Source of the DNA: Rhodanobacter sp. T12-5
GTDB taxonomy: Bacteria > Pseudomonadota > Gammaproteobacteria > Xanthomonadales > Rhodanobacteraceae
DNA length: 64,000 nucleotides
Direction: 5' to 3'
NCBI RefSeq assembly: GCF_008329435.1
Contig: NZ_NPKN01000005.1
Span: 1-64,000, forward strand
The position numbers and the translations under genes are program-made. How positions within the stretch are numbered: position 1 is the stretch's first letter; each line of letters opens with the position of its first letter. Under the pieces are notes generated by a model. That model was given only the letters and a program-made list of their open reading frames with translations, was not told the origin of the DNA and did no database searches. Positions 1-64,000 of this stretch are shown one piece after another.

Positions 1-2720
1 ACACCGCCCCGGCGGTGACCTCGGTCGGCGTGCCGGCCAATGCCACCTATATCGCCGGCGACAATCTCGATTTCACGGTGAATTTCGGCGAGGCGGTCAC
101 GGTCAACACCGGCGGCGGCACGCCGCGCATCGCGATCACGCTCGATACCGGCGGTACGGTCTATGCTGATTACATCAGCGGTTCCGGCACGAGTGCCCTG
201 ACCTTCCGCTACACCGTCGCCAGCGGCAATCTCGATACCAACGGCATTGCCGTCGGCGCTCTCGGAGGCAACGGCGGCACGCTCAAGGATGCCGCCGGCA
301 ACGATGCCACGCTGACCTTGAACAGCGTCGGCAGTACGGCCGCGGTGCTGGTCGACGCAGTCGTTCCCACGGCAGACATCGTGGTCGCCGAGAACAGTTT
401 GAAGGTGGGCGAAACCTCGCAGGTGACGATCACCTTCAGCGAGGCGGTCAGCGGCTTCAGCAACGCCGACCTGACGGTGGCCAACGGCACGCTGAGTGCG
501 GTCAGCTCCAGCGATGGCGGCGTGACGTGGACCGCAACCTTCACCCCCACGGCGGGCGTCACCGACGCCAGCAACCTGATCACGCTGGACAACACCGGTG
601 TGCAGGATGCCACGGGCAACGCCGGTGTCGGCAGCACCGATTCCAACAACTACGCGATCGATACCTTGCGCCCGACCGCGACCATCGTGGTGGCCGACAC
701 CGCGCTGGCGGCCGGTGAAACCTCCACCGCCACGATCACCTTCAGCGAGGCGGTCAGCGGCCTGACCACGGCCGACCTGACGGTGGCGAATGGCAGCTTG
801 AGCGGCCTGGCCAGCAGCGATAGCGGCATCACCTGGACCGCGACCTTCACGCCGACGGCTGACATCACCGACGCCAGCAACCTGATCACGCTGGACAACA
901 CCGGCGTGCAGGATGCGGCCGGCAACGCCGGCACCGGCAGCACCGATTCCAACAATTACGCGATCGATACCCAGCCTCCCGTGGTCGTTTCCGTGGCGGT
1001 GCCAGCGGACAGCACCTATATCGCCGGCCAGAATCTGGACTTCACGGTCGACTTCAGCGACGTCGTGATTGTCGACACCGGCAGCGGCACGCCGCGGATC
1101 GCGGTGATCCTGGAGAGCGGCGGCACGGCGTATGCGGATTACCTGAGCGGGTCGGGCAGCACGGCGTTGTTGTTCCGCCTCACCGCAAGCAGCGGGCAGA
1201 TGGATGCCGATGGCATCACCCTCGGCAGCAGCATCGACAGTCATGGCGGCAGCATCCGCGACACCGCGGGCAATGCCATTGTGGCCGGTCTTAACGGCGT
1301 GGCGGCCACCACCGGCGTGCGGGTCGACGCGATCGAGCCTGGCGTGGCGCGCGTCGACATGCCGGCCGATGGTCATTACAACGCGGGCGACGTGCTGAGT
1401 TTCAGTGTGACGACCAGCGAGGCCGTGCTGGTCGACAGCGCCGGCGGCACACCGCGGCTGCAGCTGGACATCGGCGGCAGCACGGCGTACGCAGACTACG
1501 TCTCGGGTTCGGGCAGCGACACGCTGGTGTTCCAGTACACAGTCCGGCCGGGCGACAAGGACGCCGATGGCATCGCGTTGACCGGTGCGATCGATCCGCA
1601 CGGTGCGCAACTCCACGATGCGGCGGGCAACCAATTTGCACCGGCGTTGCATGGCATCGCCGACGGCAGCGGCGTGATCGTCGATACCACCGCGCCACAG
1701 GTCATGGCCATCAGCCGCGACGACGGCAGTCCCAACAGCGGCCAGCAGGGTCTGAGCTATACGGTGACTTTCGACGAGAGTGTCGATGGCGTCGACGCCG
1801 CCGACTTCGCCTTGGTCGCCACCGGCAATGCGCACGCCACGATCGGCGCGATCACCCGCATCGACGGGCACAGCTTCACCGTGCAGTTGCAGGACGTGGT
1901 TGGCAGCGGCAGCCTGCAACTGAACCTGGCCGCCGCCGGCAGCGGCATCGCCGACACCGCCGGCAACGCCCTGGTCGCCGGTGCCAACGGCGAGGTTTAC
2001 GTGGTGGGTGGCGTGACGCCGGTGGTGCTGCCGCCACCCACGGTGTTGCCGATGGCATCGGGCATCACGCACGGCAACAGCGTGTCGCTGCTGACTGCGC
2101 TGCAACCCGACGACCTGCCGACGATCTTCTTCGGCGAGGCTGCCCCGACACCGCTCTTCACCTTGCCGATCGAGCGCTTCGGCGGCGTGCTGGACAGCTT
2201 GGCCACGTTGTCGCATGAGTCCATTTCGTCGTTCGGCAACGCGGTGCGCGACGCTTCCGCCTGGCCGCCGTCGACCTGGGTCGCGCCCAATCGTCCGTTC
2301 AGCGTACGCCTGCCGGGTGCGCTGGACGGTCAACATGGCGTATTGCAGGTAAGCCTGGCCGACGGCCGGCCGTTGCCGTCGTGGCTGCACTTCGATCCCG
2401 TTGCGGACACGCTCGATGGCGTGCCGCCGGCCGACTTCAGCGGCACGCTGTCGTTGCAGTTGACCGTGCTCGATGGCCATGGCCAGGTCCGCAACGTGCC
2501 GCTGGAATTGTCCACTACCACCGATCGCGCCCCGAGCAGACCGGCGCATGCCAGCCGCCCGGCGAACAACACCGACAGCAAACCGGTGGCTACCGCGAAA
2601 CCGGCGTTGCAGATTCAGTTCGGCCAGCAACGTCAGCACGGCAACGTCGACCACGCCAGCTTGCTGCACCACCTCGCCGTGGCCCGCCAGCAGCAGGCTT
2701 CCGCCCAGGCACGCCCGTGA
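1..2720 (+). CDS. Large Ig-like repeat surface protein, C-terminal part (5' end outside window)
   Basis: The reading frame is open at base 3 and continues left of the window, so about 906 C-terminal residues are seen. They form tandem beta-sandwich modules of about 100-120 residues that end in AAGN or TAGN motifs and VD(A/T)-x-x-P linkers, typical of bacterial Ig-like adhesin repeats. Two adjacent modules repeat at DNA level with a 306-bp period (compare 561 and 867). After a Pro-rich linker near base 2030 there is one different module, SLADGRPLPSWLHFD onward, resembling a putative-Ig (He_PIG, dystroglycan-like) domain. The tail is Gln/His-rich, with no LPXTG, OmpA or autotransporter barrel. 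Fifty-six bases separate it from the next gene, so it probably shares an operon with the export genes downstream and is their likely substrate (inference). No RTX nonapeptides are visible in this part. Confidence 0.85.
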   Translation, partial: TAPAVTSVGVPANATYIAGDNLDFTVNFGEAVTVNTGGGTPRIAITLDTGGTVYADYISGSGTSALTFRYTVASGNLDTNGIAVGALGGNGGTLKDAAGNDATLTLNSVGSTAAVLVDAVVPTADIVVAENSLKVGETSQVTITFSEAVSGFSNADLTVANGTLSAVSSSDGGVTWTATFTPTAGVTDASNLITLDNTGVQDATGNAGVGSTDSNNYAIDTLRPTATIVVADTALAAGETSTATITFSEAVSGLTTADLTVANGSLSGLASSDSGITWTATFTPTADITDASNLITLDNTGVQDAAGNAGTGSTDSNNYAIDTQPPVVVSVAVPADSTYIAGQNLDFTVDFSDVVIVDTGSGTPRIAVILESGGTAYADYLSGSGSTALLFRLTASSGQMDADGITLGSSIDSHGGSIRDTAGNAIVAGLNGVAATTGVRVDAIEPGVARVDMPADGHYNAGDVLSFSVTTSEAVLVDSAGGTPRLQLDIGGSTAYADYVSGSGSDTLVFQYTVRPGDKDADGIALTGAIDPHGAQLHDAAGNQFAPALHGIADGSGVIVDTTAPQVMAISRDDGSPNSGQQGLSYTVTFDESVDGVDAADFALVATGNAHATIGAITRIDGHSFTVQLQDVVGSGSLQLNLAAAGSGIADTAGNALVAGANGEVYVVGGVTPVVLPPPTVLPMASGITHGNSVSLLTALQPDDLPTIFFGEAAPTPLFTLPIERFGGVLDSLATLSHESISSFGNAVRDASAWPPSTWVAPNRPFSVRLPGALDGQHGVLQVSLADGRPLPSWLHFDPVADTLDGVPPADFSGTLSLQLTVLDGHGQVRNVPLELSTTTDRAPSRPAHASRPANNTDSKPVATAKPALQIQFGQQRQHGNVDHASLLHHLAVARQQQASAQARP

Positions 2721-2776
2721 ATCGCCTGGTCGCAGCATCCCTTTCCACTTTCCATCCAGCTACGGAGAGCAGCGCC

Positions 2777-4291
2777 TTGCACACCACCACCATCCTGATG
2801 CCCAAGAAGCTCCTCGCCGCCACGCTCGCCACCCTGGTGCTCGGCGGCTGCGCCATCCACCCCCGCCCGCTGACGCTGGAGCAGCGCAGCGCCACGCTGC
2901 AGGCCGACCAGCAGGCGATGTTCGCCGAGCAGACGCCGGTGAGCGGGCCGATCACGCTGGACGAGGCGATGGCGCGTGCACTGAAGTACAACCTGGACAA
3001 CCGCGTGAAGATGATGGAGGAGGCGCTGGCCCAGCGGCAGCTCGACCTATCCAACTTCGACCTGTTGCCGAAGCTCACCGCCGCCGCCGGCTACACCTCG
3101 CGCGACAACGTGTTGGCGTCGTCGTCGCAGGACATCGTCACCGGCCAGCAGTCGCTGGTGCCGTCGACTTCCAGCGAGCGTCAGGCCACGCGTGCCGACC
3201 TCGGTTTTTCCTGGAACATCCTCGACTTCGGCGTCAGCTACTACGGTGCGCGGCAGCAGGCCGATCGCGTGCTGGCCACGCAGGAGCGTCGTCGCAAGGT
3301 GGTGCAGCTGCTGATGCAGCAGACCCGGCAGGCCTACTGGCAAGCTGCCGGCGCGCAGAAACTGCAGGCGCAGATCGAACCGTTGCTGGCGCAGGCGCAA
3401 CAGGCGCTGGGCGACTCGCGCGCGATCGAGCAGCAGGGCCTCAAGGATCCGCTGCAGTCCCTCGGCTACCAGCGCGAGCTGCTCGGTCTGGTGCTGCAGC
3501 TGGAAACGATCCGCGACGAGTTGGCGCAGGCCAAGCCGAAGCTGGCCTCGATCATGAACCTGGAGCCGGGCAAGCCCTACCAGTTGGCGCCGCCGGCCAG
3601 TTTCGACACGCCCGAGTTGTCGATCGCGCCGGAAAAGATGGAAGAAGTGGCCCTGCTGCATCGCCCCGAGCTGATCGAAGCCAGCTACAACGAACGCATC
3701 GGCCTGGACGAGACGCACAAGGCGATGGCCAAGCTGTTGCCCGGCGTCGAGCTGAACGTCGGCACGCATTACGACAGCAACGATTTCCTGGTCAACAACG
3801 AGTGGCGCGACGCCGGCATCCAGATCAGCTGGAACCTGCTCAACCTGCTCAATGCCGGGCACATCAAGGCCGCGGCCAAGGCGCAATACGAGCTGGCGCG
3901 CGAGCAGCGCCTCGCGCTGAACATGGCGGTGCTGACCCAGGTGCACGTGGCCTATATCGACTACACCAGCCGCAAGCAGCAGTTCGAACTGACTCGCCAG
4001 CTGAGCGACGTGGAGCAGCGCATCCTCGAGCACACGCGCAACGCGACACAGGCCAACGCGCAAGGCAAACTGGCCGAGATTCGTGCCGCCACCAGCGCGC
4101 TGATGTCCGAGCTGAAGCTGTACCAGAGCTACGCCGCCTACCAGGGCGCGTATGGCCAGATGGTGGCCACGCTCGGCCTCGACCCGGTGCCTGCGGCGGT
4201 TGCCAGCCATGACCTGCCGACGCTGGAGCAGGCCATTCGCGATACCGAAAAACAGTGGGCCGCCCCGGCCACCGGAGATGCCTCGAAGTGA
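2777..4291 (+). CDS. TolC-family outer membrane efflux lipoprotein
   Basis: A TolC-type outer membrane channel of 504 residues. The N-terminus is a lipoprotein signal with lipobox LGGC followed by AIHPRP, and the rest is rich in long amphipathic helices with the two-fold repeat of the family (for example RATRADLGFSWNILDFG and DAGIQISWNLLNLLNAGH). Start choice: a GGAG at 2764-2767 lies 9 bases before TTG 2777, whereas the in-frame ATG at 2798 has no ribosome binding site, so TTG is preferred; both keep the lipobox. Its stop overlaps the GTG of the next gene by 4 bases. It would provide the outer-membrane exit for the putative export system of the next three genes. Confidence 0.88.
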   Translation: MHTTTILMPKKLLAATLATLVLGGCAIHPRPLTLEQRSATLQADQQAMFAEQTPVSGPITLDEAMARALKYNLDNRVKMMEEALAQRQLDLSNFDLLPKLTAAAGYTSRDNVLASSSQDIVTGQQSLVPSTSSERQATRADLGFSWNILDFGVSYYGARQQADRVLATQERRRKVVQLLMQQTRQAYWQAAGAQKLQAQIEPLLAQAQQALGDSRAIEQQGLKDPLQSLGYQRELLGLVLQLETIRDELAQAKPKLASIMNLEPGKPYQLAPPASFDTPELSIAPEKMEEVALLHRPELIEASYNERIGLDETHKAMAKLLPGVELNVGTHYDSNDFLVNNEWRDAGIQISWNLLNLLNAGHIKAAAKAQYELAREQRLALNMAVLTQVHVAYIDYTSRKQQFELTRQLSDVEQRILEHTRNATQANAQGKLAEIRAATSALMSELKLYQSYAAYQGAYGQMVATLGLDPVPAAVASHDLPTLEQAIRDTEKQWAAPATGDASK

Positions 4292-5130
4292 TTGTTTGCC
4301 CTGTCGCTGGAGTCCGTTCGCGGACGATGTCGTTGCCTTGCCCCACCATCGACAGGAGCGTCGCCCGCCCGCAGGTCGCCGGCATGGGCGGGGTCGCACT
4401 GGCGCTGGTGTTGCTGTGTTTCGGCAGCAGCGCGATCGCACAGAATGCCGTCGGTGAGGCGGATACCGCCGGCCGCATCCGCACCCAGCTGGCGGCACAG
4501 AATGACGTGGAGGTTTCCAGTGAGGTGGCGGCCAAGATCGCGCGGCTGCCGTTGAAGGAAGGCGATGCATTCGCCAAGGGCGACCTGCTGGTCGCGTTCG
4601 ACTGCGGCCTGTACCAGGCGCAGCAGCGCAAGGCCGAAGCGACCTCGGCGGCCGCTTCGCGCGAGGCCGAGGTGACCCGCAAGCTGGCCAGCCTGCATTC
4701 GGTCGGTGTGCTGGAAGTGGGCCAGGCCGAGGCACGCGCCAAGGAGGCGGCGGCCGACGCTGCCTACATGCGTACCACTGTCGGCAAGTGCAGCATCCAT
4801 GCGCCGTTCGCCGGCCGCGTGGCCAAGCGCGAGGCCGCGCCGTTCGAATACGTCACCCCCGGCAAGCCGTTGCTGGAGATTCTCGATACCGGCACGCTGG
4901 AGGTGAAGCTGATCGTGCCGTCGCGCTGGCTGGCCACGCTCAAGCCCGGCGCGAGCTTCACCGTGCACGTCGATGATCTCGGCAAGGACTATCCGGCGCA
5001 GGTCGTGCGCCTGGGGGCACGCATCGATCCAATCAGCCAGACGGTGTCGATCAGCGGTCGCATCGAGGGCCGCCATGACGAGTTGCTGCCCGGCATGAGC
5101 GGCTGGGCCAGCTTTCCGAATCACCCATGA
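4288..5130 (+). CDS. HlyD/RND-type periplasmic adaptor protein
   Basis: A periplasmic adaptor (membrane fusion protein) of about 280 residues. An N-terminal hydrophobic stretch (GVALALVLLCFGSSAIA, then Q) reads as a signal peptide. A split lipoyl domain follows: VSSEVAAKIARLPLKEGDAF forms the first half and HAPFAGRVAKREAAPFEYV the second, around a short coiled-coil hairpin. A beta-barrel segment ends the protein. Start: GTG 4288 overlaps the upstream TGA and has GGAG at 4274-4277; ATG 4327 and ATG 4384 are alternatives, so the exact N-terminus is uncertain. The stop overlaps the next start as ATGA. No ABC transporter or RND pump lies beside it, so its inner-membrane partner is probably one of the next two gene products (inference). 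Confidence 0.82.
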   Translation: MIVCPVAGVRSRTMSLPCPTIDRSVARPQVAGMGGVALALVLLCFGSSAIAQNAVGEADTAGRIRTQLAAQNDVEVSSEVAAKIARLPLKEGDAFAKGDLLVAFDCGLYQAQQRKAEATSAAASREAEVTRKLASLHSVGVLEVGQAEARAKEAAADAAYMRTTVGKCSIHAPFAGRVAKREAAPFEYVTPGKPLLEILDTGTLEVKLIVPSRWLATLKPGASFTVHVDDLGKDYPAQVVRLGARIDPISQTVSISGRIEGRHDELLPGMSGWASFPNHP

Positions 5131-6458
5131 GTACGGTGAATGCGTCGGTGCAGGGGCTGATCGGCCTGCTGCAACTAGGCCAGCGCGTGCGCGCCGCCGC
5201 CAGCGTGCAGGAGCTGGGCTTCGTCGCCGTCAACGAGACCCGCGCGGTGTTCGCCTATCGACAGGCGGCGCTGTGGCTGGACGGTGATGCCAGCCACATC
5301 GCCGCACTGTCCGGCGTGCCGCAGGTCGACCCGGAAGCGCCGTACGTGCAATGGCTGGTGCGGCTGTTCCGCAAGATCGCGCCGGTACCCGCGCCGCGGG
5401 TGATCGATGTCGGGGCGCTGCCGGCGTTGCTCGTCGAGGAATGGGGCAGCTGGTTGCCGATGCACGCGCTGGCGTTGCCGCTGCCGCATGCCGGTGGCGG
5501 CCCGCGCGGCGTGCTGCTGCTGGCGCGCGACCAACCCTGGACCGACGAGGAACTGGCGCTGGCCGGCGAACTGGGTGCGTTGCTCGGCCACGGCCTGTTC
5601 GCGCTGCGCCCGCGCGAACGGCTGTGGCGTCAACTGCTGACCCGCTTGCGCACACGCCAATGGTGGTGGCGGCTGGGCCTGGCGCTGCTGCTGATCTGCC
5701 TGATCCCGGTGCGGCTGTCCGCGCTGGCACCGGCCGAAGTCACCCCGGTCGATCCGTTCGTGGTGCGCGCGCCGCTGGATGGCGTCATCGACAGCCTCAA
5801 GGTTACGCCGAACCAGCCAGTCCAGGCCGGAGCCTTGCTGTTCAACCTGGATGCGACCACGTTGCGCAGCCGCTACGCCAGCGCGCGCAAGGCCTATGAA
5901 ACCGCGCAAGAGGAATACCGGCAGAGCGCGCAGCAGGCGGTCACCGACGACAAGAGCAAGCTGCAGATGGCCGAGCGCCTGGGCGACCTTCGGCAGAAGC
6001 AGGTCGACATGACTTACACCGCCGATCAGCTCGCGCGCGTGCAGGTAAAGGCCGAACGCGCCGGCGTGGCGGTGTTCGCCGACGTCAACGACTGGACCGG
6101 CAAGGCCGTGGTGGTCGGCGAGAAGGTGCTGGTGCTGGCCGATCCGGGCAAGGTGGAACTGACCGGCTACCTGCCGGTGGGCGACCAGATCGCGCTGAAA
6201 GCCGGCGCCGACGTGACCTTCTATCCGCGCGCTTCGCCGTTCACCGCGTACCACGCCACGGTCGACAGCGTGGCGTACAAGGCGGCACCGACCGACGAGA
6301 ACATCCTTGCCTATCGGGTCAAGGCCCACTTCAGTGCGGGCGACGACCTGCCACGACTGGGCCTGATGGGAACGGCGCGACTGTACGCCGGGCGCGTGCC
6401 GCTGGTCTATTACGTGCTGCGCCGTCCGCTGGCCACGCTGCGCCAGTGGCTGGGCTGA
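5127..6458 (+). CDS. GAF-like domain / transmembrane / HlyD-type adaptor fusion
   Basis: A 443-residue protein with three visible parts. Residues 1 to about 165 form a soluble alpha/beta region with GAF-like character (ALWLDGDASHIAALSG near residue 48, LALPLPHAGGGPRGVLLLARD near 115). Residues 181-202 are one membrane helix following a cluster of Arg and Trp. From residue 210 there is an HlyD-type arm: lipoyl half VVRAPLDGVIDSLKVTPNQPV, a coiled coil of about 90 residues, then a beta-barrel. The topology is therefore a cytoplasmic GAF-like sensor, a single membrane pass and a periplasmic adaptor arm. It overlaps its upstream neighbour by 4 bases and precedes the M50 gene by 4 bases. A cytoplasmic ligand could control secretion through this protein, but no ligand can be read from the sequence. 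Confidence 0.8.
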   Translation: MSTVNASVQGLIGLLQLGQRVRAAASVQELGFVAVNETRAVFAYRQAALWLDGDASHIAALSGVPQVDPEAPYVQWLVRLFRKIAPVPAPRVIDVGALPALLVEEWGSWLPMHALALPLPHAGGGPRGVLLLARDQPWTDEELALAGELGALLGHGLFALRPRERLWRQLLTRLRTRQWWWRLGLALLLICLIPVRLSALAPAEVTPVDPFVVRAPLDGVIDSLKVTPNQPVQAGALLFNLDATTLRSRYASARKAYETAQEEYRQSAQQAVTDDKSKLQMAERLGDLRQKQVDMTYTADQLARVQVKAERAGVAVFADVNDWTGKAVVVGEKVLVLADPGKVELTGYLPVGDQIALKAGADVTFYPRASPFTAYHATVDSVAYKAAPTDENILAYRVKAHFSAGDDLPRLGLMGTARLYAGRVPLVYYVLRRPLATLRQWLG

Positions 6459-6462
6459 GCGC

Positions 6463-8604
6463 GTGCAGACCGACCCATCGACATCGCCGGCGCCAGCGCA
6501 AACGCTGCCGCCGCTGCGCCAGGAGCTGACCCTCAACCCGGCGCCGGCGGCACCGGACGGCTCGCCGACGTGGACCCTGCACGATCCCGCCGCGAACCGC
6601 TTCTACGAACTGGGCTGGCCCGCGTTCGAGATCCTTTCGCGCTGGTCACTGGGCACGGTCGACGCCGTGGTCGCGGCGGTGAATGCGCAAACCACGCTCA
6701 GCGTCGATGCCGAGGACGTGGTCGCGCTGGCGCAGTTCCTCGGCGGCCATCACTTGTTCCTGGCGGCGACGCCGCAGGACAGTGTGCTGCTGGCGCAGGC
6801 AGCCGCACGGCACAAGTTGTCGATACCGCGGTGGCTGCTGAAGAACTACCTGTTCCTGCGCGTGCCGCTGGTGCAACCGATGCCGTTCTTGCGCCGGGTG
6901 TATCCATGGATCAGCTTCGTCTACCGGCCAGGCTTCTGGTGGCTGACCCTCGGCGTGGTCGTGCTTGGCTTGTATCTGGTGTCGCGTCAGTGGGACAGCT
7001 TCGTGCACACGTTCCACGCCTATACCACGTGGCAGGGCCTGCTCGGGTTGGGCATCGCGCTGAGTTTCGCCAAGGTGCTGCACGAACTCGGCCATGCGTT
7101 CACCGCATATCGCCACGGTTGTCGCGTGCCGACCATGGGCATCGCGCTGCTGGTGATGTGGCCGGTGCTGTTCACCGACACCAACGAGGCGTGGAAACTG
7201 AAATCGCGCCGCGCCCGCCTGCAGATCGGCGGCGCCGGCGTGCTGGCCGAGTTGATGCTGGCCGCTTACGCCACGCTGCTGTGGAACTTCCTGCCCGATG
7301 GCCCGCTGCGTGCCGGCGTGTTCATGCTGGCCACCAGTACATGGCTGGTGACGCTGGCGATCAACGTCAGTCCGTTCACCCGTTTCGACGGTTACTACCT
7401 GCTGTCGGACTGGGTCAACGTGCCGAACCTGCACGAGCGCACGTTCGCGCTGGGCCGCTGGTGGCTGCGCGAGCGGCTGTTCGGCTTCGGCGACGCGCCA
7501 CCGGAAGCGTTGCCGCCGAAGCACCACCGATTCCTGGTGGTCTTCGCGATGGTCACCTGGCTGTACCGTTTCGTGCTGTTCCTGTCGATCGCGCTGCTGG
7601 TGTTCAACTTCTTCTTTCGCGCACTGGGCATCGTGCTGATGTGCGTGGAGATCGGCTGGTTTCTCGCGCTGCCGATCGCGCGCGAGATACAGGTGTGGTG
7701 GCGGCGTCGCGCCGAACTGCGCTGGAACCGGCATACCGTGCGCACGACGATCGTGGCCGGCTTGCTTGCGCTGGTGCTGCTGCTGCCGTGGCAACGCGAG
7801 GTGCATGCGCCGGCGGTGCTCGGCCAGACACAGGCGCAGGTCGTGTATGCGCCGCGCGCGGCGCAGGTGGTCACGCTGGCGGTGCGCGAAGGCCAGGCGA
7901 TACAGGCTGGCGCCGTGCTGGCGCAGCTCGCCTCGCCGGATCTCGACTACCAGCTGGCCAGCGCACGCCAGCAGGCCGCGCAATACCAGTGGCAGGTCGA
8001 GCAGCAGCCGTTCGACGACGAACTGCGCGCGCTCGGCCCGGCCCTGCGCAAGCGCTGGGACACGGCGCGCCAGACGGTGGCCGGCTATGAAGCGGAACAG
8101 GCGCGGCTGACCTTGCGCGCACCCTTTGCCGGCCGCGTGGTCGACCTCAATCCGACCTTGCGCGCGGGCGAATGGATCAAGGGCGGCGAGGCCTTGCTGG
8201 GCGTGGTCGGCAGCGACGGCGGCGTCAAGGGCGACGCGTTTGTCGACGAGGCGGCCTTGTCGCGACTGGCGACGGGACAGCCGGTCAGTTTCCTTGCGGA
8301 GCTGCCGGAGTTGCCGATCGTGCACTGTCGTGTCAGCGGGATCGACCGACTCAATCTCGGCGTACTCGACGAACCCTACGTGGCCAGCGTCTATGGCGGC
8401 CAGGTGGCCAGCGTGCACCGTCCCGACGGCACCCTGACGCCGCTGGAATCCACCTTCCGGGTGCGCTTCGGCGACTGCGACCGGCACGAGGCATTGTCGC
8501 GCGAGGCGCCCGGCAGCGCGGCGATCGCCGGTGAATCGCGCAGCCTGCTTGGTCGTTTCGCGCGCTGGCTGGCCGCGTTGCTGCGACGCGACGTCAGCTT
8601 CTGA
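6463..8604 (+). CDS. M50 (site-2-type) metalloprotease with RRE-like N-terminus and HlyD-type C-terminal arm
   Basis: A 713-residue integral membrane protein of the putative peptide zinc metalloprotease class. Residues about 20-105 (WTLHDPAANRFYELGWPAFEIL) resemble a PqqD-like winged-helix, the fold of peptide-recognition (RRE) domains. Several membrane helices carry the M50 active site HELGH at residues 207-211 and the second metal motif SPFTRFDGYY (Asp 309). From about residue 450 a periplasmic HlyD-like part follows: VVTLAVREGQAIQAG, a short coiled coil and LRAPFAGRVVDLNPTL. GTG at 6463 starts 4 bases after the upstream stop. A protease fused to an adaptor arm, next to a TolC-type channel and a giant Ig-repeat protein, suggests cleavage-coupled export or surface release (inference). 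Confidence 0.85.
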   Translation: MQTDPSTSPAPAQTLPPLRQELTLNPAPAAPDGSPTWTLHDPAANRFYELGWPAFEILSRWSLGTVDAVVAAVNAQTTLSVDAEDVVALAQFLGGHHLFLAATPQDSVLLAQAAARHKLSIPRWLLKNYLFLRVPLVQPMPFLRRVYPWISFVYRPGFWWLTLGVVVLGLYLVSRQWDSFVHTFHAYTTWQGLLGLGIALSFAKVLHELGHAFTAYRHGCRVPTMGIALLVMWPVLFTDTNEAWKLKSRRARLQIGGAGVLAELMLAAYATLLWNFLPDGPLRAGVFMLATSTWLVTLAINVSPFTRFDGYYLLSDWVNVPNLHERTFALGRWWLRERLFGFGDAPPEALPPKHHRFLVVFAMVTWLYRFVLFLSIALLVFNFFFRALGIVLMCVEIGWFLALPIAREIQVWWRRRAELRWNRHTVRTTIVAGLLALVLLLPWQREVHAPAVLGQTQAQVVYAPRAAQVVTLAVREGQAIQAGAVLAQLASPDLDYQLASARQQAAQYQWQVEQQPFDDELRALGPALRKRWDTARQTVAGYEAEQARLTLRAPFAGRVVDLNPTLRAGEWIKGGEALLGVVGSDGGVKGDAFVDEAALSRLATGQPVSFLAELPELPIVHCRVSGIDRLNLGVLDEPYVASVYGGQVASVHRPDGTLTPLESTFRVRFGDCDRHEALSREAPGSAAIAGESRSLLGRFARWLAALLRRDVSF

Positions 8605-8640
8605 CCGCGCCGCCATCGTGCGCTTTGCGGGCGCCTGGGT

Positions 8641-10206
8641 TCAGCCGCGTTTCGCGGCTCGCGTCCGGTTCGCAGGATGGGCGGGGTCCTCGTGCAGCAG
8701 CTGGCGGGTGACCCCGTTGGTCCAGCCGAAACCGTCCTGCAGCGGGTATTCGCCGCCACCGCCGCCCACCGCGCCGCCGTCTTTGCGCACCAGCGTGTAT
8801 TTCTCCACCAGCTTGCCCTCGCGCTCGTACAGGCTGCCGACGGTGTGCAGCCAACGCCGTGCGATCTCCCTGGCCAGTGGGTCGTCGTAGTTGCGCAGGC
8901 CGCCGATCGCCAGCCATTGCAGCGGTGCCCATCCGTTCGGTTGATCCCATTGCTCGCCGCTGGCGACCTCGCTGGTGCCGATGCCGCCGTCCCGCAGCAG
9001 GCGCAGACGCAGTGCCTGGCTCACCTGCCGGGCCTGCTCGCGGCTGGCCAGGCCGACGTACAGCGGGGTGACGGTAGCCGCGTTGAGTGCGTCGCGTGGC
9101 GCGTTGCGCTTCCAGTCGTAGTCGAGGTAGGCACCGGCATCGCCGTTCCACAGCATGCGATCGATCGCGGCCTGCCTTGCTTCGGCGCGCAGGCGGAATG
9201 CTTCGGCCTGTTCCGCTTCGCCGCTGGCCTGGCTGAGCAGGCTGATCTGCCGCTCCAGCTTGTACAGCAGACTGTTCAGGTCGACCGGCAGGATCGCGCT
9301 GGTGCGGATGCTCGACAACTCGCCGTCGTCGCACCAGCGCGAGCTGAAATCCCAGCCCGATTCGGCTCCGGCGCGGAGCTCCCGATAGACCTCGCACGGC
9401 GGTCGGGTCGATTGCTTCGCGGTGGTCACATCCTCCACGTAGGATTCTTCGCGCGGGGTGTCGCGATCGTCCCAGTAACGGTTGAGCAGGCTGCCGTCGG
9501 CCAGGCGCACGCAGCGCCGGCGTGCATGGCCCGGCTCAAGCGTGTCGGCGCCATCCATCCACCATGCATGCTCACGCCGCAGTTGCGGCAGGAACGTCAG
9601 CGCCTGCGCTACCCCGTGCTGTTCGAACAGCTCGACCATCAAGGCGAACACGGGTGGCTGCGAGCGGCTCAGGTAGTAGGTGCGATTGCCGTTGGGCACG
9701 TGCCCCCAGTGGTCGATGAGGAAGGCGAAGTTGGCCGCCATCGCGCGCAGCAGGTCGTGGCGACCGCTCTCGGCCAGGCCGAGCATGCTGAACCAGGAAT
9801 CCCAGTAGTACAGCTCGCCGAAGCGTCCTCCCGGCACCACGTATGGGTGCGGCAATGGCAACAGCGAGGCGTTCGGCGGGTGCTGGTGCGGATGCCTGGT
9901 CAGCACATCCCACAGGCCGTCGATGTGATCCTTCAGCGACTGGCCCGGCACCGAGACATAGTGGCTGGCGTGGATTTCCGGCGGCAGGAAATGCCGGTGC
10001 ACGAAGTCGGCCAGGTCGAACCCGGCGTCGTCCCGCTGCGCGCGATAGGCGGCAAGGATCTGCGCGGGATCGCCGCGCGGTGCGCAGTCGACGAAGGTCT
10101 TGCTGTCGTCGAACACGCCGGTCGTCTGCACCGCCACGAACAATTCCTGGTAGCGATCCGCTGGCGTGAGCACATCGGCTGTCGCCATCTCGTCCTGCAA
10201 GCGCAT
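8641..10206 (-). CDS. treF: Trehalase, cytoplasmic type (GH37)
   Basis: Alpha,alpha-trehalase of 521 residues, splitting trehalose into two glucose molecules. Both family signatures are present: [14 protein letters not shown] and [13 protein letters not shown], and the C-terminus keeps [18 protein letters not shown]. There is no signal peptide, which favours the cytoplasmic TreF form over periplasmic TreA. Start: ATG 10206 has AAGGG about 7 bases upstream; a GTG 33 bases further upstream lacks such a site. It converges with the M50 gene (36 bases apart) and stands alone. The role in osmotic recovery or trehalose use is inferred from the family. Confidence 0.92.
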
Positions 10207-10379
10207 CCGCGATCCCTTGGGTCGGCGAGTGGATGGCACAGTGTAGCGTCGTCAGATCACTGCCTGCAGATGCGCTGCGATGCCTTCAACCAAAGACGGA
10301 CCCGCGGATTACGCCAGATACCCCGGCGAGCCCATTTTTCCGATGAGGCATCGCTTGTTGTTCAGTCCTCTTTAGCGGG

Positions 10380-11267
10380 CTACTGCCCTTGGCGCGCCCG
10401 CGACCCGCGCAACTGGTCGATCGAGAAGCTGGCGATTTCGCCGCCGGCGCCACGGCGCGGCTGGCCGACGGGCGGACCCCAGGCGTGTGCGCCGACCACT
10501 TCCCAGGTAGCGGGGATACGGCCCTCCGTGCGCATCGCTTCGTAGGCGGCCAGCATCCGCCGATAACGCGACTTGCCGGTGAGCCCGCGCTCGCGGCTGC
10601 GGTCGGCGTTGGTGGCACCGAGGCCTTGCAGCTCTTCCAGCAGCTTGCGTGGTTCGCTGTAGGTGAGCGTGTAGCGGAACACGTCCAGCACCGGGTCGCG
10701 CAGGCCGGCGTTGAGCATCGCATCGCCGACGTCATGCATGTCGAGGAAGCGGCTGACGTGCGGCGACTGGTCGGCTTCGGCCCAGGCGGCACGCAGCTCC
10801 TTCAAGGTGTCCGGGCCGAAGCTGGAGAACACCAGCAGGCCGCCCGGTTTCAACACCCGCACGCATTCGCCGAACAGCGCCGTCAGGTCGTCGATCCACT
10901 GGAAACACAGGTTGGAATGCAGCACGTCGACGCTGCGATCGGCCAGCGGCAGCGCCGCCGCTTCGCCGCATACCCGCATGAATGGCTTGCGCCAGCTGCT
11001 GTGCTGTTTCGCGGCGCGCAGCATCGGCACGGCCAGATCCAGCGCGATCACCTCGGCCTTTGGATAACGCTGCTTGAGCAGCGCGGTACCGCGGCCGGTG
11101 CCGGCACCGACATCGACCACGCGTTGCGGCATGGCCGTATAGAAGTCCAGGCGCTCGAGCAGGGCGGCCTGCACTTCGCGTTGCAGCACATCGTGCCGCT
11201 CGTAGCTGCCGGCCGCGTGGCCGAAGTGGCGACGCACCAGCTGTTGGTCGAGTTCGAACGTAGTCAT
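10380..11267 (-). CDS. bioC: Malonyl-ACP O-methyltransferase BioC
   Basis: SAM-dependent methyltransferase of 295 residues that methylates malonyl-ACP so that it can prime pimelate synthesis for biotin. The SAM-binding loop VDVGAGTGRG is at residues 51-60, followed by an acidic motif (VIALDLAVPML) and SNLCFQWIDDL, all typical of BioC. The C-terminus is about 35-40 residues longer than the E. coli enzyme and is Arg/Gly-rich. It is the last gene of the leftward biotin run; its start is 3 bases after the bioH stop, so the two are probably translationally coupled, and the BioC-BioH pairing matches their consecutive roles. Confidence 0.93.
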   Translation of the reverse strand: MTTFELDQQLVRRHFGHAAGSYERHDVLQREVQAALLERLDFYTAMPQRVVDVGAGTGRGTALLKQRYPKAEVIALDLAVPMLRAAKQHSSWRKPFMRVCGEAAALPLADRSVDVLHSNLCFQWIDDLTALFGECVRVLKPGGLLVFSSFGPDTLKELRAAWAEADQSPHVSRFLDMHDVGDAMLNAGLRDPVLDVFRYTLTYSEPRKLLEELQGLGATNADRSRERGLTGKSRYRRMLAAYEAMRTEGRIPATWEVVGAHAWGPPVGQPRRGAGGEIASFSIDQLRGSRARQGQ

Positions 11268-11270
11268 CAG

Positions 11271-12050
11271 TCAGGCTCGTTGTGCGGTGGATGACAGCAG
11301 TGGTTGCAGCGCCTGCGCCACGGCGTCGACATGGCCGAAGAACGGCGCGTGCCCGGCCTGCGGGATGTCGTCGTAGCTGCCGGCGCAATGGCTGGCCGAC
11401 CATGCCATCGCCTGCGGCGGCACCAGCCGGTCGCGGCGACCGCTGACCCAGGCGCTGGGTACGCGCAAGTCCGGCAGGGCGGCGCGGCGATCGCTGGTTT
11501 CCAGGATGCGGATGCCCTCCTGCAATACACGCAGGTCGGGTTCGCCACGCGCGAACACCAGGCTGCGCAGGTGGCGGAGTTCGGCACGCGGGTCGGCGCT
11601 GCCCATCGCCTCCAGCGTCAGGAAGCGCTCGATGGTGGCGTGGTAATCGGTTTCCAGGTCACTGGCCAACTGGTGTACCAGTTGGCCGTCGGCGCCGTAT
11701 GGCCAGCCCGCATCGCGCACGAATTTCGGGGTGGTGCACAGCATCGCCAGGCCGCGCACCTGTTGCGGGTGTTCCAGCGCGGCGGTCAGTGCGATGGTCC
11801 CACCCAGCGACCAGCCGAGCCAGATCGCCGATGGGGTCACGGCGGCGATCGCGGCGGCGCAAGCGTGCGGTTCCAGCGGCAGTCCGCAGTCACGCGAATG
11901 GCCATGGCCGGGCAGGTCGACCACGTACATCGTGCACTGTTCTTCCAACGCCTCGACCAGCGGTGCCAGCACGCCGCCATGCATCGCCCAGCCGTGCAGC
12001 AGCACCAGCGGGACCGGGCCATGGCCGCGTTTGTCGATGTACAGGCTCAT
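11271..12050 (-). CDS. bioH: Pimeloyl-ACP methyl ester carboxylesterase BioH
   Basis: An alpha/beta hydrolase of 259 residues that removes the methyl ester from pimeloyl-ACP methyl ester, ending the BioC-initiated pathway. Oxyanion region [10 protein letters not shown] is near residue 17, the nucleophile elbow is GWSLGG (Ser 81), the acid lies in [11 protein letters not shown] and the base in AGHAPFFGH. Start ATG 12050 overlaps the trhO stop by 4 bases. Length and motif order fit BioH closely, and the place next to bioC supports the name over other esterases. Confidence 0.93.
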
Positions 12051-12823
12051 GCGTCCTGATCCTTGTCGCCACTGCGCGGTGCAGGCATCGGGATGCCGGC
12101 TGGAGCCAGGGCGTTGTCGACCGCAACGCGTCCGTCGAACACGAAACAAGCGCCCCGCCAATGCGTGCCGTCGGTCTGTTCCAGGTATTTCAGGATGCCG
12201 CCGTCGAGCTGGTAGACGTTGTCCATGCCCAGATCGCGCATGTGCAGCGCCGCCTTTTCGCAGCGGATGCCGCCGGTGCAGTACGACACCACGGTCTTGC
12301 CGTCGTAGCGTGCGCGGTCGGCGGCGATTGCGGCAGGGAAATCGGTGAAGCTGGCGATGCGGTAATCGACCGCCCGTGGAAATTTGCCGACGTCGGTTTC
12401 GTAGTCGTTGCGGGTATCCAGCAGCACCACCTCGCGGCCGTCGTCATCGTGTCCCTGGTCCAGCCAGCGTTGCAGCGTCGGCGCATCCACCGCCGGCGCA
12501 CGGCCGCCTTCGGGGCGGATCGTCGGCAGCCGCATGGTGATGATCTCGCGCTTCAGCCGCACGCGCAGGCGGCCGAACGGCACCTCGGTGGACAACGACT
12601 CCTTCGGGGCGATGTCGGCGAAGCGTGGATCGTCGTGCAGCGTGGCCACGAAGCCGTCGATCGACGTACGGCTGCCGGCCAGGAACAGATTGATGCCCTC
12701 CGGCGCCAGCAGGATCGTGCCTTTCAGCGCCAGCGCTTCGCAGCGCGCGAACAGCCGCTCGCGCAGCGCGGGCAGGTCGTCCAGGCTGATGAATTTGTAG
12801 GCGGAGATGTTGACGATCGACAT
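12047..12823 (-). CDS. trhO: tRNA uridine(34) hydroxylase TrhO (rhodanese family, YceA)
   Basis: A 258-residue member of the TrhO/YceA family, which makes 5-hydroxyuridine at the wobble position of tRNA with oxygen. The N-terminal acylphosphatase-like half has [18 protein letters not shown]. The rhodanese half contains LLDTRNDYE and the active-site loop [10 protein letters not shown] with its Cys, and the typical ending [14 protein letters not shown] is present. It sits between bioF and bioH in the same direction and shares a 4-base overlap with bioH, so it is probably cotranscribed with biotin genes although its known role is tRNA modification. Confidence 0.93.
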
Positions 12824-12871
12824 GCAGGGGAATCGATGGAGCAGGCGGGCAATTATACGTGGCGCCGGTTT

Positions 12872-14056
12872 TCAGCCGCGGACGGCCGGCAGATGCAGCG
12901 ATTCCAGCGCCGCCAGCAACTGGTCGACCTGGCTCTCGTCATGCGCTGCCGACAAGGTGATGCGCAGTCGCGCCTTGCCGATGGGCACGGTGGGCGGGCG
13001 GATCGCGCTGATCAGCAGGCCATGCTGTTCGAGCGCCTGCGCCGCCGTCAGCGCCATCTCGGCGGAGCCGAGCAGCAGCGGCTGGATGGCGCTGGACGAG
13101 GGCAGCAGCGGCAGGCCAAGTTGTTTCGCGCCGGCGCGGAAACGTTCGACCAGGGCCGCGAGTTTTTCGCGCCGCCAGGATTCGGTTTGCGCCAGCCGCA
13201 CCGCGGCCAGCGCGGCGGCAGCCAGTGCCGGCGGCATCGCGGTGGTGTAGATGTACGGGCGCGCGGTCTGGATCAGGCCCTCGATCAGCGCGGCCGGGCC
13301 GGCCACGAACGCGCCGGCGCAACCCAGCGCCTTGCCCAGCGTGGCCATCAGCAGCGGCACCTCGCGCTGGCCCAGCCCGGCGGCGTTGACGCTGCCGGCA
13401 CCATCGGCGCCGAACACGCCCAGGCCGTGCGCGTCGTCGACCATCAGGGTCGCACTTTCGCGCCGGCACAGTGCCGCCAGTTCGCGCAGCGGCGCGACAT
13501 CGCCATCCATGCTGAACACGCCATCGGTGGCCAGCAGGGCGGCCGCATGCGGGTGCGTCGCCAGTTGCCGCGCCGCGGCCGCCACGTCGCCGTGCGGGTA
13601 ACGCTTCAGCTCGGCGCCGCTCAACTTCGCGCCATCCAGCAGGCAGGCGTGGTTGAGCTTGTCCTGCACGCACACGTCGTCGCGCGTCAGCAGCCCCTGC
13701 AGTGCGCCGAGGTTGGCCATGTAGCCGGTCGAGAACAACAGCGCCCGCTCACGCCCGGTCCACTCGGCCAGCGCCTGCTCCAGCGCGGCATGTTCGGCGC
13801 GATGGCCGCAGATCAGATGCGCCGAAGTGCTGCCGACTCCTTCGTCGTCGGCCACGCGCTTGAAGGCGGCGATCAGCTGCGGGTGCTGCGCGAGACCGAG
13901 ATAGTCGTTGCTGCAGAACGACAACAGGCGCCGGCCGCCGCTTTCCAGCCACGGACCGTCGGCGTGCTCGATCGTGCGCACGCTTCGCAGGAGCTTTCCT
14001 TGCGCGCGTTCGGCCGTCTGGACGGCCAGTCTTCCGATCAGGTCAGGCCGCGACAC
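12872..14056 (-). CDS. bioF: 8-amino-7-oxononanoate synthase BioF
   Basis: PLP enzyme joining pimeloyl-ACP (or -CoA) and alanine to form 8-amino-7-oxononanoate. Family features in order: [42 protein letters not shown] and the PLP lysine in [12 protein letters not shown]. The GTG at 14056 gives 394 residues (E. coli BioF has 384) and begins SRPDLIGRL, like other BioF proteins; it overlaps the bioB 3' end by 14 bases. A longer frame reaches ATG 14131, but that would add 25 Ala/Ser/Pro-rich residues wholly inside bioB, so it is disfavoured. Confidence 0.94.
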
Positions 14057-15086
14057 TGCAGCCACAGCCTTGTCCGCAGCCGCCGGCCTCAGGCTGGATG
14101 ATGTCGGCGTGGACGGTGCCGGGGTGCGCATCCATCTCCATCGGATGCAGGTCGAGCCGGCGGAACAGCGCGCGGTCGGCTTCCACGTCCGGGTTGCCGG
14201 TGGTCAGCAATTTTTCGCCGTGGAAGATCGAGCCGGCGCCGGCAAAGAAGCACAGCGCCTGCACCGCGTCGTCCATCTGCTGGCGGCCGGCAGACAAGCG
14301 CACGATCGACTGCGGCATCAGGATGCGCGCCACCGCGATCGCGCGCACGAACTCGAACGGGTCGAGCGGCTCGGTATCGCCCAGCGGCGTGCCCGCCACC
14401 GGCACCAGCTGGTTGATCGGTACCGACTGCGGATGTTCCGGCAGATTCGCCAATGCCTGCAGCAGGCCGGCGCGCTGCTCGCGCGTTTCGCCCATGCCGA
14501 CGATGCCGCCGCAGCAGGTTTTCAGGCCGGCATCGCGCACCTGGTTCAAGGTGCCGAGCCGGTCCTGGTATTCGCGGGTGTGGATGATCTCGCCGTAGAA
14601 CTCCGGCGCGGTGTCGATGTTGTGGTTGTAGTAGTCGAGTCCGGCATCCTTCAGCGCCTGCGCGTGGCCGTCGCCGAGCAGGCCCAGCGTGGCGCAGGTT
14701 TCCAGGCCGAGCCCTTTCACCGCGCGGACGATTTCCGCGACCTTGGGGATGTCGCGATCCTTCGGCCCGCGCCAAGCCGCGCCCATGCAAAAGCGGCTGG
14801 CGCCGGCATCCTTCGCCGCCTGCGCGCGTTCCAGCACGGCCGCCACGGTCATCAACTTCTGCGCCTGCACGCCGGTGTCGTAGCGCGCCGCCTGCGGGCA
14901 ATAGGCGCAGTCCTCGGGGCAACCACCGGTCTTGATCGACAGCAGGGTCGACACCTGCACCGCGTTCGGATCGTGATGTTCGCGGTGCACCGTGTGCGCG
15001 CGATACAGCAATTCATTGAACGGCAGCGCGAACAGCGCGGATACCTCGGCGCGGGTCCAGTCGTGGCGGGTGGCGATGTCGGTCAT
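14043..15086 (-). CDS. bioB: Biotin synthase BioB
   Basis: Radical-SAM enzyme that inserts sulfur into dethiobiotin. The [4Fe-4S] motif CPEDCAYC places the three ligands at Cys 56, 60 and 63; downstream are [20 protein letters not shown] and GGIVGMGET, all standard for BioB. The tail [13 protein letters not shown] is Cys-rich, as seen in related genera. At 347 residues it is normal length. An AAGGGAG ribosome binding site lies about 9 bases before the ATG at 15086. It is the first gene of the leftward bio run and has a promoter and BirA-like operator just upstream. Confidence 0.96.
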
Positions 15087-15119
15087 GGAACGGCAACTCC
15101 CTTACTTGCAAATCGCGAG

Positions 15120-15148
15120 AGTGTGGGAGCCGCTCCGGAGCCTGTCAA
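15120..15148 (-). promoter_or_regulatory. Candidate sigma-70 promoter of the biotin operon
   Basis: On the minus strand TTGACA (15148-15143) is followed, after a 17-base spacer, by CACACT (15125-15120). The -35 is perfect and the -10 is weak (3 of 6, with the important A and T). The predicted RNA start is about 27 bases before the bioB ATG. The -35 hexamer overlaps the left arm of the BirA-like palindrome, so a bound repressor would block polymerase. Confidence 0.5.
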
Positions 15149-15175
15149 CTCGATAAAGACGCGAATGGTTGACGA
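15142..15175. promoter_or_regulatory. Putative BirA operator (bioO-like inverted repeat)
   Basis: GTCAAC at 15144-15149 and GTTGAC at 15168-15173 form a perfect inverted repeat with an 18-base gap. The E. coli BirA operator has GTAAAC and GTTTAC arms with the same 18-base gap (as I recall the consensus), so the architecture matches with one substituted position per arm. It lies 58 bases upstream of bioB and covers the candidate -35. Biotin-bound BirA would repress here; this is inferred from architecture only. Confidence 0.55.
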
Positions 15176-15233
15176 GACGGAGCGCCCCCGCTCCCGCTAC
15201 CATCGTGCGCAACCAGGCGTGGAGTGGATCGGC

Positions 15234-15440
15234 ATGAGCGAAGGGCAAGGCAGCAGCGGCAACGTGCTTGCAGCCATCTGCAGTTTCTTCATTCCCGGGC
15301 TCGGCCAGTTGGTACAGGGACGATTGCTGATGGCGATCGTGATGTTCGTGTTGGCCGCCGTGCTGTGGATCGTGCTGCTCGGCTGGTTGATCCACCTGTG
15401 GTCGATTCTCGACGCGGCGCTGTACAAGCCGGGACGCTGA
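15234..15440 (+). CDS. Small two-helix membrane protein
   Basis: A 68-residue protein with an N-terminal hydrophobic segment FFIPGLGQLVQG and a second, stronger one, LMAIVMFVLAAVLWIVLLGWLIHLW. The PGLGQLxxGR motif is common in small bacterial membrane proteins of TM2-like type. It is divergent from bioB and ends 4 bases before comF, so it may be cotranscribed with comF. No function can be assigned. Confidence 0.7.
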   Translation: MSEGQGSSGNVLAAICSFFIPGLGQLVQGRLLMAIVMFVLAAVLWIVLLGWLIHLWSILDAALYKPGR

Positions 15441-15444
15441 ACCG

Positions 15445-16167
15445 ATGGATGAGCGCACGGAAGCGCTGACGACATGGCGGCGACTGCGGCGCTTCGTGCT
15501 GCCGCTGCGCTGCCTGCTGTGCGGCGCCGCCGGTGCCGCCGGCATTGACCTGTGCGTCGACTGCGCCGCCGAACTGCCGCGCAACCGCAGCTGTTGCAGC
15601 CGCTGCGCGTTGCCGCTGGCCACGCTGGCGGAACTGTGCGGGCAGTGCCAGCGTCGCGCGCCGCCGTGGGATGCGGCGTGGGCACCGTTCCGTTATGGCT
15701 GGCCGCTGGATCGGCTGGAATCGTGCTACAAGTTCGGCGCGGACCTGGCCGCCGGCCGCGTGCTGGCGACGCTGTGGCGACGCGAACCGTGCCCGGTCAC
15801 GTTGCCGCAGTTGCTGCTGGCGGTGCCGTTGCATCGAGGCCGGCTGCGTCGGCGCGGCTACAACCAGGCGCTGGAGCTGGCCCGCCCGCTGGCGCACGGG
15901 CTTGGCGTACCGCTGCGTCATGACGTGTTGCAACGCGTGCGCCACACCGAGGCGCAGACCGAACTCGATGCCATCGGTCGCCGTCGCAACGTGCGCGGCG
16001 CATTCGCGCTGCGTGCGGGCATCGCGCTGCCGCCGCACGTGGCGATCCTGGATGACGTGATGACCACCGGCGCCACCCTGGCCGAGTGCGCGCGGGTGCT
16101 CAGGCGTGCCGGCGTGCAACAGGTGGACGTGTGGGCGCTGGCGCGCGCACCTTTGAAGCAGAAGTGA
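15445..16167 (+). CDS. comF: ComF-family amidophosphoribosyltransferase-like protein
   Basis: A 240-residue ComF/GntX-type protein. The N-terminal zinc-ribbon-like region has paired cysteines (CLLCGAAG, CVDC, CSRCALP, CGQCQR), followed by a type I phosphoribosyltransferase fold with LLAVPLHRGRLRRRGYNQA and the PRPP loop VAILDDVMTTGATL. Family members are needed for DNA uptake in naturally competent bacteria. In relatives it often neighbours bioB, as here. The last codons and stop lie at the start of an intergenic repeat that is also found after leuC. Confidence 0.9.
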   Translation: MDERTEALTTWRRLRRFVLPLRCLLCGAAGAAGIDLCVDCAAELPRNRSCCSRCALPLATLAELCGQCQRRAPPWDAAWAPFRYGWPLDRLESCYKFGADLAAGRVLATLWRREPCPVTLPQLLLAVPLHRGRLRRRGYNQALELARPLAHGLGVPLRHDVLQRVRHTEAQTELDAIGRRRNVRGAFALRAGIALPPHVAILDDVMTTGATLAECARVLRRAGVQQVDVWALARAPLKQK

Positions 16168-16258
16168 GTGGAGAGGAGTGAGAAGTGAGAGAAAAAACCA
16201 AGGCGTGCCGCACTGCGGTTTTTTCACTTCTCACCCCTCTTCACTCACTCCTCTGCTC
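16158..16258. repeat. GAGTGAG-rich inverted repeat, probable two-way terminator between comF and ubiA
   Basis: Between the convergent genes comF and ubiA an imperfect inverted repeat pairs 16179-16199 (ends in AAAAAACC) with 16217-16233 (begins GGTTTTTT), with outer purine-rich and pyrimidine-rich arms. This gives a stem flanked by A and T runs in both directions, suitable for ending both transcripts. The first 25 bases, 16158-16182, are an exact reverse complement of 27763-27787 in the leuC-leuD gap. Confidence 0.7.
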
Positions 16259-17283
16259 TAGCGCACCGCCAGCGCCAGCACGATGCCGATCCACACGCTC
16301 AGCCCCAGCCAGTTGTTGTGGCGGAACGCGGCGAGGCAGGCGTCGCGCAAACGGTCGCGGATCAGCCAGTGCTGGTAGCCGAACAGACCGGCAGCGACCA
16401 GCAGGCCCAACCAGTACGGCCAGCCCAGGGCGGCGCGCTGGCCGACAAACACCATCGCCAGCAGGAACGTACCCATCAGCACGCCGAGGATCGGCAGGTC
16501 GGCATCGCCGAACAGTACCGCAGTGGATTTTGCGCCGGCCTTGATGTCGTCCTCGCGATCGACCATGGCGTACTCGGTGTCGTAGATCACCGACCACAGG
16601 ATGTTGCCGATGAACAGCAGCCAACCCACCGGCGGTACAGTGTTTGTCACGGCTGCGAACGCCATCGGGATCGACCAGCCGAACGCGGCGCCGAGCACCA
16701 CCTGCGGCATGTACGTGTAGCGCTTCGTGAACGGATAGATCGCCGCCAGCGCGGCGCCGGCGAACGACAGTTCGATCGTCAACCGGTTGGTGAACAGCAC
16801 CAGCACGAACGCGAACGCCAGCAACGCGGCGAACACGATCAGCGCCTCGCGCGGCGTCACCCGTCCGCTGGCGATCGGCCGCCCGGCGGTGCGCGCCACT
16901 TGCGGGTCGAGCTTGCGGTCGGCGTAGTCGTTGATGGCGCAACCCGCCGCGCGCATGGCGAACACGCCCAGGGTAAAGATGATCAGCGGCTTCCACGGCG
17001 GAAAATCGCCTGCCGCCAGCCACAGCGCCCACCAGGTCGGCCACAGCAGCAGCAGAGCGCCGATCGGGCGATCCATGCGGGTCAGCACCAGGTAGTCCAG
17101 TGCCTTTTCGCGATGACGCGTCGACAGCTTCTGCAACAGCCAGTTCAGCACCCGAGTGGCACGGGTCGAACTGTCGGCCGGTTGCGGCGGCTTCTTGCCG
17201 ACGGGGCGCGCTGCGCCAGGGCGCGCGCGGGGCGCCGGCGTGGCAGCGGGGCGGGATTGCTGGCGTTTGCGAGGAGGAGCCAT
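16258..17283 (-). CDS. ubiA: 4-hydroxybenzoate polyprenyltransferase UbiA
   Basis: Membrane prenyltransferase of the ubiquinone pathway. Core features: TRMDRPIGALLLLWPTWWALW, the first Asp-rich motif NDYADRKLD, the second Asp-rich region DTEYAMVDREDD, and about eight hydrophobic helices. The core matches the usual 290-300 residue enzyme, but this protein is 341 residues because of an N-terminal tail of about 50 residues rich in Ala, Pro, Arg and Lys, likely disordered and cytoplasmic. ATG 17283 is chosen; a GTG at 17310 is also possible. No good ribosome binding site is seen at either. Confidence 0.92.
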   Translation of the reverse strand: MAPPRKRQQSRPAATPAPRARPGAARPVGKKPPQPADSSTRATRVLNWLLQKLSTRHREKALDYLVLTRMDRPIGALLLLWPTWWALWLAAGDFPPWKPLIIFTLGVFAMRAAGCAINDYADRKLDPQVARTAGRPIASGRVTPREALIVFAALLAFAFVLVLFTNRLTIELSFAGAALAAIYPFTKRYTYMPQVVLGAAFGWSIPMAFAAVTNTVPPVGWLLFIGNILWSVIYDTEYAMVDREDDIKAGAKSTAVLFGDADLPILGVLMGTFLLAMVFVGQRAALGWPYWLGLLVAAGLFGYQHWLIRDRLRDACLAAFRHNNWLGLSVWIGIVLALAVR

Positions 17284-17525
17284 GAGGCGCAGTTTAGCCC
17301 GAGCCGACACGCAGCCAGTGCGGGCCGGATCGCGTTACGGCATGCGCAGGCAGCGGTCCGGGCTGAACCGGCCAGCCACGCCTGCCGTGCCATGCTCGGC
17401 CGGGAGCCGCCGCAGTTCGTCCGACGACTAAAGAATGGCGCCGGCCGGCCGATAGCCCGACAGGCGCGTCCGGATTGCGCCACATATTGCGCATCGGCGG
17501 GTTTTCGTCGTACGCCGGAGCATTG

Positions 17526-18677
17526 ATGGTGGAACCCGAAACACCCCGGCAGCGACCCGACATCATGCCGGGAGCCGCTGACGTCCCGGTGACTGCCGTG
17601 GCCGAACCTGCGACGGGCGCGCCGACGCCGGCGAGTGCTGCCGGCATGCTGGCGCATTCGCGCCTGCTCGATTCGGTGGCCGCTTTCACCCATCACCGCG
17701 ACATCGACGCACTCGACCACAGCCTCGTGCTGTCACTGGCCGAGCTGGCGTCGGCGCGCAGCGTCTCGCTCGGCAAGCGTGCCGCAGACAGCAGCCACCA
17801 GCTGGAGAGCATCGTTCATTGCGTGCCCGACGAGCACGGCAGCTACCAGCTGCAGGTACTCGTTCCGGCAGCCGACGATACGGCGTGGCTCGCGCTGCGT
17901 CGCTGCATCGAGCGGCTGGAGGTGCAGACGGAGCTCGGCGACGGCGATGCCCATCGGCTGGTCGTGCCGATCCTGTGCGAGGGACGGGCGATCGGCGCGT
18001 TGCAACTGGAGAGCGCCGTGCCATCCAGCGCGAGTCGTCCGCTGCTCGACGGCTTCACCCGGATCTACGCCAACTACACCGCACTGCTCCACGAGAGCGA
18101 ACGCGACAAGCTGACCGGCCTGTACAACCGCCGCACCTTCGAGCGGCACCTGCAGCGACTGCTGCAACCGGGCGGGCTGACCGCCCACGCCCGGACGTCG
18201 CCGGACGGTGCTCCGCGGTCGCCGGCGTCGCAAGTCTGGCTGGCGATCCTCGACATCGACCACTTCAAGCGCATCAACGACAACTACGGGCATCTCTACG
18301 GCGACGAAGTGATCCTGCTGCTCGCGCAACAGATGCGGGCCAGCTTTCGACAGGACGATGTGTTGTTCCGCTTTGGCGGCGAGGAGTTCGTCATCCTGCT
18401 CGGCGCCAACGAAGAGTCGACCGTGTACGCCGCACTGGAGCGATTCCGCCAGCGGCTCGAAAAACAGGTTCTTCCGCAGGTCGGCCACGTCACCGTCAGC
18501 ATCGGCTATGCGCGCATCGGCGACCACGACTATCCGGCAACGATCCTGGACCGCGCCGACAAGGCGCTTTATTTCGCCAAGGAAAACGGCCGCAACCGCA
18601 CCCATGGCTACGAGAGCCTGGCAGCCCAGGGGCTGCTGGGACGGGCGACGACGCCAGGCAGCATCGACCTGTTCTGA
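17526..18677 (+). CDS. Diguanylate cyclase (GGDEF) with N-terminal GAF-like region
   Basis: A 383-residue cyclic-di-GMP synthase. Residues 1 to about 190 are a poorly conserved sensor region with GAF-like strands (HRLVVPILCEGRAIGALQLES). The GGDEF domain follows, starting DKLTGLYNRRTFE, with the metal-binding ILDIDHFKRINDNYGH and active-site loop GGEEF at residues 284-288. An RxxD product-inhibition site (RQDD) sits five residues before GGEEF, so the enzyme should be active and feedback-inhibited. GGAG 5 bases before ATG 17526 fixes the start. No membrane segment is visible. It converges on ilvA with a 21-base gap. Confidence 0.9.
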   Translation: MVEPETPRQRPDIMPGAADVPVTAVAEPATGAPTPASAAGMLAHSRLLDSVAAFTHHRDIDALDHSLVLSLAELASARSVSLGKRAADSSHQLESIVHCVPDEHGSYQLQVLVPAADDTAWLALRRCIERLEVQTELGDGDAHRLVVPILCEGRAIGALQLESAVPSSASRPLLDGFTRIYANYTALLHESERDKLTGLYNRRTFERHLQRLLQPGGLTAHARTSPDGAPRSPASQVWLAILDIDHFKRINDNYGHLYGDEVILLLAQQMRASFRQDDVLFRFGGEEFVILLGANEESTVYAALERFRQRLEKQVLPQVGHVTVSIGYARIGDHDYPATILDRADKALYFAKENGRNRTHGYESLAAQGLLGRATTPGSIDLF

Positions 18678-18698
18678 CGCCCACCGCCGTCGCATCGA

Positions 18699-20252
18699 TC
18701 ACTGGCGCAACAGCAGGCGATAGGCGGCGTGCGCGCTTTCGTCGACATGCGGGTAGCCGAGCGTGGCAAGGAAGCATTGCAACAGCGGCAGCTCGGTCGC
18801 GGGCACCTGGATGCCGACCAGGATGCGGCCGTGGTCGGCGCCGTGGTTACGGTAGTGGAACAGGCTGACGTTCCAGTCCGGATGCAGTTGGTCGAGGAAA
18901 TGGGTGAGTGCGCCGGGGCGCTCCGGAAACTCGAAGCGGTACAGCCGCTCGTCGCGCGCCAACGGCGAGCGGCCGCCGATCATGTGGCGCAGGTGCAGCT
19001 TGGCCAGTTCGTCGTCGGTGAGGTCGAGCACATCGAAACCTTCGCCGTGGAACGCCTGCACCAGCGCTTCGCGTTCGTCGCGGCTGGCGATGCGAATGCC
19101 GACGAAGATGTGCGCGGCGTGCGTGTCGCCGATGCGGTAGTTGAATTCGGTGATGTCATGCCGGCCCAGGGCGGCGCAGAAGCGGCGGAAGCTGCCGCGT
19201 TCCTCCGGAATGGTCACCGCGAACACGGCTTCGCGCTGCTCGCCCACCTCGGCGCGTTCGGCGACGAAGCGCAGGCGGTCGAAGTTCATGTTCGCGCCGG
19301 AGACGATCGCCACCAGCGCACCATCGCCGGCGCCGTGCGCGGCCACGTACTGCTTCAGCCCAGCCAGCGCCAGCGCGCCGGACGGCTCGGCCACGCTGCG
19401 GGTTTCCTGGTGGATGTCGCCGATCGCCGCGCAGATCGCGTCGGCATCGACCCGCAGCATCGCATCCACGTGCTGGCGGCATAACGCGAAAGTCAGTGCG
19501 CCGACCTGCTTCACCGCGGTACCGTCGGCGAACAGGCCGACTTCATTCAAGACAACGCGCGCGCCCGCTTCCAGCGAACGCGCCATCGCATCCGAATCCG
19601 CCGCCTGCACGCCGATCACCTTCACCCCGGGCCGCAGTGCCTTGATGCCGGCGGCCACGCCGGCGAGCAGGCCGCCGCCGCCGACCGGCACGAACACTGC
19701 CTCGATCGGACCGGGATGCTGGCGCAGGATTTCCAGCGCGATGGTGCCCTGGCCGGCGATCACCGCCGGGTCGTCGAACGGATGCACGAACACCGCGCCG
19801 CGTTCGGCCTGCAATTGCGCGGCGGCGGCCTGCGCCTCGCTGTACGAATCGCCGCACAGCCGCACTCCCACCAGCGCGCCGCCGAAGCGGCGCACCGCGT
19901 CGATCTTCACCTGCGGCGCGGTCACCGGCATCACGATGGTGGCGCGGATGCCCAGCTTCGCCGCGGCCAGCGCCACGCCTTGCGCATGGTTGCCGGCGGA
20001 GGCGGCGACCACACCGCGCGCGCGCTGGGCGGCATCGAGTTGCACCATGCGGTTGTACGCGCCGCGCAGCTTGAACGAGAACACCGGTTGCCGGTCCTCG
20101 CGTTTCAGCAGTACCGGTTGCCCGAGCCGCGTGGTGAGCAACGGCGCCGGTTCGAGCGCGGACTCGTGCGCCACGTCGTAGACACGCGCGGCGCGAATCC
20201 GCGCCAGCAGGTCGCCATCGGCATCGACGGCCAGCGGCGCGACGACATTCAT
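18699..20252 (-). CDS. ilvA: Threonine ammonia-lyase, biosynthetic (threonine deaminase)
   Basis: PLP enzyme converting threonine to 2-oxobutanoate, the first step to isoleucine. The PLP lysine is in [14 protein letters not shown], the glycine-rich phosphate loop in [15 protein letters not shown], and a long C-terminal regulatory part (about residues 330-517) has the two ACT-like units of the isoleucine-inhibited form. At 517 residues it matches E. coli IlvA (514). The start ATG 20252 overlaps the ilvM stop by 4 bases. It is the last gene of the branched-chain supra-operon, so its substrate Thr and its product line are both read by the leader peptide far upstream. Confidence 0.96.
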
Positions 20253-20497
20253 GCGGCGAGCGCGTTGGCCGGATGCGCCACCTGCAGCACGTCGACCAGC
20301 TTGCGCGTCTGCTGCAGGATCTGCCCGAGCGCGTCATCGTCGCACTGCAGGCTCAGCGTCAGCCGCGACACCGCCGGATCGTGCGTGGCCGCCACGGTCA
20401 GCGTGTCGATGTTGTAGCCGCGGGCGGCGAACAGCCCGGCCACGCGAACCAGCGCGCCGGCTTCGTTCTGCAACAGGATGGACAAGGTGTGGTTCAT
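20249..20497 (-). CDS. ilvM: Acetolactate synthase small subunit, short ACT-domain form
   Basis: An 82-residue regulatory subunit with one ACT domain ([31 protein letters not shown] region). It lacks the C-terminal half of IlvN/IlvH, so it is of the short IlvM type. It probably supports activity of the ilvG-encoded catalytic subunit. It overlaps ilvA by 4 bases and is separated from ilvG by a 154-base gap occupied mainly by a palindromic repeat. Confidence 0.88.
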
Positions 20498-20516
20498 GGC
20501 GGAACTCCGATGATGA

Positions 20517-20640
20517 GTCCCTCTCCCTTTGGGAGAGGGTGCCGACAGGCGGGTGAGGGTGCGGGCGGAGCGGGGCGCTGAGGCTCGCCCGTACCCTCAT
20601 CCGACCCTTCGGGCCACCTTCTCCCAAGGGGAGAAGGAAA
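20517..20640. repeat. Intergenic palindromic repeat inside the ilvG-ilvM gap
   Basis: Two hairpins face each other: one at 20519-20539 built on CCCTCTCCC and GGGAGAGGG, the other at 20617-20637 built on CCTTCTCCC and GGGGAGAAGG. Between them lies GC-rich sequence with GGTGAGGG and ACCCTCATCC words that also mirror each other. This form is common between genes in Xanthomonadales. Here it interrupts an operon, so it may weaken or stabilise the ilvM-ilvA part of the transcript. Confidence 0.75.
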
Positions 20641-20651
20641 AGGTCAAAAGC

Positions 20652-22520
20652 TCAAAACATGTGAGTCGTGGTGGCTTCGGGCGCGACTGGCATGGCGCGC
20701 GAAGCGATGAAATCGCCGGTGATCATCTGCGCGTAGCTGGCACCGGGGCCGACCATCGGATACACGCCGGCGTCCGGATCGATCATCACTTCCAGGAACG
20801 CCGGGCCGTCGAAGGCGAGGAAGTCGGCGATGGTGGATTCCAGCGCGTCGTTGCGCTCCAGTCGCCGCGCCCAGTCAAAGCCGTCGGCCCGCGCGGCAAG
20901 CACGAAATCCTTTTTGTGCAGGCTCTTGTCGGAGGCGGCGAAGCGGCCCTTGAAATACAGCTTTTGCCATTGCCGCACCATGCCGTCGCCGACGTTGTTG
21001 AGCACCACGATCTTCAACGGCAGGCCGTAGGTGGTGACGGTTTCCAGCTCGCCGATGTTCATGCGGATGCTGGCGTCGCCGTCGATGTCGATCACCAGCT
21101 TGTCGCGCTGCGCGAATTGTGCGCCGATCGCTGCCGGCAGGCCGAAGCCCATCGTGCCCATCGAGCCGGAAGTGAGCCAATGCCGCGGCGCGCGGAAGTC
21201 GAAATACTGCGCCGCCCACATCTGGTGCTGGCCGACGCCGGTGCTCACGATGGCGCGGCCCTGCGCATGGCGGTTGATCGCCTCGATCACCGCGTACGGC
21301 TGGATCAGCGCACTGGCGCGGTCGTAGTTCATCGCATGCACGCGTTTGAGTTCGGCGACATGTGCGTGCCAGGCGCCGAGCTGCGGTCGCAGTTCGTGCG
21401 CGCGGCCATACGCGGTGAGCCGCTCCAGCGCGCGTTTCAGCGGACCGACGTGGTGCCAGTCGACCGACTTCACCTTGCCGATCTCGGCCGGGTCGATGTC
21501 GACCTGGGCGATGAACTTCGCCCGCGGCGCGAATTTGCCCGGCACGCCGGCCACGCGATCGTCGAAACGCGCGCCCAGCGCCAGCACGAAGTCGCAATCC
21601 TCCACCGCGTAGTTCGCGTACGCGGTGCCGTGCATGCCGAGCAGGTGCAGGGCCAGCGGGTCGGTACTGTCGAAACCGCCCAGGCCCATCAGGGTGGTGG
21701 TCACCGGCAGTCCGAACGCGTCGACGAATGCGCGCAGCGCTTGTGCCGCGTCCGCCGCGATCACGCCACCGCCGGCATAGATCAGCGGACGCTCGGCCTG
21801 CATCAGCGCGGCGAACAGTGCAACACAGTCGGCGTCGCTCAGCGTCGCCTGTTCCACCGCGCGCAGCCTGGCGCGATACCCGTTCAGTGCCAGCTCGCCG
21901 GCACCGCGAAACGACAGCGCAGCGTTCTGCACGTCCTTCGGCACGTCCACCACCACCGGCCCGGGCCGGCCACTGCGGGCGAGGGTGAACGCAGTGCGCA
22001 CGGTCGCCTCCAGCTGCGTCGCGTCGGTAACCAGGAACACGTGCTTGGCGCAGGCGCCCATGATGTTGCTGATCGGCGCTTCCTGGAACGCGTCGCTGCC
22101 GATCGCGGCGGTGCCGACCTGGCCGCAGATCACCACCAGCGGAATCGAGTCGGCCATCGAGTCGCGCACCGGCGTGACCATGTTGGTGGCGCCGGGGCCG
22201 GAGGTGACGATGGCTACGCCGACCTTGCCCGACGCGCGCGCGTAGCCGGCGGCCATGAAGCCGGCGCCCTGTTCGTTGGCCGGCACCACCAGCGGTATCG
22301 GTTCGCTGCCGTCGGCGCGTGCGTGTTCGGCGTTGTAACGAAACACTGCGTCGTACACCGGCAGGATCGCGCCACCGGAATAGCCGAACATCACCTCGAC
22401 ACCTTCGTGGGCGATGACCTGCACGATCACCTCGGCGCCGCTCATCGGCCGGCCGGCGAGCGCTCGCGGGTCGGCGGCGAAGGAGTGGGCAGCGCTGGCT
22501 GCCGTCGATGATGTCGTCAC
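20652..22520 (-). CDS. ilvG: Acetolactate synthase large subunit
   Basis: TPP enzyme making acetolactate and acetohydroxybutyrate. Sequence shows MFGYSGGAILPVYDA near the N-terminus with the catalytic Glu in PANEQGAGFMAAGYAR, a central FAD-type domain, and the TPP motif region IDIDGDASIRMN through LNNVGDGMVRQW. Start: GTG 22520 with AGGAA 6 bases upstream gives 622 residues; the first ~30 are a non-conserved Ala/Ser-rich extension, and ATG at SGAEVIVQVI is an alternative. It follows the VOC gene by 29 bases. Confidence 0.95.
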   Translation of the reverse strand: MTTSSTAASAAHSFAADPRALAGRPMSGAEVIVQVIAHEGVEVMFGYSGGAILPVYDAVFRYNAEHARADGSEPIPLVVPANEQGAGFMAAGYARASGKVGVAIVTSGPGATNMVTPVRDSMADSIPLVVICGQVGTAAIGSDAFQEAPISNIMGACAKHVFLVTDATQLEATVRTAFTLARSGRPGPVVVDVPKDVQNAALSFRGAGELALNGYRARLRAVEQATLSDADCVALFAALMQAERPLIYAGGGVIAADAAQALRAFVDAFGLPVTTTLMGLGGFDSTDPLALHLLGMHGTAYANYAVEDCDFVLALGARFDDRVAGVPGKFAPRAKFIAQVDIDPAEIGKVKSVDWHHVGPLKRALERLTAYGRAHELRPQLGAWHAHVAELKRVHAMNYDRASALIQPYAVIEAINRHAQGRAIVSTGVGQHQMWAAQYFDFRAPRHWLTSGSMGTMGFGLPAAIGAQFAQRDKLVIDIDGDASIRMNIGELETVTTYGLPLKIVVLNNVGDGMVRQWQKLYFKGRFAASDKSLHKKDFVLAARADGFDWARRLERNDALESTIADFLAFDGPAFLEVMIDPDAGVYPMVGPGASYAQMITGDFIASRAMPVAPEATTTHMF

Positions 22521-22549
22521 GTGGGGTTCCTGGGCATGCCGGCGGCGGT

Positions 22550-22891
22550 CTAGTTGCGGATCAGCTCGTCCGCGACAGGCTCGCGGGCGGGGACGCCGTA
22601 GGTCGAGATGATCCGCAAGTCCTGCGCCACGGCGGAGAAGCGCTCCCACGGGATGCCGTTGACGTCGGCGTCGCAGCTGAAGCCATGGGTGTCGTCATCC
22701 TCGAAGCCCACGTGGCGCAACTGGCCGGCGCGGTCGGGCTGCTGGTTGATCGAGAAGTTGAGCTGGTCGGTGCGCCACATCGCGTAGGCGCCGGTGACGA
22801 CCGCCTGCGGCGGCTGGCCCAGGCGGGCGCTGTAATCGGCGATGGAGGCGTCCAGGTCGGCAACGGCCAGGGCGATATGAAAGCGTTTCAT
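22550..22891 (-). CDS. VOC-family (glyoxalase-fold) protein in the ilv operon
   Basis: A 113-residue single-module VOC protein: KRFHIALAVADLDASIADYSARLG at the start is the first beta-alpha-beta unit, followed by QLNFSINQQPDRAGQLRHVGFE. GAGG 8 bases before ATG 22891 supports the start. Candidate metal ligands are His 5, His 59 and a C-terminal Glu, but no substrate can be assigned. It is wedged between ilvC (69 bases) and ilvG (29 bases) in the same direction, so it is transcribed with the branched-chain genes. Confidence 0.85.
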   Translation of the reverse strand: MKRFHIALAVADLDASIADYSARLGQPPQAVVTGAYAMWRTDQLNFSINQQPDRAGQLRHVGFEDDDTHGFSCDADVNGIPWERFSAVAQDLRIISTYGVPAREPVADELIRN

Positions 22892-22960
22892 GGCAAACCT
22901 CGTGTTCTTCTGTGGATGATGGGAAGGACCGCCCGCGGTCGGCAGGCAGTCGGGCATCGG

Positions 22961-23971
22961 TCAGCCGACTTTCTTCAGCGGTTCGACGACGGGCTTGGCG
23001 GCGCTCGGCTGCAGCCACGGCATCCGCGCGCGCAACTTCGCGCCGACCACCTCGATCGGATGCTCGAGGTCCGCCTGCTTCAGGCGCTTGTAGTTCGGCA
23101 GGCCGGCCTTGTACTCGGCGATCCAGTTGCGCGCGAAGGTGCCGTCCTGGATATCGGTGAGCACCTCCTTCATGCGCGCCTTGGTGCCGGCGTCGACGAT
23201 GCGCGGGCCGCTGACGTAGTCGCCGTATTGCGCGGTCTCGGAGACGAACTGCAGCATCTTGGCCAGGCCGCCCTCGTAGAACAGGTCGACGATCAGCTTC
23301 AGTTCGTGCATCACCTCGTAGTAGGCGATCTCCGGCTGGTAGCCGGCTTCCACCAGGGTCTCGAAACCCTTGAGCACCAGCTCGCTGGCGCCGCCGCACA
23401 GCACTGCCTGCTCGCCGAACAGGTCGGTCTCGGTCTCTTCCTTGAAGTCGGTCTGGATGATCATGGCGCGGCCGCCACCGATGCCGTCGGCGTAGCCTTT
23501 CGTCTTCGCCTCGGCCTGGCCGCTGACGTCCTGGTGCACCGCCCAGATGCACGGCACGCCGCGGCCGCGCTCGTACTCGCTGCGCACCAGCGCGCCGGGG
23601 CCCTTCGGTGCGACCAGGATCACGTCGATGTCGGCGCGCGGCTCGATCTGCTTGAAGTGCACGTTGAAGCCGTGCGCGAACAGCAGCGCCGCGCCGGGCT
23701 TGATGTTCGGCTCGATCGACTCCCGGTACAGCGTTGGCTGCACCATGTCCGGTGTCAGCACGGCGACCAGGTCGGCGCCCTTCACCGCCTCGGCCGGCTC
23801 GGCGACCTCGAAGCCATCGGCTTTCGCCTTGTGCCAGGTCGGCCCGTTCGGGCGCAGGCCGACCACCACGTCGAGGCCGGAGTCGCGCAGGTTCAGCGCG
23901 TGCGCGCGGCCCTGGCTGCCGTAGCCGAGCACGGCGATGCGGGATTTGGCGAGGGTGTTGTTGCTGCTCAT
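22961..23971 (-). CDS. ilvC: Ketol-acid reductoisomerase, class I
   Basis: NADPH-dependent isomerase-reductase of valine and isoleucine synthesis, 336 residues (short class I form). The nucleotide loop is [20 protein letters not shown], and the metal and catalytic residues lie in [16 protein letters not shown] and [28 protein letters not shown] lies about 7 bases before ATG 23971, which overlaps the ilvD stop by 4 bases. The C-terminus extends about 15 residues past the usual core and ends in VEPLKKVG. Confidence 0.96.
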
Positions 23972-25689
23972 GCGGTGACTCCCTGGTTGGATTCGGTATG
24001 GAGGTGCTTGGGTGTGGAGACGGCTGAATGAATCTGATTGGAGCCGGGATGGGTGGTGGCGCCGTCGGAAGCGGAGCCGACCAGCAGCGCGTACTTGGCC
24101 AGCGCGCCGCGGCTGACCTTCGGTGCGGGCGGTTGCCAGCCGGCGCGGCGTGCGGCGAGGTCGGCGTCGGTGGCGATCTCGCGGCGGGCGGCGTCGATCA
24201 CGATGCGGTCGCCCTCGTGCAGCAGCGCGATCGGCCCGCCGCGCGCGGCTTCCGGCGCGATGTGGCCGACCATGAAGCCGTGGGTGGCGCCGCTGAAGCG
24301 GCCATCGGTGATCAGTGCCACGTCGTCGCCGAGGCCGCGGCCGATCAGCGCGGCGGTGACGCCGAGCATCTCGCGCATGCCGGGGCCGCCGGCGGGGCCT
24401 TCGTTGCGAATCACGATGACGTCGCCCCTGGCGATGTCGCCGGCCTGCACCGCGGCGAACGCCTGCTCCTCGCCCTCGTACACGCGGGCGCGGCCTTCGA
24501 AGTGGCTGGCGCCCTTGCCGGCGAGTTTCAAAATGCAGCCTTCCGGCGCGAGGTTGCCGTACAGGATCGAGTAGCCGCCGCGCGGCTTCAGTGGTGCGCT
24601 GACCGGATGCACCACGTCCTGCGTTTCGGCACGTGGTGCGGCGTCGGCTTCGGCGAACAGCGAGCGGCCGGTGACGGTGGGCGTGTCCTCCAGCATGCCG
24701 GCGGCGATCAGCTCCTGCGCCACCCGCGCGCTGCCGCCGGCGCCGAACAATTCCATCGCGGTGTAGCGGCCGCCGGGCAGCAGGTCGGCGATCACCGGGG
24801 TGTGCGCCGAGGCTGGCTCGAAATCCTCCAGCGACCATTCGACGCCGGCTTCGCGCGCGATCGCCAGCAGGTGCAGCACCGCATTGGTGGAGCCGGCGGT
24901 GGCGGCGACCATGCGCGCGGCGTTGCGCATCGACGTGCGCGTGATCAGCGCACGCGGCGTGCGGTTCTCGCGCAGGCATTCCATCACCAGCTCGCCGCAG
25001 CGGAACGCGGCCGCACCCTTGGCCGGATGGGTGGCGGGAATGTCGTTGTAGCCCAGCGGCGACAACCCCAGCGTGGAGAGCACCATCGCCATCGTGTTGG
25101 CGGTGAACTGGCCGCCGCAGGCGCCGGCGCCGGGGCAGGCGTCGCGTTCGACCGCAGTCAGTTCCTCGTCGCTGATCCTGCCCGCGCCGTGCGCGCCGAC
25201 CGCCTCGAACACCTGCTGGATGGTGATCGGATGGTTGTCGTGGGTGCCGTGCGCGATGCTGCCGCCGTACAGCGCCACGCCGGGGATGTCCAGCCGCGCC
25301 AGCGCCATCGCCGCGGCGGGGATGGTCTTGTCGCAGCCGCACAGCACCACCATCGCGTCGAGGCAGTGGCCGTCCACCGCCAGCTCGATCGAATCGGTGA
25401 TCACCTCGCGGCTGATCAGCGACGAGCGCATGCCCGGCGTGCCCATCGCGATGCCGTCGGTGACCGCGATGGTGTTGAACTCCACCGGCGTGCCGCCGGC
25501 GGCGCGGATGCCGGCCGCGGCCTCGACCGCGAGCTCGCGCAGGTTGAGGTTGCACGGGCTCACGTTCGACCAGGTGTGCACCACCGCGACCAGCGGCCGT
25601 GCGATCGCCTCGTCGTCGAGGCCGGTGGCGCGCAGCATGGCGCGGGCGGGAGCGCGGTCGGGGCCGCTCTTGATCAGGTCACTGCGCAT
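23968..25689 (-). CDS. ilvD: Dihydroxy-acid dehydratase
   Basis: Fe-S dehydratase giving the 2-oxo acids of valine and isoleucine synthesis. Cluster and metal motifs [12 protein letters not shown] and [17 protein letters not shown] are present, along with [17 protein letters not shown] near the C-terminus. At 573 residues it is of the shorter dehydratase form. A tail of about 30 residues after [14 protein letters not shown] is not conserved and looks disordered. Start ATG 25689 has GGAG about 9 bases upstream. Confidence 0.96.
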
Positions 25690-25954
25690 GAAGAAAGCTC
25701 CGAAGGACAGAATCCCTCTTGGGGGGAGACAAATCGGCAGGAATGCCGATTTGCACGGCGCCAGCCGCCCGAAGGGCGAGGGCCATGGATGGCCCGAATG
25801 AAAGAAAAGCACCCCCTGCGTGCGAGGGAGGTGGCAGGACGGAACGGGGGTCGACGCCATCGCGGCGTGCACGAACCGTCCGGTGCCGGAAGCACGTAGG
25901 GGGCGACAAAAGGCGCGGACACGTCCATGTACCCGCTGGGAAAACCTGGCTGGA
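25690..25954. other. Intergenic region between leuB and ilvD with hairpins
   Basis: This 265-base gap interrupts the operon. It holds a perfect hairpin at 25731-25752 (AAATCGGCA, loop GGAA, TGCCGATTT), a second small palindrome GGCCATGGATGGCC near 25780, and no convincing gene. On the minus strand the first hairpin lies about 45-65 bases before the ilvD start and is not followed by a T run, so an RNA-processing or stability role is more likely than termination. An internal promoter was looked for but none is clear. Confidence 0.5.
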
Positions 25955-27052
25955 TCAGCCGCATGCGCGCGCTCCGCCGAAGAACGCACCGGCGTGGTCG
26001 GCGTGGTCCTCGATCGCCGCGAGCACGGCATCGCGCACCTCATTGGTGCCGGCGCTGCCGCCGATGTCGCGACTGTGCGGGCCGTGGCGCAGCACCTGCT
26101 CGACCGCCGATTCGATCGCCGCCGCTTCGGCTTCCAGGCCCAGCGAGTGGCGCAGCAGCAGCGCGGCGGAAAGGATCGCGCCGACCGGATTGGCCACGCC
26201 TTGTCCTGCGATGTCCGGCGCCGAACCGTGGATCGGTTCGTACAGGCCAGCCTTGCCATCGCCCAGCGACGCCGACGGCAGCAGGCCGAGCGATCCGGCC
26301 AGCGCGGCGGCCTCGTCGGTGAGGATGTCGCCGAACAGGTTCTCGGTGACCACCACGTCGTAGCGGTTCGGCTGGGTCAGCAGCAGCATCGCCATCGAGT
26401 CGACCAGCTGGTGCTCGAGCTTCACGTCGGGGTAGTCGGCGGCGATGCGCTGCACCGTGCTGCGCCACAGCCGCGAGGTCTCCAGCACGTTCGCCTTGTC
26501 GACCGAGGTGACATGGCGGCGGCGGCCGCGCGCCAGCTCGAACGCGCGGCGCACCACGCGCTCGATTTCGGCCACGGTGTATTTGCATTCGTCGGTGGCG
26601 GTGTCGGCCGTGCGCGTCTTCACGCCGAAATAGGCGCCGCCGGTGAGCTCGCGCACGAACAGCACGTCGACGTTTTCCAGCTTCTCGTTCTTCAGCGGCG
26701 ACAGATTTGCCAGCGCCGGATGCACCTGCAGCGGGCGCAGGTTCGCGTACACGCCGAGCGCGGCGCGCAGCGCCAGCAGGCCCTGCTCGGGCCGCACCCT
26801 AGCGTTTGGATCGGACCACTTCGGGCCGCCGACGGCACCCAGCAGCACCGCATCGGCGGACCGGCACGCCGCCAGCGAAGCGGCCGGCAGCGGTTCGCCG
26901 GTGGCATCGATCGCGATGCCGCCGATCAGCTGTTCCTCGAACGCGAACACGTGTTCGTAGCGTGCGGCCACGGTCTTCAACACGGCCACCGCGGCGGCCG
27001 TGACTTCGGGGCCGACGCCATCGCCGGGCAGGGTAACGATGCGTGCCTTCAT
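25955..27052 (-). CDS. leuB: 3-isopropylmalate dehydrogenase
   Basis: NAD-dependent decarboxylating dehydrogenase of leucine synthesis, 365 residues. Visible motifs: IVTLPGDGVGPEV, AVLLGAVGGPKW, substrate-binding FVRELTGGAYFG, the catalytic SVDKANVLE, and TENLFGDILTDEAAAL followed by GLYEPIHGSAPDIAGQG. It overlaps the leuD 3' end by 4 bases. Confidence 0.97.
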   Translation of the reverse strand: MKARIVTLPGDGVGPEVTAAAVAVLKTVAARYEHVFAFEEQLIGGIAIDATGEPLPAASLAACRSADAVLLGAVGGPKWSDPNARVRPEQGLLALRAALGVYANLRPLQVHPALANLSPLKNEKLENVDVLFVRELTGGAYFGVKTRTADTATDECKYTVAEIERVVRRAFELARGRRRHVTSVDKANVLETSRLWRSTVQRIAADYPDVKLEHQLVDSMAMLLLTQPNRYDVVVTENLFGDILTDEAAALAGSLGLLPSASLGDGKAGLYEPIHGSAPDIAGQGVANPVGAILSAALLLRHSLGLEAEAAAIESAVEQVLRHGPHSRDIGGSAGTNEVRDAVLAAIEDHADHAGAFFGGARACG

Positions 27053-27630
27053 GCCGCTTGCTCCTGGTGTTCGTAATGAGTGATCGCGTCGGCGTGTTGC
27101 AGCAGGTAGCCGAGCTGGTCGACGCCGTTGAGCAGGCAGTGCCGCGCGAACGGTTCCAGACGGAACGGGATGCGGCCGCCGTCGGGCAGCGCGATGTACT
27201 GCTCGCGCACGTCGATCGCCAGCTCGATGCCGGGGTGCCTGAGCAGCCAGCGGTGCTCCAGCTCATCGATGACGATGGCGAGCAGGCCGTTCTTCAGCGC
27301 GTTGCCGCGGAAGATGTCCGCGATCTCGCTGCACAGCACCGCGCGGATGCCGTAATCCAGCAAGGCCCACGGCGCATGCTCGCGCGAGGAGCCGCAGCCG
27401 AAGTTGCGTCCGGCGATGAGGATCGAGCAGCCGCGCGCTTCCGGCCGGTTCAGCGGGAACGCCGGGTTGTCGCTGCCGTCGGTTTGGTAGCGCCAGTCGT
27501 GGAAGCACAGCTGGCCCAGCCCCTCGCGCGTGGTGGTGGTGAGGAAGCGCGCCGGGATGATGCGGTCGGTGTCGATGTTCTCGTCGGCCAGCACGGCGGT
27601 GCGGGAGTGGAGGCGGATTACAGGCTTCAT
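27049..27630 (-). CDS. leuD: 3-isopropylmalate dehydratase small subunit
   Basis: A 193-residue small subunit that completes the isopropylmalate isomerase active site. Typical sequence: ENIDTDRIIPARFL, GRNFGCGSSREHAPWAL, and IFRGNALKNGLLAIVI. It follows leuC after a 160-base gap filled by a purine-rich repeat, and overlaps leuB by 4 bases. Confidence 0.97.
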   Translation of the reverse strand: MKPVIRLHSRTAVLADENIDTDRIIPARFLTTTTREGLGQLCFHDWRYQTDGSDNPAFPLNRPEARGCSILIAGRNFGCGSSREHAPWALLDYGIRAVLCSEIADIFRGNALKNGLLAIVIDELEHRWLLRHPGIELAIDVREQYIALPDGGRIPFRLEPFARHCLLNGVDQLGYLLQHADAITHYEHQEQAA

Positions 27631-27654
27631 GATTGCCTCTTGGCAGAAATGAGA

Positions 27655-27790
27655 GGGGACGAGCGAGGAGTGAGGGGAGAGGAGCGAGGAGTGAGAGAGG
27701 AGCGAAGGGCAGAAGCACGCGGAGAAGAACGGCCGACGTACGGCGGTTGATCTCTCTCACTCCTCACTCCTCTCCACTCACTTCTGCTTT
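27655..27790. repeat. GAGTGAG/CTCACTC repeat in the leuC-leuD gap
   Basis: A long imperfect inverted repeat: purine-rich GGAGTGAG units between 27655 and 27705 mirror the CTCACTCC units at 27755-27790. Positions 27763-27787 are an exact 25-base reverse complement of 16158-16182 beside comF. Read on the minus strand it begins just after the leuC stop, as the other copy spans the comF stop. It would fold into a long RNA stem in the operon transcript. Confidence 0.7.
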
Positions 27791-29200
27791 TCATGCCGCT
27801 TCCACCAAGTACTCGCGCGGATCGGCGATGCGCCCGGCGATCGCCGATGCGGCGGCGGTGGCCGGGCTGGCCAGCACGGTGCGTGCGCCCTTGCCCTGGC
27901 GGCCTTCGAAGTTGCGGTTGGAGGTACTCACCACCAGCTGGCCCGGCTGCGCCAGGTCGCCGTTCATCGCGATGCACATCGAACAGCCGGGCACGCGCCA
28001 CTCGGCACCGGCGGCGGTGAACACGTGGTGCAGGCCTTCGCGCTCGGCGTCGCGGCGCACCGCCTCGGAGCCCGGCACCACCAGCATGCGTACACCTTGC
28101 GCGATGCGTCGGCCGTGCAGCACGCGCGCCGCTTCGCGCAGGTCGGACAGGCGCGAGTTGGTGCAGCTGCCGACGAACACGACGTCGACCGGCGTGCCCT
28201 GCATCGGCTGGCCGGGCGTGCTCTGCATGTAGTCGAGCGCGCGGCGTTCCTGCGCATTCGTCGCCGCCGGTACCGGCGCGTCCATCGCGATCGCCATGCC
28301 CGGATGGGTGCCGTAGGTGACGGTGGGTTTCACCGCGCCGGCGTCGATGCGCACCTCGCGGTCGTAGCGCGCGCCGTCGTCGCTGCGCAATGCGCGCCAC
28401 CTCGTCACCGCCGCGTCCCACGCTGCGCCCTGGGGCACGCGCGGGCGACCCTTCAGCCAGGCGAACGTGGTCTCGTCCGGCGCGATCAGCCCGGCGCGCG
28501 CGCCGGCCTCGATCGACATGTTGCAGACGGTCATGCGCTCGTCCATCGACAGCGCCTCGATCGCCGCGCCGCGATACTCCAGCACGTAACCGGTGCCGCC
28601 ATCGACACCGATCGTGCCGATGATGTGCAGGATCAGATCCTTCGCGCCCACGCCCGGCGGCAACTGGCCGTCCACGTGGATAGCCATGGTCTTCGGCCTG
28701 CGTTGCAGCAGGCACTGCGTGGCCATCACGTGGCCGACCTCGGTGGTGCCGATGCCGAACGCCAGCGCGCCGAACGCGCCGTGGGTCGAGGTGTGGCTGT
28801 CGCCGCAGACGATGGTCATGCCCGGCTGGGTCGCGCCCAGCTCGGGGCCGATCACGTGCACGATGCCGCGGTCGGCGCTGTCCCAGCCGTGCAGTTCGAC
28901 GCCGAACTCGCGGCAGTTCGCTTCCAGCTGCGCGACCTGCGCCTGCGCCTCGGCGTTCGCATACGGGCGGCTGCCGTCAGCATTCGTCGGCAGGGTCGGG
29001 GTGGAATGATCCAGCGTGGCCAGCATGCGGTCGGGCCGGCGCAGTTTCAGCCCACGCTCGCGCAGTTCGCTGAACGCCTGCGGCGAGGTGACCTCGTGCA
29101 CCAGGTGCAGGTCGACGTAGATCACCGCGGGCGTGTCGGCAGTTTCGGCGACGACGACGTGGGCGTCCCAGACTTTTTCGAACAGGGTCCGTGAGGTCAT
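27791..29200 (-). CDS. leuC: 3-isopropylmalate dehydratase large subunit
   Basis: Aconitase-family large subunit of 469 residues. The [4Fe-4S] ligands lie in [16 protein letters not shown] and [10 protein letters not shown], with [18 protein letters not shown] earlier. It begins [10 protein letters not shown] as in other LeuC proteins. ATG 29200 overlaps the ilvE stop by 4 bases. Its stop is followed directly by a repeated palindromic element. Confidence 0.97.
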
Positions 29201-30192
29201 GCCGCGACCTCCGTCACTTCGTGCGCTCGTCCCTGAGCGCGATCACCAGCTGGTGCTGAGCCACAATCAGGGACGACTGCATTGACCACACTCAACCAGC
29301 CGTAGCGATCCTCGGTGCGGCCGTCGAACAGGCCGAAGAACGCCTGCTGCAACGCCTTCGTGATCGGCCCCGGCGCGCCCGCGCCGATGGCCTTGCGGTC
29401 GACCGAGCGCACCGGGGTGATCTCGGCGGCGGTGCCGGTCATGAACACTTCGTCGGCCGAATACAACGCCTCGCGCGGCAGCTCGCGCTCTTCCACCGCG
29501 ATGCCGAGATCGGTGGCCAGCGTGATCACTGCATCGCGCGTGATGCCGGCCAGGATGCCGGCGCTGGACGGCGGGGTGAGCAGCTTGCCGCGCTTCACCA
29601 GGAACAGATTCTCGCCGGCGCCTTCGCTGAGCAGGCCGTTGTGGCCCAGCGCGATGCCCTCGTCGTAGCCGTTGCGGCGTGCCTCCAGCCCGATCAGCTG
29701 GCTGGACAGGTAGTTGCCGCCGGCCTTGGCCCAGCTCGGCAGGGTGTTCGGCGCGGGACGGTTCCACGACGACACGCACACGTCGGCACCGCGCTCGGCC
29801 GCCTCGCCCAGGTACGCGCCCCAGTTCAGCGCGATGATCGCCACCTCCACCGGCGCGCCATCCCTTGCCAGCACACCCAACCCGCCGGCGCCGCGGAACA
29901 CGATCGGCCGCACGTAGGCCGAAGGCATCCGGTTTGCGCGGATCAGCTCGAGGCAGGCGGCGTTGATCTCGTCCTCGCTGTAGCCGACCTCGATCTCGTA
30001 CACGCGCGCCGACTCGAACAGCCGGCGGGTGTGCTCGGCCAGGCGGAAGTAGGCCGGGCCGCGTGGCGTGGCGTACACGCGCTCGCCCTCGAACACCGAC
30101 GAGCCGTAATGCAGCGCGTGCGTGCTGACGTGGACGTTGGCGTCGGCCCACGGCTTGATCCGGCCGTTGTGCCAGGCGAAGGGCGTACTCAT
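29197..30192 (-). CDS. ilvE: Branched-chain amino acid aminotransferase
   Basis: Fold-type IV PLP aminotransferase for the last step to leucine, isoleucine and valine. Features: [16 protein letters not shown], the PLP lysine in [26 protein letters not shown] and [16 protein letters not shown]. The catalytic body ends at YGWLSVVN, where E. coli IlvE stops; a further 24 Ala/Gly-rich residues follow and look non-functional. ATG 30192 overlaps the leuA stop by 4 bases. Confidence 0.95.
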
Positions 30193-31811
30193 GCGGTGGC
30201 TCCCAGGGCTTTGGTGTTGCGTGCGGATGGGGACACGTTCGCTGGCGTGACCGGCGCGTGTCGTTCGATGCGATTGACGATGGCCAGCGCGGCCTGCGCG
30301 GTGGCTTCGACGATGTCGGTGCTGACGCCGTCGCCGTTCCAGTCGCGGCCGGCGTGGCGGGCGACCAGCCGAGCCTGGCCCTGGGCATCGCCGCCCTCGC
30401 TGACCGCACGCACCTGGAAATCCGTCAGCCGCAGGTCGCTGTCGGTGGCGCGTTCGATGGCGCGCAGCACCGCGTCGACCGGGCCGTCGCCGATGGCTGC
30501 TTCGGCGGCTTCGCGGCCGTCGTCGTGGCGCAACTTCACCGCGGCCGAGGCGCCGGCGCCCAGGTGGGTATTGGTGTCCAGTCGCAGCAATCGCCACGGG
30601 CCCAGCGCGTCGGGATCCTGGCCCAACGCGAGCGCTTCCAGATCCTCGTCGTGCACCTCGCGCTTCTTGTCGGCCAGCGTCTTGAAGCACACGAAGATGG
30701 CATCCAGCGCTGCCTCGTCCGGTGAGTGACCCAACACCTGCAGGCGCTGGCGTAACGCGGCGCGGCCGGAGTGCTTGCCCAGCACCAGCTTGGTCTCGGC
30801 CAGGCCCACGTCCTGCGGACGCATGATTTCGTAGGTGCCGCGATGCTTGAGCATGCCGTGCTGGTGGATGCCCGACTCGTGCGCGAACGCGTTCTCGCCC
30901 ACGATCGCCTTGTTGCGCTGCACGCGTTGGCCGGTGAGTTGGCTCAGCAGCCGCGAGGCCGGGTGCAGCTTGCGGGTGTCGATGCGGGTGTCGACGCCGA
31001 AGTACGCGGGGCGGACCTTCAGCGCCATCACGATCTCCTCCAGCGCGGCGTTGCCGGCGCGCTCCCCGATGCCGTTGATGGTGCACTCCACCTGGCGCGC
31101 GCCCGCACCCACCGCGGCCAGGCTGTTGGCCACCGCCAGCCCCAGGTCGTTGTGGCAGTGGCTGGAGAACACCACGCGTTCGGCGCCCTGCACGTTCGCG
31201 CGCAGGAAGGCGAAGCGTTCGGCGATCTCGGTCGGCGTCATGTAGCCCACCGTGTCCGGCGCGTTCAGCGTGGTGGCGCCGGCGGCCACGGCGGCGCTGA
31301 ACACTTCGGCGAGAAAGTCCGGCTCGGTCCGCATCGCGTCCTCGGCCGAGAACTCCACCTCGTGGCACAGCGCGCCTGCGCGCTCCACCGCGGCCACCGC
31401 GGCGTCCAGCACCTGCGCCATGCTCATGCCCAGCTTGTGCTCGCGATGCAGCGGACTGGTGGAGATGAACACGTGGATGCGCGAGCGCTGTGCCTGTTCC
31501 AGCGCACGGCCGGCGCTGTCGATATCGCCGCTCTGGCAACGTGCCAGCGCGCACACGGTGGTGTTCTTCAGCGTGCCGGCGATCTCCGCCACCGCCGCGA
31601 AATCGTCCGGCGAAGCCTGCGGAAAGCCCGCTTCGAGCACGTCCACGCCCAGCGTCTCGAGCATCTGCGCCATGCGCAGCTTGGCGCGCCGGTTCATCGA
31701 GAAGCCGGGTGTCTGCTCGCCGTCGCGCAGGGTGGTGTCGAAGATGCGCACACGTTCGGCGACTATGTCGTCGCCGCTGATCGGGTCGTTGTGCTGGTCG
31801 GGATTTTTCAT
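30189..31811 (-). CDS. leuA: 2-isopropylmalate synthase
   Basis: First committed enzyme of leucine synthesis, 540 residues. The catalytic barrel begins RIFDTTLRDGEQTPGFSM and contains SSHCHNDLGLAVANSLA with metal-binding His residues and NGIGERAGN. The C-terminal third carries the regulatory domain for leucine inhibition. Two ATGs are adjacent (31814 and 31811); GGAG is only 2 bases from the first but 5 from the second, so the second is chosen. It is the first structural gene after the attenuator. Confidence 0.96.
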   Translation of the reverse strand: MKNPDQHNDPISGDDIVAERVRIFDTTLRDGEQTPGFSMNRRAKLRMAQMLETLGVDVLEAGFPQASPDDFAAVAEIAGTLKNTTVCALARCQSGDIDSAGRALEQAQRSRIHVFISTSPLHREHKLGMSMAQVLDAAVAAVERAGALCHEVEFSAEDAMRTEPDFLAEVFSAAVAAGATTLNAPDTVGYMTPTEIAERFAFLRANVQGAERVVFSSHCHNDLGLAVANSLAAVGAGARQVECTINGIGERAGNAALEEIVMALKVRPAYFGVDTRIDTRKLHPASRLLSQLTGQRVQRNKAIVGENAFAHESGIHQHGMLKHRGTYEIMRPQDVGLAETKLVLGKHSGRAALRQRLQVLGHSPDEAALDAIFVCFKTLADKKREVHDEDLEALALGQDPDALGPWRLLRLDTNTHLGAGASAAVKLRHDDGREAAEAAIGDGPVDAVLRAIERATDSDLRLTDFQVRAVSEGGDAQGQARLVARHAGRDWNGDGVSTDIVEATAQAALAIVNRIERHAPVTPANVSPSARNTKALGATA

Positions 31812-31845
31812 CATGGCTCCGCTGTGTGGGCGTCGCCGAAGGCAC

Positions 31846-31878
31846 AAAAAAACCCCGCATCCGTTACCGGGTGCGGGG
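31846..31878 (-). terminator. Attenuator terminator of the branched-chain operon
   Basis: On the minus strand a GC-rich stem (31878-31853) of CCCCGCA and TGCGGGG arms with an extended inner pairing (CCG/CGG, GTAA loop) is followed by seven T residues (31852-31846). It lies 35 bases before leuA and 48 bases after the leader-peptide stop, the exact place of a transcription attenuator. Confidence 0.9.
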
Positions 31879-31938
31879 TTCTTTGGGTGTATTTTCAGGT
31901 TTTCTTATTTACCTGGACACATGCCCTCAGCCCGCACC
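31853..31938 (-). promoter_or_regulatory. Mutually exclusive antiterminator pairing in the leu/ilv leader RNA
   Basis: GGTGCGGG at 31938-31931, inside the last codons of the leader peptide, is an exact complement of CCCGCACC in the 5' arm of the terminator stem. A ribosome that finishes the peptide covers this strand and the terminator can form. A ribosome stalled at codons 12 to about 22 leaves it free to take up the terminator arm. A small CAGGT/ACCTG hairpin at 31896-31915 lies between. Pairing was read by eye and not folded by program. Confidence 0.7.
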
Positions 31939-32016
31939 TCCGTTGGTAATAAGGAGTACGAGTACGAGGGTAATAAGGAGCGTGCCGCGAGCCTGCAGCA
32001 GGCCGGCAACCGTCAT
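31927..32016 (-). CDS. Leader peptide of the branched-chain amino-acid operon
   Basis: A 29-residue peptide starting at ATG 32016, with GAGGGA about 9 bases upstream, and ending in TGA at 31929-31927. Residues 12-24 are TLLITLVLVLLIT: three Thr, six Leu, two Ile and two Val in unbroken succession. The codons include CTT, ATT and GTA, which the surrounding GC-rich genes avoid, so stalling should be sensitive. The codon block is itself repetitive (CTCCTTATTACC occurs twice). It plays the role of ilvL/leuL but senses all four amino acids linked to the operon. It is too short for routine gene calling. Confidence 0.88.
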   Translation of the reverse strand: MTVAGLLQARGTLLITLVLVLLITNGGAG

Positions 32017-32071
32017 GAGACGGTTTCCCTCGGCGATGCTGCGGTGGCTGTTGCGCTGCGACATGCGATCG

Positions 32072-32101
32072 ACCATACGCGAGTTCAAAACCCCGCGTCA
32101 A
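32072..32101 (-). promoter_or_regulatory. Promoter of the leader and branched-chain operon
   Basis: On the minus strand TTGACG (32101-32096) and TATGGT (32077-32072) are separated by 18 bases. An AT-rich tract (AAATGATTTCAAATAAAAC) lies just upstream and could act as an UP element. Transcription would start near 32065, giving about 50 bases before the leader ATG and about 220 bases up to the attenuator. Confidence 0.65.
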
Positions 32102-32251
32102 CAGTTTTATTTGAAATCATTTGTCGGCAGCAGATCGACAGGGTATGGACGGCCAGCCGTCCATACGATCGAGCTTCGATCGGGCGGTGGCCGCGAAGTG
32201 GCAGTCACGCGACGCTCCGCGGACCATCCCCTGCCTGATCTCAGAGGAAGT

Positions 32252-32815
32252 CTATTGATCGATGCGCACCCATTTCCTGCCGGCGCGGGCGCACAGGCCG
32301 CCGTCACTGCACTGCGTCAGCTTGCCGTTGGCGATGGCTGCATTGATCAGCCCCGTCCACTCGGCTCGTGCGATGTCCTGACGGGTGTGCATGCCCATGT
32401 AGACCGCCACGCCGATCACCGTCACCGAAGCCAGCGCACTGGCCACGAAGGCCTTCCAGGCCGTTGCCGTCAAACCCCTGCCGGCAGTGCGCACGCGCGT
32501 CTCCAGTTCGTTCGTCGCCTTCAGGATGTTCTGCGTGCTGCCCTGCATCGTGCGGGCCGCATCTTCCATCGGCTGACGCATGCCGTCGCTCACGACACTT
32601 GCGGCCGCCTGCCTGAATTGCTCGATGGCTCCGGCAGTCATGCGCTCCGATGAAGCGGCAGCACTCTTTGCCGTCTGGCCGATGTGCAGTGCCGCTTCAC
32701 GGGTTTGTTGAATCACGTGGTCGCCGCGCTGCTCAAGCAGATCGGTGAAGGCGGCCAGTTGCAGCGCCAGTGCGCGAAGGTCATCGGGCTGAAGGTTGTT
32801 CTGTTCCGGATTCAA
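32252..32815 (-). CDS. Unrecognised membrane protein with coiled coil, third gene of the toxin-like module
   Basis: A 187-residue protein of unknown function. Residues 10 to about 115 are helical and Ala/Gln/Glu-rich, likely a coiled coil, residues 121-142 form one strong membrane helix, and the last 40 residues (GLINAAIANGKLTQCSDGGLC) have a Cys pair. It starts with TTG 32815, supported by GAGGAAGGAA directly upstream, and begins 10 bases after the stop of the large toxin-like gene. It may be an anchoring or delivery partner of that protein; it also loosely resembles mobilisation accessory proteins, but no relaxase is present. Confidence 0.6.
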   Translation of the reverse strand: MNPEQNNLQPDDLRALALQLAAFTDLLEQRGDHVIQQTREAALHIGQTAKSAAASSERMTAGAIEQFRQAAASVVSDGMRQPMEDAARTMQGSTQNILKATNELETRVRTAGRGLTATAWKAFVASALASVTVIGVAVYMGMHTRQDIARAEWTGLINAAIANGKLTQCSDGGLCARAGRKWVRIDQ

Positions 32816-32825
32816 GGTTCCTTCC

Positions 32826-34718
32826 TCATCGTTGCATGACCGGGCCTTGCTGCATTGGCGCCTGCTGTTGTTGTGCGTTTAGCGCTGCTTGTTGAGCTTG
32901 CTGCCGGTTGAGCTGGTGCCCTTGCTCGAGCCAGGCTTGTCCCCGATCCGATAGCAGGTAGGCCTGGCCCGCCACGCGCATCGCGTCGACATCCTTGTTC
33001 ATGGCGGCATGGCTCAGTGCGTCGAACATGTCGCGAGTGGAGCTGTGACGGGTGACGTGTGCAGCGACGCATTGGTACGGATCGCTGGCCTGCGCCGGCG
33101 GGATGGTTGGCTCGTGACCGGACTGGCGTCGCCAGGCATCGTTCAGTTCGTCCCTGAGATTGCCCTGGGCAGGTTGGTCTTCGAGTCCGAACCACTTCGG
33201 TGTGGACCACTGGCCTTGCGCATCGCGGGTGTAGGTATCGCCATTCGGTGCCTGTTGTCTGGCGGGAGAATCGCACAGGGCGCGTGCAACAGGACCAGGC
33301 AAAGGCCCGAATCGATCCCAGCCGAATTGTTCGTAGGCCGATTGGTAACGCGTCGCGATGGCGTGCGGTGTCCGTGTCGCGTTGTGCACCAGCACGGCCT
33401 CGGATTCCTTGTCGAGCTCGGCCTTACGCTGCGGATCGGCGCGCTCTTCGTACGCGTCGACCACCCCGTGTTCCATCACTCGCGTCACCACCATGCGCGA
33501 CCATTCATGAGCTTGCGCGTCGCGAGTCCATGGGCTATCACGGATGCTGGGCGTATCGTCGCTGCCGGCCGGAAGCGAGTACGCATCCTCCGGACGGGGC
33601 GCGTGCGCCAGCGACAGCTCCACCGCCACGCTGGAGGCCTGATAATTGAGTTGGTCGGCCAGCGCGGGGTGTGCGGTGAAGTGCTGGCCGTGGGGCGTTT
33701 CGGGTAATGGCGGCACGTCGCGTGTCCACCCTTGCTGCGGCTGGCCGGGGTCGTAATGCCATGTCTGCCCCTGTGCGTCGGGCTGGTTGTAGATGCGATG
33801 GCTATCGTAGGTGTCGGCCAACTTGTCGCCAGCGATGGCACCGCCGATGGCACCCGCACCACCGATCAGCAGATCGAACGGCCCGGTCTCGGCACCCGCT
33901 GCGCCAAACACCTCCGCACCCAGCGCCGCGCCACCCAGCGCACCGAGATTGCGCCCGCCGAAGTGCAGCAATGTGGATTGAGCCCCGGCGATGTTGTTCT
34001 GCTGAAGCAAGTCGGACGCGTGCGCGACGGTGGTGGTGGCGTCATGGGCAACAGCGGCGACGCCGAGCGTGGCAGCGCCACGAACCATGGCGGGCGAAAG
34101 GACGCTACGTTCGATTTCGACAGCAATGCTGGGGATGTTGTCGACGCTTTTGACGTATACCGGATCGTGGAACAACTTGCGGTTGGGCACCAGGACCTGT
34201 TCCGCACCGCCGCTCTTGGTGACCAGGCCGCCCAGTTCTGAGGTGGGCGCTACCGTGTTGATGAAAACCTGAGTCGGAATCCTCGGCGTAATCCGATACA
34301 TGCCGTATCGGGGTGCTTCGCTTCCGATCGGCAGGGCGAAGTAATCGGAAAGGTTCCGGCCTTCTGCGATCGCCGCCTTGGCCTGAGATTCACGCATCCA
34401 GAAGGATGAGTAACTTGTTGGGGTCGAGCCTTCGGCGACGAGCTTGATGAGGGACTCATCGGTCCCCATGGCCTCCATACGTGGAAGTTCGCGGCCGGAC
34501 ATGAGCTGGTTGATGGCACGGTCATCGATCGCTGACGATGACGTATTGGGAGCGGCAGCTTCAGCGACTCTCCACCAATACAAAGCGCCTTCGTCCGTAT
34601 TTAGGAAATTCCGTGCCGCCTGTTCGTCTATGCCTTGAGGTCTGAATGTTCCGCTCCCTGGAACGGCATCAGCATATTCCTGCTTTAGAGCGTCGGGAGT
34701 TAGGCCATCATCATTCAT
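32826..34718 (-). CDS. Modular effector/toxin-like protein with possible ADP-ribosyltransferase N-terminus
   Basis: A 630-residue protein with a mosaic layout. Residues 1-200 contain TSYSSF (101-106), YRITPRIPTQVF (141-152) and GGAEQVLVPNRKLF (170-183), an order resembling the STS strand, central strand and E-containing strand of ADP-ribosyltransferase toxins; the usual E-x-E reads A-E-Q, so activity is uncertain. Residues about 245-295 are Gly/Ala-rich with helical glycine zippers. A middle region (IYNQPDAQGQTWHYDP through DTPSIRD) recalls a part shared by effector-like proteins of Xanthomonadaceae. The tail is Gln-rich like type IV effector C-termini, but the GLxRIDHV motif of XVIPCD is not visible. 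It overlaps the upstream small gene by 8 bases. Confidence 0.6.
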   Translation of the reverse strand: MNDDGLTPDALKQEYADAVPGSGTFRPQGIDEQAARNFLNTDEGALYWWRVAEAAAPNTSSSAIDDRAINQLMSGRELPRMEAMGTDESLIKLVAEGSTPTSYSSFWMRESQAKAAIAEGRNLSDYFALPIGSEAPRYGMYRITPRIPTQVFINTVAPTSELGGLVTKSGGAEQVLVPNRKLFHDPVYVKSVDNIPSIAVEIERSVLSPAMVRGAATLGVAAVAHDATTTVAHASDLLQQNNIAGAQSTLLHFGGRNLGALGGAALGAEVFGAAGAETGPFDLLIGGAGAIGGAIAGDKLADTYDSHRIYNQPDAQGQTWHYDPGQPQQGWTRDVPPLPETPHGQHFTAHPALADQLNYQASSVAVELSLAHAPRPEDAYSLPAGSDDTPSIRDSPWTRDAQAHEWSRMVVTRVMEHGVVDAYEERADPQRKAELDKESEAVLVHNATRTPHAIATRYQSAYEQFGWDRFGPLPGPVARALCDSPARQQAPNGDTYTRDAQGQWSTPKWFGLEDQPAQGNLRDELNDAWRRQSGHEPTIPPAQASDPYQCVAAHVTRHSSTRDMFDALSHAAMNKDVDAMRVAGQAYLLSDRGQAWLEQGHQLNRQQAQQAALNAQQQQAPMQQGPVMQR

Positions 34719-35064
34719 GGCCGGAAGCCCCCATCATGGCTTTACGCATGGCATCCATACGGGCAATGCGCTGCCTGTCTTGCTCAGTTAGTCCCCCTCT
34801 GAGTTCAATAGAAAATTCAGCGTAGGCATTGTCAACGCTAGGATTCGCGTAGGAGATATATCGTCCATCCCCAAAATTCCACGCTCCGGGAATGTCACGT
34901 CTCTCTATTGGCTCCAACACTTGGTTCGCTTTGGCATCTTCGATCAGCGGAGTCAGTGCACGCAGCAGACTCTGCACATCCTCGCTGTCCGGATACTGCT
35001 TCAGTACCCACTCCAGATGTTCGGCGGCGGCCTTGAGCTTGATGGGGTCGATGGTCTGGGTCAT
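34711..35064 (-). CDS. Small acidic protein, likely immunity partner of the downstream toxin-like gene
   Basis: A 117-residue soluble protein (HLEWVLKQYPDSEDVQSLLRAL near the start, FGDGRYISYANPSVDNAYAEF in the middle). There is no signal peptide or membrane helix, so it acts in the cytoplasm. AGGAAG 7 bases before ATG 35064 supports the start. Its stop overlaps the start of the 630-residue protein by 8 bases, the usual arrangement of tightly coupled immunity and toxin genes. Base composition is clearly lower in GC than the flanking operons. The immunity role is inferred from position only. Confidence 0.55.
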   Translation of the reverse strand: MTQTIDPIKLKAAAEHLEWVLKQYPDSEDVQSLLRALTPLIEDAKANQVLEPIERRDIPGAWNFGDGRYISYANPSVDNAYAEFSIELRGGLTEQDRQRIARMDAMRKAMMGASGHE

Positions 35065-35295
35065 GCGTTGGCTTCCTGCGTGATGAGGTTGGGGTTTGAA
35101 GCTCCAGGACCGGCGCGATTGACTATGGCGGCCTTCGGTTCTCGACGCGCGGTCAAATCCATTTGATCGCAGTTGAAAGGGGATCGCCCGGTTCGGCGTC
35201 GCGAATTTCGTATCGACGGCGGATCCGTGATGATTGCTTCAGGTCGGCGGATAGAACGTCTGGCAAGCTGATCACGCAGCGTCTCGCAGCGTCAA

Positions 35296-36696
35296 TCAGC
35301 GTTCGACCCGATCGAGTAGCAGTCTTGCCCGCAATGCCTTGTCGCTTGCCGCGATGGACTCGGCTTCGGCCGGGCGTCCGAGCATGGCGGAGAGCGCGGT
35401 GGGGATCGCAACCGGGCGACCGGTCAAGGGTTCGACCACGCTTTCGAATTTCGCGGCGTGCGCGGTGGCCACGACCGCCCATGCAGACGCGTCGCCAGCC
35501 GCACGCAGCCGATCCAGTTCGTGCATCGCGGTGGCGGTATGCGGGCAGAACACCTCGCCATGTTCGTGGGCGTGGCTGGTGATGGTCTGCCGGATGCTGT
35601 CGTCGTCGACGCAGTGCGCGTGCAGCAGGTGACGGAGTTTTGTCTCGTCAGGGAAGGTCCAGCGCAGCCGCTCGAAGTTGCTGGGCGCACCCACGTCCAT
35701 CGCGTTGGCGAGGGTGGCGACGGCTTCGCGTGGCTGGTAGTCGTGGCCGGAAAAGTAGTCGGGCAAGGTGGCGTTGGCGTTGCAGGCCAGGCGCACTTCT
35801 CCGATCGGCAGGCCCATTTCGCGTGCCCACAGGCAGGCCATGGCGTTGCCGAGGTTGCCGGTGGGCACGATGAAGTTCAGCAGCGTGCCGTGTTCGCGCC
35901 ACCAACCCAGCGCAGCGTGTGCGTAATAGCTCATTTGCGGCAGCAGGCGGCCGAGGCTGATGCTGTTGGCCGAGGACATCGGTACTTCTGCCTGCAGTGC
36001 CGCGTCGTTGAGCGCGACCTTGACCATGCGCTGGCAATCGTCGAAGCGACCGGCCACTCGCAGCGCGGTGATGTTGTCGCCGAAACAGCCGAGTTGGTGT
36101 GCCTGGCGCGGAGAAACCAGTCCGTCCGGATACAGGATCACCACTCGCACATTCGGCTGACGGTGGAACGCCGCCGCCACCGCGGCACCGGTATCGCCCG
36201 AGGTGGCGACCAGGATCGTCAGCGGTCGCGCGTCGGCGCGCGGCAGTCGGCGCAGGCAGGCGGCGAGGAAGCGTGCGCCGAAATCCTTGAACGCCGAGGT
36301 GGGGCCGTGAAACAACTCCAGCATCAGCGTGCCCGGGTGGGCGGGAAGCGGGCGCAACGGTGCGTCGAAGGTGAAGGCCTCGGCGCAGATCGCGGGCAGT
36401 TCGTAGGCCAGCGCATCGCCGGCGAAGAACGGTGCCAGCAAGGTGGCGGCGGTGTGGGCCAGCGAGCCGTGCGGGTCGAATGCGGCCGGGTCGAGCGTGG
36501 GCAGTTTTTCAGGTACGTACAGTCCACCGTCCGGGGCCAGTCCGGCGGCGATCGCCTGGCTGATCGACACGGCGGGACTGCTCGCGCGCGTGCTGATGTA
36601 GGAGCCCGCTGGCGGGCGATGCTCTTGATCTTTACTGGGCGTCGGGGCAACGGCATCGCCCGCGAGCGGGCTCCTACGTGGGTTTGGCGGGTTCAT
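35296..36696 (-). CDS. thrC: Threonine synthase with REP-encoded N-terminal extension
   Basis: PLP enzyme making threonine from phosphohomoserine, 466 residues. The normal start motif [21 protein letters not shown] is followed by GLYVPE, the PLP lysine in [14 protein letters not shown], and [16 protein letters not shown] 36696 overlaps the thrB stop by 4 bases. Between this ATG and YISTR, where the conserved protein begins, lie about 33 residues ([12 protein letters not shown] through HRPPAG) encoded by a REP-type palindrome. No in-frame start codon exists between the palindrome and YISTR, so the extension must be translated unless a non-standard start is used. Confidence 0.93.
36598..36677. 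repeat. REP-type palindrome within the thrC coding region
   Basis: Inverted arms at 36598-36622 and 36653-36677 share GTAGGAGCCCGCT/GCGGGCGATGC, with one central mismatch, around a 30-base loop. Related GGGAGC or GTAGGAGC palindromes occur at 48443-48513, 61252-61311 and 63618-63663, all between genes. This copy is in frame with thrC and has no stop codon in that frame. Confidence 0.85.
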
Positions 36697-37688
36697 GATT
36701 GCGTCCCGTCGATCGAATCGATCAACGCGGCGGCCGGGCCGGCGATCGGCGAGACCCACGCATCGCTGTCCAGTCCGGCCTCGGCGAAGGCGGTCTGCAT
36801 TGCCAGGCTGGCCGCCTCGGCATCGGCTCGGTTGTCGTACCAGCCGAACACGCTGGGGCCGGCGCCGGAGATGCTGGCGCCCAGCGCATTGTGGTCGAGC
36901 GCGGCCTGCTTCACTTTCGCGAAATTCGGGATCAGCGGGGCACGGCGGGGCTCCACCAGTACGTCCTTCAGGCCTTCGCGCACCAGTGCAGCATCGCTGC
37001 GATAGCAGCCGGCCAGCACCAGCGCGAGGTTCGAACTTTGCGCCACGAATTCACCGAGTGCGTAGTGACCGGCCAGCGCGGCGCGAGCCTTGCGCGTCTC
37101 CAGCACCACGTGCGGATGCACCAGCGCGCAGTGCCAGGCGGCCGGCACGTCGATGCGCAACAGCCGGTCGTGGGTGGCCAGCACCAGGCCGCCGAGCAGC
37201 ATCGAGCCGAGGTTGTCGCCGTGGCGGCTGCCGCTGGCCACGGCCTCGCCGTCCAGCGCGAAGTCGTACAACGCTTCGCGTGGCAGCGGTTGTGCCAGCA
37301 ACGCGTTGGCGGCGACCAGGGCGGCCACGCATGAGGCGGCCGAGCCGCCCATGCCCGAGCCGAGCGCGATGCCCTTGTGCAGCACCAGTTCGAAGCCGTG
37401 CGAAAGGCCCAGCGCCTTGCGCAGCGAGAGCAGCGCAGTGCCGGCGGTGTTCTGGCGCGGATCGGTGGGCAGGCCGGTAACGCAGCCATGGATTGCCGCG
37501 ATGCGCACCAACGGCTCGTCGATGCGCCGCACCTCGGCGCGGTCGCCGGCACCGGCCACGCTGTGGCCGAGCAGGTCGAAGCCGACGCCGACGTTGCCGA
37601 CGCTGGCGGGCGCGAAGGCGCGGGCGACTTGCGGTGCTAGAGGACGACGCGATGAAGCCATGACGGGTTCCAGTAGTGGCGTGTTCAT
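36693..37688 (-). CDS. thrB: Homoserine kinase (GHMP family)
   Basis: Phosphorylates homoserine for ThrC. The 331-residue protein has the GHMP features [18 protein letters not shown], the ATP loop [16 protein letters not shown], and the C-terminal [15 protein letters not shown]. Start ATG 37688 overlaps the hom stop and its own stop overlaps thrC, each by 4 bases, so the three enzymes are translationally coupled. Confidence 0.96.
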
Positions 37689-38839
37689 GCGCGCGCCTCC
37701 AGCGACTCGGCGATGCGCAGCAGGTCGGCGAACACGCCGGCGGCGGTCACTTCGGGGCCGGCGCCGGGGCCTTGCACCGACAGCGGATTATCGCAGTAGC
37801 GGCGGGTGGTGAACTGCACGATGTTGTCGGTGAGTCGGGTATGCGCGAATGCGTGGCTGGCCGGCAGCACCATCAGCCGCACGCTGGCGCGGCCATGCCG
37901 GTCCAGTTGCGCCACGTGGCGCAGCACGCCGCCTGCGGCATGCGCCTCGGCCAGCTTCGCGGCCATCGGCGCATCCAGTTCATCCAGCCGCTGCATGAAA
38001 GTTTCCAGCGGCAGCGCGGCCAGCGCCGGCGGCACCAGGCCTTGCAGGTCGACATCTTCCAGCGACAGCGGCCAGCCAGCCTCGCGCGCCAGGATCACCA
38101 GCTTGCGCGCCACGTCGAGGCCGGACAGGTCGTCGCGCGGGTCCGGTTCGGTATAGCCCAGCGCATGCGCCTCGCGCACCAGTGCGGAGAACGGCTGCTG
38201 GCCGTCGTGGCGGTTGCACAGCCAGGCCAGCGTGCCGGAGAACATGCCGTCGACCGTGAGCAGTTCGTCGCCAGTGTCGAGCAGATCGCGCAGCGTCTGC
38301 ACCACCGGCAGGCCGGCGCACACGGTGGCCTCGTAGCGGAAGCGCGCGCCGCTGGCGCAGGCTGCGCGGATCGCCTGCCAGCGCGGCAGCGGCCCGCTGC
38401 CGGCGAGCTTGTTCGGCGTCACCACGTGCAGGCCGGCGGCGAGCCAGCGCGGATAGTGCGCGGCCACCTCGTCGTTCGCGCTGCAGTCGATCAGCAGCGC
38501 ATGTCGGCCGTCGCTGCCGCGCACGTGTTCGGCGAAGGCGTCCAGGTCGTTCGGCCGCCAGATCTGCGCGCCGCCATGGCGGCCGTTGAGTTCGGCGTCG
38601 TCGCAGTCCAGCCACATGCGCTTGCTGGCCACCACGCCGCAGAGTTTCAGATCCAGTCCGATGTCGTGGGCCAGTCGCGGTTGCGCGGCGCGCAGTTGTT
38701 CCAGCAAGGCGCTGCCGACACGGCCGGGGCCGATCACGCCGACCGCCAGCACGCGTCGCAGGGTAGTCGCGCCGATCCGGCCCATCGACAGCGGCGGCGA
38801 GGGAACATGCTGGACTTGCTCGGGTGCACAGGTGATCAC
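37685..38839 (-). CDS. hom: Homoserine dehydrogenase, stand-alone (no aspartokinase domain)
   Basis: A 384-residue NAD(P)-dependent homoserine dehydrogenase. The nucleotide loop is [64 protein letters not shown] and the catalytic region [10 protein letters not shown] then [19 protein letters not shown] follow. It matches the C-terminal half of bifunctional ThrA, but no aspartokinase part is fused or adjacent. GTG 38839 has GGAGAGG 6 bases upstream and is preferred to ATG 38785, which lacks a site. That ribosome binding site lies in a hairpin, suggesting translational control after the Thr leader. Confidence 0.92.
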
Positions 38840-38842
38840 GAC

Positions 38843-38861
38843 GGCCTCTCCGGTGGAGGCC
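38843..38861 (-). promoter_or_regulatory. Hairpin over the hom ribosome binding site
   Basis: On the minus strand GGCCTC and GAGGCC form a 6-bp stem with a 7-base loop, extended by ACG/CGT outside with one bulge. The Shine-Dalgarno bases of hom lie in the loop and 3' arm. The GTG start is 3 bases beyond. Such a hairpin would lower translation of hom unless opened by an upstream event. Confidence 0.55.
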
Positions 38862-38889
38862 CGTTCTCGCTGGCGTGTCGGTATGGGCC

Positions 38890-38913
38890 GGCCCGCCTCG
38901 TCGAGGGCGGGCC
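38890..38913 (-). terminator. Possible attenuator hairpin of the threonine operon
   Basis: GGCCCGCC and GGCGGGCC form a perfect 8-bp GC stem 14 bases after the leader-peptide stop. GGGCGG inside the last part of the leader peptide (38951-38946) is complementary to CCGCCC in its 5' arm, giving a competing pairing. No T run follows, so it may be a weak or factor-dependent terminator, or act on translation. Confidence 0.5.
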
Positions 38914-38927
38914 GTTGCGTGTGGAAC

Positions 38928-39077
38928 CTACCTACGCACGACACTCCGCCCGGAACCCGTGGTACCGGTGGTAATCGTGGTGGTGGTCGTCGCAGCAATG
39001 GCACCAACGCGCGCCGAGCCACGCCCGGTGCGAACCGGTGCGTCGAACATGCGTGCTGGCGTGGAATGCGGCGACAT
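38928..39077 (-). CDS. thrL: Threonine operon leader peptide (thrL-like)
   Basis: A short frame upstream of hom encodes a peptide whose C-terminal part reads AATTTTTITTGTTG: nine Thr and one Ile in eleven residues from the first T of the run. This is the hallmark of thr leader peptides, as in E. coli thrL. Start: ATG 39077 has AAGG 8 bases upstream and gives 49 residues; ATG 39050 gives 40 residues and fits the only visible promoter better. The stop is TAG at 38930-38928. Thr and Ile scarcity would stall ribosomes over the strand that competes with the following hairpin. Confidence 0.8.
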   Translation of the reverse strand: MSPHSTPARMFDAPVRTGRGSARVGAIAATTTTTITTGTTGSGRSVVRR

Positions 39078-39086
39078 GGCATCGAC

Positions 39087-39114
39087 CTTAGAAGCAAGCT
39101 CTTGCCGCCGTCAA
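39087..39114 (-). promoter_or_regulatory. Candidate promoter of the threonine operon
   Basis: On the minus strand TTGACG (39114-39109), a 16-base spacer and TCTAAG (39092-39087). It would start RNA near 39080, leaving almost no untranslated region before ATG 39077 but about 30 bases before ATG 39050. The -10 match is 4 of 6, so the call is tentative. Confidence 0.4.
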
Positions 39115-39420
39115 CAGGATCATTTGCAACTTTTCGCTATATGCGCGAGGTGTGCGGTTCAGGCGGCCGCCTGCGGGGCGAAGATCACCGACGCCGGCTT
39201 CCATCTGCCGTGGCCTCCCCCCGGGTGTTGACACGTAGTGGAGGGGCGGCGAGAACCCTCACCCTTGAACGGACTGTCGGGCCGCGAAAAACCATGAACG
39301 AAACAACACTCCGGCCAACATCATCGGGATGGTACGAACTATAAAAATCATCACATGGTCGACCGGATACCTGCCGTCGTGCGGAACCAGAACGAGCTGA
39401 TGCAACAGACATTCAGTGGT
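39115..39420. other. Non-coding stretch upstream of the threonine operon
   Basis: No supported gene is seen. The part next to the promoter is AT-rich (AACTTTTCGCTATATGCG). A 12-base palindrome AGGCGGCCGCCT lies at 39161-39172. Toward 39420 the composition shifts to lower GC, marking the edge of the small accessory islet that holds the microprotein and brnTA. Confidence 0.45.
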
Positions 39421-39588
39421 TCAACGATTTCTGGACTTTGCGAAAGCACCAACGCCACAGGCAGCAGCCAGTGCGAGAGGCAAGAGGCCAAGGTTGTTGC
39501 CATGCGAAAGCATGGCGCTGCCGACGAGCAACGCGCCGCTTGCAGCGATGACAAGTTGCAGCGACGTGACGGTTTTCAGATGTTTCAC
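39421..39588 (-). CDS. Two-helix membrane microprotein (55 residues)
   Basis: A GTG at 39588, with AGGGA about 6 bases upstream, opens a 55-residue frame. After a basic N-terminus (MKHLKTVTSL) come two hydrophobic segments, LVIAASGALLVGSAML and LGLLPLALAAACGVGAFA, joined by SHGNN, and a basic end KSRNR. This is a clean inside-in double-pass topology. Longer overlapping frames in the same place have no such pattern. Function unknown; small membrane toxins and membrane-complex subunits both have this shape. Confidence 0.55.
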   Translation of the reverse strand: MKHLKTVTSLQLVIAASGALLVGSAMLSHGNNLGLLPLALAAACGVGAFAKSRNR

Positions 39589-39837
39589 GCGACGTCCCTG
39601 ATGTTGAAGTGAAGCCCGACGCTGGCTCTGCCAAGGGATACCTTTCTTCTTCAGCGTAGCGACTGTCCGTCCGTTGCCGAGTGGTGAGAGCGATCATCGT
39701 TTGATTGATCCACTCACCAATGCGACAGGTTGATCATGCAAGTGGAAAGAGGACAAGACCCTGCCCAATGAAAGCCTGGAAGCTCACGTCAAGAACATCA
39801 AACGGGCGGTATTGACGGAAAGTCTCTTGCGGAGTGG

Positions 39838-40074
39838 TCAGGCCTTGCTGCTGGGCCAGGCGATCTGCACTTTGCGATGCTTCATGACGCAGTCTCGCAG
39901 ATACAAATTGATCAAGCTCTGATAGGGAACGCCCGCCTCACTGGCCATGCTCTTGAAGTAATCCACGACGTCCTCGGAGAGGCGCATGGAAACAGGCTTC
40001 TTGAGCTTGGCCGCATAAGGATTCCTGCGGGACTTCATTTTGGAGAGATCGTATTCGGCTTTCATGGCGATCAC
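39838..40074 (-). CDS. brnA: BrnA antitoxin
   Basis: A 78-residue antitoxin of the BrnTA type II system. The N-terminal part is basic (KMKSRRNPYAAKLKKP) and the C-terminal half is a ribbon-helix-helix DNA-binding unit (VSMRLSEDVVDYFKSMASEAGVPYQSLINLYLRD). It neutralises BrnT and should repress the operon through the palindrome upstream. GTG 40074 overlaps the brnT stop by 4 bases; ATG 40065 is an alternative. In this order the antitoxin follows the toxin, as is usual for brnTA. Confidence 0.88.
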   Translation of the reverse strand: MIAMKAEYDLSKMKSRRNPYAAKLKKPVSMRLSEDVVDYFKSMASEAGVPYQSLINLYLRDCVMKHRKVQIAWPSSKA

Positions 40075-40352
40075 TGCTTGTAGAAGGAGCTTTCTTGTTT
40101 CGTGGCTTTGCGCGCTGAAATGATGCGAATGACGTCGCCACTATCGCGCTCACAGTGGCAAACGAGGAGAAGATGAGCGCCGCTACTCATGCCCAGCATG
40201 AGAAAGCGTTCTTCTTCACCAGAGGAGTGAGGTTCATCGAAGAACTGGACCGCAAACTCGTCGTAGAAGACAGACTGGCCCTCCTCGAAGGAAACGCCAT
40301 GTTTCCTGAGGTTTGAGGCGGCCTTGACCGGATCCCAGTCAAACTTGATCAT
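40071..40352 (-). CDS. brnT: BrnT toxin (ribonuclease)
   Basis: A 93-residue BrnT-family toxin, an RelE-like-fold RNase that cuts mRNA. It begins FDWDPVKAASNLRKHGVSFEEG, the family signature, and ends GDVIRIISARKATKQE before SFY, with the conserved IRIISARKA strand. ATG 40352 lies inside the operator palindrome, and the predicted RNA start falls on or next to the ATG, so the transcript is probably leaderless. GC content is well below the neighbouring operons. Confidence 0.92.
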   Translation of the reverse strand: MIKFDWDPVKAASNLRKHGVSFEEGQSVFYDEFAVQFFDEPHSSGEEERFLMLGMSSGAHLLLVCHCERDSGDVIRIISARKATKQESSFYKQ

Positions 40353-40373
40353 CTATACATTGTATGGATGATC
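40347..40373. promoter_or_regulatory. brnTA operator palindrome
   Basis: A 27-base palindrome with outer arms GATCATC and GATGATC and inner arms ATACA and TGTAT about a single central base; only one pair mismatches. It covers the -10 element and the brnT ATG, so BrnA bound here would block initiation directly. Ribbon-helix-helix repressors bind short inverted repeats of this form. Confidence 0.8.
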
Positions 40374-40386
40374 GGCGCCTTTGCAA
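40359..40386 (-). promoter_or_regulatory. brnTA promoter
   Basis: On the minus strand TTGCAA (40386-40381), a 16-base spacer and TACAAT (40364-40359). Six bases separate the -10 from the brnT ATG, so RNA would begin at the start codon. Confidence 0.65.
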
Positions 40387-40547
40387 GGCCCGACGCCACG
40401 TGGATTTCTGGAGGCGGCCGACCCCGCGGAAATCGACCAACTGATCATGCTGCTGCGGCCCAATCCCGTCATCGAGTGCTGCTGCGCTACGGCGTTGCGT
40501 CCGTCGACCGGCGGTGAGCGCTCACCGCTATCCGAAGGCTCCATCCA

Positions 40548-42548
40548 TCAAGGCGACAGGTCGATCGCGTAAGTCGCGGTGCCGTCGCCGTGATCCTTCA
40601 GCTGACGGATGTTGTCCAATCCGGCGGCCTTCGCGACACCGAGCTTGTTGGCGGCGGCGGTGAAGGTGACCAGGCCATGGGTCTTGAGTGGGGCGAATCT
40701 CCATGAGGAGGCTTCGAGGTTTTTTGCGCTGATCTGTTTCTGCCGTTGCAGCCATTTGGCCAGGATTTCGCGGTTGCCGTCGGGGGCGGCGAGCACGACG
40801 TTGTTGCCGTCGAGGCCGGGGAAGTGGCCGCCGCCGCTGGCGCGGTAGTTGTTGGTGGCGATGACGAAGGGCTGGTCCGGCGCGACCGGCTTGCCGTGGA
40901 AGGTCAGTCGGGTGATGCGCTGGCCGACCGGCTTCGACACGTCGATGACGTAATGGATGCCGCCCTGGATCTGGTCGAAGTTGTAGCCGACGTAATGCGA
41001 ATTGATCAGCGCCTGCTCGCCGATCCTTGCGGGGTCGATGCGGTTGAAGCGCTGGGCGGATTTTTCCAGCCAGGCCTTGAGGCCGGCTCCGTCGGTTTTC
41101 ACCGCCGCCAGCGTGTTCGGATAGAAATACAGGTCGGCGGCGCTGCGCAGGGTGAGTGGGCCGGCGGCGACGTCGGTGTAGTCGTCCGGGCCGCCGAAAC
41201 CGGTGCGGAACGCTGCAGCGGCGGACAATACGGGCACGCTGGCCAGCTCGGGATGCACGCGCGGCAGTTCGCTGCGCACATAGTCGGCCTGGGCGGCATT
41301 GACCGGGGCCAGTGCGGTCATGTTGCCTTCGTCGGCGAAGTAGCTGCTCAGGCGCAGCGTGCTTTCGCCGATCGGCGTGTTGACGTAGGCAATCGCGGCC
41401 TCGTGTGCCTGTTGCACCAGCGGTGCGATGGCGGGATCGGCCGGCACGCACGGGCCCTTCTTCGTGCCCACGGTGATCGGGCAGATCGGCCGCACTTCAC
41501 TATGCGTGTTGTCGAGGTCGACCACCCAGCGGTCGTCCTTCCGGTTCAGCACCAGCTGGATCACGCCCAGGTCCTTGCCGAAGAAGCCGCCCATCACCGC
41601 CGGCACGTTACGGACGAAACCAAGTCGCGCGTCGACGTCCTTCATGCCGGCGTAGTGCGGGCCGGGGAATTCGGTGTGCGAGTGACCGAGCAGCAACACA
41701 TTGATGCCGGGCACGCCGGCCAGGTACCAGCCGGCGTTTTCCATCTGCGGGGTGTACGGCGCGGTGTCGAGGCCGCCGTGCAGGATCGCGACGACAAGGT
41801 CCGGATGCTGCGCCTGCAGTTCGGGCAGGTACTTCTTCGCCGCTTCCACGACGCCGCTGACGGTGACCTTGCCGGCCAGGTTCTGCTTGTCCCATTGCAT
41901 GATCGGCGGCGGGGTGAAGCCGATGATGCCGACCTTCAGCGGCACGCTGACCTTGCTGCCGTCGGCGGTGTATGCCTCGATCTGTCTGGTCACCACGGTC
42001 CACGGCTTGAAGATCGGCTGGCCGTCGCGCGCGCTGTAGACGTTGGCCAGCACCAGCGGGAAGTGCGGGCCGGCGCAGCGGTTGCTGTGGCCGCCGTCGA
42101 CGTTCATCGGCGTGCCGGTGACCTGCGACAGGAAGCCCAGGCCATAGTTGAACTCGTGGTTGCCGGCGGTGCCGCCGTCGTAGCCCATCGCGTCCATCGC
42201 CTTGTAGATCGCCAGCTCCTGGTCGCACCCGACCGGCTTCACCAGTGCCTGGTAGTCGGCCAGCACGCTGCCCTGGATGGTGTCGCCGCTGTCGAACAGG
42301 AAGCTGTTGGGGAATTCCGCGCGGGCACGGCGGATCAGCGTGGCCGTGCGTTCGTAGCCGAGCGAGTCATCGGGCTTGAGCTTGTAGTAGTCGTAGCTCA
42401 ACACGTTGGAGTGCACGTCGGTGGTTTCCAGGATCGCCACTTTTGCGCGGGCGCCATCCTGCAACTGGGCGGGGCGATGCAACAGGCTGGTGCAGCCGCC
42501 GAGCAGGGTGGTGGCGAGGAGGGCGAGGATGAGTGGGCGTGGGGACAT
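40548..42548 (-). CDS. cpdB: 2',3'-cyclic-nucleotide phosphodiesterase / 3'-nucleotidase-like lipoprotein (CpdB type)
   Basis: A 666-residue periplasmic enzyme of the 5'-nucleotidase/CpdB family. The signal ends in lipobox LLGGC, so it is a lipoprotein. The metallophosphatase domain has ETTDVHSNVLSYDYYKLKPD, FDSGDTIQG, GNHEFNYGL and LLLGHSHTEFPG; the C-terminal substrate domain has VGYNFDQIQGGIHYVID and NNYRASGGGHFPG. The YDYYK and YNFDQIQGG forms favour CpdB over UshA. It stands alone; the likely role is phosphate and nucleoside scavenging from RNA breakdown products. Confidence 0.9.
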   Translation of the reverse strand: MSPRPLILALLATTLLGGCTSLLHRPAQLQDGARAKVAILETTDVHSNVLSYDYYKLKPDDSLGYERTATLIRRARAEFPNSFLFDSGDTIQGSVLADYQALVKPVGCDQELAIYKAMDAMGYDGGTAGNHEFNYGLGFLSQVTGTPMNVDGGHSNRCAGPHFPLVLANVYSARDGQPIFKPWTVVTRQIEAYTADGSKVSVPLKVGIIGFTPPPIMQWDKQNLAGKVTVSGVVEAAKKYLPELQAQHPDLVVAILHGGLDTAPYTPQMENAGWYLAGVPGINVLLLGHSHTEFPGPHYAGMKDVDARLGFVRNVPAVMGGFFGKDLGVIQLVLNRKDDRWVVDLDNTHSEVRPICPITVGTKKGPCVPADPAIAPLVQQAHEAAIAYVNTPIGESTLRLSSYFADEGNMTALAPVNAAQADYVRSELPRVHPELASVPVLSAAAAFRTGFGGPDDYTDVAAGPLTLRSAADLYFYPNTLAAVKTDGAGLKAWLEKSAQRFNRIDPARIGEQALINSHYVGYNFDQIQGGIHYVIDVSKPVGQRITRLTFHGKPVAPDQPFVIATNNYRASGGGHFPGLDGNNVVLAAPDGNREILAKWLQRQKQISAKNLEASSWRFAPLKTHGLVTFTAAANKLGVAKAAGLDNIRQLKDHGDGTATYAIDLSP

Positions 42549-42786
42549 GGGGAAGATCCGGAGTCGCGCGGTGTTGACGAGGGTGAACGCTAGCAGATTG
42601 TGGGGATGCGGAATGACGCTGCCCAGGCCTCGCGGGAATAACCACAGGTGAGGCTTTTCGCCTGAGTGACTTACCCGATCCAAACCTGCACTCGGCCTAC
42701 CCGTGGCCTTCGCCCTCCGGGCGGCTGACGCCGTGCAGATCGGCAGTCCTGCCGGTCGGTCCCTGCGGGCAGGGTGAAGAGGCAAA

Positions 42787-42812
42787 CGAAAACGCCGCCC
42801 CTGCGGGCGGCG
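42787..42812 (-). terminator. Terminator after the cytochrome c gene
   Basis: On the minus strand the stem CGCCGCCC/GGGCGGCG (42812-42793, 4-base GCAG loop) is followed by TTTT at 42792-42789. It lies about 30 bases after the cytochrome stop and insulates the CpdB gene. Confidence 0.8.
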
Positions 42813-42841
42813 TCTGGCGAAAGCTTGTCGGATCGGACGAA

Positions 42842-43363
42842 CTACTTCGCCTGGTCGACGATCCATTGCACGGCGTTCTTCACCTGTTCGTCGGTGAGGG
42901 CCGGGTTGCCGCCCTTGGGCGGCATGAAGTTGCCGTCGGGGCCGTGGTAGCCCTCGGTGGCGTGCTTGACCAGCACGTCGATGCCCTGGGCGATGCGCGG
43001 ACCCCACATGCTCTTGTTGCCCAGTTTCGGCGCGCCGGCCACACCGGCGGTGTGGCAACTGGTGCACAGGTGGTCGTAGATCGCCTTGCCGTCGGTGGTG
43101 CCGCCGTAGGCGACTTGCGAGGCGGCAGCCTTGGCGGCGGCATCGGCGGCGGCCTGCATCGCGGCGCGTCCGGTGTTGCCGGCGTAGACGGCACCGGCCG
43201 GCGCGATCCGCTCGGCGACCTGGGCCGGCTGGTTCGGGTTGGTTTCCTGCGGCTCGTGATCGTGGATCGCCAGCGCGGTGAAGATCAGCACCACCGTCAG
43301 CACGGCCAGGCCGCCGATCATGATGGAAAACTGGCGCAGGACGCTCCGATCGGATTTGCTCAT
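42842..43363 (-). CDS. Membrane-anchored cytochrome c (c5-like)
   Basis: A 173-residue protein with one N-terminal membrane helix (about residues 13-33) and a C-terminal c-type haem domain. The haem site CTSCH is at residues 99-103 and the likely sixth-ligand Met is in NFMPPKGGNPALTDEQV, as in cytochrome c5. The Ala-rich linker (residues 60-85) would let the haem domain move in the periplasm. It probably carries electrons to a terminal oxidase. ATG 43363 is chosen over an upstream in-frame ATG because the membrane helix then begins at a normal distance. Confidence 0.9.
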   Translation of the reverse strand: MSKSDRSVLRQFSIMIGGLAVLTVVLIFTALAIHDHEPQETNPNQPAQVAERIAPAGAVYAGNTGRAAMQAAADAAAKAAASQVAYGGTTDGKAIYDHLCTSCHTAGVAGAPKLGNKSMWGPRIAQGIDVLVKHATEGYHGPDGNFMPPKGGNPALTDEQVKNAVQWIVDQAK

Positions 43364-43816
43364 GGGACCGCTCACGCACGTACTCCTGTCAATGGGCAGT
43401 CGGAACGCCACGATGGCTGCGCCGGCCTGCCTGAATGCTCTACTGGTTCACCGGGCTGGCGCTACCGGCATGTTTGCCGCAGACGGAACCACGGCGTGAT
43501 GTCGCCGCCCGCCCGGATTGTGGCCGGGCGGGCGGTCAGTCGCGGATTATAAACGAAGCGCGCGGCAAGTTTCAGGCATTCTGACAACCGTCGCTGCCGT
43601 CCGGCAGCCTGCATGGGGCCTGCAGCCCTGCCATCGGTCATGGCCGATCCATGTCAACCGGCATTGTCCAACTTCGTTCAACTGCCCCTATGCTTTCGTT
43701 CGAGGCCGGCCGGTTTTGCCGCGCGGGCGGATCAAAGCCGGGGGCCGGCTACAATTCACGGTCGCGCGCGGCATTGTCGCATTGGGTAGCTGCACTGTTC
43801 ATTCCAGGAGTTTTAC
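43364..43816. other. Divergent intergenic region between cytochrome c and mdtA
   Basis: A 453-base region with no convincing gene. On the plus strand TACAAT at 43750-43755 could be a -10 for mdtA, but the -35 is poor. AGGAG lies 7 bases before the mdtA ATG. Near 43550 the AT-rich ATTATAAACG may belong to the cytochrome promoter. No large repeat is seen. Confidence 0.4.
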
Positions 43817-45055
43817 ATGTCGCGTTTTTGGAAGATCGCGTTGATCGTCGTTGCCGTGATCGTGGTGGCCGGGGTTGGCTTTCGCCTGCTCCACAAGCCG
43901 GCAGGCGCCGCCTCGACGCAGGCAGCTGCGAAGGGCAAGGACGGCAAGGACGGCAAGGATGCCACGCCGCCGGTGCCGGTGACCGTGGTTCCGGTGGCCA
44001 AGCAGAATGTGCCGGTCTATCTGACCGCGCTGGGCACGGTGCAGGCGCTCAACACGGTGACCGTGAACCCGCAGGTGCCGGGCCAGTTGCTCAGCCTGGA
44101 CTTCATCGAAGGCCAGCCGGTCAAGAAGGGCCAGGTGCTGGCGCAGATCGATCCGCGCACCTACCAGGCCGCATACGACCAGGCCGTGGCGAAACAGCGC
44201 CAGGATCAGGCGCTGCTGGCCACCGCGAAGAGCAACCTGACGCGCAGCCAGGATCTGGCGGCCAAGGGCTACATCTCCAAGCAGGATCTGGACACGCTGC
44301 GCAATACCGCCGCCCAGTACCAGGCCGCGGTGGCCGCCGACGCGGCCAGCATTCGCGACAGCCAGGTGCAGCTGAACTACACCAGGGTCATCTCCCCGAT
44401 CGACGGGCTGGCCGGCATCCGCGGGGTCGATCCGGGCAACGTGATCACCACCTCCACCGCGATCGTCACGCTGACCCAGCTGCATCCGATCAACGTGATG
44501 TTCACCCTGCCGGAGCAGAACCTCGACCTCGTGCGCGCCGCCGCGCAGGGTGGCGCCGGACTGGAAGTGGCCGCGCTGGACAAGACCGATGCGCATCCGA
44601 TCGCGGCCGGCGGCGTGCTCAAGGTGATCGACAACCAGATCGACGCCAGCACCGGCACGTTCCGGCTGAAGTCCGAATTTCCGAATACCAAGAACGAATT
44701 GTGGCCCGGCCAGTTCGTCAACGTGCGGCTGCTGGTGAACACGGTGTCCGGTGGGCTGGTGATTCCGGCGCAGGCGGTGCAGCGCGGGCCGGACGGCGAC
44801 TACGTCTATCAGGTGCAGGCCGACAGCACGGTCAAGATGCAGCCGGTGATGGTCGCCGGCGAGGTGGGCGACAGCCAGGTGATGATCGGCAGCGGTCTCA
44901 AGGTCGGCGACCGCGTGGTCACCGAAGGCCAGTTCCGGCTGAAGCCGGGCAGCAAGGTCAATGCGCTCAAGCCGGGCGAAGTGCCGGCGGCACCGACCGC
45001 GGCCGAACTGGACAAGGCCAAGAAGAACACCAAGGGTGGCGGTCGCCGTCATTGA
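43817..45055 (+). CDS. mdtA: MdtA-type RND periplasmic adaptor
   Basis: A 412-residue membrane-fusion protein. After one N-terminal hydrophobic helix comes a flexible linker with Gly-Lys-Asp triplets (GKDGKDGKD), then lipoyl half VPVYLTALGTVQALNTVTV, a coiled-coil hairpin, second half YTRVISPIDGLAGIRGVDPG, and the beta-barrel with INVMFTLPEQNLDLV and DNQIDASTGTFRLK, all close to MdtA. It ends in a basic tail. With the two tandem RND pumps downstream it forms an MdtABC-like tripartite system; the outer-membrane channel is not encoded next to it. Confidence 0.92.
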   Translation: MSRFWKIALIVVAVIVVAGVGFRLLHKPAGAASTQAAAKGKDGKDGKDATPPVPVTVVPVAKQNVPVYLTALGTVQALNTVTVNPQVPGQLLSLDFIEGQPVKKGQVLAQIDPRTYQAAYDQAVAKQRQDQALLATAKSNLTRSQDLAAKGYISKQDLDTLRNTAAQYQAAVAADAASIRDSQVQLNYTRVISPIDGLAGIRGVDPGNVITTSTAIVTLTQLHPINVMFTLPEQNLDLVRAAAQGGAGLEVAALDKTDAHPIAAGGVLKVIDNQIDASTGTFRLKSEFPNTKNELWPGQFVNVRLLVNTVSGGLVIPAQAVQRGPDGDYVYQVQADSTVKMQPVMVAGEVGDSQVMIGSGLKVGDRVVTEGQFRLKPGSKVNALKPGEVPAAPTAAELDKAKKNTKGGGRRH

Positions 45056-45165
45056 TGACGCGCCGTGGCGCCGACTGGCGCCGCGGCATCGTGATCGCGA
45101 TGCAACCGGCCGTGCGATCCGGCCATGACCGCGACTGAAACCGCACCTGCACGTTACGGATAGCC

Positions 45166-48100
45166 ATGGGATTCTCGACCCTCTTCATTCGCCGACCGAT
45201 CGCCACCTCGCTGCTGATGGTGGCGGTGCTGCTGCTCGGCATCCTCGGTTACCGCGCACTGCCGGTGTCGGCCCTGCCGGAGATCGAGGCGCCCAGCCTG
45301 GTGGTCAGCACGCAGTATCCCGGGGCCAGCGCCAGCACCATGGCGTCGCTGATCACCACGCCGCTGGAGCGCAACCTGGGGCAGATCTCCGGGCTCACCA
45401 TGATGAGCTCGGACTCCTCCGCCGGGCTGTCCACGATCATCCTGCAGTTCTCGATGGACCGCGATATCGACATCGCCGCGCAGGACGTGCAGGCCGCGAT
45501 CAACCAGGCCAAGGGCACGCTGCCGGGCAACCTGCCGTATCCGCCGGTGTACAACCGGGTCAATCCGGCCGATGCGCCGATCCTCACCCTGATGCTCACC
45601 TCCGACAGCCGCCAGCTGCGCGAGGTGAACGACCTGGCCGATTCGATCCTGGCGCAGAAACTGTCGCAGGTGCAGGGCGTCGGGCTGGTCTCGATCGCCG
45701 GCAACGTGCGCCCGGCCGTGCGCGTGCAGGTCAATCCGGCGCAGCTGTCCAACCTCGGCCTGACCATGGAGGACGTGCGCAGCGCGCTGACCCAAGCCAA
45801 CGTCAATGCGCCCAAGGGCACGCTCAACGGCAAGACGCAGAGCTACTCGATCGGCACCAACGACCAACTGTCCACCGCGGCGGAATACAAGGACAGCATC
45901 ATCAGCTACAAGGACACCGCGCCGGTGCGTCTTTCCGACGTGGCCAAGGTGGTCGACGGCGTCGAGAACGACCAGCTCGCCGCGTGGGCGAACGGCAAGC
46001 CGGCGGTGCTGCTGGACGTGCGCCGCCAGCCTGGCGCGAACATCGTGCAGACGGTCGAGCAGATCCGCCAGGTGCTGCCGGAACTGCGCAGCGCGCTGCC
46101 GGCCGACGTGCACCTGGACGTATTCGCCGACCGCACGGTGACCATCCGCGCGTCGGTGCACGATGTGGAGTTCACCCTGCTGCTGACCATCTTCCTGGTG
46201 GTAGGCGTGATCTTCGTGTTCCTGCGCCGGCTGTGGGCGACGGTGATCCCGTCGGTCGCGGTGCCGCTGTCGCTGCTGGGCACGTTCGGGGTGATGTCGT
46301 TCACCGGCATGTCGCTGGACAACCTGTCGCTGATGGCGCTCACCGTGGCCACCGGTTTCGTGGTCGACGATGCGATCGTGATGATCGAGAACATCGTGCG
46401 CTACATCGAGCAGGGCAAGAGCGGCAAGGAGGCGGCCGAGATCGGCGCGAAGGAGATCGGCTTCACCGTGCTGTCGCTGACCGTCTCGCTGGTCGCGGTG
46501 TTCCTGCCCCTGCTGCTGATGCCCGGCGTCACTGGCCGGTTGTTCCACGAGTTCGCCTGGGTGCTGACCATCGCGGTGACCATCTCGATGCTGGTCTCGC
46601 TGACGCTGACCCCGATGATGTGCGCCTACCTGCTCAAGCCCGACGCGCTGCCGCCGGGCGACGACACCCACGAGCGACAGGCCGCCGCCGGCAAGCGCGA
46701 CCTGTGGACACGCACGGTCGACCTCTACGCCAACACGCTGGACTGGGTGCTCGATCACCGCCGGCTCACCATGATGGTGGCGGCCGCGGCGGTAGTGCTG
46801 ACCGTGTTCCTGTACGTCGTGATCCCCAAGGGCCTGTTGCCCGAGCAGGACACCGGCCTGATCACCGGCGTGGTGCAGGCCGACGACAATGTCGCGTTCC
46901 CGCAGATGGAACTGCGCACCAAGGCGGTCGCCGAGGCTCTGCGCAAGGACCCCGCCGTGGCCGGCGTGGCGGCCTTCATCGGCGCCGGCACGATCAACCC
47001 CACGCTCAACCAGGGCCAGCTCAGCATCGTCCTGAAGGAACGCGGCGACCGCGACAGCCTCGACGCATTGCTGCCGCGGCTGCAGCATGCGGTGGCGAAC
47101 ATTCCCGGCGTCGCGCTGTACCTGAAGCCGGTGCAGGACGTGACCCTGGACAGCCGCGTCGCCGCCACCGAATACCAGTATTCGCTGTCCGACGTGAACT
47201 CGGCCGAGCTGGCCGGCTACGCGAACCAGATGACCCAGGCGCTGCGCCAGCGGCCGGAGCTGGCCGATGTCGGCAACAACCTGGCCAACAACGGCAACGC
47301 GCTGAAACTCGACATCGATCGCGAAAAGGCCAGCCGCCTCGGCGTGCCCGTGCAGAGCATCGACGACACCCTGTACGACGCGTTCGGCCAGCGCCAGATC
47401 TCGACCATCTTCACCCAGCTCAACCAGTATCGCGTGGTGCTGGAAGTGGCGCCCGAGTTCCGCAACAGCGACGACCTGATGAACAAGCTGACCGTGCGCG
47501 GCAACGGCAACGGTGCGCTCACCGGCAGCAACGCGACCAGCTTCGGCCAGTTGAAGTCGAGCAATTCGGCGACCCCGTCGGGCATCGGCAATGCCGGCAA
47601 CGTCGGCTTCCAGATCGGGGGTGGCGGCACCATCCCGTTGTCCTCGCTGGTCACCGCGAAGGTTACCAGCGCGCCGCTGGTGGTCAGCCACCAGCAGCAG
47701 TTGCCGGCGGTAACGCTGGCGTTCAACGTGGCGCCGGGCTACTCGCTGTCCGATGCGGTGGCGGCGATCCACGAGGTGGAAGCGCAGCTGAAATTCCCGC
47801 CGCAGGTACGCGGCGAGTTCGTCGGCAAGGCCGCCGAGTTCGCCTCTTCGCTGGGCGACGAAGTGCTTCTGCTGCTGGCCGCGATCGTGGTGATCTACAT
47901 CGTGCTGGGCGTGCTGTACGAGAGCTACATCCATCCGCTGACGATCATCTCCACGCTGCCGCCGGCGGGCGTCGGTGCGCTGCTGGCGCTGATCCTGTGC
48001 GGCATGAGCCTGTCGGTGGACGGCATCGTCGGCATCGTGCTGTTGATAGGCATCGTCAAGAAAAACGCGATCATGATGATCGACTTCGCGATCGAGGCCC

Positions 48101-48402
48101 GGCGCACCGGCATGAATGCGCGCGACGCGATCCGCCGCGCCTGCCTGCTGCGTTTCCGCCCGATCATGATGACCACCGCCGCGGCCATGCTCGGCGCGCT
48201 GCCGCTGGCGCTGGGCAACGGCATCGGCGCCGAGCTGCGCCGGCCGCTGGGCGTGTCGATCGTCGGCGGCCTGCTGCTGTCGCAGCTGGTCACGCTGTAC
48301 ACCACGCCGGTGATCTACCTGTACATGGAGCGCTTCTCCGACTGGCTCGCGGTGCGCCGCGAGCAGCGCGCGTTGAAGCTTGCGAGCCAGGGCCTCGCGT
48401 AA
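45166..48402 (+). CDS. mdtB: RND efflux pump, MdtB-type subunit
   Basis: A 1078-residue inner-membrane RND transporter with twelve membrane helices and two periplasmic loops. It starts STLFIRRPIATSLLMVAVLL and carries the proton-relay acids in GFVVDDAIVMIEN. Family signature motifs LLIGIVKKNAIMMIDFAIEARR and RFRPIMMTTAAAMLGALPLAL are present. It follows mdtA by 110 bases. In MdtABC systems two different RND proteins form one trimer; the order adaptor-pump-pump matches. A 55-base stretch, 48035-48089, is identical to the second pump gene. Confidence 0.92.
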   Translation: MGFSTLFIRRPIATSLLMVAVLLLGILGYRALPVSALPEIEAPSLVVSTQYPGASASTMASLITTPLERNLGQISGLTMMSSDSSAGLSTIILQFSMDRDIDIAAQDVQAAINQAKGTLPGNLPYPPVYNRVNPADAPILTLMLTSDSRQLREVNDLADSILAQKLSQVQGVGLVSIAGNVRPAVRVQVNPAQLSNLGLTMEDVRSALTQANVNAPKGTLNGKTQSYSIGTNDQLSTAAEYKDSIISYKDTAPVRLSDVAKVVDGVENDQLAAWANGKPAVLLDVRRQPGANIVQTVEQIRQVLPELRSALPADVHLDVFADRTVTIRASVHDVEFTLLLTIFLVVGVIFVFLRRLWATVIPSVAVPLSLLGTFGVMSFTGMSLDNLSLMALTVATGFVVDDAIVMIENIVRYIEQGKSGKEAAEIGAKEIGFTVLSLTVSLVAVFLPLLLMPGVTGRLFHEFAWVLTIAVTISMLVSLTLTPMMCAYLLKPDALPPGDDTHERQAAAGKRDLWTRTVDLYANTLDWVLDHRRLTMMVAAAAVVLTVFLYVVIPKGLLPEQDTGLITGVVQADDNVAFPQMELRTKAVAEALRKDPAVAGVAAFIGAGTINPTLNQGQLSIVLKERGDRDSLDALLPRLQHAVANIPGVALYLKPVQDVTLDSRVAATEYQYSLSDVNSAELAGYANQMTQALRQRPELADVGNNLANNGNALKLDIDREKASRLGVPVQSIDDTLYDAFGQRQISTIFTQLNQYRVVLEVAPEFRNSDDLMNKLTVRGNGNGALTGSNATSFGQLKSSNSATPSGIGNAGNVGFQIGGGGTIPLSSLVTAKVTSAPLVVSHQQQLPAVTLAFNVAPGYSLSDAVAAIHEVEAQLKFPPQVRGEFVGKAAEFASSLGDEVLLLLAAIVVIYIVLGVLYESYIHPLTIISTLPPAGVGALLALILCGMSLSVDGIVGIVLLIGIVKKNAIMMIDFAIEARRTGMNARDAIRRACLLRFRPIMMTTAAAMLGALPLALGNGIGAELRRPLGVSIVGGLLLSQLVTLYTTPVIYLYMERFSDWLAVRREQRALKLASQGLA

Positions 48403-48442
48403 TGCATGCCGGTCTGACTGCACTGCGCGTGCCGGGTTGATG

Positions 48443-48513
48443 GTGGGAGCGACTTCAGTCGCGATGCCGTTCGCCACGCAATGCAAAAGCATCGAGGCTG
48501 AAGCCGCTCCCAC
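48443..48513. repeat. REP-type palindrome between the two RND pump genes
   Basis: Arms 48443-48466 (GTGGGAGCGACTTCAGTCGC then GATG) and 48490-48513 (CATCGAGGCTGAAGCC then GCTCCCAC) form an imperfect inverted repeat around a 23-base loop. It sits in the 217-base gap between mdtB and mdtC and may set the relative amounts of the two subunits by stabilising the upstream message. Confidence 0.8.
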
Positions 48514-48619
48514 AGGGATATGCAGCGGATCAACCTTTCCGCAGTTCGTGCGTTGATGTCGGGATGAAGTCTTCACGCGCCGTCTGTCACCGCCCTCCAT
48601 CTCCGGCCACGCTGCTTCC

Positions 48620-51600
48620 ATGAATATCTCCGGGACCTTCATCCGCCGTCCGATCGGCACGTCGTTGCTCGCGATCGGGTTGTTCGTGGTCGGCATGATC
48701 AGCTACCTGCTGCTCGGCGTGGCGGCATTGCCGAACATGCAGTTTCCGGCGATCTTCGTGCAGGCCAGCCAGGCCGGCGCGGACGCCAGCACGATGGCTT
48801 CGACCGTAGCCTCGCCACTGGAGCGGCACCTGGGCCAGGTACCCGGCATCGAGACCATGCGCTCGTCCAGTTCCGAAGGCAGCGCCTTCGTCTTCATGAT
48901 GTTCCAGAGCGGCACCGACCTGGATGCCGCCGCGCGCGACGTGCAGGCGGCGATCAACGCCGCGGCGCCGGACCTGCCCAGCGGACTCAACGGCGCGCCG
49001 AGTTATGAGAAGGCCAACCCGAACGACGACCCGATCATCGCGCTGGCGCTGACCTCGGACACCCAGTCCGCGGCCGATCTGTACAACGTCTCCGACACCT
49101 TGCTGGCGCAGCGCCTGCGCCAGTTGCCGGGGGTGTCGTCGGTGGAGATCGCCGGTGCCGCCACGCCGGCGATCCGGGTCGACGTGAACCTGCGCGCATT
49201 GAACGCGATGGGCCTGTCGCCGGACCAGTTGCGCAATGCCCTGAGTGCCGCCAACGTGACCTCGCCTGAGGGCTTCCTGTCCGACGGCAAGACCACCATG
49301 GCGATCAGCGCCACCACCCAGCTGCACAGCGCGGACGATTTCGCCAGGCTGGTGATCGCCAGCCACGACGGCACGCCGGTGCGGCTGTCCGACGTGGCCC
49401 ATGTCTACGCCGGTCAGCAGGATGCGTACCAGGCGGCCTGGTTCCACGGCAAACCGGCCGTGTTGATGTACGTCTACAAGAAGGCCGACGCCAACGTCAT
49501 CGCCACCGTCGACCTGGTCAAGGATCAGCTCCCGCTGCTGCGCGAATACCTGCAACCGGGCACCGCGCTGACGCCGTTCTTCGACGGCACACCGACCATC
49601 CGCGCCTCGCTGCACGAGGTGCAGGCCACCTTGCTGATTTCGCTGGCGATGGTGATCCTGACGATGGCGCTGTTCCTGCGCCGGCTGGCACCGACCCTGA
49701 TCGCCGCCGTGGCCGTGCCGCTGTCGCTGGCCGGCGCATTCACGATGATGTACATCCTCGGCTACACGCTCAACAACCTCACCCTGCTGGCGCTGGTGAT
49801 CGCGATCGGGTTCGTGGTCGACGATGCAATCGTGGTGATCGAAAACATCATCCGCCACATCGACGGCGGCATGACGCGGATGCAGGCCACCCTGGCCGGC
49901 GCCCGCGAGATCGGTTTCACCATCGTCTCGATCACCGCCTCGCTGGTCGCCGTGTTCATTCCGTTGCTGTTTGCCGGCGGCGTCACCGGCATGTTCATGC
50001 ATGAGTTTGCGGTGACCCTGGTGGCGGCCATCGTGGTCTCGGCAACGGTTTCGCTGACGCTCACGCCGGCGCTGTGCGGACATTTCCTCAGCGGCCATCG
50101 CGAGCCGGCCGCCAGCGCGAAGCCGCCATCCAGACTCGGCATGGCGCTGGACCGCTTCCATGCCGGCATGTTGCGCGTCTACACACGCGCGCTGAACTTC
50201 TCGCTGCGCCACGCGCTGCTTTTTTCGCTGACGCCGCTGGCGTTGATCGTCGCCACCTTCTTCCTGCTCGGCGCGGTCAAGACCGGCCTGTTCCCACAGC
50301 AGGACACCGGCCTGATCTGGGGCCGCGCCAGCTCCAGCGCGACCGTGTCGTTTGCCGAAAGCAAGCAGCGCCTGCAACGGATGACCGCGATGCTGATGGC
50401 CGATCCCGACGTGGCCACCATCGGCTCGCGCCTGGGCAGCAGCCGGCACGGCACCAGCGGTTCGTTCAACATCGACCTGAAAACACGCGCCGAGGGACGC
50501 AAGGACGACACCTTCACCGTGCTGGCGCGACTGAGCGCGAAAGCCGCCAATTATCCCGACCTCAATCTGCGCCTGCGCCCGGTGCAGGACCTGCCCAGCG
50601 GCGGCGGTGGCGGCACCAGCCAGGGAGCGCAATACGAGGTTTCGCTGCAGGGCAATGACCTGGCGAGCCTGCAGGAATGGCTGCCGAAACTGCAGGCCCA
50701 ATTGAAGAAAAATCCCAAACTGAGGGACGTCGGCACCGACGTCGACGAAGCCGGCCTGCGCCAGAACATCGTGATCGACCGCGACAAGGCCGCGCGCCTG
50801 GGTGTCTCGATCGGCGCCATCGACGGTGCGCTGTACGACGCCTTCGGCCAGCGCCAGGTCTCCACCATCTACTCGGACATCAACCAGTACAAGGTGGTGG
50901 TCAACGCCTTGCCCGAGCAGACCGCCACGCCCGATGCGCTCAACCGCATCTACGTGCGCTCCAGCAACGGTGCGATGGTGCCGATCACCGCGTTCACCCG
51001 GCAAGTGCCGGGACTGGCGCCGTCGCAGATCACCCACGAAAACCAGTACACCACGATGGACCTCAGCTTCAACCTCGCGCCCGGCGTGAGCATGGGCGAG
51101 GCGATGGCGATCATCCAGGCCACCGTGCAGGGCATGCGCATGCCCGGTGACATCAAGGTGCGGATGGGCAGCGACTTCCGCCGCTTCCAGCAGTCGCAGA
51201 GCGGCATGCTGTGGCTGGTGCTGGCGGCGGTGCTGACGGTCTACATCGTGCTCGGCATGCTTTACGAAAACCTGATCCATCCGATCACCATCCTGTCCAC
51301 CCTGCCGGCCGCCGGCGCCGGCGCGCTGCTGGCGCTGTGGCTGACCGGCACCGAGCTGTCGGTAGTGGCGCAGATCGCGCTCGTGCTGTTGATAGGCATC
51401 GTCAAGAAAAACGCGATCATGATGATCGACTTCGCCCTCGTCGCCGAACGCGAACACGGCAAGAGCCCGCTCGAAGCCGCCCGCGAAGCCTGCATCGTCC
51501 GCTTCCGCCCGATCATGATGACGACGATGGTGGCGATTCTCGCCGCCCTGCCGATAGCGATCGGCCTCGGCGAAGGCAGCGAACTGCGCCGCCCCCTCGG

Positions 51601-51766
51601 CATCGCCCTGATCGGCGGCCTGCTGATCTCGCAAAGCCTCACCCTGCTCAGCACCCCGGCGCTCTACGTGATCTTCTCGTGCCTTGCGGCGCGGCGGAAA
51701 AGCTGGAGCGCGCGACGAAGTGAGCGCAAGGCGGGGCGGCGCAGGGGGCAGTTGGCGAATATTTGA
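48620..51766 (+). CDS. mdtC: RND efflux pump, MdtC-type subunit
   Basis: A 1048-residue RND transporter beginning NISGTFIRRPIGTSLLAIGL. The proton-relay acids are in GFVVDDAIVVIEN, and LLIGIVKKNAIMMIDFALVAER and RFRPIMMTTMVAILAALPIAIG are conserved. It resembles MdtC and pairs with the upstream MdtB-type pump. A Gly-rich loop (SGGGGGTSQ) lies in the second periplasmic domain. The C-terminus has an unusually basic tail of about 20 residues after the last helix. No clear Shine-Dalgarno precedes ATG 48620. Confidence 0.92.
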   Translation: MNISGTFIRRPIGTSLLAIGLFVVGMISYLLLGVAALPNMQFPAIFVQASQAGADASTMASTVASPLERHLGQVPGIETMRSSSSEGSAFVFMMFQSGTDLDAAARDVQAAINAAAPDLPSGLNGAPSYEKANPNDDPIIALALTSDTQSAADLYNVSDTLLAQRLRQLPGVSSVEIAGAATPAIRVDVNLRALNAMGLSPDQLRNALSAANVTSPEGFLSDGKTTMAISATTQLHSADDFARLVIASHDGTPVRLSDVAHVYAGQQDAYQAAWFHGKPAVLMYVYKKADANVIATVDLVKDQLPLLREYLQPGTALTPFFDGTPTIRASLHEVQATLLISLAMVILTMALFLRRLAPTLIAAVAVPLSLAGAFTMMYILGYTLNNLTLLALVIAIGFVVDDAIVVIENIIRHIDGGMTRMQATLAGAREIGFTIVSITASLVAVFIPLLFAGGVTGMFMHEFAVTLVAAIVVSATVSLTLTPALCGHFLSGHREPAASAKPPSRLGMALDRFHAGMLRVYTRALNFSLRHALLFSLTPLALIVATFFLLGAVKTGLFPQQDTGLIWGRASSSATVSFAESKQRLQRMTAMLMADPDVATIGSRLGSSRHGTSGSFNIDLKTRAEGRKDDTFTVLARLSAKAANYPDLNLRLRPVQDLPSGGGGGTSQGAQYEVSLQGNDLASLQEWLPKLQAQLKKNPKLRDVGTDVDEAGLRQNIVIDRDKAARLGVSIGAIDGALYDAFGQRQVSTIYSDINQYKVVVNALPEQTATPDALNRIYVRSSNGAMVPITAFTRQVPGLAPSQITHENQYTTMDLSFNLAPGVSMGEAMAIIQATVQGMRMPGDIKVRMGSDFRRFQQSQSGMLWLVLAAVLTVYIVLGMLYENLIHPITILSTLPAAGAGALLALWLTGTELSVVAQIALVLLIGIVKKNAIMMIDFALVAEREHGKSPLEAAREACIVRFRPIMMTTMVAILAALPIAIGLGEGSELRRPLGIALIGGLLISQSLTLLSTPALYVIFSCLAARRKSWSARRSERKAGRRRGQLANI

Positions 51767-51998
51767 ATGGTATTCGCTGCGGATCTCGGCAGGGCGAGTA
51801 GTTCGTCCGGGCGGTCGTTGTCGACGGGTGCCTGATGGGCGGCGGTATGGCGAGGTTACGGGGGCGGTTTGCCGAATCATGGCTACGACACGCAGTGCGC
51901 CATCGTCGCTGGCTGAACGCATGGACAAGGCACTCACAGGCCGTTAACCCGCTGCTGGTTATCACTGACCCGTCCTATCCGAGATGGAGATGCGTGCG

Positions 51999-52301
51999 AT
52001 GGTCAGCGATGCGAAGAAACCGGATTTTTCCGATGTGCGTGGCGAGGTGCGAAGCCAGGCAGCGGACATGCCGCCTGCGGCAAAAGCGGATTTCAGCGAC
52101 GTGCGGTCGCACGTCAGTTCGATTGCCGACTCGGACACGATCTACAACGTGGCGGCAGGGGACAACTTGTCGAAGATCGCGAAGCACTTCTACGGTGACG
52201 CCAATGCGTGGAGCCGGATTTTCGATGCCAATCGCGACCAGCTCACGGACCCGGACCGGATCAAGCCCGGCCAGATGTTGAAGATTCCCGCCAAGTCCTG
52301 A
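51999..52301 (+). CDS. Small LysM-domain protein
   Basis: A 100-residue protein with an N-terminal segment containing two similar units (KPDFSDVRGEVRSQ and KADFSDVRSHVSSI) and a C-terminal LysM domain (IYNVAAGDNLSKIAKHFYGDANAWSRIFDANR through PGQMLKIP). It has no signal peptide, like the cytoplasmic or leaderless LysM proteins related to YgaU (LysM/BON). GGAG 9 bases before ATG 51999 is preferred over ATGs at 51984 and 51990. It is followed 16 bases later by a lipoprotein gene. Confidence 0.85.
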   Translation: MVSDAKKPDFSDVRGEVRSQAADMPPAAKADFSDVRSHVSSIADSDTIYNVAAGDNLSKIAKHFYGDANAWSRIFDANRDQLTDPDRIKPGQMLKIPAKS

Positions 52302-52317
52302 AGCAGGAGATGCCCCC

Positions 52318-52836
52318 ATGAAAATGACTCGCAAACCCATGATCCTCGCGGTTTCGCTGGCTGCTGCGCTGGCGTTGAGCGCTTGCGGCAAGAAGGACGA
52401 ATCGGCCTCTGAAGTGCCGGCCACGCCGCCGCCTGCGGCTACGGCGCCGACGATGGCGCCTGCTCCGGCCAGCACGGCCGGACCGGGCATGCCCGGCGGC
52501 GACGCGTCCGCCATGGTGACTTTCAGTTCGATGGAGCTGGGCTCGACGGTCGACGCCAGCAACAAGGTCGTCGCCAGCGCCACCAGCTTTGCGCCGAAGG
52601 ACACGATCTACGCGTCGGTCGATACCAGTGGCAGCGGCAATGCCACGCTGTCGGCGAAGTGGACCTACCAGGATGGCCAGGTCGTGCACGAGGACAGCAA
52701 GACGCTCGATGCTGCCGGTCCGCAGACGACGGCCTTCATGATCAGCAAGCCGAGTGGTTTCCCGGCAGGCAATTACAAGGTCGAGGTTTCGTTGAACGGC
52801 AGCCAGGTCGCCAGCAAGGATTTCTCGGTCAAGTAG
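52318..52836 (+). CDS. Lipoprotein of unknown function
   Basis: A 172-residue lipoprotein with lipobox LSAC, then a Pro/Ala-rich linker (residues about 32-65) and a compact beta-rich domain (VDASNKVVASATSFAPKDTIYASVDTS through FPAGNYKVEVSLNG). The C-terminal domain has the look of an Ig-like or copper-resistance-like beta sandwich but no catalytic residues can be named. GGAG lies about 8 bases before the ATG. It is probably cotranscribed with the LysM gene. Confidence 0.8.
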   Translation: MKMTRKPMILAVSLAAALALSACGKKDESASEVPATPPPAATAPTMAPAPASTAGPGMPGGDASAMVTFSSMELGSTVDASNKVVASATSFAPKDTIYASVDTSGSGNATLSAKWTYQDGQVVHEDSKTLDAAGPQTTAFMISKPSGFPAGNYKVEVSLNGSQVASKDFSVK

Positions 52837-52851
52837 GCGGCCGGCCATCGC

Positions 52852-52888
52852 ACGACAAAGGGCGCGGCTCGACTGCGCCCTTTGTCGT
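52852..52888. terminator. Bidirectional terminator
   Basis: ACGACAAAGGGCGC (52852-52865) and GCGCCCTTTGTCGT (52875-52888) form a perfect 14-bp stem with a 9-base loop between a plus-strand and a minus-strand gene end. The inner T and A runs suit termination in both directions. Confidence 0.8.
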
Positions 52889-52926
52889 TGGACTGCGCGC
52901 AAAGTGCGCGCCGCATTTTGGTGCGA

Positions 52927-53292
52927 TTACTGCAGTGCGATGGCTTCGCGCTGCAGCGGGCAGCCGGTGCGGCGATGGAACTGCTCCATCATCTGTTCGC
53001 GCTGCATCAGGGTCTCCTCGGCGGAGCGGCCGTAGCCGGTCGACTGCAGGTGACGCCAGATCGCGACGCTGGCCAGTTGTGCACCGGGCACTTCGGAGCA
53101 GCGGCGGCTGTCGCCCTGCCAGAAAACCGCGACCCAGCCCTCTTCCTTTTCGCAGGACGATTCGTCCACCGGCAGGATCAGCGTGCCGTCGAGCAGCGAC
53201 AGCGCGCATTCGTGGCCGTCGGCGAATTGGGTGGTGTAAAGCGGGTGCAGCTGCGCGATGAAATCGACGATGGACTGACTGAGCTGGCTCAT
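52927..53292 (-). CDS. Conserved-looking hypothetical protein
   Basis: A 121-residue soluble protein (SQLSQSIVDFIAQLHPLYTTQF at the start, CEKEEGWVAVFWQGDSRRC in the middle). ATG 53292 has AAGGAAAGAGGA just upstream. There is no signal or membrane segment. Three Cys and a Trp-rich strand are notable but no family is recognised. It is convergent with the lipoprotein gene and divergent from icd. Confidence 0.65.
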   Translation of the reverse strand: MSQLSQSIVDFIAQLHPLYTTQFADGHECALSLLDGTLILPVDESSCEKEEGWVAVFWQGDSRRCSEVPGAQLASVAIWRHLQSTGYGRSAEETLMQREQMMEQFHRRTGCPLQREAIALQ

Positions 53293-53556
53293 TCCTCTTT
53301 CCTTGTCCTGCTGGATTGGTGTTCCCCCGGCATCGCGGATGGATGCCTGCGCCCCGGCGCAGTGCGGCACTGTATGTCGTCGTGACGATCGGCGCCAGTG
53401 ACGGCGCCGCGCCATGGCGGCTGCCTGCTTTCGCCGCTGCGGCGAAAACGCGACAATGGACGGCTTTCGTCGAGGCCGAATTCCGCTTGCCCGCGGCGGT
53501 CTTGAGCGATCCGGTTACCGTTGCGCGACGGCCGGGTGGCAGTGCCCCATTCCTGA

Positions 53557-55815
<2,259 letters not shown>

Positions 55816-55852
55816 CGGCGAGCCTGCGAATGGCCGTCCGGACGGCTGCGCG

Positions 55853-55878
55853 AAACGGGGTGCCTCGGCACCCCGTTT
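55853..55878. terminator. Bidirectional terminator between icd and the LysE-type gene
   Basis: AAACGGGGTGCC and GGCACCCCGTTT pair in a 12-bp stem with a 2-base loop, with A and T ends suited to both directions. It lies 37 bases after the icd stop and 12 bases after the convergent gene end. Confidence 0.85.
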
Positions 55879-55890
55879 CCTTTCCGGGAA

Positions 55891-56523
55891 TCAACGTTTC
55901 GACTGTACCGCCATGTGCATCGCCAGGCCCGCAAGTACCGTACCCATCAGCCAGCGCTGTACCGCGAGCCACAACGGGCGGCCGGCGAGAAAACGGGCCA
56001 TGGAGCCGGCCATCAACACGATCAGCGCATTCACGGTAAGGCTGATCGTCATCTGGGTGGTGCCCAAAGCTACCGATTGCAGCAGCACGCTGCCGTGGCC
56101 GGGAACGATGAACTGAGGCAGCAGCGACAGGTACAGCACGGCGGCCTTCGGGTTCAGCAGGTTGGTCAGGAAACCCATCGCGAACAACTTGCGCGGACTG
56201 TCGCGGTCGAGCTGGCGCAGATGAAACGGCGAACGCCCGCCGGGCCGCACCGCCTGCCAGGCGAGATAGAGCAGGTAGGCCATGCCGGCGAAGCGCAGGG
56301 CGTCGTAGGCCAGCGGCACGGTGAGCAGCAACGCGGTGATGCCCAGTGCGGCGCACAACATGTAGAGGATGAACGCCAGTGCGATGCCACCGAGCGAGAT
56401 CAGTCCCGCCACGCGGCCCTGGCAGATGGAGCGGGAGATCAGGTAGATCATGTTCGGCCCCGGGGTCAGTACCAGACCCAACGCGATGAGGGCGAACGCA
56501 AGCAGCTTGGATGATTCGGGCAT
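55891..56523 (-). CDS. LysE/RhtB-family amino-acid exporter
   Basis: A 210-residue inner-membrane exporter with about six helices. The signature LVLTPGPNMIYLISRSICQGR near the N-terminus and GFLTNLLNPKAAVLYLSLLPQF are diagnostic for LysE/RhtB. It exports amino acids or their derivatives; the substrate cannot be told from sequence. It is monocistronic. Confidence 0.92.
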   Translation of the reverse strand: MPESSKLLAFALIALGLVLTPGPNMIYLISRSICQGRVAGLISLGGIALAFILYMLCAALGITALLLTVPLAYDALRFAGMAYLLYLAWQAVRPGGRSPFHLRQLDRDSPRKLFAMGFLTNLLNPKAAVLYLSLLPQFIVPGHGSVLLQSVALGTTQMTISLTVNALIVLMAGSMARFLAGRPLWLAVQRWLMGTVLAGLAMHMAVQSKR

Positions 56524-56754
56524 GGCACGGACCTGGCAGGATCGGAGGGTGCCCAGGCGCGCGGCTCGCTGACGTCCGCGTTCCCCGATGGTGATCCACC
56601 CGAAGCGCCAGTAGCGCGAACGGCGCGAGTATGCCACGGCCGCCTGGCCGGTCGCTGCCGTCGCGGCGCGGAAGTCTTCAGGCGCCGTCGGTTCGGAAAT
56701 CTCCGGTTCGGGGAAGCTCTGCGACAATGGTCGTTTTGAAGTGGAGCAAGGCGA

Positions 56755-57765
56755 ATGCGCCTGCCGTACGCGATCGTTCTGTTTGCACTGTGCGGCCTTG
56801 CGCCGGTTGCCGCGCAGTCGGTGGCGGACGGCACGGCGCCGTCGCCGGTGCATGCGGCTGATCTGCCCGCCGTGGTGGTCAGCGGCGTGCAGCCAGGGCC
56901 TGGGTTGTGGAAGGTCTCGAAGGGCGAACACGTGATGTGGGTGCTCGGCACGCTGTCGCCGTTGCCGCGCGGCATGCAGTGGCGATCGCAGGAGGTGGAA
57001 CAGGTGATCGGCGCATCGCAGCAGGTGCTGCTGGCGCCATCGGTCAAGCTGAAAGCCGATGTCGGCTTCTTCGGCAAGCTGTTCCTGTTGCCCTCGGCCT
57101 ACGGTGCGCGCAAGAACGAGGACGGCCAAACCCTGCAGCAGGTGTTGCCGCCGCCGGTATACGCGCGCTGGCAGGTGCTGAAGCAGAAATACATCGGCGA
57201 CGATCGCGGCATCGAGCGCTGGCGGCCGCTGTTCGCGGCGCAGGAGCTGTACAGGAAAGCCCTGAAGGCGAACGGACTCAGTCGTTCCGGCGGCGTCGGG
57301 TCGAAGGTCGAGGCGCTGGCCAAGCGCTACGGTGTGCCGGAGGTGTCGGCCGACTATCCCGTGCTGATCGAGCATCCGCGAGCGGCGATCAAGGCTTTCA
57401 GGCAGGCCGCGCCGCACGACATCACCTGCTTCATCCGCACGCTGGACAGCGTCGAGCACGATCTGCCGGCGATGACCGCGCGCGCGAACGCCTGGGCCAC
57501 CGGAGACTTGCCGGCACTGCGCGAGCTGCCCGACAGCGACCGCCGCGATGCCTGCGTGGCGGCGCTCACCGGGGCCGGTTTCGCACAGACGCTGGGCCTC
57601 GACGACGTGCCGGCGAAGCAGCGCGCCGTGTGGCTGGCCGCCGCGCGCAAGGCGCTGGCCGCGAACGCGCAGACCTTCGCGCTGCTGCCGATGGACGAGC
57701 TGCTGAAACCGGATGGCTACCTGGCCGCCTTGCAGGCCGAGGGTTATCGGATCGACGCGCCGTAG
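56755..57765 (+). CDS. TraB/GumN-family protein, exported
   Basis: A 336-residue protein with a Sec signal (RLPYAIVLFALCGLAPVAAQ). The mature part fits the TraB/GumN family: WKVSKGEHVMWVLGTLSPLPRGMQWRS is the first conserved block, and LPAMTARANAWATGDLPALREL and ALLPMDELLKPDGYLAALQAEGY follow. The usual GTxH of the first block reads GTLS, so the conserved His is missing. The family is related to Tiki-type proteases; with this change catalysis is doubtful. GGAG 8 bases before the ATG supports the start. Confidence 0.82.
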   Translation: MRLPYAIVLFALCGLAPVAAQSVADGTAPSPVHAADLPAVVVSGVQPGPGLWKVSKGEHVMWVLGTLSPLPRGMQWRSQEVEQVIGASQQVLLAPSVKLKADVGFFGKLFLLPSAYGARKNEDGQTLQQVLPPPVYARWQVLKQKYIGDDRGIERWRPLFAAQELYRKALKANGLSRSGGVGSKVEALAKRYGVPEVSADYPVLIEHPRAAIKAFRQAAPHDITCFIRTLDSVEHDLPAMTARANAWATGDLPALRELPDSDRRDACVAALTGAGFAQTLGLDDVPAKQRAVWLAAARKALAANAQTFALLPMDELLKPDGYLAALQAEGYRIDAP

Positions 57766-57776
57766 GACGCGCGTGC

Positions 57777-58721
57777 TCAGGCGCTGGCCAAGTCCAGTTG
57801 GGCGATCTCGTTGTCGTCGAGCTGCAATGAGGTGGCGCCGAACAGTTCGCGCAACTGTTCCACGCTGGTGGCGCTGACGATCGGTGCGGTCAGGCCGGGA
57901 CGGGCGATCAGCCAGGCCAGCGCAACCTGGGCGGGCGTGGCCTGGTGGGCGGCCGCTACCGCATCCAGCGCGGCGAGCACCTGCAGGCCGTGCGGGTCGA
58001 GGAATTTCTTTACCGCCCCACCGCGGGCGCTGCTCTTGGCCAGGTCGGCCGCGCTGCGGTACTTGCCGCTGAGGAAGCCGCTGGCCAGCGCGTAGTAGCT
58101 GATCACGCCAATGTGCTCGCGGCGGATCAACGGCTCCAGGTCCTTTTCGTAGCCGGCGCGGCTGACCAGGTTGTATTCCGGCTGCAGGCTTTCGTAGCGC
58201 GGCAGGCCGTGGCGTTTCGACATGGCCAGTGCGTCGGCGAAGCGCGCGGCGGAGAAGTTGGACGCGCCGATCACGCGGATCTTGCCGGCTTCGATCAGGC
58301 GCGCGAATTCGCCAAGGGTTTCCTCCATCGGCACGCTGGCATCGTCTTCGTGCGCCTGGTACAGGTCGATGCAGTCGACCTGCAGTCGCTTCAACGAACC
58401 GTCCACCGCCTGCCGGATGTTCACCGGCGAGAGGCCCGGCTGCTCGACCCACTTGGCGACCTTGGTCGAGATCACCACCTGCTCGCGCTTGCCGCTGCGC
58501 TTGAGCCACTTGCCGATGATGGTTTCCGACTCGCCGCCACGGTTGCCCGGCACCCATGCCGGATAGACGTCCGCGGTATCGATGAGGTTGCCGCCGGCGT
58601 CGACGAAGGCGTCGAGCAGTTCGAACGAGCGCGCTTCATCCGCGCTCCAGCCGAATACGTTGCCGCCGAAGGCGAGCGGGGCGATCGAAAGTGGCGAGTT
58701 GCCAAGTGGGCGCTTGTGCAT
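57777..58721 (-). CDS. Aldo/keto reductase
   Basis: A 314-residue NADPH-dependent reductase. The TIM-barrel motifs are PLAFGGNVFGWSAD, LIDTADVYPAW with the catalytic Tyr, VVISTKVAKW with Lys, DLYQAHEDD with His, and GASNFSAARFADAL. It belongs to the YajO/AKR-like soluble group. ATG 58721 has GAGG 7 bases upstream. It is divergent from the LysR gene, which may regulate it. Confidence 0.92.
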   Translation of the reverse strand: MHKRPLGNSPLSIAPLAFGGNVFGWSADEARSFELLDAFVDAGGNLIDTADVYPAWVPGNRGGESETIIGKWLKRSGKREQVVISTKVAKWVEQPGLSPVNIRQAVDGSLKRLQVDCIDLYQAHEDDASVPMEETLGEFARLIEAGKIRVIGASNFSAARFADALAMSKRHGLPRYESLQPEYNLVSRAGYEKDLEPLIRREHIGVISYYALASGFLSGKYRSAADLAKSSARGGAVKKFLDPHGLQVLAALDAVAAAHQATPAQVALAWLIARPGLTAPIVSATSVEQLRELFGATSLQLDDNEIAQLDLASA

Positions 58722-58830
58722 GGAATGCCTCGGATAGCGGCTGACGAAAAATCTGCGCGTCACCCGACGGGCGACGCGCGCAACTTAACCGAGGTGGCTG
58801 CATATCCTTGGTATTCAAGCCCGGGCTTCC

Positions 58831-59010
58831 TCAACGTGGGCCCATGATCCGTGGCCAGACATTTGCACAGCACGCGAGAACGCTGCGCCTGGTCGTGGCG
58901 ACGTCCTTGCACTGCGCCTGTTTGCTCGATGTATCGGGGCGCCAGTCCAGATCTTCCTTGTGCAGAAGATGGCCATGCAGAAACAACAGGTCTTTCCAGA
59001 TCGAGTTCAT
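58831..59010 (-). CDS. Small hypothetical protein with a strong ribosome binding site
   Basis: A 59-residue frame beginning NSIWKDLLFLHGHLLHKEDLDW. A consensus AGGAGG lies 8 bases before ATG 59010. The WKDLLFLHGHL opening resembles small uncharacterised proteins of Xanthomonadales (from memory), but the second half (CKDVATTRRSVLACCANVW) looks unconserved. The copy may be frame-shifted or truncated. Confidence 0.45.
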   Translation of the reverse strand: MNSIWKDLLFLHGHLLHKEDLDWRPDTSSKQAQCKDVATTRRSVLACCANVWPRIMGPR

Positions 59011-59100
59011 GGGGAGCCTCCTGGGGAAGCTGGTGACTTGGGGTGAGCTCAAGGTACGCGCGCCACAGGCCGCCAAAAAGCGATATATTCGCAAGCCAGA

Positions 59101-59117
59101 CTTGAGGAATATTCAAG
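59101..59117. promoter_or_regulatory. LysR-type box overlapping the lysR ribosome binding site
   Basis: CTTGA (59101-59105) and TCAAG (59113-59117) form an inverted repeat of the T-N11-A class used by LysR regulators. It contains the GAGGAA ribosome binding site and ends at the base before the lysR ATG. TATATT at 59084-59089 may be a -10. The position suggests autoregulation. Confidence 0.5.
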
Positions 59118-60038
59118 ATGGGTAGACTTCCGCTGGGCTTGCTGCAACAGTTCGTGCTGGTCGCCCGGCTGGGCAATCTGTCGCGTGCGGCGACGCAGGC
59201 GAACCTCACCGTCAGCGCGCTCAGCCATCAGATGAAGCAGCTTGAAGAACGGCTGGAGCGGCGCCTGTTCGAGCGCGGGCCGCGCGGCGTGACGCTGACC
59301 GTCGAGGGTTGCAGCCTGCTGGAAGCGGTCGGCGAACATTTCGACCGCATCGAACACGCGCTGGCGAGCTATCGCACCCGCCACCACGATGCGCTCACGC
59401 TCAGTGCCAGTCCCGGCATCATGTCGAGCTGGCTGGTGCCGCGACTGCCGCGACTGGTCGCAGCGCATCCGGAGCTGGAGCTCAGTCTGCAGTCCGGTTC
59501 GACCCTGGTGAATTTCGAGCGCGAGCCGGTTGACGTGGCCTTGCGTTACGGTCGCGGCGACTGGGCAGGCCTGCATTGCGAACGGCTGTTCGGCGAATGG
59601 ATCGCACCGGTGGCTGCGCCCGAGCTGGTGGCGCGAATGGGCGATACCGATCCGCACGAGCTGACGCGCTGGCCCCTGCTCGGCGAACCGGCACCGTCCA
59701 CGCGATGGCACGACTGGTTCGCGCGTTCCGGCGATACGCCGCCGAGGCGCTACGTGGCCCAGTTCGACAGTCTCGACGCGTTGCGCCACGCGGCGCTGGA
59801 GGGTCTCGGCGTGGCGCTGGGACGGATGGTGACCTCGAAGTCGCTGATCGATGCCGGGCGCTTGCAGGTGCTGGGCGAAAACTACCTGGCGGTGAAGGAG
59901 GCGTACTGGCTGGTGTATCCGCCGCGCTCTCAGGAGCATCGCGGCTTGCAGCTGTTCCGCGAATGGCTGCTGGCCGAGGCCGACGACTACCGCCGGCAGA
60001 TGTCGGCGTTCCGGCCCGGCGACACGGCGGTCGATTGA
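59118..60038 (+). CDS. LysR-family transcriptional regulator (GcvA-like)
   Basis: A 306-residue regulator. The N-terminal winged helix-turn-helix is LLQQFVLVARLGNLSRAATQANLTVSALSHQMKQLEERL; the effector domain follows with SASPGIMSSWLVPRLPRLV and VDVALRYGRGDWAGLHCERLFGEWIAPVAAPEL, typical of the GcvA/AmpR-like subgroup. It is divergent from the aldo/keto reductase and 71 bases upstream of the formaldehyde dehydrogenase, so either or both could be targets. Confidence 0.92.
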   Translation: MGRLPLGLLQQFVLVARLGNLSRAATQANLTVSALSHQMKQLEERLERRLFERGPRGVTLTVEGCSLLEAVGEHFDRIEHALASYRTRHHDALTLSASPGIMSSWLVPRLPRLVAAHPELELSLQSGSTLVNFEREPVDVALRYGRGDWAGLHCERLFGEWIAPVAAPELVARMGDTDPHELTRWPLLGEPAPSTRWHDWFARSGDTPPRRYVAQFDSLDALRHAALEGLGVALGRMVTSKSLIDAGRLQVLGENYLAVKEAYWLVYPPRSQEHRGLQLFREWLLAEADDYRRQMSAFRPGDTAVD

Positions 60039-60106
60039 TGCGGTTTCGCAAACGGGCCGGACGCGTCATCATCGTGGGTCGTTGCCGGTCCATCGTCAGG
60101 AGTTGA

Positions 60107-61222
<1,116 letters not shown>

Positions 61223-61251
61223 GGCGCGTCCACCAGAGACGTCCTTCGATT

Positions 61252-61311
61252 GTGGGAGCGGCTTCAGCCGCGATGGCTTTCCTGACCCCATCGCGGCTGA
61301 AGCCGCTCCCA
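61252..61311. repeat. REP-type palindrome after adhC
   Basis: Near-perfect inverted repeat of GTGGGAGCGGCTTCAGCCGC then GATGG (61252-61276) and its complement (61288-61311), around a short loop. It is the same family as 48443-48513. It lies 30 bases after the adhC stop and could protect the 3' end of that message. Confidence 0.85.
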
Positions 61312-61397
61312 AAGTAGAATGGGCATATGCGGTCGGCCCCATTCTTCCCGGCGGCATTCATTCTTTTTTCAACTCCGTTCATCCATAAGGTCGTCCA

Positions 61398-62060
61398 ATG
61401 AACCGCACCGCCATCCTCGTCGACGGCGCCTTTTTCCTCGCGCGCTACCGCAAGGTCTATGGCGAGCGCGACGCCGGTGATGCGCGCGCGGTGGCGAAAA
61501 CCGTGTTCGGCATGGCGCTGGAACACCTGAAGGCGGTCGATCGTCCGCGCGAGCAGTTGTACCGGATCTATTTCTACGATTGCCCGCCACTGGAGAAGAG
61601 CTTCACCAAGCCGATCAGCGGCGACAGCATCGACTTCGGCCGTACCAGTGCCGCGGCCTTCCGCCGCGAGCTGCATGACCAGTTGCGCCGCCAGCGCAAG
61701 ATGGCGCTGCGGCTGGGCCGGCTGGCCGAGCGCGGCGAGTGGCAGTTGAAGCGCAACGCCTACCAGCAGTTGCGCGAGGGCAGTCTGCACTGGGACGATC
61801 TGGGCGACGAGCATTTCGAGCCGGACATGCGCCAGACCCAGGTCGACATGAAGATCGGCATCGACATCGCCGCGCTGACCTACAAGAAGCTGGTCGACCA
61901 GATCATCCTGGTCGCCGGCGACGCGGATTTCATCCCGGCCGCGAAGCTGGCCCGCTACGAAGGCATCGACTTCATCCTCGATCCGATGTGGCAGGGCATC
62001 GCATCGGATCTGCACGAGCATATCGACGGCCTGCAGTCGGTGTGCCCGCGACCGTTCTGA
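61398..62060 (+). CDS. NYN-domain (LabA-like) putative ribonuclease
   Basis: A 220-residue protein with the NYN/PIN-like fold: TAILVDGAFFLARYRKVYG carries the first Asp, QTQVDMKIGIDIAAL the central acidic helix, and QIILVAGDADFIPAAKLAR the DxDF acidic motif. NYN proteins are metal-dependent RNases in many settings. There is an inserted basic helix (RRQRKMALRLGRLAERGEW) that could contact nucleic acid. It stands after a REP element and before an exported methyltransferase-like gene with no functional link visible. Confidence 0.85.
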   Translation: MNRTAILVDGAFFLARYRKVYGERDAGDARAVAKTVFGMALEHLKAVDRPREQLYRIYFYDCPPLEKSFTKPISGDSIDFGRTSAAAFRRELHDQLRRQRKMALRLGRLAERGEWQLKRNAYQQLREGSLHWDDLGDEHFEPDMRQTQVDMKIGIDIAALTYKKLVDQIILVAGDADFIPAAKLARYEGIDFILDPMWQGIASDLHEHIDGLQSVCPRPF

Positions 62061-62134
62061 GGCCGCTGTCGATCCCGCACAACCTCGTCGACACATGGCA
62101 CAAGTCCGGACGTCCACACGCACAGGAGTATTCG

Positions 62135-63070
62135 ATGAACAGCTGGAAAGAAACACGGATGGCAAAGGCTCGTTTTGGCGTGGCGCTGCTGTTGGCAGCG
62201 TGGCTGAGCCTGCCGGGCGTGGCCGGCGCGCAGGCGACACCGGCCGCATCGACCGAGCCGGACCAGCCGACCGACATGCTGGTGCCGCCGACCAGCGCCA
62301 GCGACTTCACCTCCAGCCAGCTGGACAGCATCCTGGCCGGTGACTGGCGCGCGCCGAAGAATCGCGCCCGCGACGTCTATCGCCACCCCAAGGCCACCCT
62401 GCAGTTCTTCGGCGTGCGGCCGGACCGGACGGTGATCGAGATCACCCCCGGCGGCGGCTGGTATGCCGAAATCCTGGCGCCGCTGCTGCACGACGACGGA
62501 CATTACATCGCCGCGGAGAAGATGCCGACCGCCGACAGCGAGGCGCGCAGCGACGACAGTGCCTTGCGCAGGAAATTCGCCGCCGATCCGGCGCACTACG
62601 GCAACGCCCGCATCGTCGAATTCGATCCGAAGGCACCGGTGTTCGGCCCGCCCGACTCGGCCGACCTGGTGCTGACCTTCCGCAACGTGCACAACTGGGT
62701 CATGGCCGATACCGCCCCGGCGATGTTCAAGGCGTTCTTCGCGGTGCTGCGGCCCGGCGGCGTGCTCGGCGTGGTCGACCACCGCGCCGACGAGGGCGCC
62801 TCGCTCGAGTCGGTGAAGGGCAGCGGCTACCTGCCCACCCGTTACGTGGTGAAGCTGGCGACCGAGGCGGGTTTCACGCTGGACGAAAGCAGCGAGATCA
62901 ACGCCAATCCAAAGGACACCAGGGACTACCCGAAGGGCGTCTGGACGCTGCCGCCCACCTTGACCCTGGGTGAGCAGGATCGGTCGAAATATCTGGCGAT
63001 CGGCGAGTCCGACCGGATGACCTTGCGCTTCACCAAGCCGGCGGCACCGGCCGCTTCGACCACGCCCTGA
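62135..63070 (+). CDS. Exported class I SAM methyltransferase-like protein
   Basis: A 311-residue protein with a Sec signal (RFGVALLLAAWLSLPGVAGAQ after a basic n-region). The mature part has methyltransferase order: a SAM-loop-like VIEITPGGGWYAEILAPLL, then ADLVLTFRNVHNWV and AFFAVLRPGGVLGVVDHRADEG. The fold fits a family of predicted methyltransferases found with signal peptides. As SAM is not expected in the periplasm, the ligand or reaction is unclear. AGGAG 7-8 bases before ATG 62135 fixes the start. Confidence 0.8.
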   Translation: MNSWKETRMAKARFGVALLLAAWLSLPGVAGAQATPAASTEPDQPTDMLVPPTSASDFTSSQLDSILAGDWRAPKNRARDVYRHPKATLQFFGVRPDRTVIEITPGGGWYAEILAPLLHDDGHYIAAEKMPTADSEARSDDSALRRKFAADPAHYGNARIVEFDPKAPVFGPPDSADLVLTFRNVHNWVMADTAPAMFKAFFAVLRPGGVLGVVDHRADEGASLESVKGSGYLPTRYVVKLATEAGFTLDESSEINANPKDTRDYPKGVWTLPPTLTLGEQDRSKYLAIGESDRMTLRFTKPAAPAASTTP

Positions 63071-63085
63071 TTCGAACGTGGCACG

Positions 63086-63622
63086 ATGCTGATCGCCTTC
63101 AACAAACCGTACGGCGTGCTGTGTCAGTTCACCGACACGGACGGTCGCCGCACGCTGGCCGAATTCATACGGCAAAAAGACGTCTATGCGGCTGGACGTC
63201 TGGATCATGACAGCGAGGGACTTCTGCTGCTGACCGACGACGGTCGGCTGTCGCATCGAGTCACCGATCCCCGGCACAAACAGGCCAAGACCTATCTGGC
63301 GCAGGTCGAGGGCGAGATCGATGAGGCGGCATTGCGGGCGCTGCGTCGTGGCGTGGTGTTGAACGATGGTCCGACCCTGCCGGCTGACGCTGCTTTTGCC
63401 ACAGAACCGGAATGGCTGTGGCCACGCGATCCGCCAGTACGCTATCGCAAGAGCATTCCCACCAGCTGGCTCAGCCTGACCCTGAGCGAAGGCCGCAACC
63501 GCCAGGTGCGTCGGATGACCGCGGCGGTCGGTTTTCCGACCTTGCGCCTGATCCGCGTGCGCATCGGCGGGTATGCGCTGGATGGGCTGGCCCCGGGCGA
63601 GTCGCGCATCGTCCCGATGTAG
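63086..63622 (+). CDS. rluE: Ribosomal large subunit pseudouridine synthase, RluE type
   Basis: A 178-residue pseudouridine synthase of the RsuA/RluE group. The catalytic Asp is in [38 protein letters not shown] and [29 protein letters not shown] are the other conserved blocks. There is no N-terminal S4 domain, which matches RluE (modifies U2457 of 23S rRNA in E. coli). It starts 15 bases after the methyltransferase gene. Confidence 0.92.
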
Positions 63623-63663
63623 GAGCGCGCGCCACCAGGCTTGATCCGGGATGCGTTCCTACG
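63618..63663. repeat. Degenerate GTAGGAGC-type palindrome between rluE and tatD
   Basis: TGTAGGAGCGCGC near 63618 and GCGTTCCTACG near 63653 form a short imperfect inverted repeat spanning the ends of the two convergent genes. It shares the TAGGAGC outer arm with the palindrome in thrC. Confidence 0.5.
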
Positions 63664-64000
63664 TGCGCGCGGGCAAACCAAAAAATGCCTCGGCCGTCGC
63701 CGTGCTGTTCGCCGCGGTCACCTCGGCCGGCTCGCCGCGATCGCGCGCAATCTCCTCGCAGATGTGCTTGAGGTACATCGGTTCGTTGCGTCGGTGGGCC
63801 GGCTGCGGACGTACCGTGCGTGGCAGCAGGTAGGGTGCGTCGGTTTCGATCATCAGGCGGTTCGCCGGGATCTCGCGCACCAGTTCACGCAAGTGGGAGC
63901 CGCGGCGTTCGTCGCAGATCCAGCCGGTGATGCCGATGTGGCAATCCAGCTCGAGGTAATCGTGCAAGGCCGCCGCGGTGTCGGTGAAGCAGTGCACCAC
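63659..64000 (-). CDS. TatD-family deoxyribonuclease, C-terminal part (cut by window edge)
   Basis: The last 113 or more residues of a TatD-like metal-dependent hydrolase. [33 protein letters not shown] contains the metal-binding His of VxHCF, and [13 protein letters not shown] carries the conserved ETDAP Asp. [22 protein letters not shown] is the usual C-terminal helix. The family has DNase activity and D-aminoacyl-tRNA deacylase-like relatives. The 5' end lies right of the window. Confidence 0.92.

Follow-up and report, generated by a model that had tools for sequence, protein, structure and literature searches.

The route by which bacteria export proteins that are thousands of residues long is in many cases obscure, and the first 8.6 kb of the window, the whole stretch of 64,000 nucleotides from Rhodanobacter sp. 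T12-5 that was analyzed here, raise the question of whether a giant repeat protein is served by the membrane genes that follow it. A first-pass annotation had read this region as a tight run of a giant, a TolC lipoprotein, an HlyD protein, a GAF-HlyD protein, and an M50-HlyD protein, and all 5 genes were recovered in place on the plus strand, with intergenic gaps of <80 bases and 1 overlapping gene pair:

3..2720, plus strand: C-terminal part of a giant Ig-repeat protein, 905 codons, 5' end open (Big_12, 261 bits)
2798..4291, plus strand: TolC-type outer-membrane channel, lipoprotein (LVLGGC; OEP PF02321, 5.7e-35; LGGC lipobox assigned from sequence)
4327..5130, plus strand: HlyD-type periplasmic adaptor with 1 N-terminal hydrophobic stretch (HlyD_3, 6.2e-18; RND_mfp, 1.2e-34)
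5127..6458, plus strand: GAF-HlyD, with a GAF-like part (residues 33-154), a TM-like stretch (180-206), and an HlyD part
6463..8604, plus strand: M50-HlyD, with a modelled RRE/PqqD-fold domain, an M50 (S2P-type) membrane protease, and an HlyD arm

The cassette was taken to end at 8604 because the next genes, a trehalase and a methyltransferase starting from 8641, lie on the opposite strand. The HlyD domains of GAF-HlyD were clear, its GAF match reached 19.6 bits against a cut-off of 22.4, and a profile alignment with the sister GAF-HlyD family covered 424 columns (E 1.3e-33). An HlyD-type adaptor and a TolC-type channel are thus both present, and no ABC exporter or RND pump was seen within the cassette; an RND pair encoded elsewhere in the window (45166-51766) has its own adaptor.

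The window begins with base 1 of contig C15, so that its left edge is also the edge of the contig. Contig C14 ends in an exact 127-base overlap with the start of C15, and this end of C14 holds an open frame of 1,869 codons with AAGGAGA ahead of it; the frame starts MAWFKRNPSKLPATRKPLVPARRPLAMALEPRVMFDGAMAV and carries the tag LEPRVMFDGA, followed by DUF4347 (PF14252, 7.1e-47) and then by repeats. This frame and the 905-codon frame of the window are very probably 1 gene across an assembly gap, the simplest reading because the 5 Big_12 matches in this genome are confined to these 2 contig ends. The tag is an MFDGA variant: the giant scored 12.4 bits with the LEPR-XLL domain model NF012209, below its cut-off of 17, and 3.8e-11 with our model of the MFDGA form (A4), of which the same sequence is 1 of 21 rows. 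A PDB sequence search with DUF4347 gave designed TIM barrels in the top rows, as repeated weak matches, and 1 chain named DUF4347 (E 0.016). The annotation had named an ABC or RND partner just to the left of the window as a finding that would refute it; no ABC pattern was found there in frames of at least 90 codons across 13.9 kb of the C14 end (8.2 kb ahead of the giant gene), and 3 frames scanned with Pfam were a sulfotransferase, an EamA transporter, and a fatty-acid hydroxylase.

We analyzed the neighborhoods of M50-HlyD relatives in the best 80 of 389 loci from a species-genome scan with the patterns HE[LF]GH and R[FY]DGY, with flanks of up to 10 kb; active-site conservation in this set is partly built in by the search patterns (strict regular-expression counts of 75 and 78). 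These loci came mostly from Proteobacteria, with some from desulfobacteria, Geobacteraceae, and Nitrospirota. GAF-HlyD adjoined M50-HlyD in 74 of the best 80 of 389, and among the 54 of these whose flank upstream of M50-HlyD measured 7.5 kb or more, HlyD adjoined in 43, TolC in 38, and all 3 in 35. Length and composition were used to define giant repeat-type frames on either strand, and 48 of the same 54 long-flank loci had one (on the strand of the cassette in 46). In several Nitrospira loci the giant comes after the M50 gene, and in several Pseudomonas loci it is found a few kb downstream. Within the best 80 of 389 loci, the tag was seen in 26 giants, and 21 loci had DUF4347, low counts because most N-termini lie beyond the 10-kb flank. 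A crude ABC pattern was present in 13 of these 80 loci, never between cassette genes; the closest cases were an opposite-strand frame 0.2 kb downstream at L138 and a same-strand frame of 571 codons 1.3 kb downstream at L146, and in 5 Pseudomonas loci the pattern lay about 9 kb upstream. One of the 80, L152, has an RND gene, which lies downstream of M50 at a distance of about 7 kb; a SecA-like gene was seen in the flanks of none. The earlier proposal of a dedicated machine for the giant, with neither an ABC nor an RND subunit in the cassette, is supported by these counts. An ABC or RND partner in the cassette was rejected as a candidate, with neither in the cassette of the window or between cassette genes of the best 80 of 389 loci, and with no ABC pattern at the C14 end.

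The distribution of the tag was compared with that of M50-HlyD in 397 genomes of the host's phylum, searched with an RRE+M50 profile (A1) and with 2 tag models. The NCBI LEPR-XLL model (E 0.01) is independent of M50-HlyD-linked training, unlike A4, which was built from 21 N-termini of giants that adjoin M50-HlyD genes, at least 2 of them from the tested set (G000; G250 as L174). A1 matched in 92 genomes, of which 83 had strong matches (E <1e-70, a cut set after the list was seen). The LEPR-XLL model matched in 48 of the 397 genomes, with 47 of these among the 83, and A4 matched in 69, with 66 among the 83. With either model, 84 genomes had the tag, and 80 of these had a strong M50-HlyD (Fisher 7.9e-75, relatedness ignored); conversely, 80/83 genomes with a strong match were tagged. 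When every A1 match is counted, the overlap stays at 80 of the 84 tagged genomes and becomes 80/92 in the other direction. The 4 tagged genomes lacking M50-HlyD had weak tag matches (E 0.0027 to 0.0077), where about 8 matches are expected by chance from 2 tag searches of 397 genomes at E 0.01. Three genomes had a strong M50-HlyD and no tag match: G059, in which a DUF4347 giant with the variant tag LERRIAFDAA adjoins the cassette; G004, in which the region is cut at a contig end; and G057, in which no giant was found in the stretches around 2 cassettes. Further, among 123 genomes of Nitrospirota, 20 had a strong M50-HlyD, and exactly the same 20 had the tag. In G445 the M50 match was weak only. 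G499 encodes 1 M50-HlyD and 3 tagged frames, an arrangement that reading of the tag in trans would lead one to expect. Regular occurrence of the export genes apart from a large repeat protein, which the annotation had named as its own refutation, is thus not what these genomes show. The link between machine and substrate is strong.

A second cassette was identified on contig C17 of the same genome:

C17 cassette: giant of 12,386 codons, 450-codon frame, TolC, 617-residue GAF-HlyD, 713-residue M50-HlyD, and 662-residue SecA-like protein

Its giant carries the LEPR-XLL tag (...FEALEPRVLLSGD) and is a full match to NF012209 (38.7 bits), and its M50-HlyD shares 27% identity with that of the window. 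SecA_DEAD matches in this genome were found at C17, at C18 (the housekeeping SecA), and weakly at C8; the secondary SecA-like ATPase is encoded only at C17, and no SecA-like gene stands beside the window's cassette. The 2 cassettes represent 2 sister types: type A, that of the window, with its own TolC and HlyD and no SecA-like gene, and type B, with a SecA-like gene. All 20 type B regions scored higher with the C17 protein and all had a SecA-like gene, 18 of the 20 having been chosen through a nearby SecA-like match, whereas of 20 further regions chosen as type A, 17 had an M50-HlyD frame, in each case with a far better score to the protein of the window, and a SecA-like gene was in none of them. 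G373 has a divergent SecA-like protein in its type B cassette (45 bits to SecA_DEAD, without the motifs sought). A 60-row tree separated the 17 rows that have SecA-like genes from the others at a branch supported 100/100, so that the gene was present in 17/17 type B rows and in the stretches behind 0/43 type A rows. The tree was drawn from 69 candidate rows (27 of the best 80 of 389 loci, 40 further regions, and the 2 genes of this genome, labeled by hand), the others having no M50 frame, a low score, or no motif match. Short SecA-like proteins (SecA rows aligning past residue 600, E 1e-110) were identified in 28 of the 397 genomes, with a strong M50-HlyD in 28/28 and the LEPR-XLL tag in 27/28. 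Of 27 genomes behind type A loci (from the best 80 of 389), just 2 had a SecA-like protein as well, so a type A cassette can do without such a protein in the genome. Marinobacterium sediminicola has type A at L174 together with a SecA-like protein, and Pseudomonas thivervalensis DSM 13194 has type A at L180. Since the sister type carries the SecA-like ATPase, the label "ATPase-less" that the annotation had given to the system fails as a hallmark of the family.

The following features were located in the M50-HlyD protein:

6502..6768, plus strand: modelled RRE (PqqD-like) domain of M50-HlyD, residues 14-102
7081..7095, plus strand: HELGH zinc-binding motif, residues 207-211 (H207, E208, and H211 invariant in 21 sequences)
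7387..7389, plus strand: third metal-ligand candidate, D309 in NVSPFTRFDGYY (invariant in 21 sequences)
7786..8544, plus strand: periplasmic HlyD arm of M50-HlyD, residues 442-694

The N-terminal domain was folded alone because a fold search with the whole protein filled with HlyD adaptors. Its predicted model has the RRE/PqqD fold, with 3 strands followed by 3 helices, and the best structural matches of the model were leader-peptide binders. A Pfam search with the N-terminal domain of type A proteins returned nothing informative, and when the profiles of M50-HlyD and GAF-HlyD were run against PDB sequences, the matches fell mainly on the HlyD parts, with 1 short M50 stretch and no match over the whole of either protein. 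The window M50-HlyD matched Peptidase_M50 at 7.2e-8, and the best-scoring named M50 families were proteases that mature RiPPs, the daptide HExxH protease (NF041824, 147.9 bits) and YydH/LiaK (NF058609, 25.2 bits), both below their cut-offs. The 21 sequences in which the active-site residues are invariant are that of the window and 20 from 30 loci found by profile, without motif selection. The proposed reading of the tag by the RRE domain is well motivated. By analogy, the combination of an RRE with an M50 protease and a substrate tagged at its N-terminus would follow the logic of RiPP leader removal, applied to giants and coupled to a TolC conduit. The suggestion in the annotation that cleavage, instead of ATP-driven export, gates the giant finds no support in the form in which it was written, cleavage being inferred solely from the conserved active site.

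We consider it probable that the 4 membrane genes form a dedicated envelope-spanning machine for the export and maturation of giants with an N-terminal LEPR tag. The further proposal, that this is secretion of its own class, in which a RiPP-like leader on giants is read and removed by a fusion of RRE, protease, and adaptor, with a SecA-like ATPase powering 1 branch and no ATPase of its own in the second, is plausible, and we advance it tentatively.

A type I system with its ABC subunit encoded elsewhere, in which the giant would be exported through a C-terminal signal and M50-HlyD and GAF-HlyD would be accessory adaptors, is an unlikely account of the same genes. TolC and HlyD are present as it demands, an ABC pattern lies within a few kb at a few of the best 80 of 389 loci, L146 for example, and many type A giants share a motif near the C-terminus, starting 22 to 54 residues ahead of the stop. 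In the window giant the motif is found 41 residues before the end:

2595..2621, plus strand: C-terminal motif AKPALQIQF of the giant (pattern [GAS][KR]xx[LFV]xxQ[LFVMI])

The pattern, in which the third spacer residue is optional, matched 34 of 51 type A giants, the same 51 from which it was derived, against 4/698 interior stretches and a mean of 0.94/51 after shuffling. With an HMM trained on these C-termini and read at 5 bits, 7 of 18 further type A C-termini matched, in a set from which the L199 frame (minus strand) was removed by hand and whose species may overlap with the training set, against 0/370 type A interior stretches. In type B the same HMM at 5 bits matched 0/17 C-termini and 1/292 interior stretches; this lack of the motif counts against the type I account, as does the SecA-like ATPase that takes the place of an ABC subunit in that sister type. 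The account is also opposed by the 80 loci without an ABC gene between cassette genes (best 80 of 389), and by an N-terminal tag that tracks the machine nearly one to one. The C-terminal motif may be a second signal for export or retention.

We also regard as improbable that ordinary Sec exports the giant and that the cassette is a periplasmic device for maturation and release only, with the gating by cleavage that the annotation had suggested. The conserved M50 active site would suit such a device, and among 27 type A genomes searched behind the best 80 of 389 loci, a long housekeeping-type SecA was identified in 22, with 20 having only that type (a SecA-like protein was also present in 2, and 5 had no match at 1e-60). 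However, no hydrophobic signal is present in residues 1 to 150 of the window giant (highest 19-residue mean 1.01), the RRE domain would be cytoplasmic if the HlyD arm is periplasmic, and the sister type has its own SecA-like ATPase. It is very improbable that the genes form an efflux or peptide-export cassette with the giant gene as a mere neighbor, for although its HlyD and TolC parts are similar to the adaptors and channels of efflux systems and its M50 part to RiPP proteases, this is opposed by the co-occurrence (80/83 and 20/20 genomes), the shared tag, and the giant-type frame in 48/54 long-flank loci of the best 80 of 389. Small-molecule efflux was rejected as a candidate, as the distribution of tag and M50-HlyD largely contradicts it.

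Under the preferred reading of a dedicated machine for tagged giants, recognition would take place in the cytoplasm, where the RRE at the N-terminus of M50-HlyD would bind the tag, LEPRxMFDGA here and LEPRxLLSAD in the sister type, in the way known for RREs and RiPP leader peptides. The membrane part of M50-HlyD would then be the place at which the tagged N-terminus crosses the inner membrane, the HlyD arms of the 3 adaptors and the TolC lipoprotein would provide the way out, and the M50 active site would clip off the tag during maturation. The GAF domain of GAF-HlyD may act as a cytoplasmic sensor that adjusts the machine. In type B the dedicated SecA-like ATPase would supply the push; in type A no dedicated ATPase is encoded with the cassette, and the housekeeping SecA is our best guess for the source of energy. 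Computation shows the gene set, the tag, its near-exact co-occurrence with M50-HlyD, the RRE fold as a model, the conservation of the active-site residues, and the division into types A and B; binding of the tag, its cleavage, the route, the sensing, and the energy supply are inferred.

The closest described relative is the module of Kamneva, Poudel and Ward 2015 (PMC4452313), in which secondary SecA_DEAD proteins of several phyla occur in loci with HlyD, M50, and GAF-HlyD; in the portion of that text available, SecA is suggested as the ATPase and M50 as the pore, the broader role is called completely unknown, and substrate, LEPR tag, and RRE are not named. As far as that portion describes it, the module encodes GAF-HlyD and M50-HlyD together without an ABC gene, as in the window, and the C17 cassette is of this kind and equals type B, whereas the window's cassette is without the SecA-like gene and adds a TolC of its own and a third HlyD. 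From the window alone, the N-terminal LEPR tag, the RRE domain, and this SecA-linked relative (PMC4452313) are all invisible. No other report on the module was found in the literature searched, outside which lay preprints and most subscription papers, and the available parts of 2 papers, 1 mentioning LEPR-XLL and 1 mentioning DUF4347 (PMC10868602, PMC12322963), make no link to an exporter; within that literature the tag link, the RRE reader, and the SecA-less type appear new. The composite lipoprotein secretion system (PMC7943197), as far as its available text describes it, is likewise composite and has a special substrate class, but serves lipoproteins.

The present work joins 3 orphans, namely the 2015 secretion module without a substrate, the LEPR-XLL/MFDGA tag for which no known function was found, and M50-HlyD proteins annotated as "putative peptide zinc metalloproteases." If the proposal holds, LEPR-XLL, the DUF4347 giants, and the orphan SecA2-HlyD-M50 module would share 1 function, and the RRE, known from small peptide natural products, would move into protein secretion. 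The LEPR-XLL domain NF012209 describes an N-terminal LEPR motif of giants, like that of the window giant in its MFDGA form. Type I secretion systems include HlyB-HlyD-TolC, and LapBCE for giant adhesins; HlyD and TolC parts and a giant repeat substrate are found in the cassette as well, and many type A giants have a C-terminal motif, but the cassette has no ABC subunit with it and instead has an N-terminal tag and a protease-adaptor fusion. With RiPP maturation, represented by the daptide HExxH and YydH/LiaK proteases and by the RREs of PqqD, TbiB1, and CteB, the cassette shares a modelled RRE fold, an M50 membrane protease, and, on its substrate, a short stretch at the N-terminus that would serve for recognition, and it differs in that its substrate has thousands of residues instead of being a short peptide and in that its M50 protease is fused to an HlyD arm and tied to TolC.

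The same genome carries a second cassette on contig C17. The giant of this cassette bears the full LEPR-XLL tag, and its repeats are of the tandem-95 and cadherin-like types. The frame that separates it from its TolC gene had zero matches in NCBIfam or Pfam.

C17:80.6-117.8 kb, second giant, open frame of 12,386 codons
L007:5946-7298, frame of 450 codons flanked by the genes for the second giant and TolC

At other loci, a SecA-like frame and two frames with an ABC pattern were identified, the former in a cassette of the sister type with a SecA-like ATPase (type B, genome G373) and the latter downstream of cassettes of the window's type (type A).

L227:10661-12481, SecA-like protein of the G373 type B locus
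L146:8680-10392, ABC-pattern frame of 571 codons
L178:12787-14586, ABC-pattern frame of 600 codons

Walker and related motifs, as searched, were not found in the G373 SecA-like protein, which is possibly an ATPase-dead member. Within the window, an ordinary RND efflux operon lies 35 kb from the cassette, and a riboswitch was also identified.

43817-51766, RND efflux operon, adaptor and 2 AcrB-family pumps
56544-56625, minus strand, ZTP riboswitch (59.9 bits)

The probable front half of the window giant is located at the end of contig C14 (L015 = C14:325000-338860).

L015:7257-8210, sulfotransferase gene immediately ahead of the giant gene
L015, residues about 99-257 of the giant's N-terminal half, DUF4347 stretch

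Close relatives of the sulfotransferase (451-495 bits) adjoin a giant in 7 of the 120 fetched loci (L180, L185, L187, L189, L190, L192, and L193), with 5 belonging to Pseudomonas and 2 to genomes grouping with these Pseudomonas. Directly behind the tag, DUF4347 is perhaps a self-cutting cysteine protease domain, as suggested by its conserved His (92%) and Cys (97%) across 40 copies and by its likeness to Peptidase_C80, a weak match (0.003, below the cut-off) in 2 of 5 sequences.
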